A stretch of 44,352 nt of DNA. Origin: Chloroflexota bacterium. Lineage in GTDB: Bacteria > Chloroflexota > UBA11872 > VXOZ01. Below the pieces are notes generated by a model. That model was not told the DNA's origin, did no database searches, and worked only from the letters and a program-made list of their open reading frames with translations. The DNA lies in contig JAPOQA010000019.1 in the NCBI GenBank assembly GCA_026710945.1, forward strand, positions 1-44,352, in the 5' to 3' direction. Shown piece by piece: positions 1 through 44,352 of this stretch (position 1 is its first letter; each line of letters opens with the position of its first letter). A program made the position numbers and the translations under genes.

Positions 1-10
1 CCAATGTAAG

Positions 11-287
11 CGCGAACCTCGTTAACAAGCCGTAGCGCGGGGGCTTGTCCCCCGCTTTTTGGCACGAGTAGCGCAGGATTGCAACCTGCGGCCGTCGCAT
101 GTTTGCGAGCCAAAGTAAGCGCGAACCTCGTTAACAAGCCGTAGCGCGGGGGCTTGTCCCCCGCTTTGTGGCACGAGTAGGGCAGGTTTGCAACCTGCGG
201 CCGTCACATGTTTTCGTGCCAAAGTAAGCGCGAACCTCGTTAACAAGCCGTAGCGCGGGGGCTTGTCCCCCGCTTTGTGGCACAAGT
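11..287. repeat. 109-bp tandem repeat, two full copies and a partial third
   Basis: Units begin at 11, 120 and 229, an exact 109-bp period; the third copy stops near 287. Each unit holds a GC-rich hairpin (GCGGGGG, 5-nt loop, CCCCCGC), followed in the first copy by five Ts. The two full units also hold a second, nearly palindromic block around GCAGG..TTGCAA..CCTGC. No open reading frame here looks real. The second block recurs, inverted, at 6177-6198, so this is a dispersed repeat family with a local tandem amplification. No spacer variation is seen, so it is not a CRISPR array. Confidence 0.9.
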
Positions 288-422
288 GGTTAGACAGTAT
301 TTTGGATAAGGCGCTTTGAGGCCAGTATTGCCGTGTAACACGTGTAGATACGTCGGATATGTGCGGCTACGCGTGTGTCAGTTTGCCTCAGTCTGCTGGC
401 AGAAGAGTGTGAGAGGCTTAGT

Positions 423-1475
423 ATGACGAAAAGCGCCCATCGGCAAGTTGAAAGCGCGATCACCGTTGTCGGCACAGGCATGTGGGGCACCACGCTGGCC
501 GTGCAACTCGCCCTTGGAAACCGCGCCGTCCGCTGGCTGGCTCGCACTGATGATGAGGCGAAGCAACTGCGGGATTGCGGAGAAAACCGGCGTTTCCTGC
601 CGGGAATTCCCATACCGCCTGCCGTGGACATCACCGGCGACCCCCTGGCGGCGTTGCCGGGGAGCGAGATTGTCCTGCTTGTGGTGCCTTCGGAAGCAAT
701 GCGCCGGAACCTGCGTTGGATTGCGCCGGGCGTAACGGCCGACTCTCTCCTAGTTTCGGCGACAAAGGGTCTTGAGACCGCAGCCGGCAAGACGATGTCC
801 GCGTTGATCCGGGAAGAACTACCGGAGCTTGCTCCAGGTGGCGTGTTAGCGCTTTCGGGTCCCAATCTTGCCCGCGAGATTGCCAGAGGCCAGCCCGCTG
901 CCGCCGTGCTTGCGGGCACGGATGCCGAATTGACTCGCAGGGCGCGGGAGAGGCTTATGCTGCCGCGCTTTCGCATCTATACGAGCACTGATGTCATTGG
1001 TGTCGAGCTGGGCGGAGCGCTCAAGAATGTCATGGCGATCGTAGCCGGTATCTGCGATGGGTTGGGCCTTGGTGACAACGCGAAGGCGGCACTGTTGACA
1101 CGCGGCGTTGCGGAGATGACGCGGCTTGGCGTGGCGATGGGCGCGCAGCCGCTCACATTTGCCGGACTGGCAGGGCTCGGCGATCTCATGGCGACGTGCG
1201 CCAGCCGGCAGAGTCGCAACCGGCACGTTGGCGAACAATTGGCGCAGGGCAAGTCGCTCGATGAAATCCTCGATTCGATGGACAACGTAGCTGAAGGTGT
1301 GCCGACCACCCGTGCCGCCGTGCGGTTGGCGCGCAGTCTCGACGTGGAATTGCCGATTACGGAGCTGCTGCATGAAGTGCTCAAAGGCGGCACCACGGTG
1401 GCCCAGGCAACGGTGGAACTCCTGGAACGCGCGCCGCGTGACGAACTTGATAGCGCCAGTCTTGAATCCCTTTGA
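423..1475 (+). CDS. gpsA: Glycerol-3-phosphate dehydrogenase [NAD(P)+]
   Basis: Reduces dihydroxyacetone phosphate to sn-glycerol-3-phosphate for phospholipid synthesis in the cytoplasm. The 350-residue product has normal family length. It opens with a Rossmann motif VVGTGMWGTTLA (about residues 15-26), then ALSGPNLAREI near 142, and the C-terminal helical domain with GVELGGALKNV carrying the catalytic Lys near 201. The NRHVGEQL region around residue 265 is also typical. The ATG at 423 is preferred over an in-frame start 48 nt upstream because GAGAGG lies just before it and the preceding 16 residues do not resemble the family N-terminus. It stands alone, with repeats upstream and a 229-nt gap to the next operon. 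Confidence 0.95.
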   Translation: MTKSAHRQVESAITVVGTGMWGTTLAVQLALGNRAVRWLARTDDEAKQLRDCGENRRFLPGIPIPPAVDITGDPLAALPGSEIVLLVVPSEAMRRNLRWIAPGVTADSLLVSATKGLETAAGKTMSALIREELPELAPGGVLALSGPNLAREIARGQPAAAVLAGTDAELTRRARERLMLPRFRIYTSTDVIGVELGGALKNVMAIVAGICDGLGLGDNAKAALLTRGVAEMTRLGVAMGAQPLTFAGLAGLGDLMATCASRQSRNRHVGEQLAQGKSLDEILDSMDNVAEGVPTTRAAVRLARSLDVELPITELLHEVLKGGTTVAQATVELLERAPRDELDSASLESL

Positions 1476-1634
1476 ATCCAGTTGCATTGGCGGAGAAGGA
1501 TAGGACATAGTGCATTTGAAGCTGAGACCGTTCAATGGAATTTCCCACCAAAGCCTGAGGGCTTGCCCTGGCAATTTGAATCCACCCGCTGCGGGGAGAG
1601 AGTTTTGTAGGCCGAACTGTGCAGGCTTTCCAAA

Positions 1635-1664
1635 TTGGTAGCCCGGCAGGCTCTGTTGTATAAT
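1635..1664 (+). promoter_or_regulatory. Sigma70-type promoter of the molybdoenzyme operon
   Basis: TTGGTA (1635-1640), an 18-nt spacer and a perfect TATAAT (1659-1664) predict a transcript starting near 1671, about 34 nt before the ATG at 1705. It lies in the gap after gpsA, so the oxidoreductase operon probably has its own start. Confidence 0.6.
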
Positions 1665-1704
1665 TGGGCACCAGAATGACTCCTTTACGTGCACAGGAAC
1701 CGCT

Positions 1705-3264
1705 ATGAGATTTGGCTTTCTAATCGACAACCGCAAGTGTATTGGTTGTCATGCATGTACGGTTGCGTGTAAGTCCGAGCATGACGTGCCGTTAGGCGTC
1801 TACCGCACCTGGGTGAAGTACGTCGAGACAGGCCAGTTTCCTGATAACCGCCGCCACTTCACGGTGCTCCGCTGCAATCACTGCGATGATGCTCCCTGCA
1901 TCCCGTCTTGTCCGGTCACGGCGCTGTATCGCCGCGAGCAAGATGGCATCGTCGATTTCGATCCCGAGCGGTGTATTGGCTGTAAGGCGTGCCTGCAGGC
2001 ATGTCCGTATGATGCGCTGCATATCGATCCTGATACGCATACCGCCGCGAAGTGCAACTTCTGCGCGCATCGCGTTGAGGTTGGGTTGGAACCGTCGTGC
2101 CAGGTGGTTTGTCCCACCCAGGCCATTGTATCGGGAGACTTGGACGATCCGACGAGCTACATCTCCAAGCTAATCTCACGCGAGCCGGTGCAGGTGCGCA
2201 AGCCCGAGAAAGGCACGGTACCGAAGCTCTTCTATATCGATGCCGACGAAAGCAGCCTGACCCCTTCGGCCGCGACTCCGGTCAAGGATTACGGCATGTG
2301 GAGTGAAATGCCGAATGCCAACGGCAACGGCCAGAACCCGAACATGCTCCAGGACAGTGAGTTCTTGCTCCAGGACCTGGTGGCAAAGTCGGCTAAAACG
2401 GTGTACGACGTTGATCACCCGACGCCCTGGGGATGGAAAGTGAGCGCGTACATTTGGACGAAATCAATCGCCGCAGGCGCATTCTTGCTGCCCGCTGCGG
2501 GCCTTGCGCTGGGCCTGGTAGCTGACAACCCGCTGCTGGCGTGGGGCGGCCCAATTCTGGCCTTGATATTCCTCGCAATTACGGCCGGCTTACTGGTTTG
2601 GGACCTTCAGCGCCCCGACCGTTTCTATACCATTCTCATTCGCCCGCAATGGCGATCTTGGGTTGCCATCGGCACGTACATCTTGCTGTTCTTTGCCGTA
2701 GTTGTAGGTCTAAGCTTACTTGCTGCGCTGGCCGGAGCGGGAGGTCTGATGCAAGTGCTTTGGTGGCCGGGAGGCGTGTTGGCAATCCTCGCTGCCATCT
2801 ATACGGGCTTTCTCTTTGCGCAGTCGAAAGCGCGCGACCTGTGGTTGAGCCCCGCGTTGCCGGTGCACCTCTTGGTGCAGGCCGCGTTGGCCGGCGCCGC
2901 ATCACTGGCAATCCTTGGCACAGTAGTCGAGACGACCGTACAAACCGAGGAGTTCTTGCGCACCGTTTTGCTTTGGGGCCTGATTGCCAACCTCTTCATC
3001 ATCTTGGTTGGCGAGCTGTGGTTGCCGCATGGCACGAGGGATGCTGCCAAGGCCGCGCAAATGATCTTGCGGGGCCAGTACTCGCAGCGCTTCTGGGCCG
3101 GTGTGGTCGGTGCTGGGCATGTATTGCCGGTAATACTGCTTATCGCGATCCCATTGGGACTTGCACCGGCTGCAGTGATCGTTGCAGGCGCGTGCGCGCT
3201 CGTTGGGTTGCTGCTATTTGAAGACATTTGGGTAAGAGCCGGTCAAGCGCTGCCGCTGAGCTAG
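1705..3264 (+). CDS. Fused 4x[4Fe-4S] ferredoxin / NrfD-type membrane subunit
   Basis: Electron-transfer partner of the molybdenum enzyme encoded next. Residues 1-140 are a PsrB/NrfC-type ferredoxin with sixteen cysteines in four groups: C12/15/18/22, C57/60/65/69, C90/93/96/100 and C117/120/132/136. A linker of about 90 residues follows, rich in Asn, Gly and charged residues. From about 240 to 519 the protein is strongly hydrophobic with roughly eight membrane segments, matching the NrfD/PsrC quinone-interacting family. These two parts are usually separate genes, so this 519-residue polypeptide is a fusion. It has no signal peptide, so the clusters probably face the cytoplasm unless the first membrane segment inverts the topology. 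The catalytic subunit starts 19 nt downstream. Electron flow direction and quinone use are inferred from family. Confidence 0.88.
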   Translation: MRFGFLIDNRKCIGCHACTVACKSEHDVPLGVYRTWVKYVETGQFPDNRRHFTVLRCNHCDDAPCIPSCPVTALYRREQDGIVDFDPERCIGCKACLQACPYDALHIDPDTHTAAKCNFCAHRVEVGLEPSCQVVCPTQAIVSGDLDDPTSYISKLISREPVQVRKPEKGTVPKLFYIDADESSLTPSAATPVKDYGMWSEMPNANGNGQNPNMLQDSEFLLQDLVAKSAKTVYDVDHPTPWGWKVSAYIWTKSIAAGAFLLPAAGLALGLVADNPLLAWGGPILALIFLAITAGLLVWDLQRPDRFYTILIRPQWRSWVAIGTYILLFFAVVVGLSLLAALAGAGGLMQVLWWPGGVLAILAAIYTGFLFAQSKARDLWLSPALPVHLLVQAALAGAASLAILGTVVETTVQTEEFLRTVLLWGLIANLFIILVGELWLPHGTRDAAKAAQMILRGQYSQRFWAGVVGAGHVLPVILLIAIPLGLAPAAVIVAGACALVGLLLFEDIWVRAGQALPLS

Positions 3265-3283
3265 CGAGAGGAGCAACCGCGCA

Positions 3284-6067
3284 ATGTCGGTTTTCAAACC
3301 ACAGTTTCCCGAGTCAGGCCAGCTTGCGAACTACCCTCCGGTAGAGCAGTGGGACGACTGGACTGAATACGACCCGGAAGCCTGGCCTCAGAAAGTCCCG
3401 AAGAACTACATGCTGGTCCCGACCGTATGCTTTAACTGCGAGTCCGCGTGCGGCCTGCTGGCGTACATCGACAAAGAAGACATGCGCATTCGCAAATTCG
3501 AGGGCAATCCGGCGCATCCCGGCAGTCGCGGCCGCAACTGCGCGAAAGGCCCGGCGACTATCAACCAAGTGCATGATCCGGAGCGCATACTCTATCCCAT
3601 GAAGCGCACCGGGCCCCGTGGCTCCGGCGAGTGGGAACGGACCACGTGGGATGAAGTGCTCGATTCGCTCGCAGCGCGCATTCGACGCGCACTACAGGAA
3701 GACCGGCGCACTGAGGTCATGTATCATGTGGGTCGTCCCGGACACGACGGTTACATGGACCGCGTGCTCCAGGCCTGGGGCGTGGACGGACATAACAGCC
3801 ATACCAACGTCTGCTCGTCAGGCGCGCGTCTGGGATACACGCTCTGGCAAGGCGCGGACCGACCCTCGCCCGATCACGCCAATTCGCGGTTCATGCTGCT
3901 AATAAGCGCTCACCTGGAGACGGGGCACTACTTCAATCCCCATGCCCAGCGGATCATTGAGGGCAAGCTCTCAGGGGCCAAGATAGCCGTCATCGATACG
4001 CGGCTTTCAAATACTGCCTCGCGGGCAGACTACTGGCTGTCGTCATGGCCGGGTTCTGAGGCAGCAATGCTGCTTGCCATGGCAAACGTCATCTTGCAGG
4101 AAGACGGATACAACCGCGACTTCATGGAGAAATGGCTGAATTGGCACGAGTACATGCGCGCTGAGCATCCTGACGTGGATGCAACATTCGACAATTTTAT
4201 TGCCGCCATCAAAGAGTTCTATGCCTCGTACACAGCGGAGTTTGCCGAGCAGGAGAGTGGCGTAGACGCTAGCCAGATCGTTGCGGTGGCGCGCGAGATC
4301 GCCGCGGCGGGCACAGCTTTTGCCAGCCACGTGTGGCGCAGTGCGGCCTCCGGCAATGAAGGCGGCTGGCAAGTTTCCCGCTGCCTGACTTTTCTCGGCG
4401 TGTTGACGGGGAGCATCGGCACGCGCGGCGGCACGTCGCCAAATAGTTGGAATAAGTTCGCGCCGGCGCCTTACATCAAACCCCCGCCGCAGCAGGTATG
4501 GAGCGAGCTTTTGTGGCCGAAGGAATTTCCGCTGGCGCACCATGAGATGAGCATTCTATTGCCGCACTTTCTCAAGGAAGGACGCGGCAAGGTGGATACC
4601 TACTTTACGCGGGTCTATAACCCGGTGTGGACCAATCCCGATGGGGCCTCGTGGATCGAAATGCTGAGCGACGAAGATAAGGTGGGTGTCCATGCCGCGT
4701 TGACGCCGGTGTGGAGCGAGACTGCCTGGTTTGCGGACTACGTGTTGCCCATGGGCAACGGCGCCGAGCGCCACGATCTCATGAGCCAAGAGACTCAAGC
4801 CGGGGCTTGGATCGGCTTCCGCCAACCGGTGCTGCGGGTGGCGCGTGAAAAGAGCGGCGATGCCGTCGAGTTTACCTACGAAGCCAATCCCGGTGAGGTG
4901 TGGGAAGAGGATGAGTTCTGGATTGAGCTTTCCTGGCGCATCGACCCCGATGGCAGCTTGGGCGTGCGGGAATTCTTCGAGTCTCCATACCGGCCCGGTG
5001 AAAAGCTGACGATTAGCGAATACTACCAGTGGATATTCGAGAATAGTGTACCGGGACTGCCGGAGGCTGCGGAAAAAGAGGAGCTTGCGCCCCTGGCGTA
5101 CATGCGCAAGTACGGCGCATTCGAAGTGAAGCGGGACACCTACGCTGTGCATGAAAACCCGCTGTCCGCAGAGCAGCTTGACGGGGCAGAGGTTGATCCC
5201 GTTACCCACCAGGTGCGGAAGAACGGCGAAGTGCTTGGAGTAGAGGTGGATGGCACGGCGGTTGAAGGGTTCCATACGCCTTCCCGCAAGCTGGAGTTCT
5301 TCTCCGATACAATGCGCGAGTTCAAGTGGTCGGAATACGCCGTGCCGACCTACATCAGGAGTCACGTGCATCGAGATAACATCGACCACGGCAAGGGTGA
5401 ATACGTCCTGTTGCCCACGTTCCGTCTGCCGACACTCATCCATACGCGGGCGGGAAATGCCAAGTGGCTGTATGAGATTTCGCACACCAATCCGCTCTGG
5501 GTGCACCCAAAGGACGCCGAGCGGCTTGAGTTTGAGACCGGCGACCTTGCCAGAGTAAGTACGGAAGTGGGCTATTTCGTCATACGTGTCTGGGTCACGG
5601 AGGGCATACGTCCCGGGATTGTGGCATGTTCACACCACCTGGGGCGCTGGCGACTCTCGAAGGAGAGTGGCGGCGAGCGCTGGTCGACCGCCCACGTGGA
5701 CTTGAAGCAGGTAAAGGACGGGCAGTGGTTCATGCGGCAAATTGAAGGCGTGAGGCCATTCGAGAGCCCGGACCCGGATTCAGACCGCGTCTGGTGGAAA
5801 GATTCCGGCGTGCATCAGAATATGACCTTCCCGGTGCACCCGGACCCGGTGAGCGGCATGCACTGCTGGCACCAGAAGGTGTGTGTCGAAACGGCAGGCG
5901 CCGACGATCAATACGGCGATGTCTTTGTGGATACTGATAAGTCTCACCAGGTGTACCTGGAGTGGATGAAGAAGACCCGCCCTGCAGAGGGTACGAATGC
6001 GTTGCGCCGGCCGCTGTGGATTCCACGCCCGGTAAAACCGGCGACAGAGGTGTATCGCATGCCGTGA
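3284..6067 (+). CDS. Molybdopterin oxidoreductase catalytic subunit (DMSO reductase family)
   Basis: A 927-residue complex iron-sulfur molybdoenzyme. Residues 49-86 bind one [4Fe-4S] cluster (C49-x2-C52-x3-C56-x29-C86), followed by the Molybdopterin domain and a C-terminal molydop-binding beta-barrel from about residue 700. The segment NVCSSG with C177 lies where Cys-ligated members (Psr/Phs/Nap/Fdh types) place the molybdenum ligand, so a Cys-coordinated Mo or W is likely. There is no twin-arginine signal at the N-terminus, unlike periplasmic Psr/Phs/Ttr enzymes. The start is supported by GAGAGGAG about 11 nt upstream. The substrate (polysulfide, thiosulfate, tetrathionate, arsenate, formate or other) cannot be read from the sequence. 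Confidence 0.88.
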   Translation: MSVFKPQFPESGQLANYPPVEQWDDWTEYDPEAWPQKVPKNYMLVPTVCFNCESACGLLAYIDKEDMRIRKFEGNPAHPGSRGRNCAKGPATINQVHDPERILYPMKRTGPRGSGEWERTTWDEVLDSLAARIRRALQEDRRTEVMYHVGRPGHDGYMDRVLQAWGVDGHNSHTNVCSSGARLGYTLWQGADRPSPDHANSRFMLLISAHLETGHYFNPHAQRIIEGKLSGAKIAVIDTRLSNTASRADYWLSSWPGSEAAMLLAMANVILQEDGYNRDFMEKWLNWHEYMRAEHPDVDATFDNFIAAIKEFYASYTAEFAEQESGVDASQIVAVAREIAAAGTAFASHVWRSAASGNEGGWQVSRCLTFLGVLTGSIGTRGGTSPNSWNKFAPAPYIKPPPQQVWSELLWPKEFPLAHHEMSILLPHFLKEGRGKVDTYFTRVYNPVWTNPDGASWIEMLSDEDKVGVHAALTPVWSETAWFADYVLPMGNGAERHDLMSQETQAGAWIGFRQPVLRVAREKSGDAVEFTYEANPGEVWEEDEFWIELSWRIDPDGSLGVREFFESPYRPGEKLTISEYYQWIFENSVPGLPEAAEKEELAPLAYMRKYGAFEVKRDTYAVHENPLSAEQLDGAEVDPVTHQVRKNGEVLGVEVDGTAVEGFHTPSRKLEFFSDTMREFKWSEYAVPTYIRSHVHRDNIDHGKGEYVLLPTFRLPTLIHTRAGNAKWLYEISHTNPLWVHPKDAERLEFETGDLARVSTEVGYFVIRVWVTEGIRPGIVACSHHLGRWRLSKESGGERWSTAHVDLKQVKDGQWFMRQIEGVRPFESPDPDSDRVWWKDSGVHQNMTFPVHPDPVSGMHCWHQKVCVETAGADDQYGDVFVDTDKSHQVYLEWMKKTRPAEGTNALRRPLWIPRPVKPATEVYRMP

Positions 6068-6097
6068 TGCGGCTGAGTATTTTGCGGGAGAAATTTG

Positions 6098-6128
6098 AAA
6101 GCGTGGGAACATCGTTCCCACGCTTTTT
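6098..6128 (+). terminator. Rho-independent terminator after the molybdoenzyme operon
   Basis: A perfect 13-bp stem (6098-6110 with 6114-6126) closes a 3-nt loop and ends in a run of five Ts. It starts 31 nt after the stop codon at 6067. Confidence 0.9.
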
Positions 6129-6176
6129 CGTTCTTGGTCGATGGCGCATGCTCGAGCCGTTTCCGCACCATAGGAT

Positions 6177-6198
6177 GCAGGTTGCAAACCTGCGCTAC
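6177..6198 (-). repeat. Dispersed copy of the left-end repeat block
   Basis: The 22 bases here are the reverse complement of a block found at 68-89 and 177-198 in the tandem repeats, with a single mismatch to each. The core GCAGGTTGCAAACCTGC is a near-palindrome. It lies between the operon terminator and the end of the ccdA-like gene. Confidence 0.75.
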
Positions 6199-6227
6199 CG
6201 GACTAAGCGGACTCTGTTACCCCATGG

Positions 6228-6941
6228 CTAGAAAACCGGGATCCACGCAAAGTAGGCATTGAGGAGGGCAAACGTGTTCGTAAATAGCATTACGCCCACC
6301 ACGATCAGGAAACCGCCGCTGACTACCTCCACGGTATGGCCGTGCCGATTCATCCAGCGTATGGCGGGCACCGCGCGGGAGAGTCCGACCGCGGTAAGCA
6401 AGAACGGGATGCCAAGTCCGGCTGAGTAGAGTGCCAGGAGTAATGAGCCTTGCCCCACCGTCTCCCGTGTCGTCGCCAGGGCAATGATGCCGGCGAGGAT
6501 GGGGCCAATGCAGGGCGTCCAGCCCGCCGCAAAAGTGAGGCCGACAAGCCACGACGTGAGATAGCTGCGCGGGCGGCTGCGGTCGACATAAACACGGCGC
6601 TCCTGGTTGAGCCAGCGCACGCGAAAGACTCCGGCAACGTGCAGCCCGAAAATGACGAGAATCACACCTCCGATGTAGCGCAGATAGAAAGTGTACCCCT
6701 GTATCGCCCAGCCCACCAGGCCGATGAGTGTCCAAAGCAGCACAAAGATGGTAGAAAAGCCGAGTACGAAAAAGGCCGCGTGGGCGACGGTGCGCATCGT
6801 TGCTTGGGCGTCCTGCTCCTCAGATACACTCGTTCCCGCCAAATGACCAATGTAGGCCGGTACAAGCGGCAGTACGCACGGTGAGAGGAACGAGGCAATG
6901 CCGGCGCCGAAGGCGACGAGGGCGGTGAGGAGCGGTGTCAT
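6228..6941 (-). CDS. ccdA: CcdA/DsbD-type thiol-disulfide transmembrane protein
   Basis: A 237-residue integral membrane protein with about six hydrophobic segments. It belongs to the DsbD transmembrane (CcdA) family, which passes reducing equivalents from cytoplasmic thioredoxin across the membrane for cytochrome c maturation or disulfide reduction. The two redox cysteines are in the expected motifs: C22 in SFLSPCVLP and C144 in GWTPCIGP. Length is normal for stand-alone CcdA. A CAGGAG sequence lies about 12 nt before the ATG. No cytochrome c or thioredoxin partner is adjacent, so its client is unknown. It converges on the molybdoenzyme operon. Confidence 0.9.
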   Translation of the reverse strand: MTPLLTALVAFGAGIASFLSPCVLPLVPAYIGHLAGTSVSEEQDAQATMRTVAHAAFFVLGFSTIFVLLWTLIGLVGWAIQGYTFYLRYIGGVILVIFGLHVAGVFRVRWLNQERRVYVDRSRPRSYLTSWLVGLTFAAGWTPCIGPILAGIIALATTRETVGQGSLLLALYSAGLGIPFLLTAVGLSRAVPAIRWMNRHGHTVEVVSGGFLIVVGVMLFTNTFALLNAYFAWIPVF

Positions 6942-7317
6942 CTCGCAGTTGTACTCCTGACTTCACGTGCGTGCTGCTGAATCAGCAATGTTTCAACTCT
7001 CGAGCAAGGTCTGATAGCTAGACTCTGCCTTGGCGAAGGCATGAATCGGTAGGGTTTCACCTCTAGAGTGAGTGAGGCAGCGCTTAGGATGCGCAATCTT
7101 CTTATGGGCATCGAGCATGGCTGGGCATCACTGAATTGTCTGCGTGCTCTCATCGAATGAAGGTCCCTTGTTAAGTCCAGAATACCTCAGTTTCTCACAG
7201 TCGTGTGTATGCTTGCATACGTTTGAGGGTGTAATGGCCTCAATTTGCCCATGCCGGCGCTATGCGCTGCATAGTGAGAAAAACCGGTAACTGCACATGC
7301 GTTGTGTGCCTTGCAAG
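6942..7317. other. Gene-free stretch
   Basis: 376 bp between the ccdA-like start and the terminator of the first solute-binding protein. I see no convincing gene, RNA or strong promoter here; short open frames lack recognisable content. Confidence 0.6.
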
Positions 7318-7349
7318 AAAAAGCGAGGAGGGCCACAAGACCCTCCTCG
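7318..7349 (-). terminator. Terminator of the first solute-binding protein gene
   Basis: Read on the minus strand, a 9-bp stem CGAGGAGGG/CCCTCCTCG (7341-7349 with 7324-7332) with an 8-nt loop is followed by a T-rich tract. It lies 26 nt after the stop codon at 7375. Confidence 0.85.
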
Positions 7350-7374
7350 TTGCTATGCCAAGTACAGATGGAAT

Positions 7375-8817
7375 CTACTCTTGGTTTGCGTAGTACTCGT
7401 CCAGCACAACCTGTGATTCCTTGCTTGCCGTCTGCATGGCTTCCTCGACGGTGACCTCTTGGGCCCACGCGCGGTTCATATTGCCACGGAACGCGCGCCA
7501 CCACTCCAGCCACACACCATTGACTTGCCAGTACTGGCCGCGGCCTTCTCTGAGGGGCGCCATGTACGCTTCCACCTCACGCGGCGGTCGACCGCTCTTC
7601 TCGAGCAGGCGAGCGTCATCCCAGGTGTTGGTATTGGCCGGCAGACCGTCACGGAGAATAGTGAAGACTCCCACTTGAACTTCATGGTCGATCAAGGGGA
7701 ATTTCATCACTTCCCAGGCCTCATCGGGCACTTCAGTGCTGCCCCACATTTCCACCACACGTCCACCGCCAGGTACCTTGTTGTTTGCCGGGCCATGGAT
7801 GTACTCCACGGCGACAATGGGAAGACTCTCTGGATCCGGTGAGCCCCAGGAACCGGACTGGCCCAGGCCGAGATTCATCATGGCCGACCGCTGCCAGGCA
7901 AAGGGTCCGTGGTACGATGTTCCTTCAGGTATGGAAGCATTGAATTCCGCGACGGCGTCGGGATCCGGTGCAACACGATTCTTGAATTCCAAGTCCCACA
8001 GGAATTGTATAACCGCAATGAATTCCGGTTCGTGCGCGCGGGAACGACGGTAGTCATCGGAGAGGAAATTCGTGCCGTTCTGAAGCAGCATCCCCAGAAT
8101 GTCGAAAGTGGCCTGCTTATTGTTGAACCAACCCCACACCCTGGGATCTTCGTTTTCGCCGCGGCCCGTAATTTCTGAAGCGATCTCCAGCAGCGTGCCG
8201 CCGTCATTCGGGTTCCAGTCGATGCCTTCGGCAGGCAAGCGGTTGATGCCGTAGCGATCGAAATGGTCGGTATTGTAGGCAAGCGCTGCGCCACCGACAC
8301 CCATGGAGACGCCGTAGACATCCTGCTTCTCGTCCGTAAAGAATTCAGGACCGCGGACCCCCTGGAGCTGAGCAGAATCCCGCTGGACATACTCGGTGAT
8401 CGCCCGAGCAAACCCTGCGTCACGGTTGCGGGCGAAGAAGACACCGTCGTTGTGGAATACGTCCGGAGCGTCACCGGCGGCCAACTGCGTATTGAGCTGG
8501 CTCATGGTGTCGCGGTAGGTGTCGCCTACCCAATCAAGCTCGATGTTGTCGTAGTTTTCGTAGAATCGCGCCACAACGAGATTCTCGTAGAATGGCTCAA
8601 CGCGAGTAAGGTCGTTGGAGATCCACCTAACCGAAACCGTGACCTTCTCTGCTGGTGCCGGTTCTTCGGCCTTGGTCTCCTCTGCAGCCTGCTCCGGCAT
8701 TTCGCCGGAATCGGCCGGCATGGCGGTGCCGCACGCTGCCAGCGCGATCGCGCCAAGAACGCCGCCACTGCCTGCGAGCATGCGCCGACGCGTAATACGA
8801 CTTCGTGCAAATGACAT
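7375..8817 (-). CDS. ABC transporter solute-binding lipoprotein (family 1), paralog A
   Basis: A 480-residue extracytoplasmic solute-binding protein of the sugar/polyol type (SBP_bac_1 fold). The N-terminus carries a twin-arginine motif (TRRRMLAG) and a lipobox ending LAAC, so it is probably Tat-exported and lipid-anchored; an acidic Glu/Ala/Pro linker follows. The ATG at 8817 is chosen over one 30 nt upstream because GAGAGGG sits 7 nt before it and it places the RR motif close to the N-terminus. It shares many blocks with the gene at 10716-12152, for example NGTNFLSDDYRRSR and SGRPPRE. No permease or ATPase gene is nearby, so its transporter partners lie elsewhere. The ligand is unknown. Confidence 0.9.
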   Translation of the reverse strand: MSFARSRITRRRMLAGSGGVLGAIALAACGTAMPADSGEMPEQAAEETKAEEPAPAEKVTVSVRWISNDLTRVEPFYENLVVARFYENYDNIELDWVGDTYRDTMSQLNTQLAAGDAPDVFHNDGVFFARNRDAGFARAITEYVQRDSAQLQGVRGPEFFTDEKQDVYGVSMGVGGAALAYNTDHFDRYGINRLPAEGIDWNPNDGGTLLEIASEITGRGENEDPRVWGWFNNKQATFDILGMLLQNGTNFLSDDYRRSRAHEPEFIAVIQFLWDLEFKNRVAPDPDAVAEFNASIPEGTSYHGPFAWQRSAMMNLGLGQSGSWGSPDPESLPIVAVEYIHGPANNKVPGGGRVVEMWGSTEVPDEAWEVMKFPLIDHEVQVGVFTILRDGLPANTNTWDDARLLEKSGRPPREVEAYMAPLREGRGQYWQVNGVWLEWWRAFRGNMNRAWAQEVTVEEAMQTASKESQVVLDEYYANQE

Positions 8818-8983
8818 TTCTTTCCCTCTCTTAAACTTTGGTTTCAATCAGTCGGATCGCCAGAGCGGATATTGGGCACATGGCCACCCGCCATGGACAC
8901 AATCCTGCCAATATCTCTTGTGGAACCCCCCTTTCGAAACAAACAGAGTTGGCGCTCTGCAGAACGCTGATTCTTATACCGAT

Positions 8984-9011
8984 AATGTACTATTCAATAC
9001 CTTGTCGTCAA
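8984..9011 (-). promoter_or_regulatory. Probable promoter for solute-binding protein A
   Basis: On the minus strand TTGACG (9011-9006), a 16-nt spacer and TACATT (8989-8984) form a plausible sigma70-type promoter with a leader of about 160 nt. It is back to back with the subtilase promoter, the -35 boxes being about 30 bp apart. Confidence 0.4.
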
Positions 9012-9041
9012 GTAGAAAGAAGGATTCCCACCATAAAGGGA

Positions 9042-9070
9042 TTGACAAGGCTATTGAAGAAAGTTATAGT
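9042..9070 (+). promoter_or_regulatory. Sigma70 promoter of the subtilase-like gene
   Basis: A perfect TTGACA (9042-9047), a 17-nt spacer and TATAGT (9065-9070) predict a start near 9077. That lies after a possible ATG at 9073, which supports the ATG at 9154 as the real start and gives a leader of about 77 nt. Confidence 0.8.
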
Positions 9071-9153
9071 GAATGCAGGTTGAGCCTCTCCAACACCAAT
9101 CTGTATACACTGAGCGTAAGCCATGTGCCAAGCGCAAATTAAGGATAGAGACT

Positions 9154-10557
9154 ATGGTGCCAGTTAATGACCCACTGTTTGCACAGCAATGGGGATTGCA
9201 GCTCATGAGGGCCCCAGACGCCTGGGAAACAACGCGCGGCAGCCCGGACGTGGTGGTGGCTGTCATCGAGAAAGGCATTGACGTCGGGCATCCCGACCTG
9301 GAGGGCCAGATTCTGCCGGGATGGGACTTGTGGGAGGATGACGAAAGCCTCGACGACACCTCGCGACCGCGCAAACACAAGGACTCTACCGATCACGGCA
9401 CCCACATTTGCGGCATTATTGCCGCGCGCGCTGACAACGGTATCGGCATTGCCGGGGTCGCGCCGGAGTGCCGTATTCTCCCCGTGCGGGTCAATACTTA
9501 CCATGATGGCGAGCTCGCGCGCGGGATCCGATTTGCCGTGGACAACGGCGCGCGGGTCATCAATCTGAGCGACGTGGGCTACATGTACACTACCAAGCAC
9601 GGCCTGCCCACGATCTACAGCGCCTGGACTCCGCCGCATTCGGAGGAACTGCTGGAGGCCTGCCGGTATGCCCAGCAGCACAATGTGCTTATAGTCAATG
9701 CTACCGGCGGCAATCAGGCCCACAATGTCGCTAAGTATCCCGCGCTCTGCCCGGGTGTAGTCAATGTGGCTTCCGCGGACAAGAGCGGCCGCATGGCAGA
9801 CTTTAGCGACTATGGCGACCTCACGGAGGTCGCGGCGCCGTCCGGCTGGCGTGACTACGACCTTGCGAATGATCCCTCGCGGCGCATTCTGCCGCTGGCG
9901 GAAGAATGCGTTATGGCAGCCGCGCTGGGTGCTCATCCCCAAGCGGAATACGGCGTTCTTAGTACGATTTCCGGTGAGCACGGCGGCTACGTAGAGTGGT
10001 CGGGCGGCTGCATGGCAATAGGACATGTCTCCGGCCTCGCGGGGCTCGTGTGGTCGCGACATCCCGGCCTTACGGCCGAGCAGGTCAGGATGGTAATACG
10101 CAATACCGCAAAGCAGCCGGCCGGTGGCAGCGGCTGGAATCCGTTTATGGGCCACGGCATTATCGATGCCCATGCGGCTGTATCAGTCGACCGCGTGGAG
10201 TGTGACCTGGAAATTGCAGCGGTGGAGGTTGCTGAGTTAAATCGAGAGATCGGTCGTGTACAGGTAACTGTGGCGAACAGAGGGGTGATTGACGCACACG
10301 ACGTGGCACTGATGGTCTTTGATGGGCCGATTGACGAGGGTGGCGGCATGCAACTGGGACATGCACTAGTGCCGACAGTAGTCGGACGCGAGGAAGCGGT
10401 GTGTGAGGTGCCCTTCCGAATACCGGAAGGTAAGGACAGCCTGGTGGTCGTCTGCGATCCTCGGGGCCAACTCTCCGAGCGGCAGCGGCAAGAGGGTAGG
10501 CTCTGCCTGCAGGCGGATGTACGATTGGCGGCAATGGCACAGAAAGTGCCGATTTAG
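9154..10557 (+). CDS. Subtilisin-like (S8 fold) protein with Glu/His/Cys in place of Asp/His/Ser
   Basis: A 467-residue subtilase-fold protein. It begins directly at the mature-domain start (NDPLFAQQWGL), so no signal peptide or propeptide is visible. The Asp motif reads VAVIEKGID, placing Glu39 at the catalytic Asp. The His motif STDHGTHICG is intact (H81), and the oxyanion Asn is present as NATGGN (N187). The Ser motif reads SGGCMAIGHVSG instead of SGTSMAxPHVxG, putting Cys286 at the nucleophile. Residues from about 350 to 467 form a beta-rich CARDB-like domain. AAGGA lies 8 nt before the ATG. It could be a thiol-type protease or a catalytically dead binding protein; the fold is secure, the activity is not. 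Confidence 0.88.
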   Translation: MVPVNDPLFAQQWGLQLMRAPDAWETTRGSPDVVVAVIEKGIDVGHPDLEGQILPGWDLWEDDESLDDTSRPRKHKDSTDHGTHICGIIAARADNGIGIAGVAPECRILPVRVNTYHDGELARGIRFAVDNGARVINLSDVGYMYTTKHGLPTIYSAWTPPHSEELLEACRYAQQHNVLIVNATGGNQAHNVAKYPALCPGVVNVASADKSGRMADFSDYGDLTEVAAPSGWRDYDLANDPSRRILPLAEECVMAAALGAHPQAEYGVLSTISGEHGGYVEWSGGCMAIGHVSGLAGLVWSRHPGLTAEQVRMVIRNTAKQPAGGSGWNPFMGHGIIDAHAAVSVDRVECDLEIAAVEVAELNREIGRVQVTVANRGVIDAHDVALMVFDGPIDEGGGMQLGHALVPTVVGREEAVCEVPFRIPEGKDSLVVVCDPRGQLSERQRQEGRLCLQADVRLAAMAQKVPI

Positions 10558-10631
10558 ATTAATGGAGAGAGAGTGATGGCTACAGGCTTCATTTGATGGA
10601 GCATGTGTGCCGGCAAGATGGAATTTAGAAG

Positions 10632-10670
10632 CATACGCGCCGCTTCTCATTGCGAGAAGCGGCGCGTATG
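10632..10670. terminator. Long hairpin between convergent genes, probable bidirectional terminator
   Basis: A perfect 17-bp stem (10632-10648 with 10654-10670) closes a 5-nt loop between the subtilase stop at 10557 and the solute-binding protein stop at 10716. It lacks a strong T-run on either side. Confidence 0.65.
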
Positions 10671-10715
10671 ACATCTTGCGTATCAATAGACAACCAAACA
10701 AAGGCCGCAGCCTCG

Positions 10716-12152
10716 CTAGCCGTAATACTCGTCCAGCGCCGCTTGCGCCTCCTTGCTGGCTTGTTGCATCGCTTCCTCTACCGTGGCTTCACCGGCCCAG
10801 ATCGCGCCCTGACCGGTGCGGTAAGCGCCGATCCAGGCGCTCCAGACGCCGTTCACCTGCCAGTAGTAGCCCTTGCCCTCGCGCAGCGTGGCCATGTAGG
10901 CCTCGATTTCACGCGGCGGTCGGCCAGACTTCACATAGAGCCGCTCGTCGTCCCAGAAATTCGTATTGGGCGGCAGACCGGACTTGAGTATGGTGAAGGT
11001 CGCGATGTTCACCTCGTGGTCTGTCAGGAAGAAGCGCATGAGGTCCCAGGCTTCATCGGGCTGTTGCGAGCTGCCCCAATGCTCCATGACCCGGCCTCCG
11101 CTTGGCACCTTGTCGTTCTGGGGACCGCTCAGGAACTTCACGGCCACCACCGGCAAGCTCTCCGGATCGGGACCGCCCCAACGGCCGGACTGACCCATGA
11201 GCAGGTTCATCATTGCCGTCCGTTGGAACGCGAACGGCGCGTGATAGGTCTGCCCTTCTGGTATCGCCTCCAGCAGCAGCGCGACGTGCTCGGGATCTGG
11301 GGATACCTGCCACTTGAATTCCAGGTTGTGCAGGAATTCCACAACTTCCATGAACTCCGGTTCATGGATGCGCGAGCGACGGTAGTCGTCGCTGAGGAAA
11401 TTTGTGCCGTTCTGCACGAGCAGGCTCAGCACGTCGCCGGTGATTTGCTTGTTGTTGAAGAAGCCCCAGACCGGGTCCGCCTCGGTGCTGCCGCGCTGGG
11501 TGAGCTCTTGCGCTATTTCTAAGAACTCACCGCCATCGGTCGGATTCCAATTGATTCCGCCTTCAGGCAGGCGGTTGACGCCGAACTTATCGAAGTGGGC
11601 GGTGTTGTAGGCCGTGGCGACGCCGCCGATGCTGCTGGAGATACCCCATGTGCTGCCGTCGGGGTCGCGGAAAAATTCCGGGCCGATCACGCCTTGCAGT
11701 GCCCCGGCGTCGCGCTGCAAGAAGGGCGCGAGGTCGTTGATGTACCCGGAGTCGCGGAAGAGCGCGTAGCGAACTCCGTCACTGTGGAAAACGTCCGGCG
11801 CTTCGTTGGCCGCCAACTGGGTCGCGAGCTTGGCGTGGTGTTCTCTGGCGGGCGCGCCTTCCCACGCCACCTTGATGTTGGGATGCGCCGCTTCGAAGCT
11901 GGCGACAAGCAGATCGCCGTAGAAGGGCTCGATCACTGAGGCATCGTTGGAAATCCAACCGGCGCGCACCGTTACCGTCTCCATCACAGGTGCTTCTTCA
12001 GCCTGCTTGGCCTCCTCCTCAGGCTCAGACTCTTCGGCAGGCATCTGCGTTGCCGTTCCTTGCGCGCACGCGGCGATTGCCAAGACGCCTAATGAACCGC
12101 CGATGCCGGCGAGGACGCTTCTCCGTGTGAGATGACGATTGTGAATTGCCAT
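10716..12152 (-). CDS. ABC transporter solute-binding lipoprotein (family 1), paralog B
   Basis: A 478-residue paralog of the protein at 7375-8817. It has the same layout: a twin-arginine stretch LTRRSVLAG, a lipobox ending AIAAC near residue 29, an acidic linker, then the SBP_bac_1 fold. Shared blocks include NGTNFLSDDYRRSR, DPESLPVVAVK, SGRPPRE and YYWQVNGVW near the C-terminus, indicating duplication. AAAGGA lies 8 nt before the ATG. No permease genes are adjacent. The two paralogs bracket the subtilase-like gene, which may therefore share their regulation or substrate context, though it is on the opposite strand. Ligand unknown; the family suggests a carbohydrate or polyol. Confidence 0.9.
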   Translation of the reverse strand: MAIHNRHLTRRSVLAGIGGSLGVLAIAACAQGTATQMPAEESEPEEEAKQAEEAPVMETVTVRAGWISNDASVIEPFYGDLLVASFEAAHPNIKVAWEGAPAREHHAKLATQLAANEAPDVFHSDGVRYALFRDSGYINDLAPFLQRDAGALQGVIGPEFFRDPDGSTWGISSSIGGVATAYNTAHFDKFGVNRLPEGGINWNPTDGGEFLEIAQELTQRGSTEADPVWGFFNNKQITGDVLSLLVQNGTNFLSDDYRRSRIHEPEFMEVVEFLHNLEFKWQVSPDPEHVALLLEAIPEGQTYHAPFAFQRTAMMNLLMGQSGRWGGPDPESLPVVAVKFLSGPQNDKVPSGGRVMEHWGSSQQPDEAWDLMRFFLTDHEVNIATFTILKSGLPPNTNFWDDERLYVKSGRPPREIEAYMATLREGKGYYWQVNGVWSAWIGAYRTGQGAIWAGEATVEEAMQQASKEAQAALDEYYG

Positions 12153-12406
12153 TCCTCTCGTCCTTTCTCTATCGTTCCACTGTTGCTACCGGGCACAGGG
12201 AATACGGTGCGATGCTGCCGTCTTTAGCGCCTCCATTCAAATTGTGCTGAAGTATTTTGATCAAGAGATGCGGTGCCGCCGCCGTGTTCCCTACTCACTT
12301 TAGTGTCAATCACCGCGTGTCTGTAGGTTACACCAGGTAGCCGTACCTGTCTAGACATATTAGCTGAAAAGCAACCCAGTACTGTGAGTTTTCTTGGGAG
12401 GCCGGT

Positions 12407-13567
12407 TCAAGCGTTTTGCAGGTCGAGTGCGGTGGCGGCCTGCACTCCGTTGACCGTCGCCCGTACCACGTCCACGGCATGGGCGCAGGCGGCTTCAACG
12501 GTTGGGGCGTAGATCTGGTAGACATAAGCCAAAGTGCCGAAGTCTCGCGCCAACGTGCCGTCAAGGGCATTGCGAAAGGTCTCGCTCTCCGCCTCGATGA
12601 GGCGCGCCCGCCAGTTGCTGTTGAGCTTAAGGAGCTCGCCCCAGAGCACCGTTGCCGCGGGCAAGGCTACGACGCCGCGTTCATCCGAGGGTTCATTGAC
12701 GGTGACGCCTACCAGCTTGTGCGGGGCGTGTACGAGGTAATGGATGTGGAATTCGATAAACGCCGTGGGTTTCTTTTCCGCCAAGTATGCCCAAGTCGTG
12801 GCGGCCTCAGCGGGGACCGGTTTGCCCAATTTGGCGTCCTCAAAGTGGCAGCGCGGCACTTCTCCAGCCGCATTCGTCACCGAGTGTCCGTGGGCCGTGC
12901 CGTCCGGGTTCGTCAAGGGCATGAGGCAGAACTGGTATTCTTCCAAGAGCCTTTCCGCCTCGGCGGAGCGACTGCTCAGCCAGTGGGCGAGGAAGAGAAT
13001 CGGCACGTCGCCGGGTTCGGCCGGTTGCATCGTGTCGAAGACAATGACGGTCTTGTCGCGGGGCTGGGACTCCAGCGCCAAGAGCGGACGGCCTTCCGGC
13101 GTCCGTCCGAATTCGCGCACGGAGAAATCGTCCAGCGCAGCGGCAGTGGCATGCATCGCGGATTCCACTTCGGCCGGTGTGGGAAAGGGATGGTTGCCGA
13201 GTAAGAATTCGTCGCCTGCAGCAACGTCGAGGGTGACCTCGACGTATTCCTGCGTCATGTGCGTTTGGGAACGAGGCACGAGGCCCCACTTGCCGTTGCG
13301 CTTGGCGAAGTGCGGCCCATCCAGGTAGCTGATGCCGCCCCGCCCCTTCATGATGCGAAACGTCACCGATTGCGTCTGCTCAGATTGCGACCGCACCCGG
13401 AAGCAGAACATGTACTCCCAAACTACCGGGTAGTCTGGGCTATAGTTCTCTATGAGCAACTGCACTTCATAGTGCCCGGGGCCGATCCTGCTGAATTCTC
13501 GTGCGCTGGCGCACTCGAACTCGTTGTCCAAAGTAATGCCGGCATCTGAATCGTGGAATCGCGCCAT
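12407..13567 (-). CDS. M14-carboxypeptidase-like protein with degenerate zinc site
   Basis: A 386-residue protein that resembles cytosolic carboxypeptidases of family M14. Residues 10-125 look like the beta-rich N-domain of that group (FECAS..., ENYSPDYP, YMFCFRVR). The M14 core follows, with NPDG at 220-223 and EFHIH at 272-276, the usual third zinc-ligand region. The first zinc motif HxxE is not clean: the aligned segment reads QPAE (180-183), and H195 has no Glu three residues later. The Glu expected near the C-terminus (within TLAYVYQIY) is also missing. It may be a pseudoenzyme or use different ligands. GGAGG lies 6 nt before the ATG. No signal peptide. Confidence 0.7.
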   Translation of the reverse strand: MARFHDSDAGITLDNEFECASAREFSRIGPGHYEVQLLIENYSPDYPVVWEYMFCFRVRSQSEQTQSVTFRIMKGRGGISYLDGPHFAKRNGKWGLVPRSQTHMTQEYVEVTLDVAAGDEFLLGNHPFPTPAEVESAMHATAAALDDFSVREFGRTPEGRPLLALESQPRDKTVIVFDTMQPAEPGDVPILFLAHWLSSRSAEAERLLEEYQFCLMPLTNPDGTAHGHSVTNAAGEVPRCHFEDAKLGKPVPAEAATTWAYLAEKKPTAFIEFHIHYLVHAPHKLVGVTVNEPSDERGVVALPAATVLWGELLKLNSNWRARLIEAESETFRNALDGTLARDFGTLAYVYQIYAPTVEAACAHAVDVVRATVNGVQAATALDLQNA

Positions 13568-13667
13568 TGTTTCCTCCAGTTTTTGCTGACCACCATACGC
13601 GTGCTAACGACTATACATTTGATAGAGAGTATACCCCATTGATATTGACGCCATGCCATGCTTACGC

Positions 13668-13703
13668 AAAAGGCCGTACTCTGGCAAAAGGCCAGAGTAC
13701 GGC
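13668..13703 (-). terminator. Terminator after the gmaS-like gene
   Basis: A perfect 13-bp stem (13673-13685 with 13691-13703) with a 5-nt loop is followed on the minus strand by a C and four Ts. It lies 84 nt past the stop codon at 13787 and closes the methylamine cluster. Confidence 0.8.
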
Positions 13704-13786
13704 TTGTTCGTTATGCGCCACATACGTCTTAGACGCATGGCCTAAACGTGGCCGTGATCAATTGCCACTAGAACGGGAGACACCGA

Positions 13787-15121
13787 CTAGAACACGCCGA
13801 TGTAGTTATCCAGTTCCCACTGGCTCACGCTGAGGTGGTAGCGGTTCCATTCGTCGCGCTTGACCGCGATGAAGTAATCGGCGTACTCGCGGCCCAGGGC
13901 TTCCTTAAGAACGTCGTCCTTGTCGAGTTCGTCCAGCGCCTCGGGGAGGCTGGTGGGCAGGAACGTAATGCCGCGGCGGTGAAGTTCCTCTTCCGAGAGC
14001 TCGTAGAGATTATCGTCGTTGCGCACGCCGGGATCAATCTTGTTGGCAATGCCGTCGAGGCCGGCGGCAAGCAATACGGTGTACGCAAGATAGGGATTAG
14101 TCGCGCCGTCCACGATGCGGTTTTCGATACGTCCCGGATCGGGGATGCGGATCATCTGGGTACGGTTGGAGCCGCCGTAGGTGCCGTACACCGGCGCCCA
14201 GGTAGCGCCGGAGCGCGGCTGGCCGCGGATTAGGCGCTTGTAGCTGTTTACGATGGGACAGGTCACTGCCGTAAGCGCGCGAGCATGGTGCAGGACGCCG
14301 CCGGTGAACCAGTACGCGAGTTGCGATAGTCCATTCTCGTCGTCTTCGTCCAGGAAGAGGTTCGTCGTGTTGTCGTTATCCCAGAGACTCACGTGGCAGT
14401 GCGCGCCGTTGCCGGTGAGGTCTTGGAACGGCTTCGGCATGAACGTGGCGGTCAGGCCGTTTTCCTCGGCGACGGTCTTGACCATCCAGCGGAAGAAGGT
14501 GTGGCGGTCGGCCGTCGTCAGCGCATCGGAGTAGAGCCAGTTGAGCTCGAATTGGCAAGTAGCGTCTTCATGGTCGGATGCATAGGGCTCCCAGCCCAGG
14601 TCTTGCATATGACCGACCAGGGTCGTGATGACGTCAAGGTTCCGGTACAAAGCGCGCACGTCATAGCAGGGCTTGTCGAGCGTGTCGAGCGCGTCCCAAG
14701 GCGCATAGCCGCCGTGCTCGTCTTGCTTGAGCAGCATGAACTCGGCTTCAGTGCCCACGTTCATGAGATAGCCCGCCTTTTCCGCCTTGGCCAACTGCTG
14801 TTGCAGTATCGAGCGGGGCCCGTAATGCCACGGCACGTCGTTGACGTGGATGTTGCCCGATACCCAGGCGATGTCCGGCCGCCACGGCAGGACAAGCGTC
14901 GAATTGAAATCAGGATGACAAAGCATGTCGGGATCGTGGGGACTCTGCCCCATGTCGCCGGCAGCGAAGCCGGCGAAGCCGGCGCTGCCGTCCGCCATGT
15001 CATCGATGTGCGTTGCCGGGATCAACTTTGCTTTAGGCGCGCCGCTCATCTCCACGTACGAGCAGAGAAAGAACTTGATGCCGCGCTCTGCGATCAGAGA
15101 TTTGACCTCGTCGAGTGTCAT
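13787..15121 (-). CDS. gmaS: Glutamine-synthetase-family ligase, probable gamma-glutamylmethylamide synthetase
   Basis: A 444-residue member of the glutamine synthetase superfamily. Core motifs are in order: DGSAGF near residue 45, TEAEFMLL near 124, NGAHCHVSLWD near 236, KRLIRG, a basic NRTQMIRIP block, and NPYLAYTVLLAAGLDG in the C-terminal third. Length and sequence match the GlnT/GmaS branch rather than standard GlnA. GmaS joins methylamine to glutamate with ATP, the first step of the N-methylglutamate pathway. The specific call rests mainly on context: all subunits of N-methylglutamate synthase and dehydrogenase lie directly upstream on the same strand. A plain glutamine synthetase remains possible. 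AAGGAGG lies 8 nt before the ATG. A 152-nt gap with a palindromic repeat separates it from mgdA. Confidence 0.85.
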   Translation of the reverse strand: MTLDEVKSLIAERGIKFFLCSYVEMSGAPKAKLIPATHIDDMADGSAGFAGFAAGDMGQSPHDPDMLCHPDFNSTLVLPWRPDIAWVSGNIHVNDVPWHYGPRSILQQQLAKAEKAGYLMNVGTEAEFMLLKQDEHGGYAPWDALDTLDKPCYDVRALYRNLDVITTLVGHMQDLGWEPYASDHEDATCQFELNWLYSDALTTADRHTFFRWMVKTVAEENGLTATFMPKPFQDLTGNGAHCHVSLWDNDNTTNLFLDEDDENGLSQLAYWFTGGVLHHARALTAVTCPIVNSYKRLIRGQPRSGATWAPVYGTYGGSNRTQMIRIPDPGRIENRIVDGATNPYLAYTVLLAAGLDGIANKIDPGVRNDDNLYELSEEELHRRGITFLPTSLPEALDELDKDDVLKEALGREYADYFIAVKRDEWNRYHLSVSQWELDNYIGVF

Positions 15122-15197
15122 GGGTGTGCCTCCTTACGTGCAATTACCGTTTCCAAGTGTTGCTGATACAGCAACCAGTCTAATCCCCACCCACCGC

Positions 15198-15223
15198 TGG
15201 ATTCCTGCGAAAGCCGGAATGAC
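15198..15223 (-). repeat. 26-bp palindromic repeat between mgdA and gmaS
   Basis: A 26-bp element with an 8-bp inverted-repeat core (ATTCCGGC/GCCGGAAT type) around a GAAA/TTTC loop. Related copies are at 19946-19971 and 36637-36662. It could act as a stability or attenuation hairpin between the two genes. Confidence 0.75.
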
Positions 15224-15273
15224 GGGCTGTGTTCGTTGATCTGTGTCTACATGATACACAAGTAGCGCACGTG

Positions 15274-16539
15274 CTAATGTGAAACTGCCGCTGCGGCTTT
15301 TTCACCGACCAGCGCCTCTTCACGGAAGCGCGAGAGCCGGAACGGCTCGATCAATTCTGGCGTCTGGCCCGTCGCGATGAGCTCCGCCAGGTACTTCCCG
15401 GCAACAGGGCCGGCCTTAAACCCGTACGTACCCCAGCCCACGTCCAGATGATAGCCTTCCAAGCCTTCGACTCCGCCGATGATGGGCGAGAAATCGGGAG
15501 TCATATCGCAGATGCCGGCCCATTGCCGCAGGACGCTCACACTGTGCAATTGTGGAAAGAGCTCCAAGGTGTAGGTGGCCATTTGTTCCAACGTAGGGAG
15601 CGTGCCCTGCATGCTGTAGGATTGGAGCGGGTCAACTTCTGCTCCCATGACGCAATCGCCTCGGTCGGTTTGACTGACGTACACGTGCAGATTGGCTGAG
15701 ACGATCACCTTGTCAAGAAATGGCTTGAGCGGCTCCGTGACGCAGGCCTGCAAAGGCTGAGTCACTATCGGCAAGGGAACTCCGGCCATCCGAGAGACCA
15801 CTGTGGCCCAACCGGCAGCGCAGTTAATCACGGTGCCTGTGGCAATGCTGCCATTTGTGGTCTCTACGCTAGTTATTTTGCCCTCCGGCGTACCGATGTG
15901 CTGGGGCTCATTGGCGTGGTCACTCGCGGTTGAGCCGTCAATGCCAATGCTCGTCGCCTCCGTGAATGGGTGAATCTCGATACCCATGCGGTCGCAGGCG
16001 CGGGCGTAGCCCCACACCACGGCGTCGTGACGAATGATGCCGCCCGGCGGGTGATAGAGCGCCGCCATCACGGGTAAGCGCGGTCGGTCGCTCATGTCGA
16101 GCGCGGGGACGAGCTTCTGAATTTCTTCCGTATAGATTACGCGGCTGTCCACGCCCATGATCTGGTTGGTCTCTGCGCGCACGCGCAGCCCGTCCACGGA
16201 TGAATCCGTGTGGGCCAGGGTCAGATGACCGCATTGGTTGAAAAGCAGGTTCCACTCAAGCTCACGCGACAGGTCTTCATACAGTTGAAGCGAGCGGGCG
16301 AAGAAGGGGACGCCTTCCGGCGTGCGGTAGTTTGCACGTATGATGGCGGTGTTGCGCCCGGAATTGCCGGCGCCGAGGTAGCGCTTTTCCAGGACAGCCA
16401 CGTTGGTGATGCCGTGGTCCTTGCCCAGGTAATACGCTGTAGCCAGACCGTGCACGCCCGCGCCGATAATGACGACGTCATAGCTTTTCTTGAGTTCATG
16501 CGCGCGCCACATGCGCTCCTTGCGAAACAACTGGATCAT
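15274..16539 (-). CDS. mgdA: N-methylglutamate dehydrogenase subunit A (SoxB-like flavoprotein)
   Basis: A 421-residue FAD-dependent oxidoreductase of the DAO family, homologous to the beta subunit (SoxB) of heterotetrameric sarcosine oxidase. The dinucleotide motif VVIIGAGVHG lies near residues 21-30. H171 in IIRHDAVVWG matches the histidine that carries covalent FMN in sarcosine oxidase beta. The C-terminal FAD part includes GWGTYGFKAGPVAG. In this operon it would oxidise the N-methyl group of N-methylglutamate. Its ATG overlaps the TGA of the SoxG-like gene by four bases (ATGA), indicating translational coupling. True sarcosine or dimethylglycine oxidation is the main alternative. Confidence 0.87.
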   Translation of the reverse strand: MIQLFRKERMWRAHELKKSYDVVIIGAGVHGLATAYYLGKDHGITNVAVLEKRYLGAGNSGRNTAIIRANYRTPEGVPFFARSLQLYEDLSRELEWNLLFNQCGHLTLAHTDSSVDGLRVRAETNQIMGVDSRVIYTEEIQKLVPALDMSDRPRLPVMAALYHPPGGIIRHDAVVWGYARACDRMGIEIHPFTEATSIGIDGSTASDHANEPQHIGTPEGKITSVETTNGSIATGTVINCAAGWATVVSRMAGVPLPIVTQPLQACVTEPLKPFLDKVIVSANLHVYVSQTDRGDCVMGAEVDPLQSYSMQGTLPTLEQMATYTLELFPQLHSVSVLRQWAGICDMTPDFSPIIGGVEGLEGYHLDVGWGTYGFKAGPVAGKYLAELIATGQTPELIEPFRLSRFREEALVGEKAAAAVSH

Positions 16540-17210
16540 GGTTTGGCACTCCGCATGCGTTGCGCGGCCTCATGGCCTACGGGCACTATGCCGAACTGAT
16601 GCCCGGCGTGCATGATTGCTTCCCAGGCGTAGGCGGCGTACTCGGTGCCGACAAAGAGCCAATAGGCCAGCGTTGCGTCAAGATCGTCCCGCACAATCCG
16701 CGCGTGCAGACCGGCGACTCTGGCGCTAAGGCAGGCTCCGTTAGCAAAGGCAGAATCGGAAACATCGGGAGCTGTGAGCCGCTGCAACACATCGCGGCTA
16801 TGGGGGCCCGCGAGGAGGATGCCCACAAGGGTGGAGGTCACGTCTACCACGTGAACGCAGCCTGCCCACGCCGGGTCTGTGCTTTCTCGTTCTGAAACTT
16901 GTCGTTCTATCGACGCGATAATTGCGTCTCCGCTCATCGGATCACAGGCAATAAAGTAGTGCCCCCGCGCCAGACGCCATGTCTTGCCTGCGTCAATTGT
17001 GATGGATTCCAACTCTTGCTGGCGACCCTTGAGTTCCAGCTTGCCCAGCCAACTCGCGTCCGCGATGCCGACACCGCTTTTGAGGGCCGCTACTTCCGCG
17101 TCAGGCGTTGCGAATTGCGCCGCTATGTTCCAACCGTGGCGGGAGCTAAACGTCGCGCCTAATTCGGAGGCAACATGGTGGAGCGGAGACTGTCGAAGTG
17201 GTGCTTCCAT
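16536..17210 (-). CDS. mgdD: N-methylglutamate dehydrogenase subunit D (SoxG-like)
   Basis: A 224-residue protein resembling the gamma subunit (SoxG) of sarcosine oxidase, a GcvT-like fold. Visible features are the N-terminal block PLHHVASELGA, VGIADASWLGKLELKG around residues 46-62, HVVDVTSTLVGILLAGPHSRDVLQRL around 117-142, and the C-terminal GHEAAQRMR. Gamma subunits are usually the most variable and structural part of the complex. It starts 8 nt after the stop of the SoxA-like gene and overlaps the SoxB-like gene by 4 nt, consistent with one polycistronic message and stoichiometric subunits. Confidence 0.82.
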   Translation of the reverse strand: MEAPLRQSPLHHVASELGATFSSRHGWNIAAQFATPDAEVAALKSGVGIADASWLGKLELKGRQQELESITIDAGKTWRLARGHYFIACDPMSGDAIIASIERQVSERESTDPAWAGCVHVVDVTSTLVGILLAGPHSRDVLQRLTAPDVSDSAFANGACLSARVAGLHARIVRDDLDATLAYWLFVGTEYAAYAWEAIMHAGHQFGIVPVGHEAAQRMRSAKP

Positions 17211-17218
17211 TGATTCTC

Positions 17219-19993
17219 TTACTGGCGGAGTCGCGCCTGCGCGGGATCGTAAAATGGTTCGTCTTTAATCTTGGCCGTTACCGGGCGGCCGTCGACACGC
17301 ATTTCTATTGTCTGGTCGGCGACCGCAAGGCTTGCAGCAACCCAGGCCAAACCTATGACTTTCTCATTCACCGGCGAATAGCGCACGCTCGTGATGCGCC
17401 CCGCCGGCTGACCGTCGGCAATGATCACGCAACCGTCCGGCGGCAGCACATTCTCATCCATGGTGAAACCGACCAGCTTTTCGCGGGGAGGACGTTCTTT
17501 CGCGCGGCTGATGGCTGCTTTGCCGATGAAGTCTTCTTTATCAAGTTTTGCTACCCAGGCCAGGTCGGACTCGATGGGGTTGCTCGTGGCGTCGGTATCG
17601 ACGCTGACGATCACGTGTTTCTTTTCGAGGCGAAGCACGCGTTGTGTTTCCACGCCAAAGGGCAGGATGTCGAACTCCGCGCCGGCTTCCATGATGGCAT
17701 CCCAGATGTGCTCGCCGTATTCCGCCGGAAAGTGAATCTCCCATCCGGTCTCTCCCACGAAACCGATGCGCAGCATGAGGCTGGGCACACCCGCCACGTC
17801 GGCTTGGCGGCAGCGCATGTAGCCAAAGCGCTTGTTGCTGAGGTCCCGGTCGGTAAGTTTGGCGATTGTGTCTCGGGCCTTGGGGCCGGCCACGTTTACG
17901 GCGCCCATGCCGCCGGTGACATTCGTGACGTGCACGCACATGCCGGAGCCCGCGAGCCACCATTCCAGCCACTCCTCCACAAACTCGATATTGCCGGTGG
18001 TGGTGGTAATGAAATAATGGTCTTCGCCAAGGCGGGAGACGGTGCCGTCGTCCAGGATAATGCCCGCCTCATCGCAGATGACGCCGTAGCGGGCGCGACC
18101 TACACGCAGATCGGAAAAGCGATTGGTGTAGACCTTGTCCAGGAGCTTGCCGGCGTCTGGGCCGATAACGTCGAGCTTGCCGAGGGTGCTCAAGTCGATC
18201 AGACCGACGCGCTGGCGTACCGCCCAGTACTCTTGCTCCACTGATTCCTCTTTACTATCCGGCGTACCGTAGTAGAGCGGACGTTTCCACTCGCCCATGT
18301 CCATCCAGACACAGCCGAGTTCGTCGTGCTTGGCATGCATGGGTGTACGCTTGACCGGATGGAGGTGCGGCCCTGCCAGCGCACCGAGCGGTACGGGAGA
18401 TGTCGGTGGCCGCGATGTTGTTCTGCCGGTTTCTTGTATTGTCTGCCCGGTCTGCTGCGCGCAGATCCCGATGGCGGCTTGATGACACATCTTGCCTTGG
18501 CAGGGCCCCATCGTGGTAGTGGTGTACCGCTTGAGCGTTTCGATGTGATCGAAGCCTTCATCGATAGCTGTACGCAGGTCGTGAAGCGAAACGTCCTCAC
18601 AGGGGCAAACGAATGTCTTTTTAGGGTTCGCATCGGAATTCTGGGGGAGGGTTGTAGCAGGAGGCAGCGTTTCACCGGTCACTGCTCCTACTGCCGAGAC
18701 GCCATCCGGCAAATCACTTGTGACAAAAACGGCCCGCTCATCATCCCATGCCACGTTGCCGCCAGCCTGGGCGACGAGGCCTGCGTCCGGCACCCAATCG
18801 CCGCACATGACGACAAGATCGCACGCAAGTAGTTGTTCGGAAGTCTGAAGACCTGAGACATGCTTGCGACCGACGGCTTTGACAACTTGGTCCAAGGGGA
18901 CTGTTCCTACAATCGCTGTGCCTGCAGCCTCTAGCGCGCCGCTTACTGATCCCGCTGCTTCTGCCGTGCCAACCACAACGGCACGTTCGCCCGGTTTCAC
19001 TCCATGCAGGCCGATGAGGCGTTGGACGCCGCTACTGAGCATGACTCCGGGCACATCGTTATTCTCGAACAACAGCGGGATTTCATGGGCGCCCGTGGCG
19101 ACGACGATGCGCTCCGTACGCAGTTGTGTGAGACGCTGGGCTACCGGAGATCCAGGACCCTGATGCACGATACCCAGCAGATTGTCTTCATAGATTCCGA
19201 AGCAGGTGGCGTCGGTGAAGACGGTGACTTTGGGATGCTCATGCACACGCTTCACCAGTGCTGAGAGTTCATCAGTGGATTGGCCACCGGATGAGGCTTC
19301 TGGGAATGAGACTGCGCTCGAACTGTCGCTGCCGGAGACCGAATAGCGTGTGTGACCGCCCAACTCCGGCTGATCGTCGATCAGAACCACTTCTTCGCCC
19401 TGCTCTGCCACGTCCAGGGCGGCCCGCAATCCAAAAGGACCTCCGCCGACTACGGCGGTAGCCGTGTGCAGAAAGACGTGCTCGTAGGGGTGTTCGGCAT
19501 CTGGCTGCGGGTCGCGCTCGATCTTGCCCAGGCCGGCCGCGCGCCGGATTAAGGGCTCGGCAAGATGCCACATCCAGGGATGCGTAAAGGTCTTGTAATA
19601 AAACCCTACGGGCATGGCCCAGGCAAAGCGTTCGGCAACGGCCATGAAATCGGATTCTAAGGAAGGATAGGCATTCTGGTGAGTGATCTGCATGCCGTCT
19701 TGGACCGGCTGCGTGCACGCGCGCACGTTGGGCGTGCCGTCCACGTTTATCATGCAGTTGGGACACCTACCCGAAACGCACAGCAGGCCGCGCGGGCGAT
19801 GGTACTTGAAACTGCGGCTGAAGATGCGCTGTCCGGAACGATAAAGTGCAGAAGCTACTGTATCTTGGGGCTGGGCTTCGATGGGCTTGCCATTGAAATG
19901 GAAAGTGACGGCGGAATGCCCGTTACGTTCCGAGGCGGCCGAAGATGGATTCCCGCTTTCGCCGGAATGACGAGATTCAGAATTGCGGCTCAC
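17219..19993 (-). CDS. mgdC: N-methylglutamate dehydrogenase subunit C (SoxA-like), with repeat-derived N-terminal insert
   Basis: A 924-residue homolog of the alpha subunit of sarcosine oxidase. Order: a ferredoxin-like N-domain (GRCPNC near residue 76), a Rossmann domain (AVVGGGPFG), a BFD-like cysteine set (CPCEDV and MGPCQGKMC near 455-500), and a C-terminal GcvT/aminomethyltransferase domain from about 540 that binds tetrahydrofolate in relatives and takes up the one-carbon unit. The start is GTG at 19993, overlapping the SoxD stop as GTGA with GAGGA 6 nt before it. Residues 8-16 (RHSGESGNP) are encoded by a 26-bp copy of the dispersed palindromic repeat, an in-frame insertion that lengthens the N-terminus. 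Confidence 0.88.
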   Translation of the reverse strand: MSRNSESRHSGESGNPSSAASERNGHSAVTFHFNGKPIEAQPQDTVASALYRSGQRIFSRSFKYHRPRGLLCVSGRCPNCMINVDGTPNVRACTQPVQDGMQITHQNAYPSLESDFMAVAERFAWAMPVGFYYKTFTHPWMWHLAEPLIRRAAGLGKIERDPQPDAEHPYEHVFLHTATAVVGGGPFGLRAALDVAEQGEEVVLIDDQPELGGHTRYSVSGSDSSSAVSFPEASSGGQSTDELSALVKRVHEHPKVTVFTDATCFGIYEDNLLGIVHQGPGSPVAQRLTQLRTERIVVATGAHEIPLLFENNDVPGVMLSSGVQRLIGLHGVKPGERAVVVGTAEAAGSVSGALEAAGTAIVGTVPLDQVVKAVGRKHVSGLQTSEQLLACDLVVMCGDWVPDAGLVAQAGGNVAWDDERAVFVTSDLPDGVSAVGAVTGETLPPATTLPQNSDANPKKTFVCPCEDVSLHDLRTAIDEGFDHIETLKRYTTTTMGPCQGKMCHQAAIGICAQQTGQTIQETGRTTSRPPTSPVPLGALAGPHLHPVKRTPMHAKHDELGCVWMDMGEWKRPLYYGTPDSKEESVEQEYWAVRQRVGLIDLSTLGKLDVIGPDAGKLLDKVYTNRFSDLRVGRARYGVICDEAGIILDDGTVSRLGEDHYFITTTTGNIEFVEEWLEWWLAGSGMCVHVTNVTGGMGAVNVAGPKARDTIAKLTDRDLSNKRFGYMRCRQADVAGVPSLMLRIGFVGETGWEIHFPAEYGEHIWDAIMEAGAEFDILPFGVETQRVLRLEKKHVIVSVDTDATSNPIESDLAWVAKLDKEDFIGKAAISRAKERPPREKLVGFTMDENVLPPDGCVIIADGQPAGRITSVRYSPVNEKVIGLAWVAASLAVADQTIEMRVDGRPVTAKIKDEPFYDPAQARLRQ
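19946..19971 (-). repeat. 26-bp palindromic repeat inside mgdC
   Basis: Same family as 15198-15223 and 36637-36662. It lies in frame in codons 8-16 of the SoxA-like gene and does not interrupt the reading frame. Confidence 0.8.
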
Positions 19994-20250
19994 AGCGTGT
20001 CCTCGGGCAGGCTGGTCTCAGTCACGTCATTGGTCAGCGTGTCGCGCACGGCAAAGAGCCACTGGCGGCAGCCGTAGGTGTGGAACCACCATTCCTTCTG
20101 AGAGCGCTCGGAGTTACCTGTGGCGTAACTATAGCCCAGCCACGCCTCGTCGCTCGAACCCGCTTCCGGCCGGGACTTCACTTCACCGCCAAAGCGAAAC
20201 TCGTAGACGCTGCGCTTGCCGCAGTTGGGACAGGGTATCAAGAAAGACAT
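19990..20250 (-). CDS. mgdB: N-methylglutamate dehydrogenase subunit B (SoxD-like zinc protein)
   Basis: An 86-residue homolog of the delta subunit of sarcosine oxidase. C7 and C10 (CPNC) with H57 and C61 (HTYGCRQW) reproduce the zinc-binding Cys/Cys/His/Cys set of SoxD. The block EWWFHTYGCRQWLFAVRDT is characteristic. AAGGT lies 7 nt before the ATG. Its stop overlaps the GTG of mgdC. It is small but clearly real, by motif and by coupling to the large subunit. Confidence 0.88.
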   Translation of the reverse strand: MSFLIPCPNCGKRSVYEFRFGGEVKSRPEAGSSDEAWLGYSYATGNSERSQKEWWFHTYGCRQWLFAVRDTLTNDVTETSLPEDTL

Positions 20251-20407
20251 GCAAATACCTTACCGAGTTTACGGTCAAGGGCCTGTTCAGGACTCAAGGT
20301 CTCTACCATCTTGGAGGAAGGCCACAAGACAAATGCGCTCAAATCACCCACACGTGTATTCCAAAGATGAGCGAAAGACTCAGGTACTTAGTTGCAGGGC
20401 ATCCCGG

Positions 20408-21757
20408 CTAGTGTCCCCGCTCTTCCCAGCCAGGTCCGCCGCCGACGATGCGGTTCGTGCCGACGAGGGGGATGCCGCAGATCATCGAGGCTTCCGAGGT
20501 CAGAGCACGCAGGTCGTCCGGGTCCAGGTCGTGTACGTCGGCCTTGCCGCAGGCACGTGCCAACATCTGCATTTCCGAGACCATCGCGCGCAGATAGCTG
20601 GAGACCCGTTCGGCGGCCTCGTCGATAGGCAGTCGCTTCATGAGTTCCGGGTCTTGGGTCGTAATGCCGACGGGGCATCTACCCGTATGGCAGTGGTGGC
20701 AAAAGCCCGGTTTCGTGCCTAGCGCTTCATAGTCTTCTACGTATAGAGACTTATTACAATTGAGCGCGATGAGGGCGGACGTACCAATATAGACGGCGTC
20801 CGCGCCAAGGGCGAGGGCTTTCGCGGCATCCACGCCGTGCCGGATACCTCCGGCTATGATGAGTTGCACTTCGCCATAGAGGCCCAAGTCTTCCAAAGCA
20901 GCGCGTGCCTCGCATACTGCGGCCAACGTGGGAATGCCCGTGTGTTCCTGGAGCATTTCCGGCGATGCGCCGGTGCCGCCTTCCATGCCGTCCACCACTA
21001 CTGCGTCGGCACCCGCTTTGGCGGCCAGGCGCACATCGTCGAATACGCGCGTTGCGCCCATCTTGACGAAGATCGGCACCTTCCAGTCAGTGGCCTCGCG
21101 GAGTTCCTCGACCTTGATGATCATGTCATCGGGACCCAGAAAGTCCGGATGGCGTGCGGGGCTGCGTTGGTCCACACCGACAGGGAGATCCCGTTGCTCG
21201 GCAATTACGTCCGAGACTTTAGAGCCGAGCAGCAGACCGCCGGTACCCGGTTTTGCACCCTGACCGATCGTCAACTCAATGGCGTCGGCGGCGCGTGCGT
21301 GGTGGATACTGACCCCGTAGCGGGAGGGCAGGACTTCGTAGACGAGGGTCTTACTGTTTTCCCGTTCTGCCTCCAACATGCCGCCGTCGCCGGTAGTGTT
21401 CGACGAGCCGACGGCAGCCGCGCCCTGCGCCAGCGCTACTTTGGCATTGTAGGATAGCGCGCCCCAACTCATGCCCGTAATCATAACGGGAATGTCGAGT
21501 TCGATCGGATTCTCAGCGTAGCGACTACCGATGACAGTCTTCGTCGAGCAGTGCTCGCGATAGCCTTCCAATGGGATGCGGGTCAAGGTGCAAGGGAGGA
21601 AAGTAAGGTCATCAAATGTCGACCAGTTGCGCTCCCGCAGTGTGCCGAAACCGCGCATGATGTAGCGCCCGAGTTGCGCCTTCTCTTGAATTTCGGCGAT
21701 TACTTCAGGGGTATATGTTCCGCTAGGTCGCAGGCGGCCGTTTTCGCCGTCTGTCAT
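20408..21757 (-). CDS. mgsC: N-methylglutamate synthase subunit C (FMN glutamate-synthase domain)
   Basis: A 449-residue stand-alone version of the FMN/Fe-S synthase domain of glutamate synthase. Markers include ITGMSWGALSYNAK (FMN region, near residue 92), SSNTTGDGG, GQGAKPGTGGLL, VDGMEGGTGASP, IAGGIRHG, and the [3Fe-4S] cysteine block CHHCHTGRCPVG near 352-363. With MgsA and MgsB it would transfer methylamine from gamma-glutamylmethylamide to 2-oxoglutarate. The same three-part split (GlxBCD) occurs near sarcosine oxidase genes in other bacteria, so the substrate is inferred from context. A GGAGGAG-type site precedes the ATG. Gaps of 157 and 234 nt flank it, longer than others in the cluster. 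Confidence 0.88.
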   Translation of the reverse strand: MTDGENGRLRPSGTYTPEVIAEIQEKAQLGRYIMRGFGTLRERNWSTFDDLTFLPCTLTRIPLEGYREHCSTKTVIGSRYAENPIELDIPVMITGMSWGALSYNAKVALAQGAAAVGSSNTTGDGGMLEAERENSKTLVYEVLPSRYGVSIHHARAADAIELTIGQGAKPGTGGLLLGSKVSDVIAEQRDLPVGVDQRSPARHPDFLGPDDMIIKVEELREATDWKVPIFVKMGATRVFDDVRLAAKAGADAVVVDGMEGGTGASPEMLQEHTGIPTLAAVCEARAALEDLGLYGEVQLIIAGGIRHGVDAAKALALGADAVYIGTSALIALNCNKSLYVEDYEALGTKPGFCHHCHTGRCPVGITTQDPELMKRLPIDEAAERVSSYLRAMVSEMQMLARACGKADVHDLDPDDLRALTSEASMICGIPLVGTNRIVGGGPGWEERGH

Positions 21758-21991
21758 AGTCCCTTGCTCCTCCTACCAGGATTTCTTGTTTTCAATTGGG
21801 AATGCGGCTAATGTTATCTGTTCTTGTTTCCTAAACCAGTCTATGGATTAGCTTTTGGATCTCCCGATCGTGGGATCTTGTTGCGGTTGCTCTCCGTTGA
21901 TGCCATACCCCATGTGTAACGAAGAGCAAGAGCGGGCTAGTTTCTTTATTGCTGCGAGAACTGCTCGCGAACACCTAAAGCGTCTCTTCGG

Positions 21992-22705
21992 TTAGACCAC
22001 CTGCTGCCAAACTTCCCAGTCGGTCTTATCGAAGTTCCACAGGCGGCGACCGGAGACGATCTTCTTGAAGTCCGCCAGGCGCGAAGTCAGTTCGGCCAAG
22101 CGCTCGGGAAGATGCGCGGCGAAAGTGGTTTCGAGAAACGCAGTGTCTTCCGAACTTAGGTTCTCTATAACGGCATCGTTGCCCAATTCGCCAATCTTGC
22201 CGCCCACATAGCACTTGGTCTCATACATAGAGTCTGCAAAGGCATCGCCCACGTCGCCGCAAACGACTATGGTACCGCGCTGTCCCATGAAACCGGCCAT
22301 GTAGCCGCAGTTCCCGCCAATCAACAGGAGGCCGCCCTTCATAGCCACGCCGGCCCGCGCCGCTGCATGTCTGTGTATAACCACGGTGCCGCCGCGAATT
22401 GTCGCTGCCGCACCGTTGCCGGCGCTGCCGCGGACCGTGACCGTGCCGGAGAGCATTGACTCCGCCAGACCCCAGCCGGTGCTCCCATTGACTTCCACCG
22501 TGGCGCCATCCATTAAGCCGCCGCAGAAGTAGCCTACACTACCGTCGAAAGTTACGGTCGAGGGCTGGAGCAGCGCGACGCCGAGGTTGTGCCGGGCGCC
22601 GGGATTGCGTACCAAGACCTCTTCTTCTCCGCTGGCAATGTGCGCTTTGATGGCAGTGTTGATCTGGCGGACAGTCTTGCCGGAGCAATCTAGTTCAACT
22701 GCCAT
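21992..22705 (-). CDS. mgsB: N-methylglutamate synthase subunit B (GXGXG domain)
   Basis: A 237-residue protein matching the GXGXG right-handed beta-helix domain of glutamate synthase. Repeated glycine-rich turns are visible (YFCGGLMDGATVEVNGSTGWG, RGSAGNGAAATIRGG, GGNCGYMAGFMGQRG). It serves as the structural bridge between the amidotransferase and FMN domains. The ATG lies inside the last codons of mgsA (16-nt overlap), so the two are probably translationally coupled. After the helix, residues 180-237 form a helical tail ending near LWNFDKTDWEVW. Confidence 0.87.
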   Translation of the reverse strand: MAVELDCSGKTVRQINTAIKAHIASGEEEVLVRNPGARHNLGVALLQPSTVTFDGSVGYFCGGLMDGATVEVNGSTGWGLAESMLSGTVTVRGSAGNGAAATIRGGTVVIHRHAAARAGVAMKGGLLLIGGNCGYMAGFMGQRGTIVVCGDVGDAFADSMYETKCYVGGKIGELGNDAVIENLSSEDTAFLETTFAAHLPERLAELTSRLADFKKIVSGRRLWNFDKTDWEVWQQVV

Positions 22706-23601
22706 ACCTGTATTTCCTTCGCTTGTGCCTCACGCACGCCGCCTATGCCCGGGAACGCATTCTCAATTGCGATCTCCTCGGTGGCGACCACAACGGAGTC
22801 GTCCGTTTCGGTAAAGAGGAGCGGTTTGAGAGCGAAGCGGTCTTTGGCAAAGCCCAGCTCATGTTGAGTTGCGGCCAGATAGCTAAAGGAGCCGTCCAGG
22901 TCGTACAAGGAGGCAGTGAGCGCCTCTTTGAGGGACATGCCTTGCGAAATGCGGTCTGCCAGGTAGACACCGATGACTTCAGAGTCATTTTCCGTATAGA
23001 ACCGTACGCCGTGCTGCTCATAGAGCCGGCGCAAGTTGTGGTAATTAGTGATGTGCCCATTGTGGACCACCGCGAGGTCAGGCATGCCGTGTGCCCAGAA
23101 TGGCTGCGAATGACTCAGGTCTACGCGTGATTCAGTGGAGAGGCGGGTATGCCCAATCCCGTGTGTGCCGGTGATGCGCGAGACGCCGTGAGTCTGCTCA
23201 AGATTTTCCGGAGTACCTACCTGCTTGACGATTTCCAAGGCATTGCCCATGCTTACGACTTCGACGTTTTCTGCCTCTGACTCGATGAGCGCACTGAGCT
23301 CCCGGGGATCACCCTGAAAGTCGAGCTCAAGGCGAAGGTACTCTTCGGTGGTTGACTCACCATGTATTTCGCCCAGAGATTGTACGCGCTCGGTGATGTT
23401 CTCGCGGCGTCCCTCAAAGGCGCCATTCTCGCCCAACTTAACGCGCAGTACGGTGTGTCCGTTGCTTGCGCCGGTATAGAGCGCGACACCCGCAGAGTCC
23501 GGGCCGCGGCACGCCAGGGCGTTGAGCATAGTGAGCACCGTGTTGCCAACCGGCGCGGCGCCCTCGCCAGCCTTATCCAGAAAGCCGATTATGCCGCACA
23601 T
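22690..23601 (-). CDS. mgsA: N-methylglutamate synthase subunit A (class II amidotransferase domain)
   Basis: A 303-residue class II (Ntn-type) glutamine amidotransferase. It begins MCGIIGFLDKAG, giving the N-terminal nucleophile Cys2 after Met removal. Further hallmarks are ACRGPDSAG near residue 31, GHTRLSTES, the HNGHITNY oxyanion block, and YTENDSEVIG. In N-methylglutamate synthase this domain releases methylamine from gamma-glutamylmethylamide instead of ammonia from glutamine. AAGGAA lies 7 nt before the ATG. It is the first gene of the minus-strand cluster, so the operon promoter should be in 23602-23991, but I see no strong consensus there. Confidence 0.87.
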   Translation of the reverse strand: MCGIIGFLDKAGEGAAPVGNTVLTMLNALACRGPDSAGVALYTGASNGHTVLRVKLGENGAFEGRRENITERVQSLGEIHGESTTEEYLRLELDFQGDPRELSALIESEAENVEVVSMGNALEIVKQVGTPENLEQTHGVSRITGTHGIGHTRLSTESRVDLSHSQPFWAHGMPDLAVVHNGHITNYHNLRRLYEQHGVRFYTENDSEVIGVYLADRISQGMSLKEALTASLYDLDGSFSYLAATQHELGFAKDRFALKPLLFTETDDSVVVATEEIAIENAFPGIGGVREAQAKEIQVWQLN

Positions 23602-23991
23602 GCGACGTTCCTTAGACTACTGCTTGGGATTCGTATGTGTCCATTATCCAACCATTTGCGTAGCGCTTCTCGCGTGGAGCGCGATATCAACACCCGCATG
23701 TGGCTGCACAGGAGATCATCCCATACTATAGCATTCTTGAGCACGCAACGTACACGCTAGCGCTTGGGGGTTGCGAGGGAATGCGATGTTGGGCTGCTAC
23801 CTGCAACGACTGCTGTTGTGTCACGCGATACATTAGTTGCGTACTAGATGCTCTCTAGGTTGGATGTCCCGACTTCACGCTACCTTTGTCTCGGGCGGAT
23901 GGTACCGACGGCGCCGCATCTTGGAGAGAGTCATGGCCGGCTTCTCTCGCTACAATATTGTTCGTGTAGGCTAATCATAGGGGGGCAAGCT
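23602..23991. other. Divergent intergenic region upstream of the methylamine cluster
   Basis: 390 bp between mgsA and the methyltransferase gene, which are transcribed apart. It should hold both promoters. I see a TACAAT near 23951-23956 on the plus strand and TATAGT on the minus strand near 23730, each without a good -35 box. No regulator gene is adjacent. Confidence 0.4.
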
Positions 23992-24822
23992 ATGCCGGGC
24001 CGCAGTCAAGACAACGTCAGTGAATTCTATGAATTCGAGAGAGCGGGATGGGAGCGAGTAGCGGGAGACTATCACCGTTACTTTGCAGCCCTCACAACAC
24101 GCTTCATCGAACCATTGCTGGACGCCGGTGGTGTAGAGGCCGGATGCCGAGTGCTGGACGTTGCCACAGGTCCCGGCTACGTCGCGGCAGCGGCAACGGG
24201 TCGCGGCGCTCAGGTGGTCGGCATTGACTTTGCGAAAGCGGCAGTCGACGTGGCACGCCAGCAATACCCCGATATTACGTTTCAGACAGCCAGTGCCGAA
24301 AGGCTGCCCTTTCCTGATGCCCAGTTTGATGCCGTGCTTATGAATTTCGGATTGCTGCACGTTGCTCAGCCGGAGTTGGCGGTGGCGGAGGCGCATCGCG
24401 TGCTACGCTCCGGGGGCCGTATCGCTTTTTCCGTGTGGGCAGATCCCCAGATTAGTTTGGGCTTTCAGATAATCCTCGATGCCATTGGCGAGCACGGCAA
24501 CATGGACGTGACCTTGCCGGACGGACCGCCCTTCTTTCGCTTCAGCGATCCGGCTGAGAGCAGGCTCGTCCTGACGGAGGCCGGATTCTCATCTCCTCGT
24601 GTGGAAGAAATGCATACCAAGTGGGACTTTCCGCATGTGGACACGCTCTTTGATACATTCCTGCACGGCGCTGTGCGCACTGGAGCGCTTCTGCAGGCGC
24701 AGTCAGCGGAAGCGCTGGCTGCCATACGACAGAAGGTGCGCGACGGTGTGGCCGGTTTCGAGGAGGATGGAGTTTACCGATTGCCTATGGCGGCAGTACT
24801 ATCGTCGGCGAAAAAGCCTTAG
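23992..24822 (+). CDS. SAM-dependent methyltransferase (class I)
   Basis: A 276-residue class I methyltransferase of the UbiE/Methyltransf_11 type. Motif I is VLDVATGPGYVAAAA (near residues 47-61), followed by an acidic end of strand beta2 (VVGIDFAK). Motif post-I/II appears as AERLPFPDAQFDAVLMNFGLLHV and motif III as HRVLRSGGRIAFSVW. The ATG at 23992 is preferred over a frame opening 144 nt upstream because GGGGGG-CAAGCT precedes it and the upstream residues have no family match. The methyl acceptor is unknown. It diverges from the methylamine cluster, but nothing in the sequence links its function to it. Confidence 0.85.
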   Translation: MPGRSQDNVSEFYEFERAGWERVAGDYHRYFAALTTRFIEPLLDAGGVEAGCRVLDVATGPGYVAAAATGRGAQVVGIDFAKAAVDVARQQYPDITFQTASAERLPFPDAQFDAVLMNFGLLHVAQPELAVAEAHRVLRSGGRIAFSVWADPQISLGFQIILDAIGEHGNMDVTLPDGPPFFRFSDPAESRLVLTEAGFSSPRVEEMHTKWDFPHVDTLFDTFLHGAVRTGALLQAQSAEALAAIRQKVRDGVAGFEEDGVYRLPMAAVLSSAKKP

Positions 24823-24877
24823 GCGTGCGGAATTGCCGCTTTACTTAAGTGTTGTCACTATGGGATGTGTCTTAGCG

Positions 24878-24886
24878 TGGTATACT
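24878..24886 (+). promoter_or_regulatory. Extended -10 promoter before the third solute-binding protein
   Basis: TGG followed by TATACT (24881-24886) forms an extended -10 element about 105 nt before the ATG at 24998. There is no good -35 at 17 nt, as expected for this type. Confidence 0.4.
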
Positions 24887-24997
24887 CTGCACCAAGAGGA
24901 GGCTGCCACTCTTTGCAAACGAGGTAGCATGATTGCGGTAAGGAGGTAAGCACGGCTAAGTCTGGGTTATCTGTAGTTCAGGTGAGAGGAAACGCTA

Positions 24998-26419
24998 ATG
25001 TCCAATAAGGTGGAGACGTTGACACGACGAAAGCTGCTAGTTGCAGCCAGCAGTATTCCTGTCGTGGCTGCCCTTGCAGCTTGCGGCACGGCAACAGTAC
25101 AACCTGAGATGGCGGGTGAAAAGCCAGCGGAGCAGAAGGCCGAAGCAGCGCCGCAACCGGCCGAGCCGGTGGACGTGGTATTCGTGCCGAATCCCGCATT
25201 CAGGTTCCATGAAGAGGGCCACGTATCCAACGGCTTGATGGAGGCGTTCAGCGCAGAATTCGCCAACATCAATCTGCTCGTAGAACCCTATACGGGCAAC
25301 CGTAATGAGGCATTCGCGGCGGCTGCCGCCGGGAACATTCCGTATGACGTGGTGACCGGCGGCGAAGGCACGCCGATTGACCGGGGACTGCAGGGCACCG
25401 TCCTGCACCTGAATGACTACATCAAGGCTACCGCCCTGGATATGGACGACGTCTGGGAAGGCTTGATGGAGCCAGTAATCTGGCGCGACGGCCGGGTGTT
25501 CGGCATGCCGTACGGCCCAGACATGCGCGTGCTTTATATGAACATCGATCTCTATCTCAATGGCGGACTGGACCCGGCGGTCGGACCGCAGACGTGGGAC
25601 GAATTTGAGGAAGCCATTCAAAAGACGACGCAGAAAGACGCTGCTGGCAAGCTTACGGTCGCGGGTTTTCCGCCGGACTGGGGCTCAAACGGCACGTGGC
25701 TCTTCATGCTCCCCCTATTGCAGCTTGGCGGTAGTCGTACGAACGATGACCGCACCAAGATGACCTTCAATACACCTGAGGGTATTGAAGCCTTTACGTT
25801 CGTTAAGCGGTTGTGGGACCTGCAGGATGGATTCGCTGCCATCAAGGAATTCCAAGAATCAGCACGGCCCTCCGGCAGAGATCGGGGTGCAGCGCTCGTC
25901 AATGCGAAGTGCGCCAGCATCTACATGACGTATGCCGAGCGCAAGCAGCAGATTCGCCCGATTGACCCGGACTATGAGTTTGGGTACACGGGATTCCCCT
26001 TGCCGGCCAATGCGGCGCGCCAAGTAAGCCTCGGCGGCGCCTGGATCCATATGGTCTCCGGCTGGACGGAAGTGGCGGAAGAGTCCTTTGCGTTGCTTGA
26101 GTTCTTGGCGCGGCCCGAAAACACGCTGGCGTTCACCAAGACCTTCGACCGTGTGCCGGTGCGCAAGTCGGCGACGCTGTCCGAGGAATTCCACGAGAAC
26201 GACCCGTTTGTGCTCCACATGTCTGAGAACATGCAATATCGCACCTCGACCCTGGGCTTTGGCGTGCCCGGTTCCGATCAGATGCGCATCGAGGTGCTTA
26301 CAGGCGGTTGGGTCGGCTCAATCTGGAACGGCGAGGTGGGCATTCAGGAAGCTCTTGCCACGGCTGAAGAGCAGATGAACATTATCGCTGAGGACTGGCG
26401 CAAAGAGCTTGGGCTTTAG
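24998..26419 (+). CDS. ABC transporter solute-binding lipoprotein (family 1), divergent from paralogs A and B
   Basis: A 473-residue extracytoplasmic solute-binding protein. The N-terminus has a twin-arginine motif (LTRRKLLVA) and a lipobox ending ALAAC near residue 29, then a Glu/Ala/Pro linker. The SBP_bac_1 fold is indicated by PYGPDMRVLYMNIDLY around residue 170, FNTPEGIEAF, and GGAWIHMVSG. It does not share the long identical blocks of the two proteins at 7375 and 10716, so it belongs to another subfamily. GAGAGGAAA lies about 7 nt before the ATG. No permease genes are adjacent. Ligand unknown. Confidence 0.88.
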   Translation: MSNKVETLTRRKLLVAASSIPVVAALAACGTATVQPEMAGEKPAEQKAEAAPQPAEPVDVVFVPNPAFRFHEEGHVSNGLMEAFSAEFANINLLVEPYTGNRNEAFAAAAAGNIPYDVVTGGEGTPIDRGLQGTVLHLNDYIKATALDMDDVWEGLMEPVIWRDGRVFGMPYGPDMRVLYMNIDLYLNGGLDPAVGPQTWDEFEEAIQKTTQKDAAGKLTVAGFPPDWGSNGTWLFMLPLLQLGGSRTNDDRTKMTFNTPEGIEAFTFVKRLWDLQDGFAAIKEFQESARPSGRDRGAALVNAKCASIYMTYAERKQQIRPIDPDYEFGYTGFPLPANAARQVSLGGAWIHMVSGWTEVAEESFALLEFLARPENTLAFTKTFDRVPVRKSATLSEEFHENDPFVLHMSENMQYRTSTLGFGVPGSDQMRIEVLTGGWVGSIWNGEVGIQEALATAEEQMNIIAEDWRKELGL

Positions 26420-26523
26420 GCTAGCAGCAGGTAACTGCTCATAGGCGGCCCGCACGCTCGTCTATGGTTCGGTTGGCAAGTCCAACGGGCGAAGCGAGGA
26501 AGGGATACTCGATGGGAATCCTA

Positions 26524-26548
26524 GATTCCTCGCTTCGCTCGGAATGAC
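26524..26548. repeat. Dispersed palindromic repeat of the GAATGAC type
   Basis: A 25-bp sequence with inverted ends ATTCC/GGAAT around CGCTTCG. It is a different family from the 26-bp element at 15198 but of similar design, and it abuts the 28-bp tandem repeats. Confidence 0.65.
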
Positions 26549-26627
26549 ATTTGAGTGAGCGGCTAAACACTATGACAGTTGGGTGAATGGCTAGACACAA
26601 TGACATTTGAGTGGGTGGCCAATCACT
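26544..26627. repeat. Three imperfect 28-bp tandem repeats
   Basis: Units start at 26544, 26572 and 26600, each beginning ATGACA(t/g)TTG and containing GGC(t/c)A. They follow each other with no spacers, so this is a minisatellite-like array and not CRISPR. Confidence 0.8.
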
Positions 26628-26725
26628 TGGAATGGAATGAGGTCCAAGACCGGCCACGTGGTTACTTTGCTCACGGCAAATAATTGCGCGACCGGAGTCA
26701 AATTCAACTACTGAGGGAGCGTTTG

Positions 26726-28257
26726 GTGGCAGGTGATATTGACGTAGCAATAGTCGGCGGCGGCCACAACGGTCTCGTTGCCGCGACCTATCTGGCGCGT
26801 GCCGGACTTGCGGTGCATGTATTCGAACGCCGCCCCTTTACCGGGGGCGCCGCGATCACGGAAGAGTTGTGGCCGGGCTTCAAGTTTTCCACCTGCGCCC
26901 ATATGGTCCACGGTATACACCCAAAGATTTATAAGGACTTCCGCCTCCTCGAACGCGGCCTGGAGGTGATTCCCCGCCAGGGCATCCAGGTGCTGCCGGA
27001 CAATACGTACTTCGGGCCGACCACCCACGATTCGCCCCGCAATCGCGCGCTGCAACTGACACCGGCGGAGCGCGAAGGGCAGCGGCGCTACGGGGAGTTC
27101 AAGAACACACTGCAGCGCGCGATTTCACCCTACCGGCTGCAACCGCCACCTACGCTGGCAGAGGTGCGCGCCAAAGTCGCTGGAACACCCGCGGCCGATG
27201 TGCTGGAAAAAGCTTTGACCACGCGCATTTATGACCTGCAGGACGAGTTTCTGCCGGACGGTCATTTAAAGAACCGTCTCGGCTATGAAGCGGGCGCTAT
27301 CGGCAGAAATCCGTGGGGCTTTCAGCTTGCTTACGCATCACTCAATGCCGCGGATGAGAAAACAGGCATCAAGCCGCCAAACGGCTACGTGCGCGGTGGC
27401 GTTGGGGTGGTGAGCCAACTCTTCAGAGAATCCGCAGAGGATGCCGGTGTGACAATCCATACCGACCACGAGGTCGAGGAATTTCTGGTAGAAGGCGGTA
27501 AGGTCGTTGGCATTCAGTTGGCAAATGGCGGCGAAGTGCGGAGCCGTGTCGTTGCCTCCAATCTTGACCCCAAACGCACCTTCCTGCGACTCATGCCCGA
27601 AGAGCACTTGGACGCCGGTTTCCGCCACCGCATTCAGGGACTTACTAGCACGTCAGTTGCTATAAATTCCTTGCGGTGATTTCTGAGTTGCCGCAATGGA
27701 CCGCCTGGGACGGAGAGCCTGAGCAGGCAAGCAAAGGCGCCGTGGTCATTAGCCTTACACGTGAGGAAATGTCCGCCTGTTACGATGATTTGGAAGCCGG
27801 ACGTCCCCCGCGCAGACCTCTGATTAGTTTCTCGATACCGTCTGGGGTTGACGACAGCATTACGCAGCCGGGGTACCACACCGCGTCCATCTGGATCTAT
27901 GCGGCGCCGGGGAAGCTGCGGAACGGGACGTGGGACGACGTGCGGGAGCAGGTGGCAGAAGGACTCATCGACCAAATCACGGCGTGTGCGCCGAACTTTC
28001 GCCAGTCGATACGCGACTACAAACTGCGCACCCCGCTCGACCTGGAACGCGAGAACGGCTTGACGGACGGTTGCATCTGGCACGTTCAGCATGCCGGCGA
28101 GCACCTGGTTTGGAATCGGCCGCTGCCGGAGATTTCTCATTACCGGGCGCCCTTAGGTGGGCTCTACCTCTGCGGAGCCGGACAGCATCCGGGCGGCGAG
28201 ATTAGCGGTGTGCCCGGTCACAATGCGGCGCACGAGATTCTGAAGGACCTCGGATAA
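26726..28257 (+). pseudogene. Phytoene-dehydrogenase-like FAD oxidoreductase, split by a 1-nt frameshift
   Basis: Two adjacent frames together make one protein of about 510 residues resembling PYROXD2/CrtI-type amine- or carotenoid-desaturase flavoproteins. The first part (26726-27679) has the FAD motif VAIVGGGHNGLVAATYLARAG and ends early at a TGA. The second (readable from about 27664, stop at 28257) continues with KFLAVISELPQW and ends with LYLCGAGQHPGGEISGVPGHNAA, the usual C-terminal FAD motif. Adding one A to the AAA run at 27664-27666 restores the full frame exactly, so a one-base deletion or a sequencing error in a homopolymer is likely. The GTG start at 26726 has GAGGGAG 6 nt upstream. 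Substrate unknown. Confidence 0.85.
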
Positions 28258-28502
28258 ATGCTACAACAAACTAGAACCGGGTCGGCAGTGGGGATTAGCC
28301 CCGAGAAGGCGTGACTGAGTGCACGACCGATAGCCGTGCTGCGCCTTGTGAAATGGGGCTGGTAATGGCTGCGGCCAGTGTTGTGGAGATAGAGTTTGGT
28401 CGCCGTAATGGTTTGGGCGGAGAGACTTCACCTTGAATACAGGTCTATTGTAGGAGAGGCAAGAAATGTGGGTACCGACACCTTGGAAGTCATGGCAATA
28501 GG

Positions 28503-30866
28503 ATGACGAACTTTAGCGCGCACACGGTACTTTCGACGGAGCTTGATGGCCGTGAGTGCCACACACCCCACGCCGTGCGCAGCGGTAACACAGTGTGGGC
28601 TGTATGGCAGGGGTACCAGCAAGACAAAGAGCACATTTACGCACGAGCTTCACATAGTGGTGAGCTGACTCCCCTTGAAACGGTTACCCCAAAGGAAGGT
28701 AGGAATCACTCGCCCTACATTGGACTAGTGCAGGACGTGCCGACGAGCGTTTGGATTTCCCAGGATCTTTGGGAAACCTATGCCGTTTACGGGTCTACAC
28801 GTTCTATTTCGGGGTGGGAAACACCACAAAAGCTGGAAAGTGAAGGTTTTGTCGTCTCCTTGCACGCAGATTCTGCCGCAGGACGCATGGCCGCGGTGTG
28901 GTGTGAGGCCGCAACGCCAGGAGCATATAAGGTTCGTTTCGCCGCCAACACGGGTAGCGGCTGGTCGGATCCCATAGACATAACTACTGCCGCCGGTTGG
29001 GTGCAGCGGCCGGAAGTCGCTGTTACCAACGACGGTTACTGGGTTGCCTGGGATGCCTATATAGACGGAAAATTCGGAATCTATTGTGTTTTCGTTGAGC
29101 AAGATGGATCAATTGGCGCGCGGGAGGTCGTAACCGACCGGGCTGCTGAATCGGAAATGGTAACGGCGGAAGCTTGGCAGCTTGTGCCATCCCTCACGAT
29201 AGACAATGACGACAACCCTTGGATCACGTGGCTCTGCAGGCAGGAGGTTGTAAGCGATGGGAATGTGCTCGACCAGTGGCCTGTGGCGAGAGTGGCGCGG
29301 CGTGCAGACGGTCAGTGGCAGCTTGTAGAAGATGCCAACGGATCGCCGGACCTCGGAGTCTTAGCCTGGGGCATGCTTGAATGGCAGGGCTTGGGCGTAT
29401 GGGGGTATCTCGGTAGACGACGTAAGCCATTGGTTGTTGCAAGCCCGGATGGTGGCGTCTGGTTGCTCTGGGAGCGGAAAGAACTGCCAAACGGTAGTAC
29501 CACCACGACAGGGGGCGTGCTCTGTGGACGCTATATTGATGCCACCAAGGGCCAATCTGCTCCCGATGTTCAGGAAACGCGGTCTATTGCAGTTGGGCCT
29601 CGATACTATACACCGGTTGCCAACGAGGCTGTTGATGGGCGCAACGAACTATGGGTAACTGCGCGTGTGGCCCCTGAGATATCTGTGGAAGACGTTTGCC
29701 TGGTCGCTCTTACTCTTGGTGATGCACCTCGCTTCCTCGACGAAGGGCGGTGGTTCGGATGGAGTCCGGCCTCACCGGGTGGGCCGCGAACCGATACCCG
29801 GCCTGGCGGGGGAATCCAAATCAGCAGCGAGAATGCTCGAGCAGGTACAAGGGAACCGGAACTCACCCTCTTTTGGGCAGACTTGCATGTCCACTCGACT
29901 CATTCCGCCGATGCGGAGGGGTATGTTGACGAACTGATAGCTTATGCGCGCGATGTAGCTCAGTTGGACTGTGTGGCGTTCTCGGATAACGACAAGCACC
30001 TCCTCAGTCTTACGGCATCGGAATACGATTTGGACTATCACTTTGCGCTTCACTTCAGGCACTTAAGTGACCTCCTGGTGCTGCCGGCGTTCGAATGGTC
30101 GCAGATGAGTCGTGCTTCCGGCTCTAGGACTTCGAATCACCGCACGGTGATAGCCGGAAGAGAGCAACTGCCGCTCTTGCGCTATACCGAGGTAGAAGGG
30201 GAACCGCTTGCGGCACTCGCCGCGCATGCTGAACGGTACGGCGCGATCCTGCACCCACATCACGAGCATTGGGAGTTCTTGTCAGACTCGTGGACCGAAA
30301 CGAATATGGAGGTCTGCTCGGGCTGGCGCGTGCACATGCTCGATCCGGCGTACCGGGAGAAGATTCACCAAGTGCTGAAGAGCGGGCGCAAGTTGGGGTT
30401 CATTGGCTGCAGCGACGGTCATCGTCGTACGGCAGGGACTGGCGGCGGTCTGACCGGCATCTATGCTGAAGACCTGAGTCGTACGGCAATACTCGATGCC
30501 TTGCGGAAGCATCGGTGTTTTGCGACCGACGGTTCCCGCATTGGCATTCAGCTTTGGGTTAACGGCGTCTTCATGGGAGGCGAAGGCAGAACTCAGGACG
30601 CGCCGGAAATCCAGTGGAATGTACAGCTTACGGAATTGCCCGCAACCATCACGCTGGTGCGCGACGGCGAGGCGATCAGGTCGTGGGAGGCAACCGAACA
30701 ACAGGCTTCCGGCCGGCATACGGACGAAGAGGCGGCACCTGGCGAGCACTTCTACTATCTCAATGTAGAACAGTCCATGGGCTGGCGGAGCCATATCTCC
30801 AATGTTGCGCCCGCTTGGGGTCCGAGAGCGTGGTCAAGCCCCGTCTGGGTGGAATTCAACCCGTAG
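28503..30866 (+). CDS. Large propeller-like / PHP-domain protein (DUF3604-like)
   Basis: A 787-residue protein with no signal peptide. Residues 1 to about 430 contain repeated beta-strand motifs with Trp and Asp (WAVWQG, TSVWISQD, MAAVWCE, WVAWDAY, WITWLCR, WLLWERK), suggesting a sialidase/YWTD-like beta-propeller. From about 455 a PHP metal-dependent hydrolase domain begins with WADLHVHSTHSADAEG, then CVAFSDND, HPHHEHWEF near 582 and GCSDGH near 635, all candidate metal ligands. The last 120 residues form a beta-rich tail. DUF3604 proteins share the PHP-plus-beta arrangement. Substrate unknown; a phosphoester or other hydrolase is the family expectation. Confidence 0.8.
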   Translation: MTNFSAHTVLSTELDGRECHTPHAVRSGNTVWAVWQGYQQDKEHIYARASHSGELTPLETVTPKEGRNHSPYIGLVQDVPTSVWISQDLWETYAVYGSTRSISGWETPQKLESEGFVVSLHADSAAGRMAAVWCEAATPGAYKVRFAANTGSGWSDPIDITTAAGWVQRPEVAVTNDGYWVAWDAYIDGKFGIYCVFVEQDGSIGAREVVTDRAAESEMVTAEAWQLVPSLTIDNDDNPWITWLCRQEVVSDGNVLDQWPVARVARRADGQWQLVEDANGSPDLGVLAWGMLEWQGLGVWGYLGRRRKPLVVASPDGGVWLLWERKELPNGSTTTTGGVLCGRYIDATKGQSAPDVQETRSIAVGPRYYTPVANEAVDGRNELWVTARVAPEISVEDVCLVALTLGDAPRFLDEGRWFGWSPASPGGPRTDTRPGGGIQISSENARAGTREPELTLFWADLHVHSTHSADAEGYVDELIAYARDVAQLDCVAFSDNDKHLLSLTASEYDLDYHFALHFRHLSDLLVLPAFEWSQMSRASGSRTSNHRTVIAGREQLPLLRYTEVEGEPLAALAAHAERYGAILHPHHEHWEFLSDSWTETNMEVCSGWRVHMLDPAYREKIHQVLKSGRKLGFIGCSDGHRRTAGTGGGLTGIYAEDLSRTAILDALRKHRCFATDGSRIGIQLWVNGVFMGGEGRTQDAPEIQWNVQLTELPATITLVRDGEAIRSWEATEQQASGRHTDEEAAPGEHFYYLNVEQSMGWRSHISNVAPAWGPRAWSSPVWVEFNP

Positions 30867-31199
30867 AGGCGCTCTGACCTGACTGCCTGATTTCTATGGT
30901 GGGAAGTGTAGGCATATCGGTCGGGTACAGAAGGGCAAGCTGGCAGCTTACCCTATGTCCGGAGGAGCCGGAATAAGGTCCTTCGGAGCCCAATCTTGCC
31001 AAAGCCAATTCCCATTTAGTTTCATACTGCACCAGTATCTGTAGTACATTTGGTAGGTGTCTGTAGGCTGGAGGCCTATCGTTCACGACTCAGAGCAGAA
31101 GGCAAAAGTAACGCAGTTGCGTGGACGAAGTCTTAGTGACGGAGCTTCCCTGCGTAACATGAGGTCGCAAGTCGCTGCGACAAGACCAGGGAGGCTGTA
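30867..31199. other. Gene-free stretch with leader hairpin
   Basis: 333 bp. I see no convincing gene. A small hairpin GTCGCA/TGCGAC lies near 31165-31181, directly before the Shine-Dalgarno sequence of the next gene. Confidence 0.5.
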
Positions 31200-32783
31200 T
31201 TGCAACCACTCTTGATGTTCTCTTCCGCAGTGGTGCCGGGACTCATTCTGATTTGGTTCCTGCACGCGCGGCCGGATTTTCCCCAACCCCGCATTACCCT
31301 TTGGGCGACGTTTGGTCTGGGAATCGTGGTCACGCTGCCGGTAATCATATTGGCCTTTCCTGTTTCAATCCTCTATCCAGTGTTGGGCGATTTAACAGGC
31401 AGCCTCCCACTGGTACTGTTTATCCAGGCGTTTCTTGGCGCAGCGATTCTCCAAGAATCGTTTAAGTACGTAGTGCTTGCCAATTTCTCCTGCCAGCGTA
31501 AGCGGCTGGCGGAACCTTTCGATGGGGTGGTTTACGGCGTAGTCGCTTCGCTTGGCTTTGCCGCGCTGGAGAATATTGCCTACGTGGGGGAAGGAGATGC
31601 ACTGGGAGCGGCGGTACGCGGGCTCACCTCGGTGCCGGTGCATGGCGCGCTCGGTGCCATTATGGGTTACTACATCGCGCAGAGCGCATTCAATCCCGCG
31701 CGCCGGGGTCGCTATGCTCGTTTGGCGTGGGTGATTCCGGTAGTGCTGCACGGTTTGTATGACTTCCCCTTGTTGCTTGGCGAACTATGGATTCTCCCGC
31801 TTTCAGCTATAGTCTTTGTCGTCTCGGTGGCGTGGGCATTCCGATTGGTCCGCCGAGTCCAGTCGAGTCAGCGTCGCCGCAGCCAGGCGATTTGGGGAGA
31901 GCTTGGATCGAGGCCCGGTCAGTTCAGTTCTCCGCATGACGTAGCAATCGATCAGCAGGGAAATGTCCATGTGGTCGATACGATCAATAATCGCCTGCAG
32001 AAGTTCTCAGCCGACGGGGATTCACTAGCACAGTGGGGGAGTACGGGACAAAAAGCAGGCGAATTTCGTTCGCCGCGCGGTTTGACCATTGACATAAGTG
32101 GACAGGTACTCTTGGCCGATACGCTCAATCATCGGATTCAGAGACTCTCCGCAGAAGGTCAGCCGTTGACGCAATGGGGCGAGCAAGGCGCAAAGCCCGG
32201 CCAATTCCGTTCGCCCAACGGCGTTGCAGTGGACTCTACAGGCAACATCTACGTTGCCGACACCGGCAATAACCGCATTCAGAAATTCTCCTCTGACGGC
32301 GAGGTGCTTGCAATGTGGGGTTCCCACGGCGACGGTCCAGGGGAATTCCGCGCACCGGTTGGAGTTGCTCTGGATGACGCAGGGTGGGTTTACATCACCG
32401 ACTCCGGAAACCATAGGGTACAGAAGCTCACTCCCGACGGTGAACCCAGCGGACAATGGGGTGAGGAAGGGGAGGAACCAGGTCAGTTTCGCAATCCAAG
32501 CGGCATTGCCCTAGACCAGCGCGGCAGAATCTACGTTGCGGATACCTGGAACAACCGCATTCAGGAATTGTCACCCGATGGTGAACCGCTTTCGCAATGG
32601 GGCCTCCAGGTGGCCGGCCAGCAGGGGCAGTTTTCGGATCCCTATGGAGTCGCCGTTGACGATCGCAATCGCGTATTCGTTGCGGATACCGGAAACCACC
32701 GCATCCATAAGCTGCATCCATTTAGCGTCCTGATGGCGAGCCCCCCACCTGAGGATTCCGGCTCTGCCGACGAGCCGGCTTGA
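31200..32783 (+). CDS. PrsW-like intramembrane protease fused to a six-repeat NHL propeller
   Basis: A 527-residue fusion. Residues 1 to about 220 are a multi-pass membrane domain of the PrsW/CPBP-like glutamic intramembrane protease group: QESFK at 85-89 (normally EExxK), GFAALENIAY near 119-128, H148 in VPVHGALG, and H184 in VLHGLYD. From about 229 to 510 there are six NHL repeats of about 47 residues, each with PGQF(R/S)xPxGVAxD and VADTxNNRIQKFS, predicting a soluble propeller beyond the last helix. The TTG start at 31200 has GGGAGG 5 nt upstream. The first Glu of the EExxK motif is Gln, so activity is uncertain. A sensing role for the propeller is inference. Confidence 0.85.
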   Translation: MQPLLMFSSAVVPGLILIWFLHARPDFPQPRITLWATFGLGIVVTLPVIILAFPVSILYPVLGDLTGSLPLVLFIQAFLGAAILQESFKYVVLANFSCQRKRLAEPFDGVVYGVVASLGFAALENIAYVGEGDALGAAVRGLTSVPVHGALGAIMGYYIAQSAFNPARRGRYARLAWVIPVVLHGLYDFPLLLGELWILPLSAIVFVVSVAWAFRLVRRVQSSQRRRSQAIWGELGSRPGQFSSPHDVAIDQQGNVHVVDTINNRLQKFSADGDSLAQWGSTGQKAGEFRSPRGLTIDISGQVLLADTLNHRIQRLSAEGQPLTQWGEQGAKPGQFRSPNGVAVDSTGNIYVADTGNNRIQKFSSDGEVLAMWGSHGDGPGEFRAPVGVALDDAGWVYITDSGNHRVQKLTPDGEPSGQWGEEGEEPGQFRNPSGIALDQRGRIYVADTWNNRIQELSPDGEPLSQWGLQVAGQQGQFSDPYGVAVDDRNRVFVADTGNHRIHKLHPFSVLMASPPPEDSGSADEPA

Positions 32784-32815
32784 TAGTGTTGCCGCCTGCT
32801 TTGCGCCGCCTATTT

Positions 32816-33631
32816 CTAAGCTAATGGACGTGACTGCCGCTCTCTTCCAGACTCCTTCGCGGGAAAGAAACTCGCAACCGAGGCGTGATTGAGATGGAGG
32901 AAGAATTCGCGGGTGCCATGTTTGCCGCGAATCGGGCTCTCTACTTCGCCCTTGACCACCAGGTCGTTTGCAGCGCACCAATCGACAAAAGCATGGCGAA
33001 TGGCGCGCTGCGTTTCTCGATTGTGAATGGATCCGCCTTTCGTCAGTTCAATGGTTGCCACCTCAAACTGCGGTTTGAGGAGAACCACAATGTCTGCGTC
33101 AGCGCGGGTAAGCGTGCACACATGGGGCAAGATGAGGCGCAACGAGATAAAAGAGACGTCTACCGCGGCAACGTGCGGTGGCTCCGAGAATGCGGTCAGG
33201 CCGCGCACGTCAGTTTGTTCGTAGGCCGCAACCCTGGGATCTGCCCGTAGTTCGTGATGAAGTTGATTGGCGCCTACGTCAACCGCATAGACACGCTTCG
33301 CGCCTTGTTGTAGGAGTTGCCACGTGAAGCCGCCGGCGCCACTGCCCACATCGAGGGCTATCTTCCCGGCGCAGTCTATGCCAAACTCTTCCAGCACCCC
33401 TGCAAGTTTGTGTTCGCCGCGTCCAATGCGGAGCGTGCTCTGCGTATCAACGAAGACTTGGGCGTCGAAATTCACCGGAGCAGCCGGTTTGGTTACCGTC
33501 CGGCCATTTACCTGGACGCCGCCGGCGCGAATGGCATAGGCGGCCTTTTCGCGGCTTGGGAAGAAAGTCTTTTCGACGAGGAGACGGTCTAGTCGCATAG
33601 TCGCTGTGGTGCGATTCTGTGGTTCAGCCAT
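32816..33631 (-). CDS. tlyA: TlyA-family 16S/23S rRNA methyltransferase
   Basis: About 271 residues with an N-terminal S4 RNA-binding domain (MRLDRLLVEKTFFPSREKAAYAIRAG) and a C-terminal FtsJ-like Rossmann methyltransferase (ALDVGSGAGGFTWQLLQQGA, VYAVDVGANQLH, AVDVSFISLRLILP, VVLLKPQFE). TlyA proteins 2'-O-methylate rRNA and affect capreomycin sensitivity in mycobacteria. The start is uncertain: ATG at 33631 or ATG at 33598, the latter giving MRLDRLL, the usual S4 beginning; neither has a strong ribosome-binding site. It converges on the PrsW-NHL gene 32 nt away. Confidence 0.92.
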   Translation of the reverse strand: MAEPQNRTTATMRLDRLLVEKTFFPSREKAAYAIRAGGVQVNGRTVTKPAAPVNFDAQVFVDTQSTLRIGRGEHKLAGVLEEFGIDCAGKIALDVGSGAGGFTWQLLQQGAKRVYAVDVGANQLHHELRADPRVAAYEQTDVRGLTAFSEPPHVAAVDVSFISLRLILPHVCTLTRADADIVVLLKPQFEVATIELTKGGSIHNRETQRAIRHAFVDWCAANDLVVKGEVESPIRGKHGTREFFLHLNHASVASFFPAKESGRERQSRPLA

Positions 33632-33857
33632 GCCCGCGCTCACATTTTAAGGGTGGCCTGAATGCGGTCTCTGCTACTACCGGCTTCCCTTGCGAGCCGA
33701 ACAAATCGGGCACTTGCCAACTCTGACCCCTGTTGTATTGAACGCCTAAGTGGGTGTTTGCAAAGGTGCTGTCGCGCACTTGCCGTCCGTTCGCCCTGTG
33801 CGTGTCAAAGGGTGATCGGATGATAGTGACCCCCAATCCAAACCCGTTTGTACTGCG

Positions 33858-33890
33858 ACAGGGGCCGCGCGCAGCCCTCAGCACGAACGG
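33858..33890. repeat. Dispersed repeat ending CCTCAGCACGAACGG
   Basis: A ~33-bp element sharing its 15-bp end exactly with 42021-42035, and similar flanking bases (AGGGGC...GCGCAGC). It lies in the gene-free stretch downstream of repeats. Confidence 0.55.
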
Positions 33891-34068
33891 TTCTTGCTGA
33901 CTTTGGCAACTTCCTCTCAGGGAGCGTACCAGCTAAGAACAGTGGTGAAATAGCGGTTTGCCTCGCGATGGAAAGCCAAGCACAGGCTCTAAGCCCGCGT
34001 TTCCGGGAGATTCCACACTACCGTCACGAGAACCTTGCGAACCCACCTACAGGCGAACAAACGTCCCT

Positions 34069-34502
34069 CTCCCTGGGGAGACCTTTGCATAACGCCACTT
34101 TCAAGCAGGGGCACTCCCTCTCCTGGGGGAGAGGGCCGGGGTGAGGGGAATTCTGCTCAACCTCTCCTCCTTAACGGCAAGACCGATACGCATGAGTGCG
34201 ATAACGGGGATAGACTCCCAGACTGCGGGGACTTTCCCCCTCACCCTAACCCTCTCCCCCAGGAGAGGGGACCGGAACTGCGACGTACTCTCCCTCCGGG
34301 AGACATTTGCATATCCCCGGCCAGAGGAGCAAGATTTACTCCCTCTCCTTGGGGAGAGGGCCGGGGTGAGGGGTCTTATCTGCTTTGCTAATCGTAAAAC
34401 TTGTACAGTCAATCATATTAGAACCAATCCGGTCAAGAAGATGCTCGTGCTCAGAGCACTTTCCCTCTCATCCTAAGCCTCTCCCGTCAAGGGAGAGGGG
34501 AC
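34069..34502. repeat. Cluster of CCCTCTCC/GGAGAGGG hairpin repeats
   Basis: At least four hairpins with CCCTCTCC and GGAGAGGG arms, loops of 4-5 nt, at about 34116-34135, 34250-34269, 34341-34360 and 34478-34498, several followed or preceded by CCGGGGTGAGGG in either orientation. GGAGACcTTTGCATA boxes lie between them (34077, 34299). The 1.0-kb region 33632-34668 contains no gene I can support. Confidence 0.75.
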
Positions 34503-34526
34503 AATCTCCTTTCCACATGGATTTTG

Positions 34527-34645
34527 CAGGGGTCTCCGGCGGGAGAGGGGACATTCCCCTCCCGCAAGGGATATGCAAAGGTCTCCGCCGGAGGAGGGGA
34601 CACTCCCGCACCGGCAAGGTTTATGCAAAGGTCTCCGTCACGGAG
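34527..34645. repeat. 49-50-bp tandem repeat, about 2.4 units
   Basis: Units begin at 34527, 34576 and 34626 with CA(g/a)(g/a)GGTCTCCG; the first two continue into a GGAGGGGACA-like block and end GGxxTATG. They share the GGTCTCC/TTTGCAT motif with the hairpin cluster to the left. Confidence 0.75.
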
Positions 34646-34668
34646 ATGTTGGTCCTCTTGCAGTGCTG

Positions 34669-35139
34669 TTAGTCTTCTACTTCTGCAATAAACTCGATCT
34701 CGACAGGGATGTTGTTCGGCAGTGCGCCCATGCCCACCGCTGACCGGGCGTGCTTCCCCTTGTCGCCGAAGACTTCTACCAAGAGGTCGGAGCAGCCATT
34801 GATCACTTTCGGCTGATCGGCAAAGTCGGGCGCGCTGTTTACCATGCCGAGGACCTTCACAATGCGCGATACTTTGCTGAGGTCGCCGGTCGCGGCCTGG
34901 AGCGCGCAGAGGAGATTGTAGGCGGTTTGCCGGGCCGCTTCGTAGCCCTCCTCGATGCCGTAGCGCTCGCCCAATTTGCCGTCGTATACGGTGGCTTCAG
35001 CGTCGCCCGCGCGATTGGGGCCCTGACCCGACAGGTAGATCAGATTGCCAGTGCGCACCCACGGTACATAGTTAGCGATGGGTGCATTTGGCGCTCGGAG
35101 TTCGAGTCCCAACTCTTTGAGTTTATCTTCCGGTGACAT
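34669..35139 (-). CDS. RidA/YjgF-family protein lacking the usual Arg
   Basis: A 156-residue RidA-superfamily protein (chorismate-mutase-like trimeric fold). Recognisable parts are VPWVRTGNLIYLSGQGP near residue 25, LLCALQAATGDLSKVSRIVKVLGMVNSAPDF, and the C-terminal ALPNNIPVEIEFIAEV. RidA imine deaminases have Arg before the final strand (LPRGALVEIE type); here the position is Asn, as in other Rid subfamilies, so deaminase activity is not assured. The ATG at 35139 has AAGGAAAGGAA just upstream; a longer frame to 35178 is unlikely. It lies 152 nt after the Gfo/Idh/MocA gene and may be cotranscribed with it. Confidence 0.87.
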   Translation of the reverse strand: MSPEDKLKELGLELRAPNAPIANYVPWVRTGNLIYLSGQGPNRAGDAEATVYDGKLGERYGIEEGYEAARQTAYNLLCALQAATGDLSKVSRIVKVLGMVNSAPDFADQPKVINGCSDLLVEVFGDKGKHARSAVGMGALPNNIPVEIEFIAEVED

Positions 35140-35291
35140 TGTGTTCCTTTCCTTAAAGCCACAAGAATATTCGTCCACTTTACTAAGCAGAGATTACACG
35201 TTCTGCATTGTACGGTGACAGTACTTCAAGGTCAAAACTGCCGCGATTTGGCCTCCAGCCTCCGGCAACCTCACCGGTTAGGAGAGTTCTC

Positions 35292-36344
35292 TTATTCTTT
35301 GACTGGGAATGTGACCGGCGCCCCGCCCTGGGCGGCGGACTGCACTGCAGCGACGAGGATTTCTGTCACGCGACGTCCGTCGTAGGGACCGGAAATCTGA
35401 GGCAGCGTACCACGTCCCTCAACCAGCGCGATGAGTTCTTCGATCGCGGCGGCACTACCGGAGACCGCGGCCGTAGCCGGCTCCAGCGCCTGCACGCCGT
35501 CGGCGGTCTCGATTGTGGCGGAAACGGCATTGCCCAAGCGGATTCGGCCGGTCTCTCCCAAGACCTCAATTTCGAAACCAGTGGCGACCCCTTGCGAGCC
35601 GCTGTAGAAGGCACGTACACCGTTCGAGAAGAGATAGAAGGCGCAAATGCCCGGGTCGGTGGCGGGATCGTGTCCGCCGTCGCCGGCGTAGCGCGGGCCG
35701 TAGTCCGCAAAGCGGTCGTCATAGCGGGCTGTCAGCCACGCCGGCTCACCATCGGCGAAAAAGCAAATCGCGTCCGTCAGGTGCGTGCCGTTGCGAAAGA
35801 GCATGGCGCGGGCGCCACCGAGCTTGGCGACAATCGTGCGCACGGGGCCGATGGCGCCGTTGCGGATGGCTGCACGCGCCTCGTACCACTGGGGCTGCCA
35901 GCGGCGGCTGTGATCGACGGACAGGAAGACGCCGTGTTTTTCAACGGCCGCGATCATGCGGTCGGCGTCGGCGAGGTTGGTGGCAAGCGGCTTTTCGCAG
36001 AAGATGGCGCGTGCACCGGCTTCCGCCGCGGCCACCGTGATGTCGGCGTGGCGGTCGTCCCCGGTCACCACGCTGACGATGTCGAGGTTCTCGCGTGCCA
36101 ACATCTCGCGATAGTCTTGGTGCTGGGTGATTCCCGGCCACCGGTGTTGCCACTTGGAAACAAAATCCTGCGTGCGGTCGGGCAGCAGGTCGCACACCGC
36201 GACGACCTCCGTCGCGGGCACGCAGTTGTAGCCCGCGGCATGCGAATGCGGCGCGGCAACGCCGTAAATGGGATGAGACAGCGATCGAGCCGGTTGACTG
36301 GCAATGCCGGTGCAGCCGACGATACCAACGCGGTAGGTAGCCAT
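35292..36344 (-). CDS. Gfo/Idh/MocA-family oxidoreductase
   Basis: A 350-residue NAD(P)-dependent dehydrogenase. The N-terminal Rossmann domain has YRVGIVGCTGI at the start and the family signature CEKPLATN near residue 120. The C-terminal GFO_IDH_MocA domain includes GGARAMLFRNGTHLTDAICFF near 175-195, with a His suited to catalysis, and the strand FEIEVLGETGRIRLGN. Substrates in this family are sugars, inositols or related polyols; this one cannot be specified. AAAGGAG lies 8 nt before the ATG. The long plus-strand open frame over the same bases is a shadow. Confidence 0.9.
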   Translation of the reverse strand: MATYRVGIVGCTGIASQPARSLSHPIYGVAAPHSHAAGYNCVPATEVVAVCDLLPDRTQDFVSKWQHRWPGITQHQDYREMLARENLDIVSVVTGDDRHADITVAAAEAGARAIFCEKPLATNLADADRMIAAVEKHGVFLSVDHSRRWQPQWYEARAAIRNGAIGPVRTIVAKLGGARAMLFRNGTHLTDAICFFADGEPAWLTARYDDRFADYGPRYAGDGGHDPATDPGICAFYLFSNGVRAFYSGSQGVATGFEIEVLGETGRIRLGNAVSATIETADGVQALEPATAAVSGSAAAIEELIALVEGRGTLPQISGPYDGRRVTEILVAAVQSAAQGGAPVTFPVKE

Positions 36345-36381
36345 CAGTGGACTCCTTTAGTCATTAGCCCGCTGGCTTACG

Positions 36382-36411
36382 TTTACGCGACTCCTCGTTC
36401 GATGCTACAAT
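36382..36411 (+). promoter_or_regulatory. Promoter of the tRNA-Ala gene
   Basis: TTTACG (36382-36387), an 18-nt spacer and TACAAT (36406-36411), ending 13 nt before the first tRNA base. Confidence 0.6.
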
Positions 36412-36424
36412 TATAGTCGAATGC

Positions 36425-36500
36425 GGGCCCGTAGCTCAGTTGGGAGAGCGCGTGAATGGCATTCACGAGGTCGTCGGTTCGACCCCGATCGGGTCCACCA
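36425..36500 (+). tRNA. tRNA-Ala (GGC)
   Basis: 76 nt. The acceptor stem GGGCCCG (36425-36431) pairs with CGGGTCC (36490-36496) and CCA is encoded at 36498-36500. The anticodon stem CGTGA/TCACG closes the 7-nt loop with GGC at 36458-36460. The T-arm reads GTTCGA in its loop. Confidence 0.97.
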
Positions 36501-36583
36501 AGCTAGAGAAAGCCGAGAACCTTCGCATTGAGGTTCCGGTTGGCGGTGTAGGCCGGCTTCTGGTCATGAGCCGACAGGCAAAT

Positions 36584-36594
36584 CCCCCCCCCCC
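36584..36594 (+). repeat. Run of 11 cytosines
   Basis: Eleven consecutive Cs downstream of the tRNA. Long mononucleotide runs are prone to length change and sequencing error. No gene overlaps it. Confidence 0.9.
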
Positions 36595-36636
36595 ACCTCG
36601 AACTCCGGCATTCCGACGGATACCCTTGCATAACCC

Positions 36637-36662
36637 GTCATTCCGGCGAAAGCCGGAATCCA
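36637..36662 (+). repeat. 26-bp palindromic repeat
   Basis: GTCATTCCGGC, GAAA, GCCGGAATCCA: an 8-bp perfect stem with a GAAA tetraloop. Same family as 15198-15223 and 19946-19971. The rest of the 487-bp gap 36501-36987 holds only degenerate CCCTCTTCC-type repeats. Confidence 0.85.
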
Positions 36663-36987
36663 GAGGCATTGGCATTCGGCGTCGGCATTGCCCGTGCAGA
36701 GCTATACGTCAATTCTTTCCACCCCTATCCCGGCCCTCTTCCATCAAGGGGAAGGTGTTTCGCAAAGTTTCCTCCAGGCGAGAAGAACTCCGGACACCCC
36801 TTCACGCGCAGACCTACTTGTTGCCCATCATAGCCAGCTTGAGTAAAGTACCACCAAGCTGTGGCGAGAGGTGTTGCGTGCGCGGCGTTCAATGACGTTG
36901 CGTTTGCACTGGTCAATTCCGGCAAACGGAGTTTCCTGCGGCCCAACTGCGCGGCTTCTCCATAGAGAATTAGGGAGCCACTAGGAA

Positions 36988-37356
36988 ATGACACTAAAGC
37001 TTACGGAGTTGATAGCCCGCGCGCCCTGGCGGGAGGCGGTTACCTACCGGGATACGTGGCCCCACGAGTACGTACTGATCGAGACGGACGGTCAGCAGGA
37101 GTTGCTGGAGGCCGTCTGCGAGCGCTTCCGCGCTGGAGAGGGCGTGGCGTGCCGCTTCTTTCGCATGAACAACACCTATCTGTTCATCGGCGACCACAAA
37201 TACTGGTTGATGACCCATTGGGATGACCTGGAACCTGGAGTGGACTACGTCCTGAACCGCGCACGTCTCTACCGGGACCGCCGCGATTTCGTCATCCAGC
37301 CCGGTGACACAGGCAAGCCGGAGGACTACCCAGCGAATCCGGCCCATCAGAGCTGA
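36988..37356 (+). CDS. Small protein of unknown function paired with a nuclease
   Basis: 122 residues; I do not recognise the family. It is rich in aromatic and charged residues (TYRDTWPHEYVLIE, FRMNNTYLFIGDHKYWLMTHWDDLEPGVDYVLNRARLYRDRRDF) with no membrane segment or signal peptide, so it is a compact soluble protein. AGGAA lies just before the ATG. It ends 11 nt before the PD-(D/E)XK nuclease gene, whose ribosome-binding site lies in that gap, so the two are probably one operon. It could be an inhibitor, specificity factor or partner of the nuclease; that is inference. Confidence 0.75.
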   Translation: MTLKLTELIARAPWREAVTYRDTWPHEYVLIETDGQQELLEAVCERFRAGEGVACRFFRMNNTYLFIGDHKYWLMTHWDDLEPGVDYVLNRARLYRDRRDFVIQPGDTGKPEDYPANPAHQS

Positions 37357-37367
37357 GGGAGAGTTCG

Positions 37368-38402
37368 ATGCCCGACAACGATACTCTGCTCGCGTACCTG
37401 GTTTCCAGCTTCCCTGGAAACACGGAGAACATCGCGACAGAAGCATTGCGCCACATTTTCGATCACTCAGACGCCTGCGGGGTGGCTTTGAACGACGTCA
37501 TTCAGTCCGGTGTCCGAGGTGTAAACGCGGTCACAACTGTAAAGACGCAGGTGACTCAAGAGGATGGAGCGCGTCCGGACTTAGTGGGATTCGACGAAAC
37601 TGGCGTGGAACGAGTGCTCATCGAGGTGAAGTTCTGGGCAGGCCTCACAGATAATCAGCCCAACGGATACATTGGAGTGCTCCCGGATGATGGTCCGGCG
37701 CTCCTGATGTTCCTGGTACCGGAGGAGCGAGTTCAGTCGCTTTGGCCGCAGTTGCAGGGACGGATTAGCCAGGAGTTCAGCACTCTAGTGGAGGTCGAAT
37801 CAGAGCGGAGATGTGTGCGTGTGGGGGATACGCAGAAGCACGTGATGATCGTAAGTTGGGGAAGTCTTCTCGATAGCATGGCGGCCAGGACCAGAGACTA
37901 TGCTGAGGCTGGTGTCGAAACTGAAATTCGCCAACTGCGCAGCCTAGCCAAGTACGCCGATGCCGGAGCGTTCAAGCCAATCGGTCGAGACGAGAAAGCC
38001 GGCTTGGATTCGGAAATGCGCCTACGTCAGTATAAGCGGCTCATTGACGCTGCTACCGAAAGGGGGATTGAGCAGGAGTGGGCCAGCCGGAAAGGCTTGA
38101 ATAGAACTCCTCGTGAGTACGGCTACGGTCGTTATGTCGGTCTTCGTGGGACGGTTGTGTGGTTTGGCATCAACGTCGAGCAATTTGAAAGAACTGGTGA
38201 AACTCCTTTGTGGGTAAATTGCTACGACTATCTGCAAGATAAGCCCTCCGCGGTACTGGACGCATTGCGCATGCAGGACTCTCAATGGGCCCCGGTCACG
38301 CTAAAGAGAGACGTTGAGTATCCGGAAATACTGGATGGCGTAGTAGATAGTTTGAGACAAGTCGCCGATGCCCTCCACCAAGTTCGTTTCCCAGCAACCT
38401 AA
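37368..38402 (+). CDS. PD-(D/E)XK nuclease superfamily protein
   Basis: A 344-residue protein with a PD-(D/E)XK-type core: D71 in RPDLVGF, then E86-V-K88 in LIEVKFWAGL, 15 residues later, followed by a conserved-looking Q near 95. The N-terminal 60 residues are helical. Residues 180-344 form a second domain containing YKRLIDAATERG and a beta-rich tail. Similar proteins occur as uncharacterised nucleases, often in defence or mobile contexts. GGGAGAG precedes the ATG. No methyltransferase or helicase is adjacent, so it is not a standard restriction system. DNA or RNA cleavage is a family expectation only. Confidence 0.8.
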   Translation: MPDNDTLLAYLVSSFPGNTENIATEALRHIFDHSDACGVALNDVIQSGVRGVNAVTTVKTQVTQEDGARPDLVGFDETGVERVLIEVKFWAGLTDNQPNGYIGVLPDDGPALLMFLVPEERVQSLWPQLQGRISQEFSTLVEVESERRCVRVGDTQKHVMIVSWGSLLDSMAARTRDYAEAGVETEIRQLRSLAKYADAGAFKPIGRDEKAGLDSEMRLRQYKRLIDAATERGIEQEWASRKGLNRTPREYGYGRYVGLRGTVVWFGINVEQFERTGETPLWVNCYDYLQDKPSAVLDALRMQDSQWAPVTLKRDVEYPEILDGVVDSLRQVADALHQVRFPAT

Positions 38403-38511
38403 CACCGCATCCACTGTCCGGCTCCGCTACGGAAGCCCCGCCACTTCTCGTAGCTTTTCATCTGCCTCAAGCGTATAGGTGTCAGATTACCGAAATGGGA
38501 TTGAGGGAATC

Positions 38512-39555
38512 ATGACAGACGAGATGTTACGGGTAGCAATCATCGGCTGTGGTCGGATGGGCCAAGAGTACGCGAAGTTCTATAGCTTGCTCGACAATAC
38601 TGAGATCGTTGCTATTGCCGAATACAATGACGAGCGGCGCAAGGCCGTCGGTGAGCAGTTCGGCGTTAAGGCGCTGTACAAGGACGCCGAGGAGATGTAT
38701 GGGCAGCTAGGCGAAGTCCCCGATCTCGCGGTCACTGTTCTCCCCGGCAAGTTCATCAAGGACGCGGTGATTGCCTCGGCCCAGGCGGGTGTGCGCGGCG
38801 TATCCACCGATAAGCCAATTGGCGCCCGGCTCTCCGAAGTGGACGCGATGATTGACACCTGCGCGGAACGCGGCGTCGTTTTTCACGGTGGCAATCTGCA
38901 AAGCGCCCGTACAGATATTCAAGAGGCCGCGAGCTGGCTGCGGCGCGGCGACTTTGGCGAGATACGGGGCGCAACCGTGCATGCATGGGGCGGTGAGATT
39001 TCAGGCGGCGGCTGCCAGCACATCGCCGTGCTCAGGCTGCTCACGCAGGCCGAGATCACCGAGGTGATTGCGTGGGGCAAGCCGCAAGAAGCCCTGGAAG
39101 CGGACGACGACACCGGCCTTATTATCAACGGCCGGTTCACCCTGAGCACCGGCATCGAGGCGCCTATTTTCGGCGAGCCAACTCCGTATCGCGGCGTCGA
39201 CGTCTGGACTGAGAATGCGCTCCTGCGCTGGGACTGGGGCGACGAGATGGACATCTATCAGGGGTTCGATGCAAATGGCGCGCGGGTCAAGTCCGACCGA
39301 AAGTTCACGCCATGCGTCTGGCCGCAGTATAGCTACCTTGCAAGCTCGATTTTGTCATTCATCTCGGCCGTTGAAAACGGCACCGAGATGGCTGTATCAG
39401 GCCACGACCTGCGCCAGTCCCTCGAGGCCGCGATTGCCGCAAAATACTCGGCCCTGTGGGGGTCGGTACCCCTCACGCTGCCGCTGGAGGACCGCTCGCT
39501 GGCGCTCTACCCACGCCCGTACCGGTGGCTGGGTGGCGACCATGCAGCCTTTTGA
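38512..39555 (+). CDS. Gfo/Idh/MocA-family oxidoreductase, second copy
   Basis: A 347-residue NAD(P)-dependent dehydrogenase, only distantly related to the protein at 35292-36344. The Rossmann motif is VAIIGCGRMGQEYAKF (residues 7-22). The EKP signature appears as DKPIGARL near 105. The C-terminal domain includes GGGCQHIAVLRLL and VDVWTENALLRWDWG. ATG at 38512 is chosen because GAGGGAATC precedes it; a GTG 33 nt upstream is less likely. It lies 109 nt after the nuclease gene. The substrate is unknown. Confidence 0.9.
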   Translation: MTDEMLRVAIIGCGRMGQEYAKFYSLLDNTEIVAIAEYNDERRKAVGEQFGVKALYKDAEEMYGQLGEVPDLAVTVLPGKFIKDAVIASAQAGVRGVSTDKPIGARLSEVDAMIDTCAERGVVFHGGNLQSARTDIQEAASWLRRGDFGEIRGATVHAWGGEISGGGCQHIAVLRLLTQAEITEVIAWGKPQEALEADDDTGLIINGRFTLSTGIEAPIFGEPTPYRGVDVWTENALLRWDWGDEMDIYQGFDANGARVKSDRKFTPCVWPQYSYLASSILSFISAVENGTEMAVSGHDLRQSLEAAIAAKYSALWGSVPLTLPLEDRSLALYPRPYRWLGGDHAAF

Positions 39556-40135
39556 CCTCTCCATGTCGGGCATGCCATAGCAATGAATGTGCTTAAAGGT
39601 CTAGACAAGTCTCGGATATTCACCTACTATTGATATTACGAGCTCCGATTGTCTAGTTGGTTTATTCAGTACAGTCCCATCCAATGCTACTCTCTGTTGT
39701 GAATTGGTTGTACTTGAAAGGCAATTAGAGGGCGCGTGCGAGCCAGGGGTGGTGCTCGCGTATGGTGTCCATGCAACGCATGGAAGGAGGAGGGCCTAGC
39801 GACTTGAACGACTCATATTACCGCGTATTTCTTACCTAAAGCACGATTTCAGGTCCCGCATGTCTATAGAAGGTTGTATCGTCCCTCTAATCTGAATGCC
39901 GACAAACAGAAAGTAGCTTGGGAACTGGGTGGCGCTGCCGTCCGGTCTTGATTGCTTGTCTCGTGGAAAGCTGGCTGTGTCCGGCTTTGTTGGCGTTTAC
40001 CTTCCTCTCTCGTCACCTCTCGCGGGAACCGTTCGTGCTGATGCTTGTCTCCACAGATTGTCCCCAGCTACGCCTTTTTCTATACGAATTGGCGGTACAG
40101 TGCTGTGGGGCAAAGGACAACGAGGAGAAACTGTG
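39556..40135 (+). other. 580-bp gene-free stretch with two hairpins
   Basis: No convincing gene. Hairpins lie at 39738-39759 (GCGAGC/GCTCGC) and 39769-39783 (CCATGC-AAC-GCATGG), followed directly by AAGGAGGAGG at about 39784. A possible short leader peptide (TTG start near 39804, 11 codons) would follow. The rest shows no repeats I recognise. Confidence 0.45.
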
Positions 40136-41818
40136 ATGAAGAGAATTCTGAAGTCGATTGTGGTGTTGCTTGCGGGTGTGCTCTTGCTTGCTGCGTGCGG
40201 AGCGGCGGCTACGGCGCCATCAGCGGCAATGGAAGAGTCTCAGGCAGAAGAGAGGCAGGCCGCGCCTCAAGCTGAGGCTAAAGAAGCTCCTGCTGCCGAG
40301 CGTGCACCTGCGGCAAAGGCTGAGGCTCCAGCATCCAGAAGCCAGTCGTCTCAATCAACGTCAAGCCAACCGGCAGTCCGGCCGCCGCAGCAGACCGCGG
40401 GCGCGACCACGTTTAAAGACTATCCACGCGCCACATTTGTTAATACGGTTCGCGACGCGGTTGCTACCTTCAGCCTGGATACCGACCGCACGTCGTTCCA
40501 TTTGGCCCTTAACTGGGCGCGCGCGGCGTATCGGGTGGAGCCGGATTCCGTGCGAGCAGAAGAATGGATCAACGCGTTCAACTATGACTACGCACTGCCG
40601 CTGCGCGATGATAGCTTTGCCATCGCTACGGACGTCATCCGGCATCCCCTGGACAGTGGCTTGCACCTGGCGCGTATTGCCTTCCAGGCCGCGGACCTCG
40701 CCTACGACGACACGCCGCTCAATGTAACCCTGGTGCTCGATGCCTCGGGTTCGATGCGCGAGGGCGATCGCGTGGCCATTGCCCGTGAAGCTGCGGAGAG
40801 TATCCGGCGCAGCTTGCGCGGCCAGGACCGCATTGCCGTGGTCCATTTCACCACCCGCGTGCTCGATAACCTGACGGTCGATCACCGGGAACCGGATGAC
40901 CGCGCCGTGAGGCGGTCAATCGACTTGCTGGAGCCGCATGGTTCCACGAACGTGCAGGCCGGTCTCGATCTGGGCGTGCAGCTTGCCGACCGCATCCGGC
41001 GCGAGCGTCCCGAAGCGTACAACTACATCATTCTCATGTCGGACGGTGTAGCGAACGTGGACGCCACCGACCCGTTCTCCATTTTGGAGTCGGCGGAAGA
41101 CCGTGACGACACCAATCCGTTGCGCCTCATCACCATTGGCGTCGGCATAGAGAACTATAACGACTACCTGCTCGAGCAATTGGCGCAGCATGGCAATGGC
41201 TGGTACCGCTATCTCAGCACGGTGGAGCAAGCCAGGGCGACGTTTAGCCGCGAAAACTGGCTCGCACTCTCCATCCCCTTTGCCGACCAGACCCGCGCCC
41301 AGGTGACGTGGGACCCGGACATGGTCGCGGTGTGGCGTATAGTCGGCTACGAGAACCGCGTTACTTCTGACGAGTCCTTCACCGAGGCGCGCAAGGAGTT
41401 CGCGGAGATTCCGGCGGGGGCGGCTACCACGGTGTTCTTTGAATTGCAGCTCACCGACGCAGGCCGGCGGGATACCGCCAGGCTCGGTGAGGTGGAGATA
41501 CGCTGGGTGACGCCTTCTTCTGGCGAATCCAACCGCCAGCACGCCACGCTGCTGAGCACGAGCGACGCGCTGGAGAATGCCCGGGCTGCGGCGTTCCTGC
41601 AATTTGGTTCAATTGTTGCTCTGGCAGCGGACCGCTACAGCAATTTGGACTTCGCGGAGTCGCCGGTGGACCGCGATCTGGCAATTTTGCTGGATGAACT
41701 CTGGTCACTGGACCGGCAGTTGGGCGATTTGACGTCGTACAAGGACTTCAGCTACCTGCTGGATTACCTGACGCAGACCGCGCAAAAGGAGCGGCCGGAC
41801 TCCGGCTACAGCCGGTAG
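40136..41818 (+). CDS. VWA-domain lipoprotein, YfbK family
   Basis: A 560-residue lipoprotein. The signal peptide ends in the lipobox LLLAAC with C21, followed by an Ala/Glu/Gln-rich linker to about residue 85. The YfbK-type N-domain follows (TFSLDTDRTSFHLAL..., VRAEEWINAFNYDY), then a von Willebrand factor A domain with MIDAS motif DASGSM (D202, S204, S206) and LMSDGVANV, and the C-terminal DUF3520-like domain (YENRVTSDESF, ALAADRYSNLDF). VWA domains bind metal and mediate protein contacts. The start is fixed by GAGGAG 8 nt before the ATG and by the lipobox position; the longer frame from 39929 is excluded. Ligand unknown. Confidence 0.9.
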   Translation: MKRILKSIVVLLAGVLLLAACGAAATAPSAAMEESQAEERQAAPQAEAKEAPAAERAPAAKAEAPASRSQSSQSTSSQPAVRPPQQTAGATTFKDYPRATFVNTVRDAVATFSLDTDRTSFHLALNWARAAYRVEPDSVRAEEWINAFNYDYALPLRDDSFAIATDVIRHPLDSGLHLARIAFQAADLAYDDTPLNVTLVLDASGSMREGDRVAIAREAAESIRRSLRGQDRIAVVHFTTRVLDNLTVDHREPDDRAVRRSIDLLEPHGSTNVQAGLDLGVQLADRIRRERPEAYNYIILMSDGVANVDATDPFSILESAEDRDDTNPLRLITIGVGIENYNDYLLEQLAQHGNGWYRYLSTVEQARATFSRENWLALSIPFADQTRAQVTWDPDMVAVWRIVGYENRVTSDESFTEARKEFAEIPAGAATTVFFELQLTDAGRRDTARLGEVEIRWVTPSSGESNRQHATLLSTSDALENARAAAFLQFGSIVALAADRYSNLDFAESPVDRDLAILLDELWSLDRQLGDLTSYKDFSYLLDYLTQTAQKERPDSGYSR

Positions 41819-41872
41819 TTCAGGCTTTAGGTAGTCCAACCCGCTTATTCTCAGTCTGAGCGCGGCGAACAT

Positions 41873-41911
41873 CACCCCCTGGAAACCGACGTTAGCGGTA
41901 TCCAGGGGGTG
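41873..41911 (+). terminator. Hairpin after the VWA lipoprotein gene
   Basis: An 11-bp perfect stem CACCCCCTGGA/TCCAGGGGGTG (41873-41883 with 41901-41911) with a 17-nt loop. No T-run follows, so termination may be weak or Rho-aided. Confidence 0.55.
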
Positions 41912-42000
41912 AATGGATTTCCGGCGTCCGCGGAAGTGAAGGATTTTTAATTGCGAGACATCCTGCTGCGTGTGTCACGATGGCGTCTGTTTGTGCTTCG

Positions 42001-42035
42001 AAAGGGGCTTGGCGCAGCATCCTCAGCACGAACGG
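42001..42035. repeat. Copy of the CCTCAGCACGAACGG repeat
   Basis: Shares its last 15 bases exactly with 33876-33890 and has similar left-hand bases. It lies 90 bp upstream of the rRNA promoter. Confidence 0.55.
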
Positions 42036-42125
42036 GCGAAGCGGCAGGCCGTGAACACTGACGATGGGTCGCGAAATGCGCAAGGCAACGGGTTGCAAGA
42101 GGTCATCACGACCGGCACGTGTTCC

Positions 42126-42155
42126 TTGACACCGTTGTGCGATGTTTGGTACATT
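42126..42155 (+). promoter_or_regulatory. Promoter of the 23S rRNA gene
   Basis: A perfect TTGACA (42126-42131), an 18-nt spacer and TACATT (42150-42155), with the predicted start about 75 nt before the 23S 5' end. A GC-rich discriminator (AGGGGATGCGCCC) follows. It implies that 23S is transcribed independently of 16S. Confidence 0.7.
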
Positions 42156-42238
42156 AGGGGATGCGCCCTAGAGATGGGGCGGTACATTAACAAGTGAATA
42201 TTGCGCAAGCAGAACTTCAATTTTGCCGATTAGAAGCA

Positions 42239-44352
<2,114 letters not shown>

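What the first reader, a model, noticed from the sequence alone, without database searches (positions are those of the whole stretch)
9154..10557. Subtilase with a Glu/His/Cys catalytic set and no propeptide
Seen: the Asp motif reads VIEKGID (Glu39), the His motif is intact (H81), the oxyanion Asn is kept (N187), and the Ser motif reads SGGCMAIGHVSG (Cys286). Codons are unambiguous (GAG, TGC). The frame is long and intact with a near-consensus promoter, arguing against decay. Either it is a natural thiol-subtilase or a pseudoprotease retained for binding; the CARDB-like tail fits a binding role.
Basis: partly seen in the sequence, partly recalled or inferred. Interest (0 to 1): 0.7.

Follow-up and report, generated by a model that had tools for sequence, protein, structure and literature searches.

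The report
Natural cysteine-nucleophile subtilases (paralogue pair)
A Chloroflexota genus, probably of sponge symbionts, carries two related proteins built like the protease subtilisin in which the catalytic serine has become a cysteine and the neighbouring proline a glycine or alanine, the same pair of changes chemists made to turn subtilisin into a peptide-joining enzyme; whether the natural proteins are enzymes or only binders is untested.

Summary
The finding is real, and it extends beyond one gene. The ORF at 9154-10557 is a subtilisin-fold protein (Pfam S8, 3.7e-44) with Glu39/His81/Cys286, no signal peptide or propeptide. All three congeners that carry the orthologue (86-97% identical) keep Glu, His and Cys, with dN/dS about 0.06-0.15. 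The genus also has a divergent paralogue (33% identical) with Asp/His/Cys; the two form one clade (support 99/96 with the trait columns removed), so Ser->Cys happened once and Asp->Glu came later in this copy. The window's own genome has no ordinary Ser subtilase. Both paralogues also changed Thr220->Gly and Pro225->Gly or Ala. Ser221Cys plus Pro225Ala (or Gly) is the combination that makes engineered 'subtiligase'. In 59 D/H/S relatives the acid and nucleophile never vary. A Cys-version motif occurs nowhere else in 400 Chloroflexota genomes. Caveats: the 'kept' oxyanion Asn is doubtful (a one-residue shift puts Gly186 at the invariant Asn), the tail has no CARDB match, and the two paralogues' active sites are no more alike than the rest. 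I favour a weak, thiol-dependent acyl-transfer enzyme (0.45) narrowly over a pseudoprotease (0.40). Activity is untested.

The parts
9154..10557 (+). Cys-nucleophile subtilase homologue, 467 aa, Glu/His/Cys set, called EHC here
9268..9270 (+). Glu39 codon (GAG) at the position of catalytic Asp32 of subtilisin BPN'
   Evidence: Asp in 59/59 D/H/S relatives and in the 5 paralogues
9394..9396 (+). His81 codon at the position of catalytic His64
9571..9648 (+). approximate extent of an insertion after the Ser125-Leu-Gly region (about residues 140-165), shared with the paralogue
   Evidence: alignments
9709..9714 (+). Gly186-Asn187: oxyanion-hole position, register uncertain by one residue
10006..10023 (+). 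nucleophile elbow Gly285-Cys286-Met-Ala-Ile-Gly290 (Thr220Gly, Ser221Cys, Pro225Gly in BPN' numbering)
10186..10554 (+). C-terminal beta-rich domain, residues 345-467, no Pfam match
9042..9070 (+). sigma-70-type promoter TTGACA-17-TATAGT, largely conserved in the orthologues
8982..9011 (-). divergent promoter-like site for the solute-binding-protein gene, within a conserved block
10632..10670 (.). 17-bp perfect hairpin between convergent genes, probable terminator
7375..8847 (-). flanking solute-binding lipoprotein (SBP_bac_1), divergent neighbour, syntenic in all four genomes
10716..12152 (-). second solute-binding lipoprotein, paralogue of the first, convergent neighbour

Best explanation
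The gene encodes a probably cytosolic, constitutively mature subtilisin-fold protein whose nucleophile is Cys286; it is one member of a genus-restricted paralogue pair. Shown: E/H/C and D/H/C are conserved in the two copies, the copies share one ancestor after Ser->Cys, the Pro225 position is Gly or Ala in them, and both genes are under purifying selection. Inferred: His81 activates Cys286; the small residue at position 290 gives the larger sulfur room, as in engineered subtiligase; the acyl-enzyme is a thioester, which prefers amine or thiol acceptors to water. It would then work as a slow, selective thiol-dependent acyl-transfer or processing enzyme (a natural counterpart of thiol-subtilisin/subtiligase), not as a general degradative protease. 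That would fit the missing propeptide and tolerate Glu in place of Asp, because a Cys-His pair depends less on the third residue (established knowledge of papain-type enzymes).
For: Glu, His, Cys kept in all 4 orthologues with dN/dS 0.06-0.15. The paralogue keeps Asp, His, Cys in 5 of 5 genomes although about half of its other near-invariant active-site residues changed. Single clade 99/96 with columns 39, 186, 187, 285, 286, 290 removed; 98 in the quick tree. The Pro225 equivalent is P in 54/59 D/H/S relatives, and Gly or Ala in all 9 Cys proteins. P225A restores thiol-subtilisin activity (PMC7921005), with glycine the only other tolerated residue in one screen (PMC9126251). Active-site segments vary less than the rest among EHC orthologues (5/72 vs 42/263, Fisher p = 0.056).
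Against: No activity data. The oxyanion Asn may be replaced by Gly186 (Asp in the paralogue), and Thr220, which contacts Asn155 in subtilases (PMC11593635), is Gly in both; both changes should weaken transition-state stabilisation. Between the paralogues, active-site segments are no better conserved than the rest (0.32 vs 0.35; ordinary pairs 0.56 vs 0.34). Segments of the paralogue's active site vary as much as the rest (11/71 vs 24/212). No substrate or partner gene was found. The model is too weak around 186-193 (pLDDT < 50) to test geometry.
Confidence: 0.45

Rival explanations
1. Pseudoprotease: catalysis has been lost and the subtilisin fold is kept as a binding or signalling scaffold (compare CspC/CspA of C. 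difficile germination). The Cys, His and acid are leftovers or structural.
For: Several catalytic features changed together: Asp->Glu, Ser->Cys, Thr220->Gly, possible loss of the oxyanion Asn. Paralogue active sites are not preferentially conserved. No propeptide, extra C-terminal domain. CspC and CspA are subtilisin pseudoproteases with two catalytic residues replaced (PMC6636752).
Against: Cys, His and an acid remain invariant in both copies over long branches (0.58 and 1.9 changes per site). Pro225 changed to precisely the residues that accommodate a thiol. EHC active-site segments tend to be more constrained than the rest (p = 0.056).
Confidence: 0.4
2. Redox- or acylation-sensing adaptor: Cys286 is kept as a reactive thiol (oxidised, nitrosylated or acylated) that switches binding of the protein, with no catalytic turnover.
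For: An invariant Cys next to an invariant His at a helix N-terminus, predicted cytosolic location. Cys221 in an engineered enzyme structure was oxidised to sulfenic acid (PMC7921005).
Against: No partner, regulator or thiol-stress gene is linked to it, and nothing tests it directly.
Confidence: 0.1
3. Decay, sequencing error or assembly artefact: an ordinary D/H/S subtilase with mistaken or random codons.
Against: Four independent genomes carry the same residues in open frames, dN/dS is far below 1, and a paralogue has the same Cys.
Confidence: 0.01

Closest known systems
Thermitase / subtilisin (MEROPS S8A, PF00082)
   Same: Same fold and domain order, His motif, substrate-cleft framework; thermitase is the best sequence match in the PDB (1.4e-34) and has target TM 0.83-0.84.
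   Different: Cys for Ser, Glu for Asp, Gly for Thr220 and Pro225, doubtful oxyanion Asn, no propeptide or signal peptide, insertion after the Ser125 region, extra C-terminal domain.
Engineered thiol-subtilisin, subtiligase and peptiligase (S221C, with P225A)
   Same: Cys nucleophile together with a small residue at position 225 (Gly here, Ala in the paralogue).
   Different: Natural and inherited; also Thr220Gly, Asp32Glu in this copy, and possibly a changed oxyanion hole. Ligase activity not tested.
CspA/CspC pseudoproteases of Clostridioides difficile
   Same: Subtilisin fold kept by selection with catalytic residues changed.
   Different: CspC has Gly and Thr at Ser and His (PMC6636752); here nucleophile-capable Cys and His remain. 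CspC keeps a prodomain.
Mycosin MycP (TIGR03921)
   Same: Best NCBIfam match (7.6e-63, 212.7 bits); in MycP1 the protease activity is dispensable for secretion (PMC5082899).
   Different: Below the curated cut-off (278.75), mycosins are serine proteases, no type VII secretion genes among the neighbours examined here.

Membership tests
Peptidase family S8 (subtilases, PF00082) | Subtilisin fold by profile and structure | tested here: met
   PF00082 3.7e-44; Foldseek to thermitase TMt 0.83-0.84
Peptidase family S8 (subtilases, PF00082) | Catalytic Asp in the Asp-Ser/Thr-Gly motif | tested here: not met
   Glu39-Lys-Gly; Asp in 59/59 D/H/S relatives
Peptidase family S8 (subtilases, PF00082) | Catalytic His in His-Gly-Thr-His | tested here: met
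   H81
Peptidase family S8 (subtilases, PF00082) | Catalytic Ser in Gly-Thr-Ser-Met-Ala | tested here: not met
   Gly-Gly-Cys286-Met-Ala; Ser in 59/59. A homologue by descent, not a serine peptidase
Peptidase family S8 (subtilases, PF00082) | Oxyanion-hole Asn155 | tested here: inconclusive
   Column holds Gly186, Asn is the next residue; spacing to Tyr-Pro-Ala would allow Asn187; model pLDDT < 50 there
Thiol-subtilisin / subtiligase type | Cys at position 221 | tested here: met
   Cys286 in 4/4 orthologues, Cys270 in 5/5 paralogues
Thiol-subtilisin / subtiligase type | Ala or Gly at position 225 | tested here: met
   Gly290; Ala in the paralogue; Pro in 54/59 relatives
Thiol-subtilisin / subtiligase type | Peptide ester aminolysis (ligase activity) | not testable with these tools
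   needs biochemistry
Subtilisin-type pseudoprotease | Loss of catalytic activity | not testable with these tools
   sequence changes are ambiguous
Mycosin (TIGR03921) | Score above the curated cut-off | tested here: not met
   212.7 against 278.75 bits
CARDB domain (C-terminal tail) | Profile match | tested here: not met
   no Pfam match at E <= 10

The most novel reading that the evidence does not exclude
A naturally evolved subtiligase: in this genus the subtilisin fold has become a thiol acyltransferase that joins, cyclises or trims specific peptides or proteins in the cytosol, using a Glu-His-Cys (and in the paralogue Asp-His-Cys) set and reaching by natural selection the Ser221Cys plus Pro225Gly/Ala solution found by engineers.
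Probability: 0.2. Interest if true: 0.85.

Novelty: new variant of a known kind. Interest (0 to 1): 0.62.

Why it matters
A 2024 structural survey describes only two subtilisin-superfamily triads, both with Ser (PMC11593635). An inherited Cys version with the compensating Pro225 change would show that the Ser-to-Cys switch, well known in other protease folds, can also be reached by subtilisins, and in what order: Cys first, Glu later. It would also give natural starting points for peptide ligases and a direct test of what the third catalytic residue does in a thiol enzyme of this fold. If it proves inactive, it is a clean case of a pseudoprotease that keeps a nucleophile-like Cys.

Tried and rejected
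Pseudogene or sequencing error: rejected. Independent origin of Cys in the two copies: not favoured. Phage or plasmid origin: best matches there are subtilases of about 25-33% identity. Other natural Cys subtilases: exact motif searches found none in 400 Chloroflexota genomes outside the genus (the Ser form of the motif gave 11 hits in 41 genomes) and none in IMG/VR. A Cys-bearing peptide run against plasmids gave best-ranked matches of which two were read, both Ser. Defence role: only a weak PADLOC 'subtilase' hit. Mycosin: below cut-off. CARDB tail: no match. RNA families in the region: none. Literature searches found no natural thiol-subtilase, but only open-access papers were searched.

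Full report
What was claimed and what is there. The frame 9154-10557 on the + strand is open and encodes 467 residues. Pfam places residues 32-335 in Peptidase_S8 at 3.7e-44; thermitase is the closest solved structure by sequence (1.4e-34), and an AlphaFold model of modest quality (pLDDT 62, pTM 0.74) superposes on thermitase with target-normalised TM 0.83-0.84.

Conservation. The window lies in a 3.5-Mb genome (G000) of a Chloroflexota genus held as six genomes. Three congeners have the orthologue at 97, 90 and 86% identity, and all read E/H/C. Nei-Gojobori dN/dS is 0.06-0.09 for the diverged pairs (dS about 0.7-1.2) and 0.15 for the closest pair. The gene sits between the same two solute-binding-protein genes and next to the same M14 peptidase and glutamine-synthetase-like genes in all four genomes. 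G002 has the paralogue but no orthologue of this gene, and G005, only 69% complete, has neither. Two record titles (Plut_88905, RHO3_bin_22) suggest sponge metagenomes; that habitat is my inference.

A second Cys subtilase. The only other S8 protein of G000, present in five of the six genomes, is 33% identical to the window protein and reads Asp47/His98/Cys270. A tree of 52 catalytic domains with the trait columns removed joins the two groups as one clade (99 bootstrap / 96 SH-aLRT; 98 in an earlier quick tree of 58 rows). By parsimony Ser->Cys came before the duplication and Asp->Glu after it. G004 alone has a third S8 match, an ordinary D/H/S type with an in-frame stop.

The nucleophile elbow. 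Canonical Gly-Thr220-Ser221-Met-Ala-x-Pro225 is Gly-Gly-Cys-Met-Ala-Ile-Gly here and Gly-Gly-Cys-Met-Ala-Ser-Ala in the paralogue. In 59 D/H/S relatives position 220 is Thr in 58 and 225 is Pro in 54, Ala in 4, Ser in 1. In engineered subtilisin, S221C alone is poorly active, and P225A restores activity by giving the sulfur room, yielding subtiligase (PMC7921005); a screen of subtiligase variants tolerated only Gly besides Ala at 225 (PMC9126251), although a later library in a different background accepted more residues (PMC7921005). The nine Cys proteins are one clade, so this is one evolutionary event, not nine; the Fisher value for position 225 computed must not be read as independent evidence. 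Pro->Gly needs two codon changes, with Ala as a natural intermediate.

What speaks against a working enzyme. The alignment column that is Asn in 59/59 relatives (oxyanion Asn155) holds Gly186 here and Asp in the paralogue, with Asn in the next position in both. The spacing from Asn187 to Tyr-Pro-Ala equals the spacing from the Asn in several relatives, so a one-residue bulge that keeps Asn187 in place is possible; the model is below pLDDT 50 at 186-193 and cannot decide. Thr220, lost in both, contacts Asn155 in subtilases (PMC11593635). PC2 shows that an Asp at the oxyanion position can be active, while other changes there impair activity (PMC4182778). Between the paralogues the active-site segments are no more alike (0.32) than the rest (0.35), whereas ordinary relatives show 0.56 against 0.34. 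Within the window's orthologues active-site segments do vary less (5/72 vs 42/263, p = 0.056), but not within the paralogue group (11/71 vs 24/212, p = 0.40).

Gene structure and location. A TTGACA-17-TATAGT promoter at 9042-9070 is largely conserved in the orthologues, opposite a divergent promoter-like site for the solute-binding-protein gene; a perfect 17-bp hairpin lies between the convergent genes downstream. The gene therefore looks monocistronic. With the acid at residue 39 (47 in the paralogue) there is no propeptide or signal peptide, unlike most D/H/S relatives; cytosolic location is an inference. The tail (345-467) is predicted beta-rich and resembles the paralogue's tail only weakly (hhalign probability 19); it matches no Pfam family.

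How unusual it is. A degenerate DNA pattern for Gly-x-Cys-Met-[Ala/Ser] with its downstream helix matched nine sites in 400 Chloroflexota genomes, all of them these two genes; the Ser version matched 11 sites in 41 genomes of the class; IMG/VR gave none. These are exact-pattern searches of a sample, so rarity is shown for this phylum and not for all life. Literature searches returned engineered thiol-subtilisins only, within an open-access library.

Verdict. A conserved, genus-restricted pair of subtilisin-fold proteins with Cys at the nucleophile position is established. Thiol-dependent acyl transfer or limited processing is the reading I favour (0.45), narrowly ahead of a pseudoprotease (0.40). 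By catalytic definition it should not be filed as a serine peptidase; by descent it belongs to the subtilase fold.

Noticed in passing
G000:C13:50813-52147 (L104:9814-11151), and L014, L027, L029, L032: Second Cys subtilase homologue (Asp/His/Cys, Pro225->Ala) beside an M24 peptidase and a polysaccharide-deacetylase gene, near three DUF3604 genes; neighbourhood conserved in congeners.
   Followed up: yes
L147 (G004:C63:51429-52478): Ordinary D/H/S-type subtilase gene next to an AAA ATPase gene, interrupted by an in-frame stop codon in this genome; absent from the other congeners.
   Followed up: partly
window 7375-8847 and 10716-12152: Two paralogous solute-binding lipoproteins (about 57-59% identical) flank the subtilase gene in all four genomes; G002, which lacks the subtilase gene, has only one match, 58% identical to the second of them.
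   Followed up: partly
window 8980-9020 and orthologues: Strongly conserved non-coding block (ATACCGATA.TGTACTAT) in the divergent intergenic region, overlapping the minus-strand promoter-like site; may be an operator for both genes.
   Followed up: no
window 28503-30866: A DUF3604 protein in the window; three more lie next to the paralogue on another contig.
   Followed up: no
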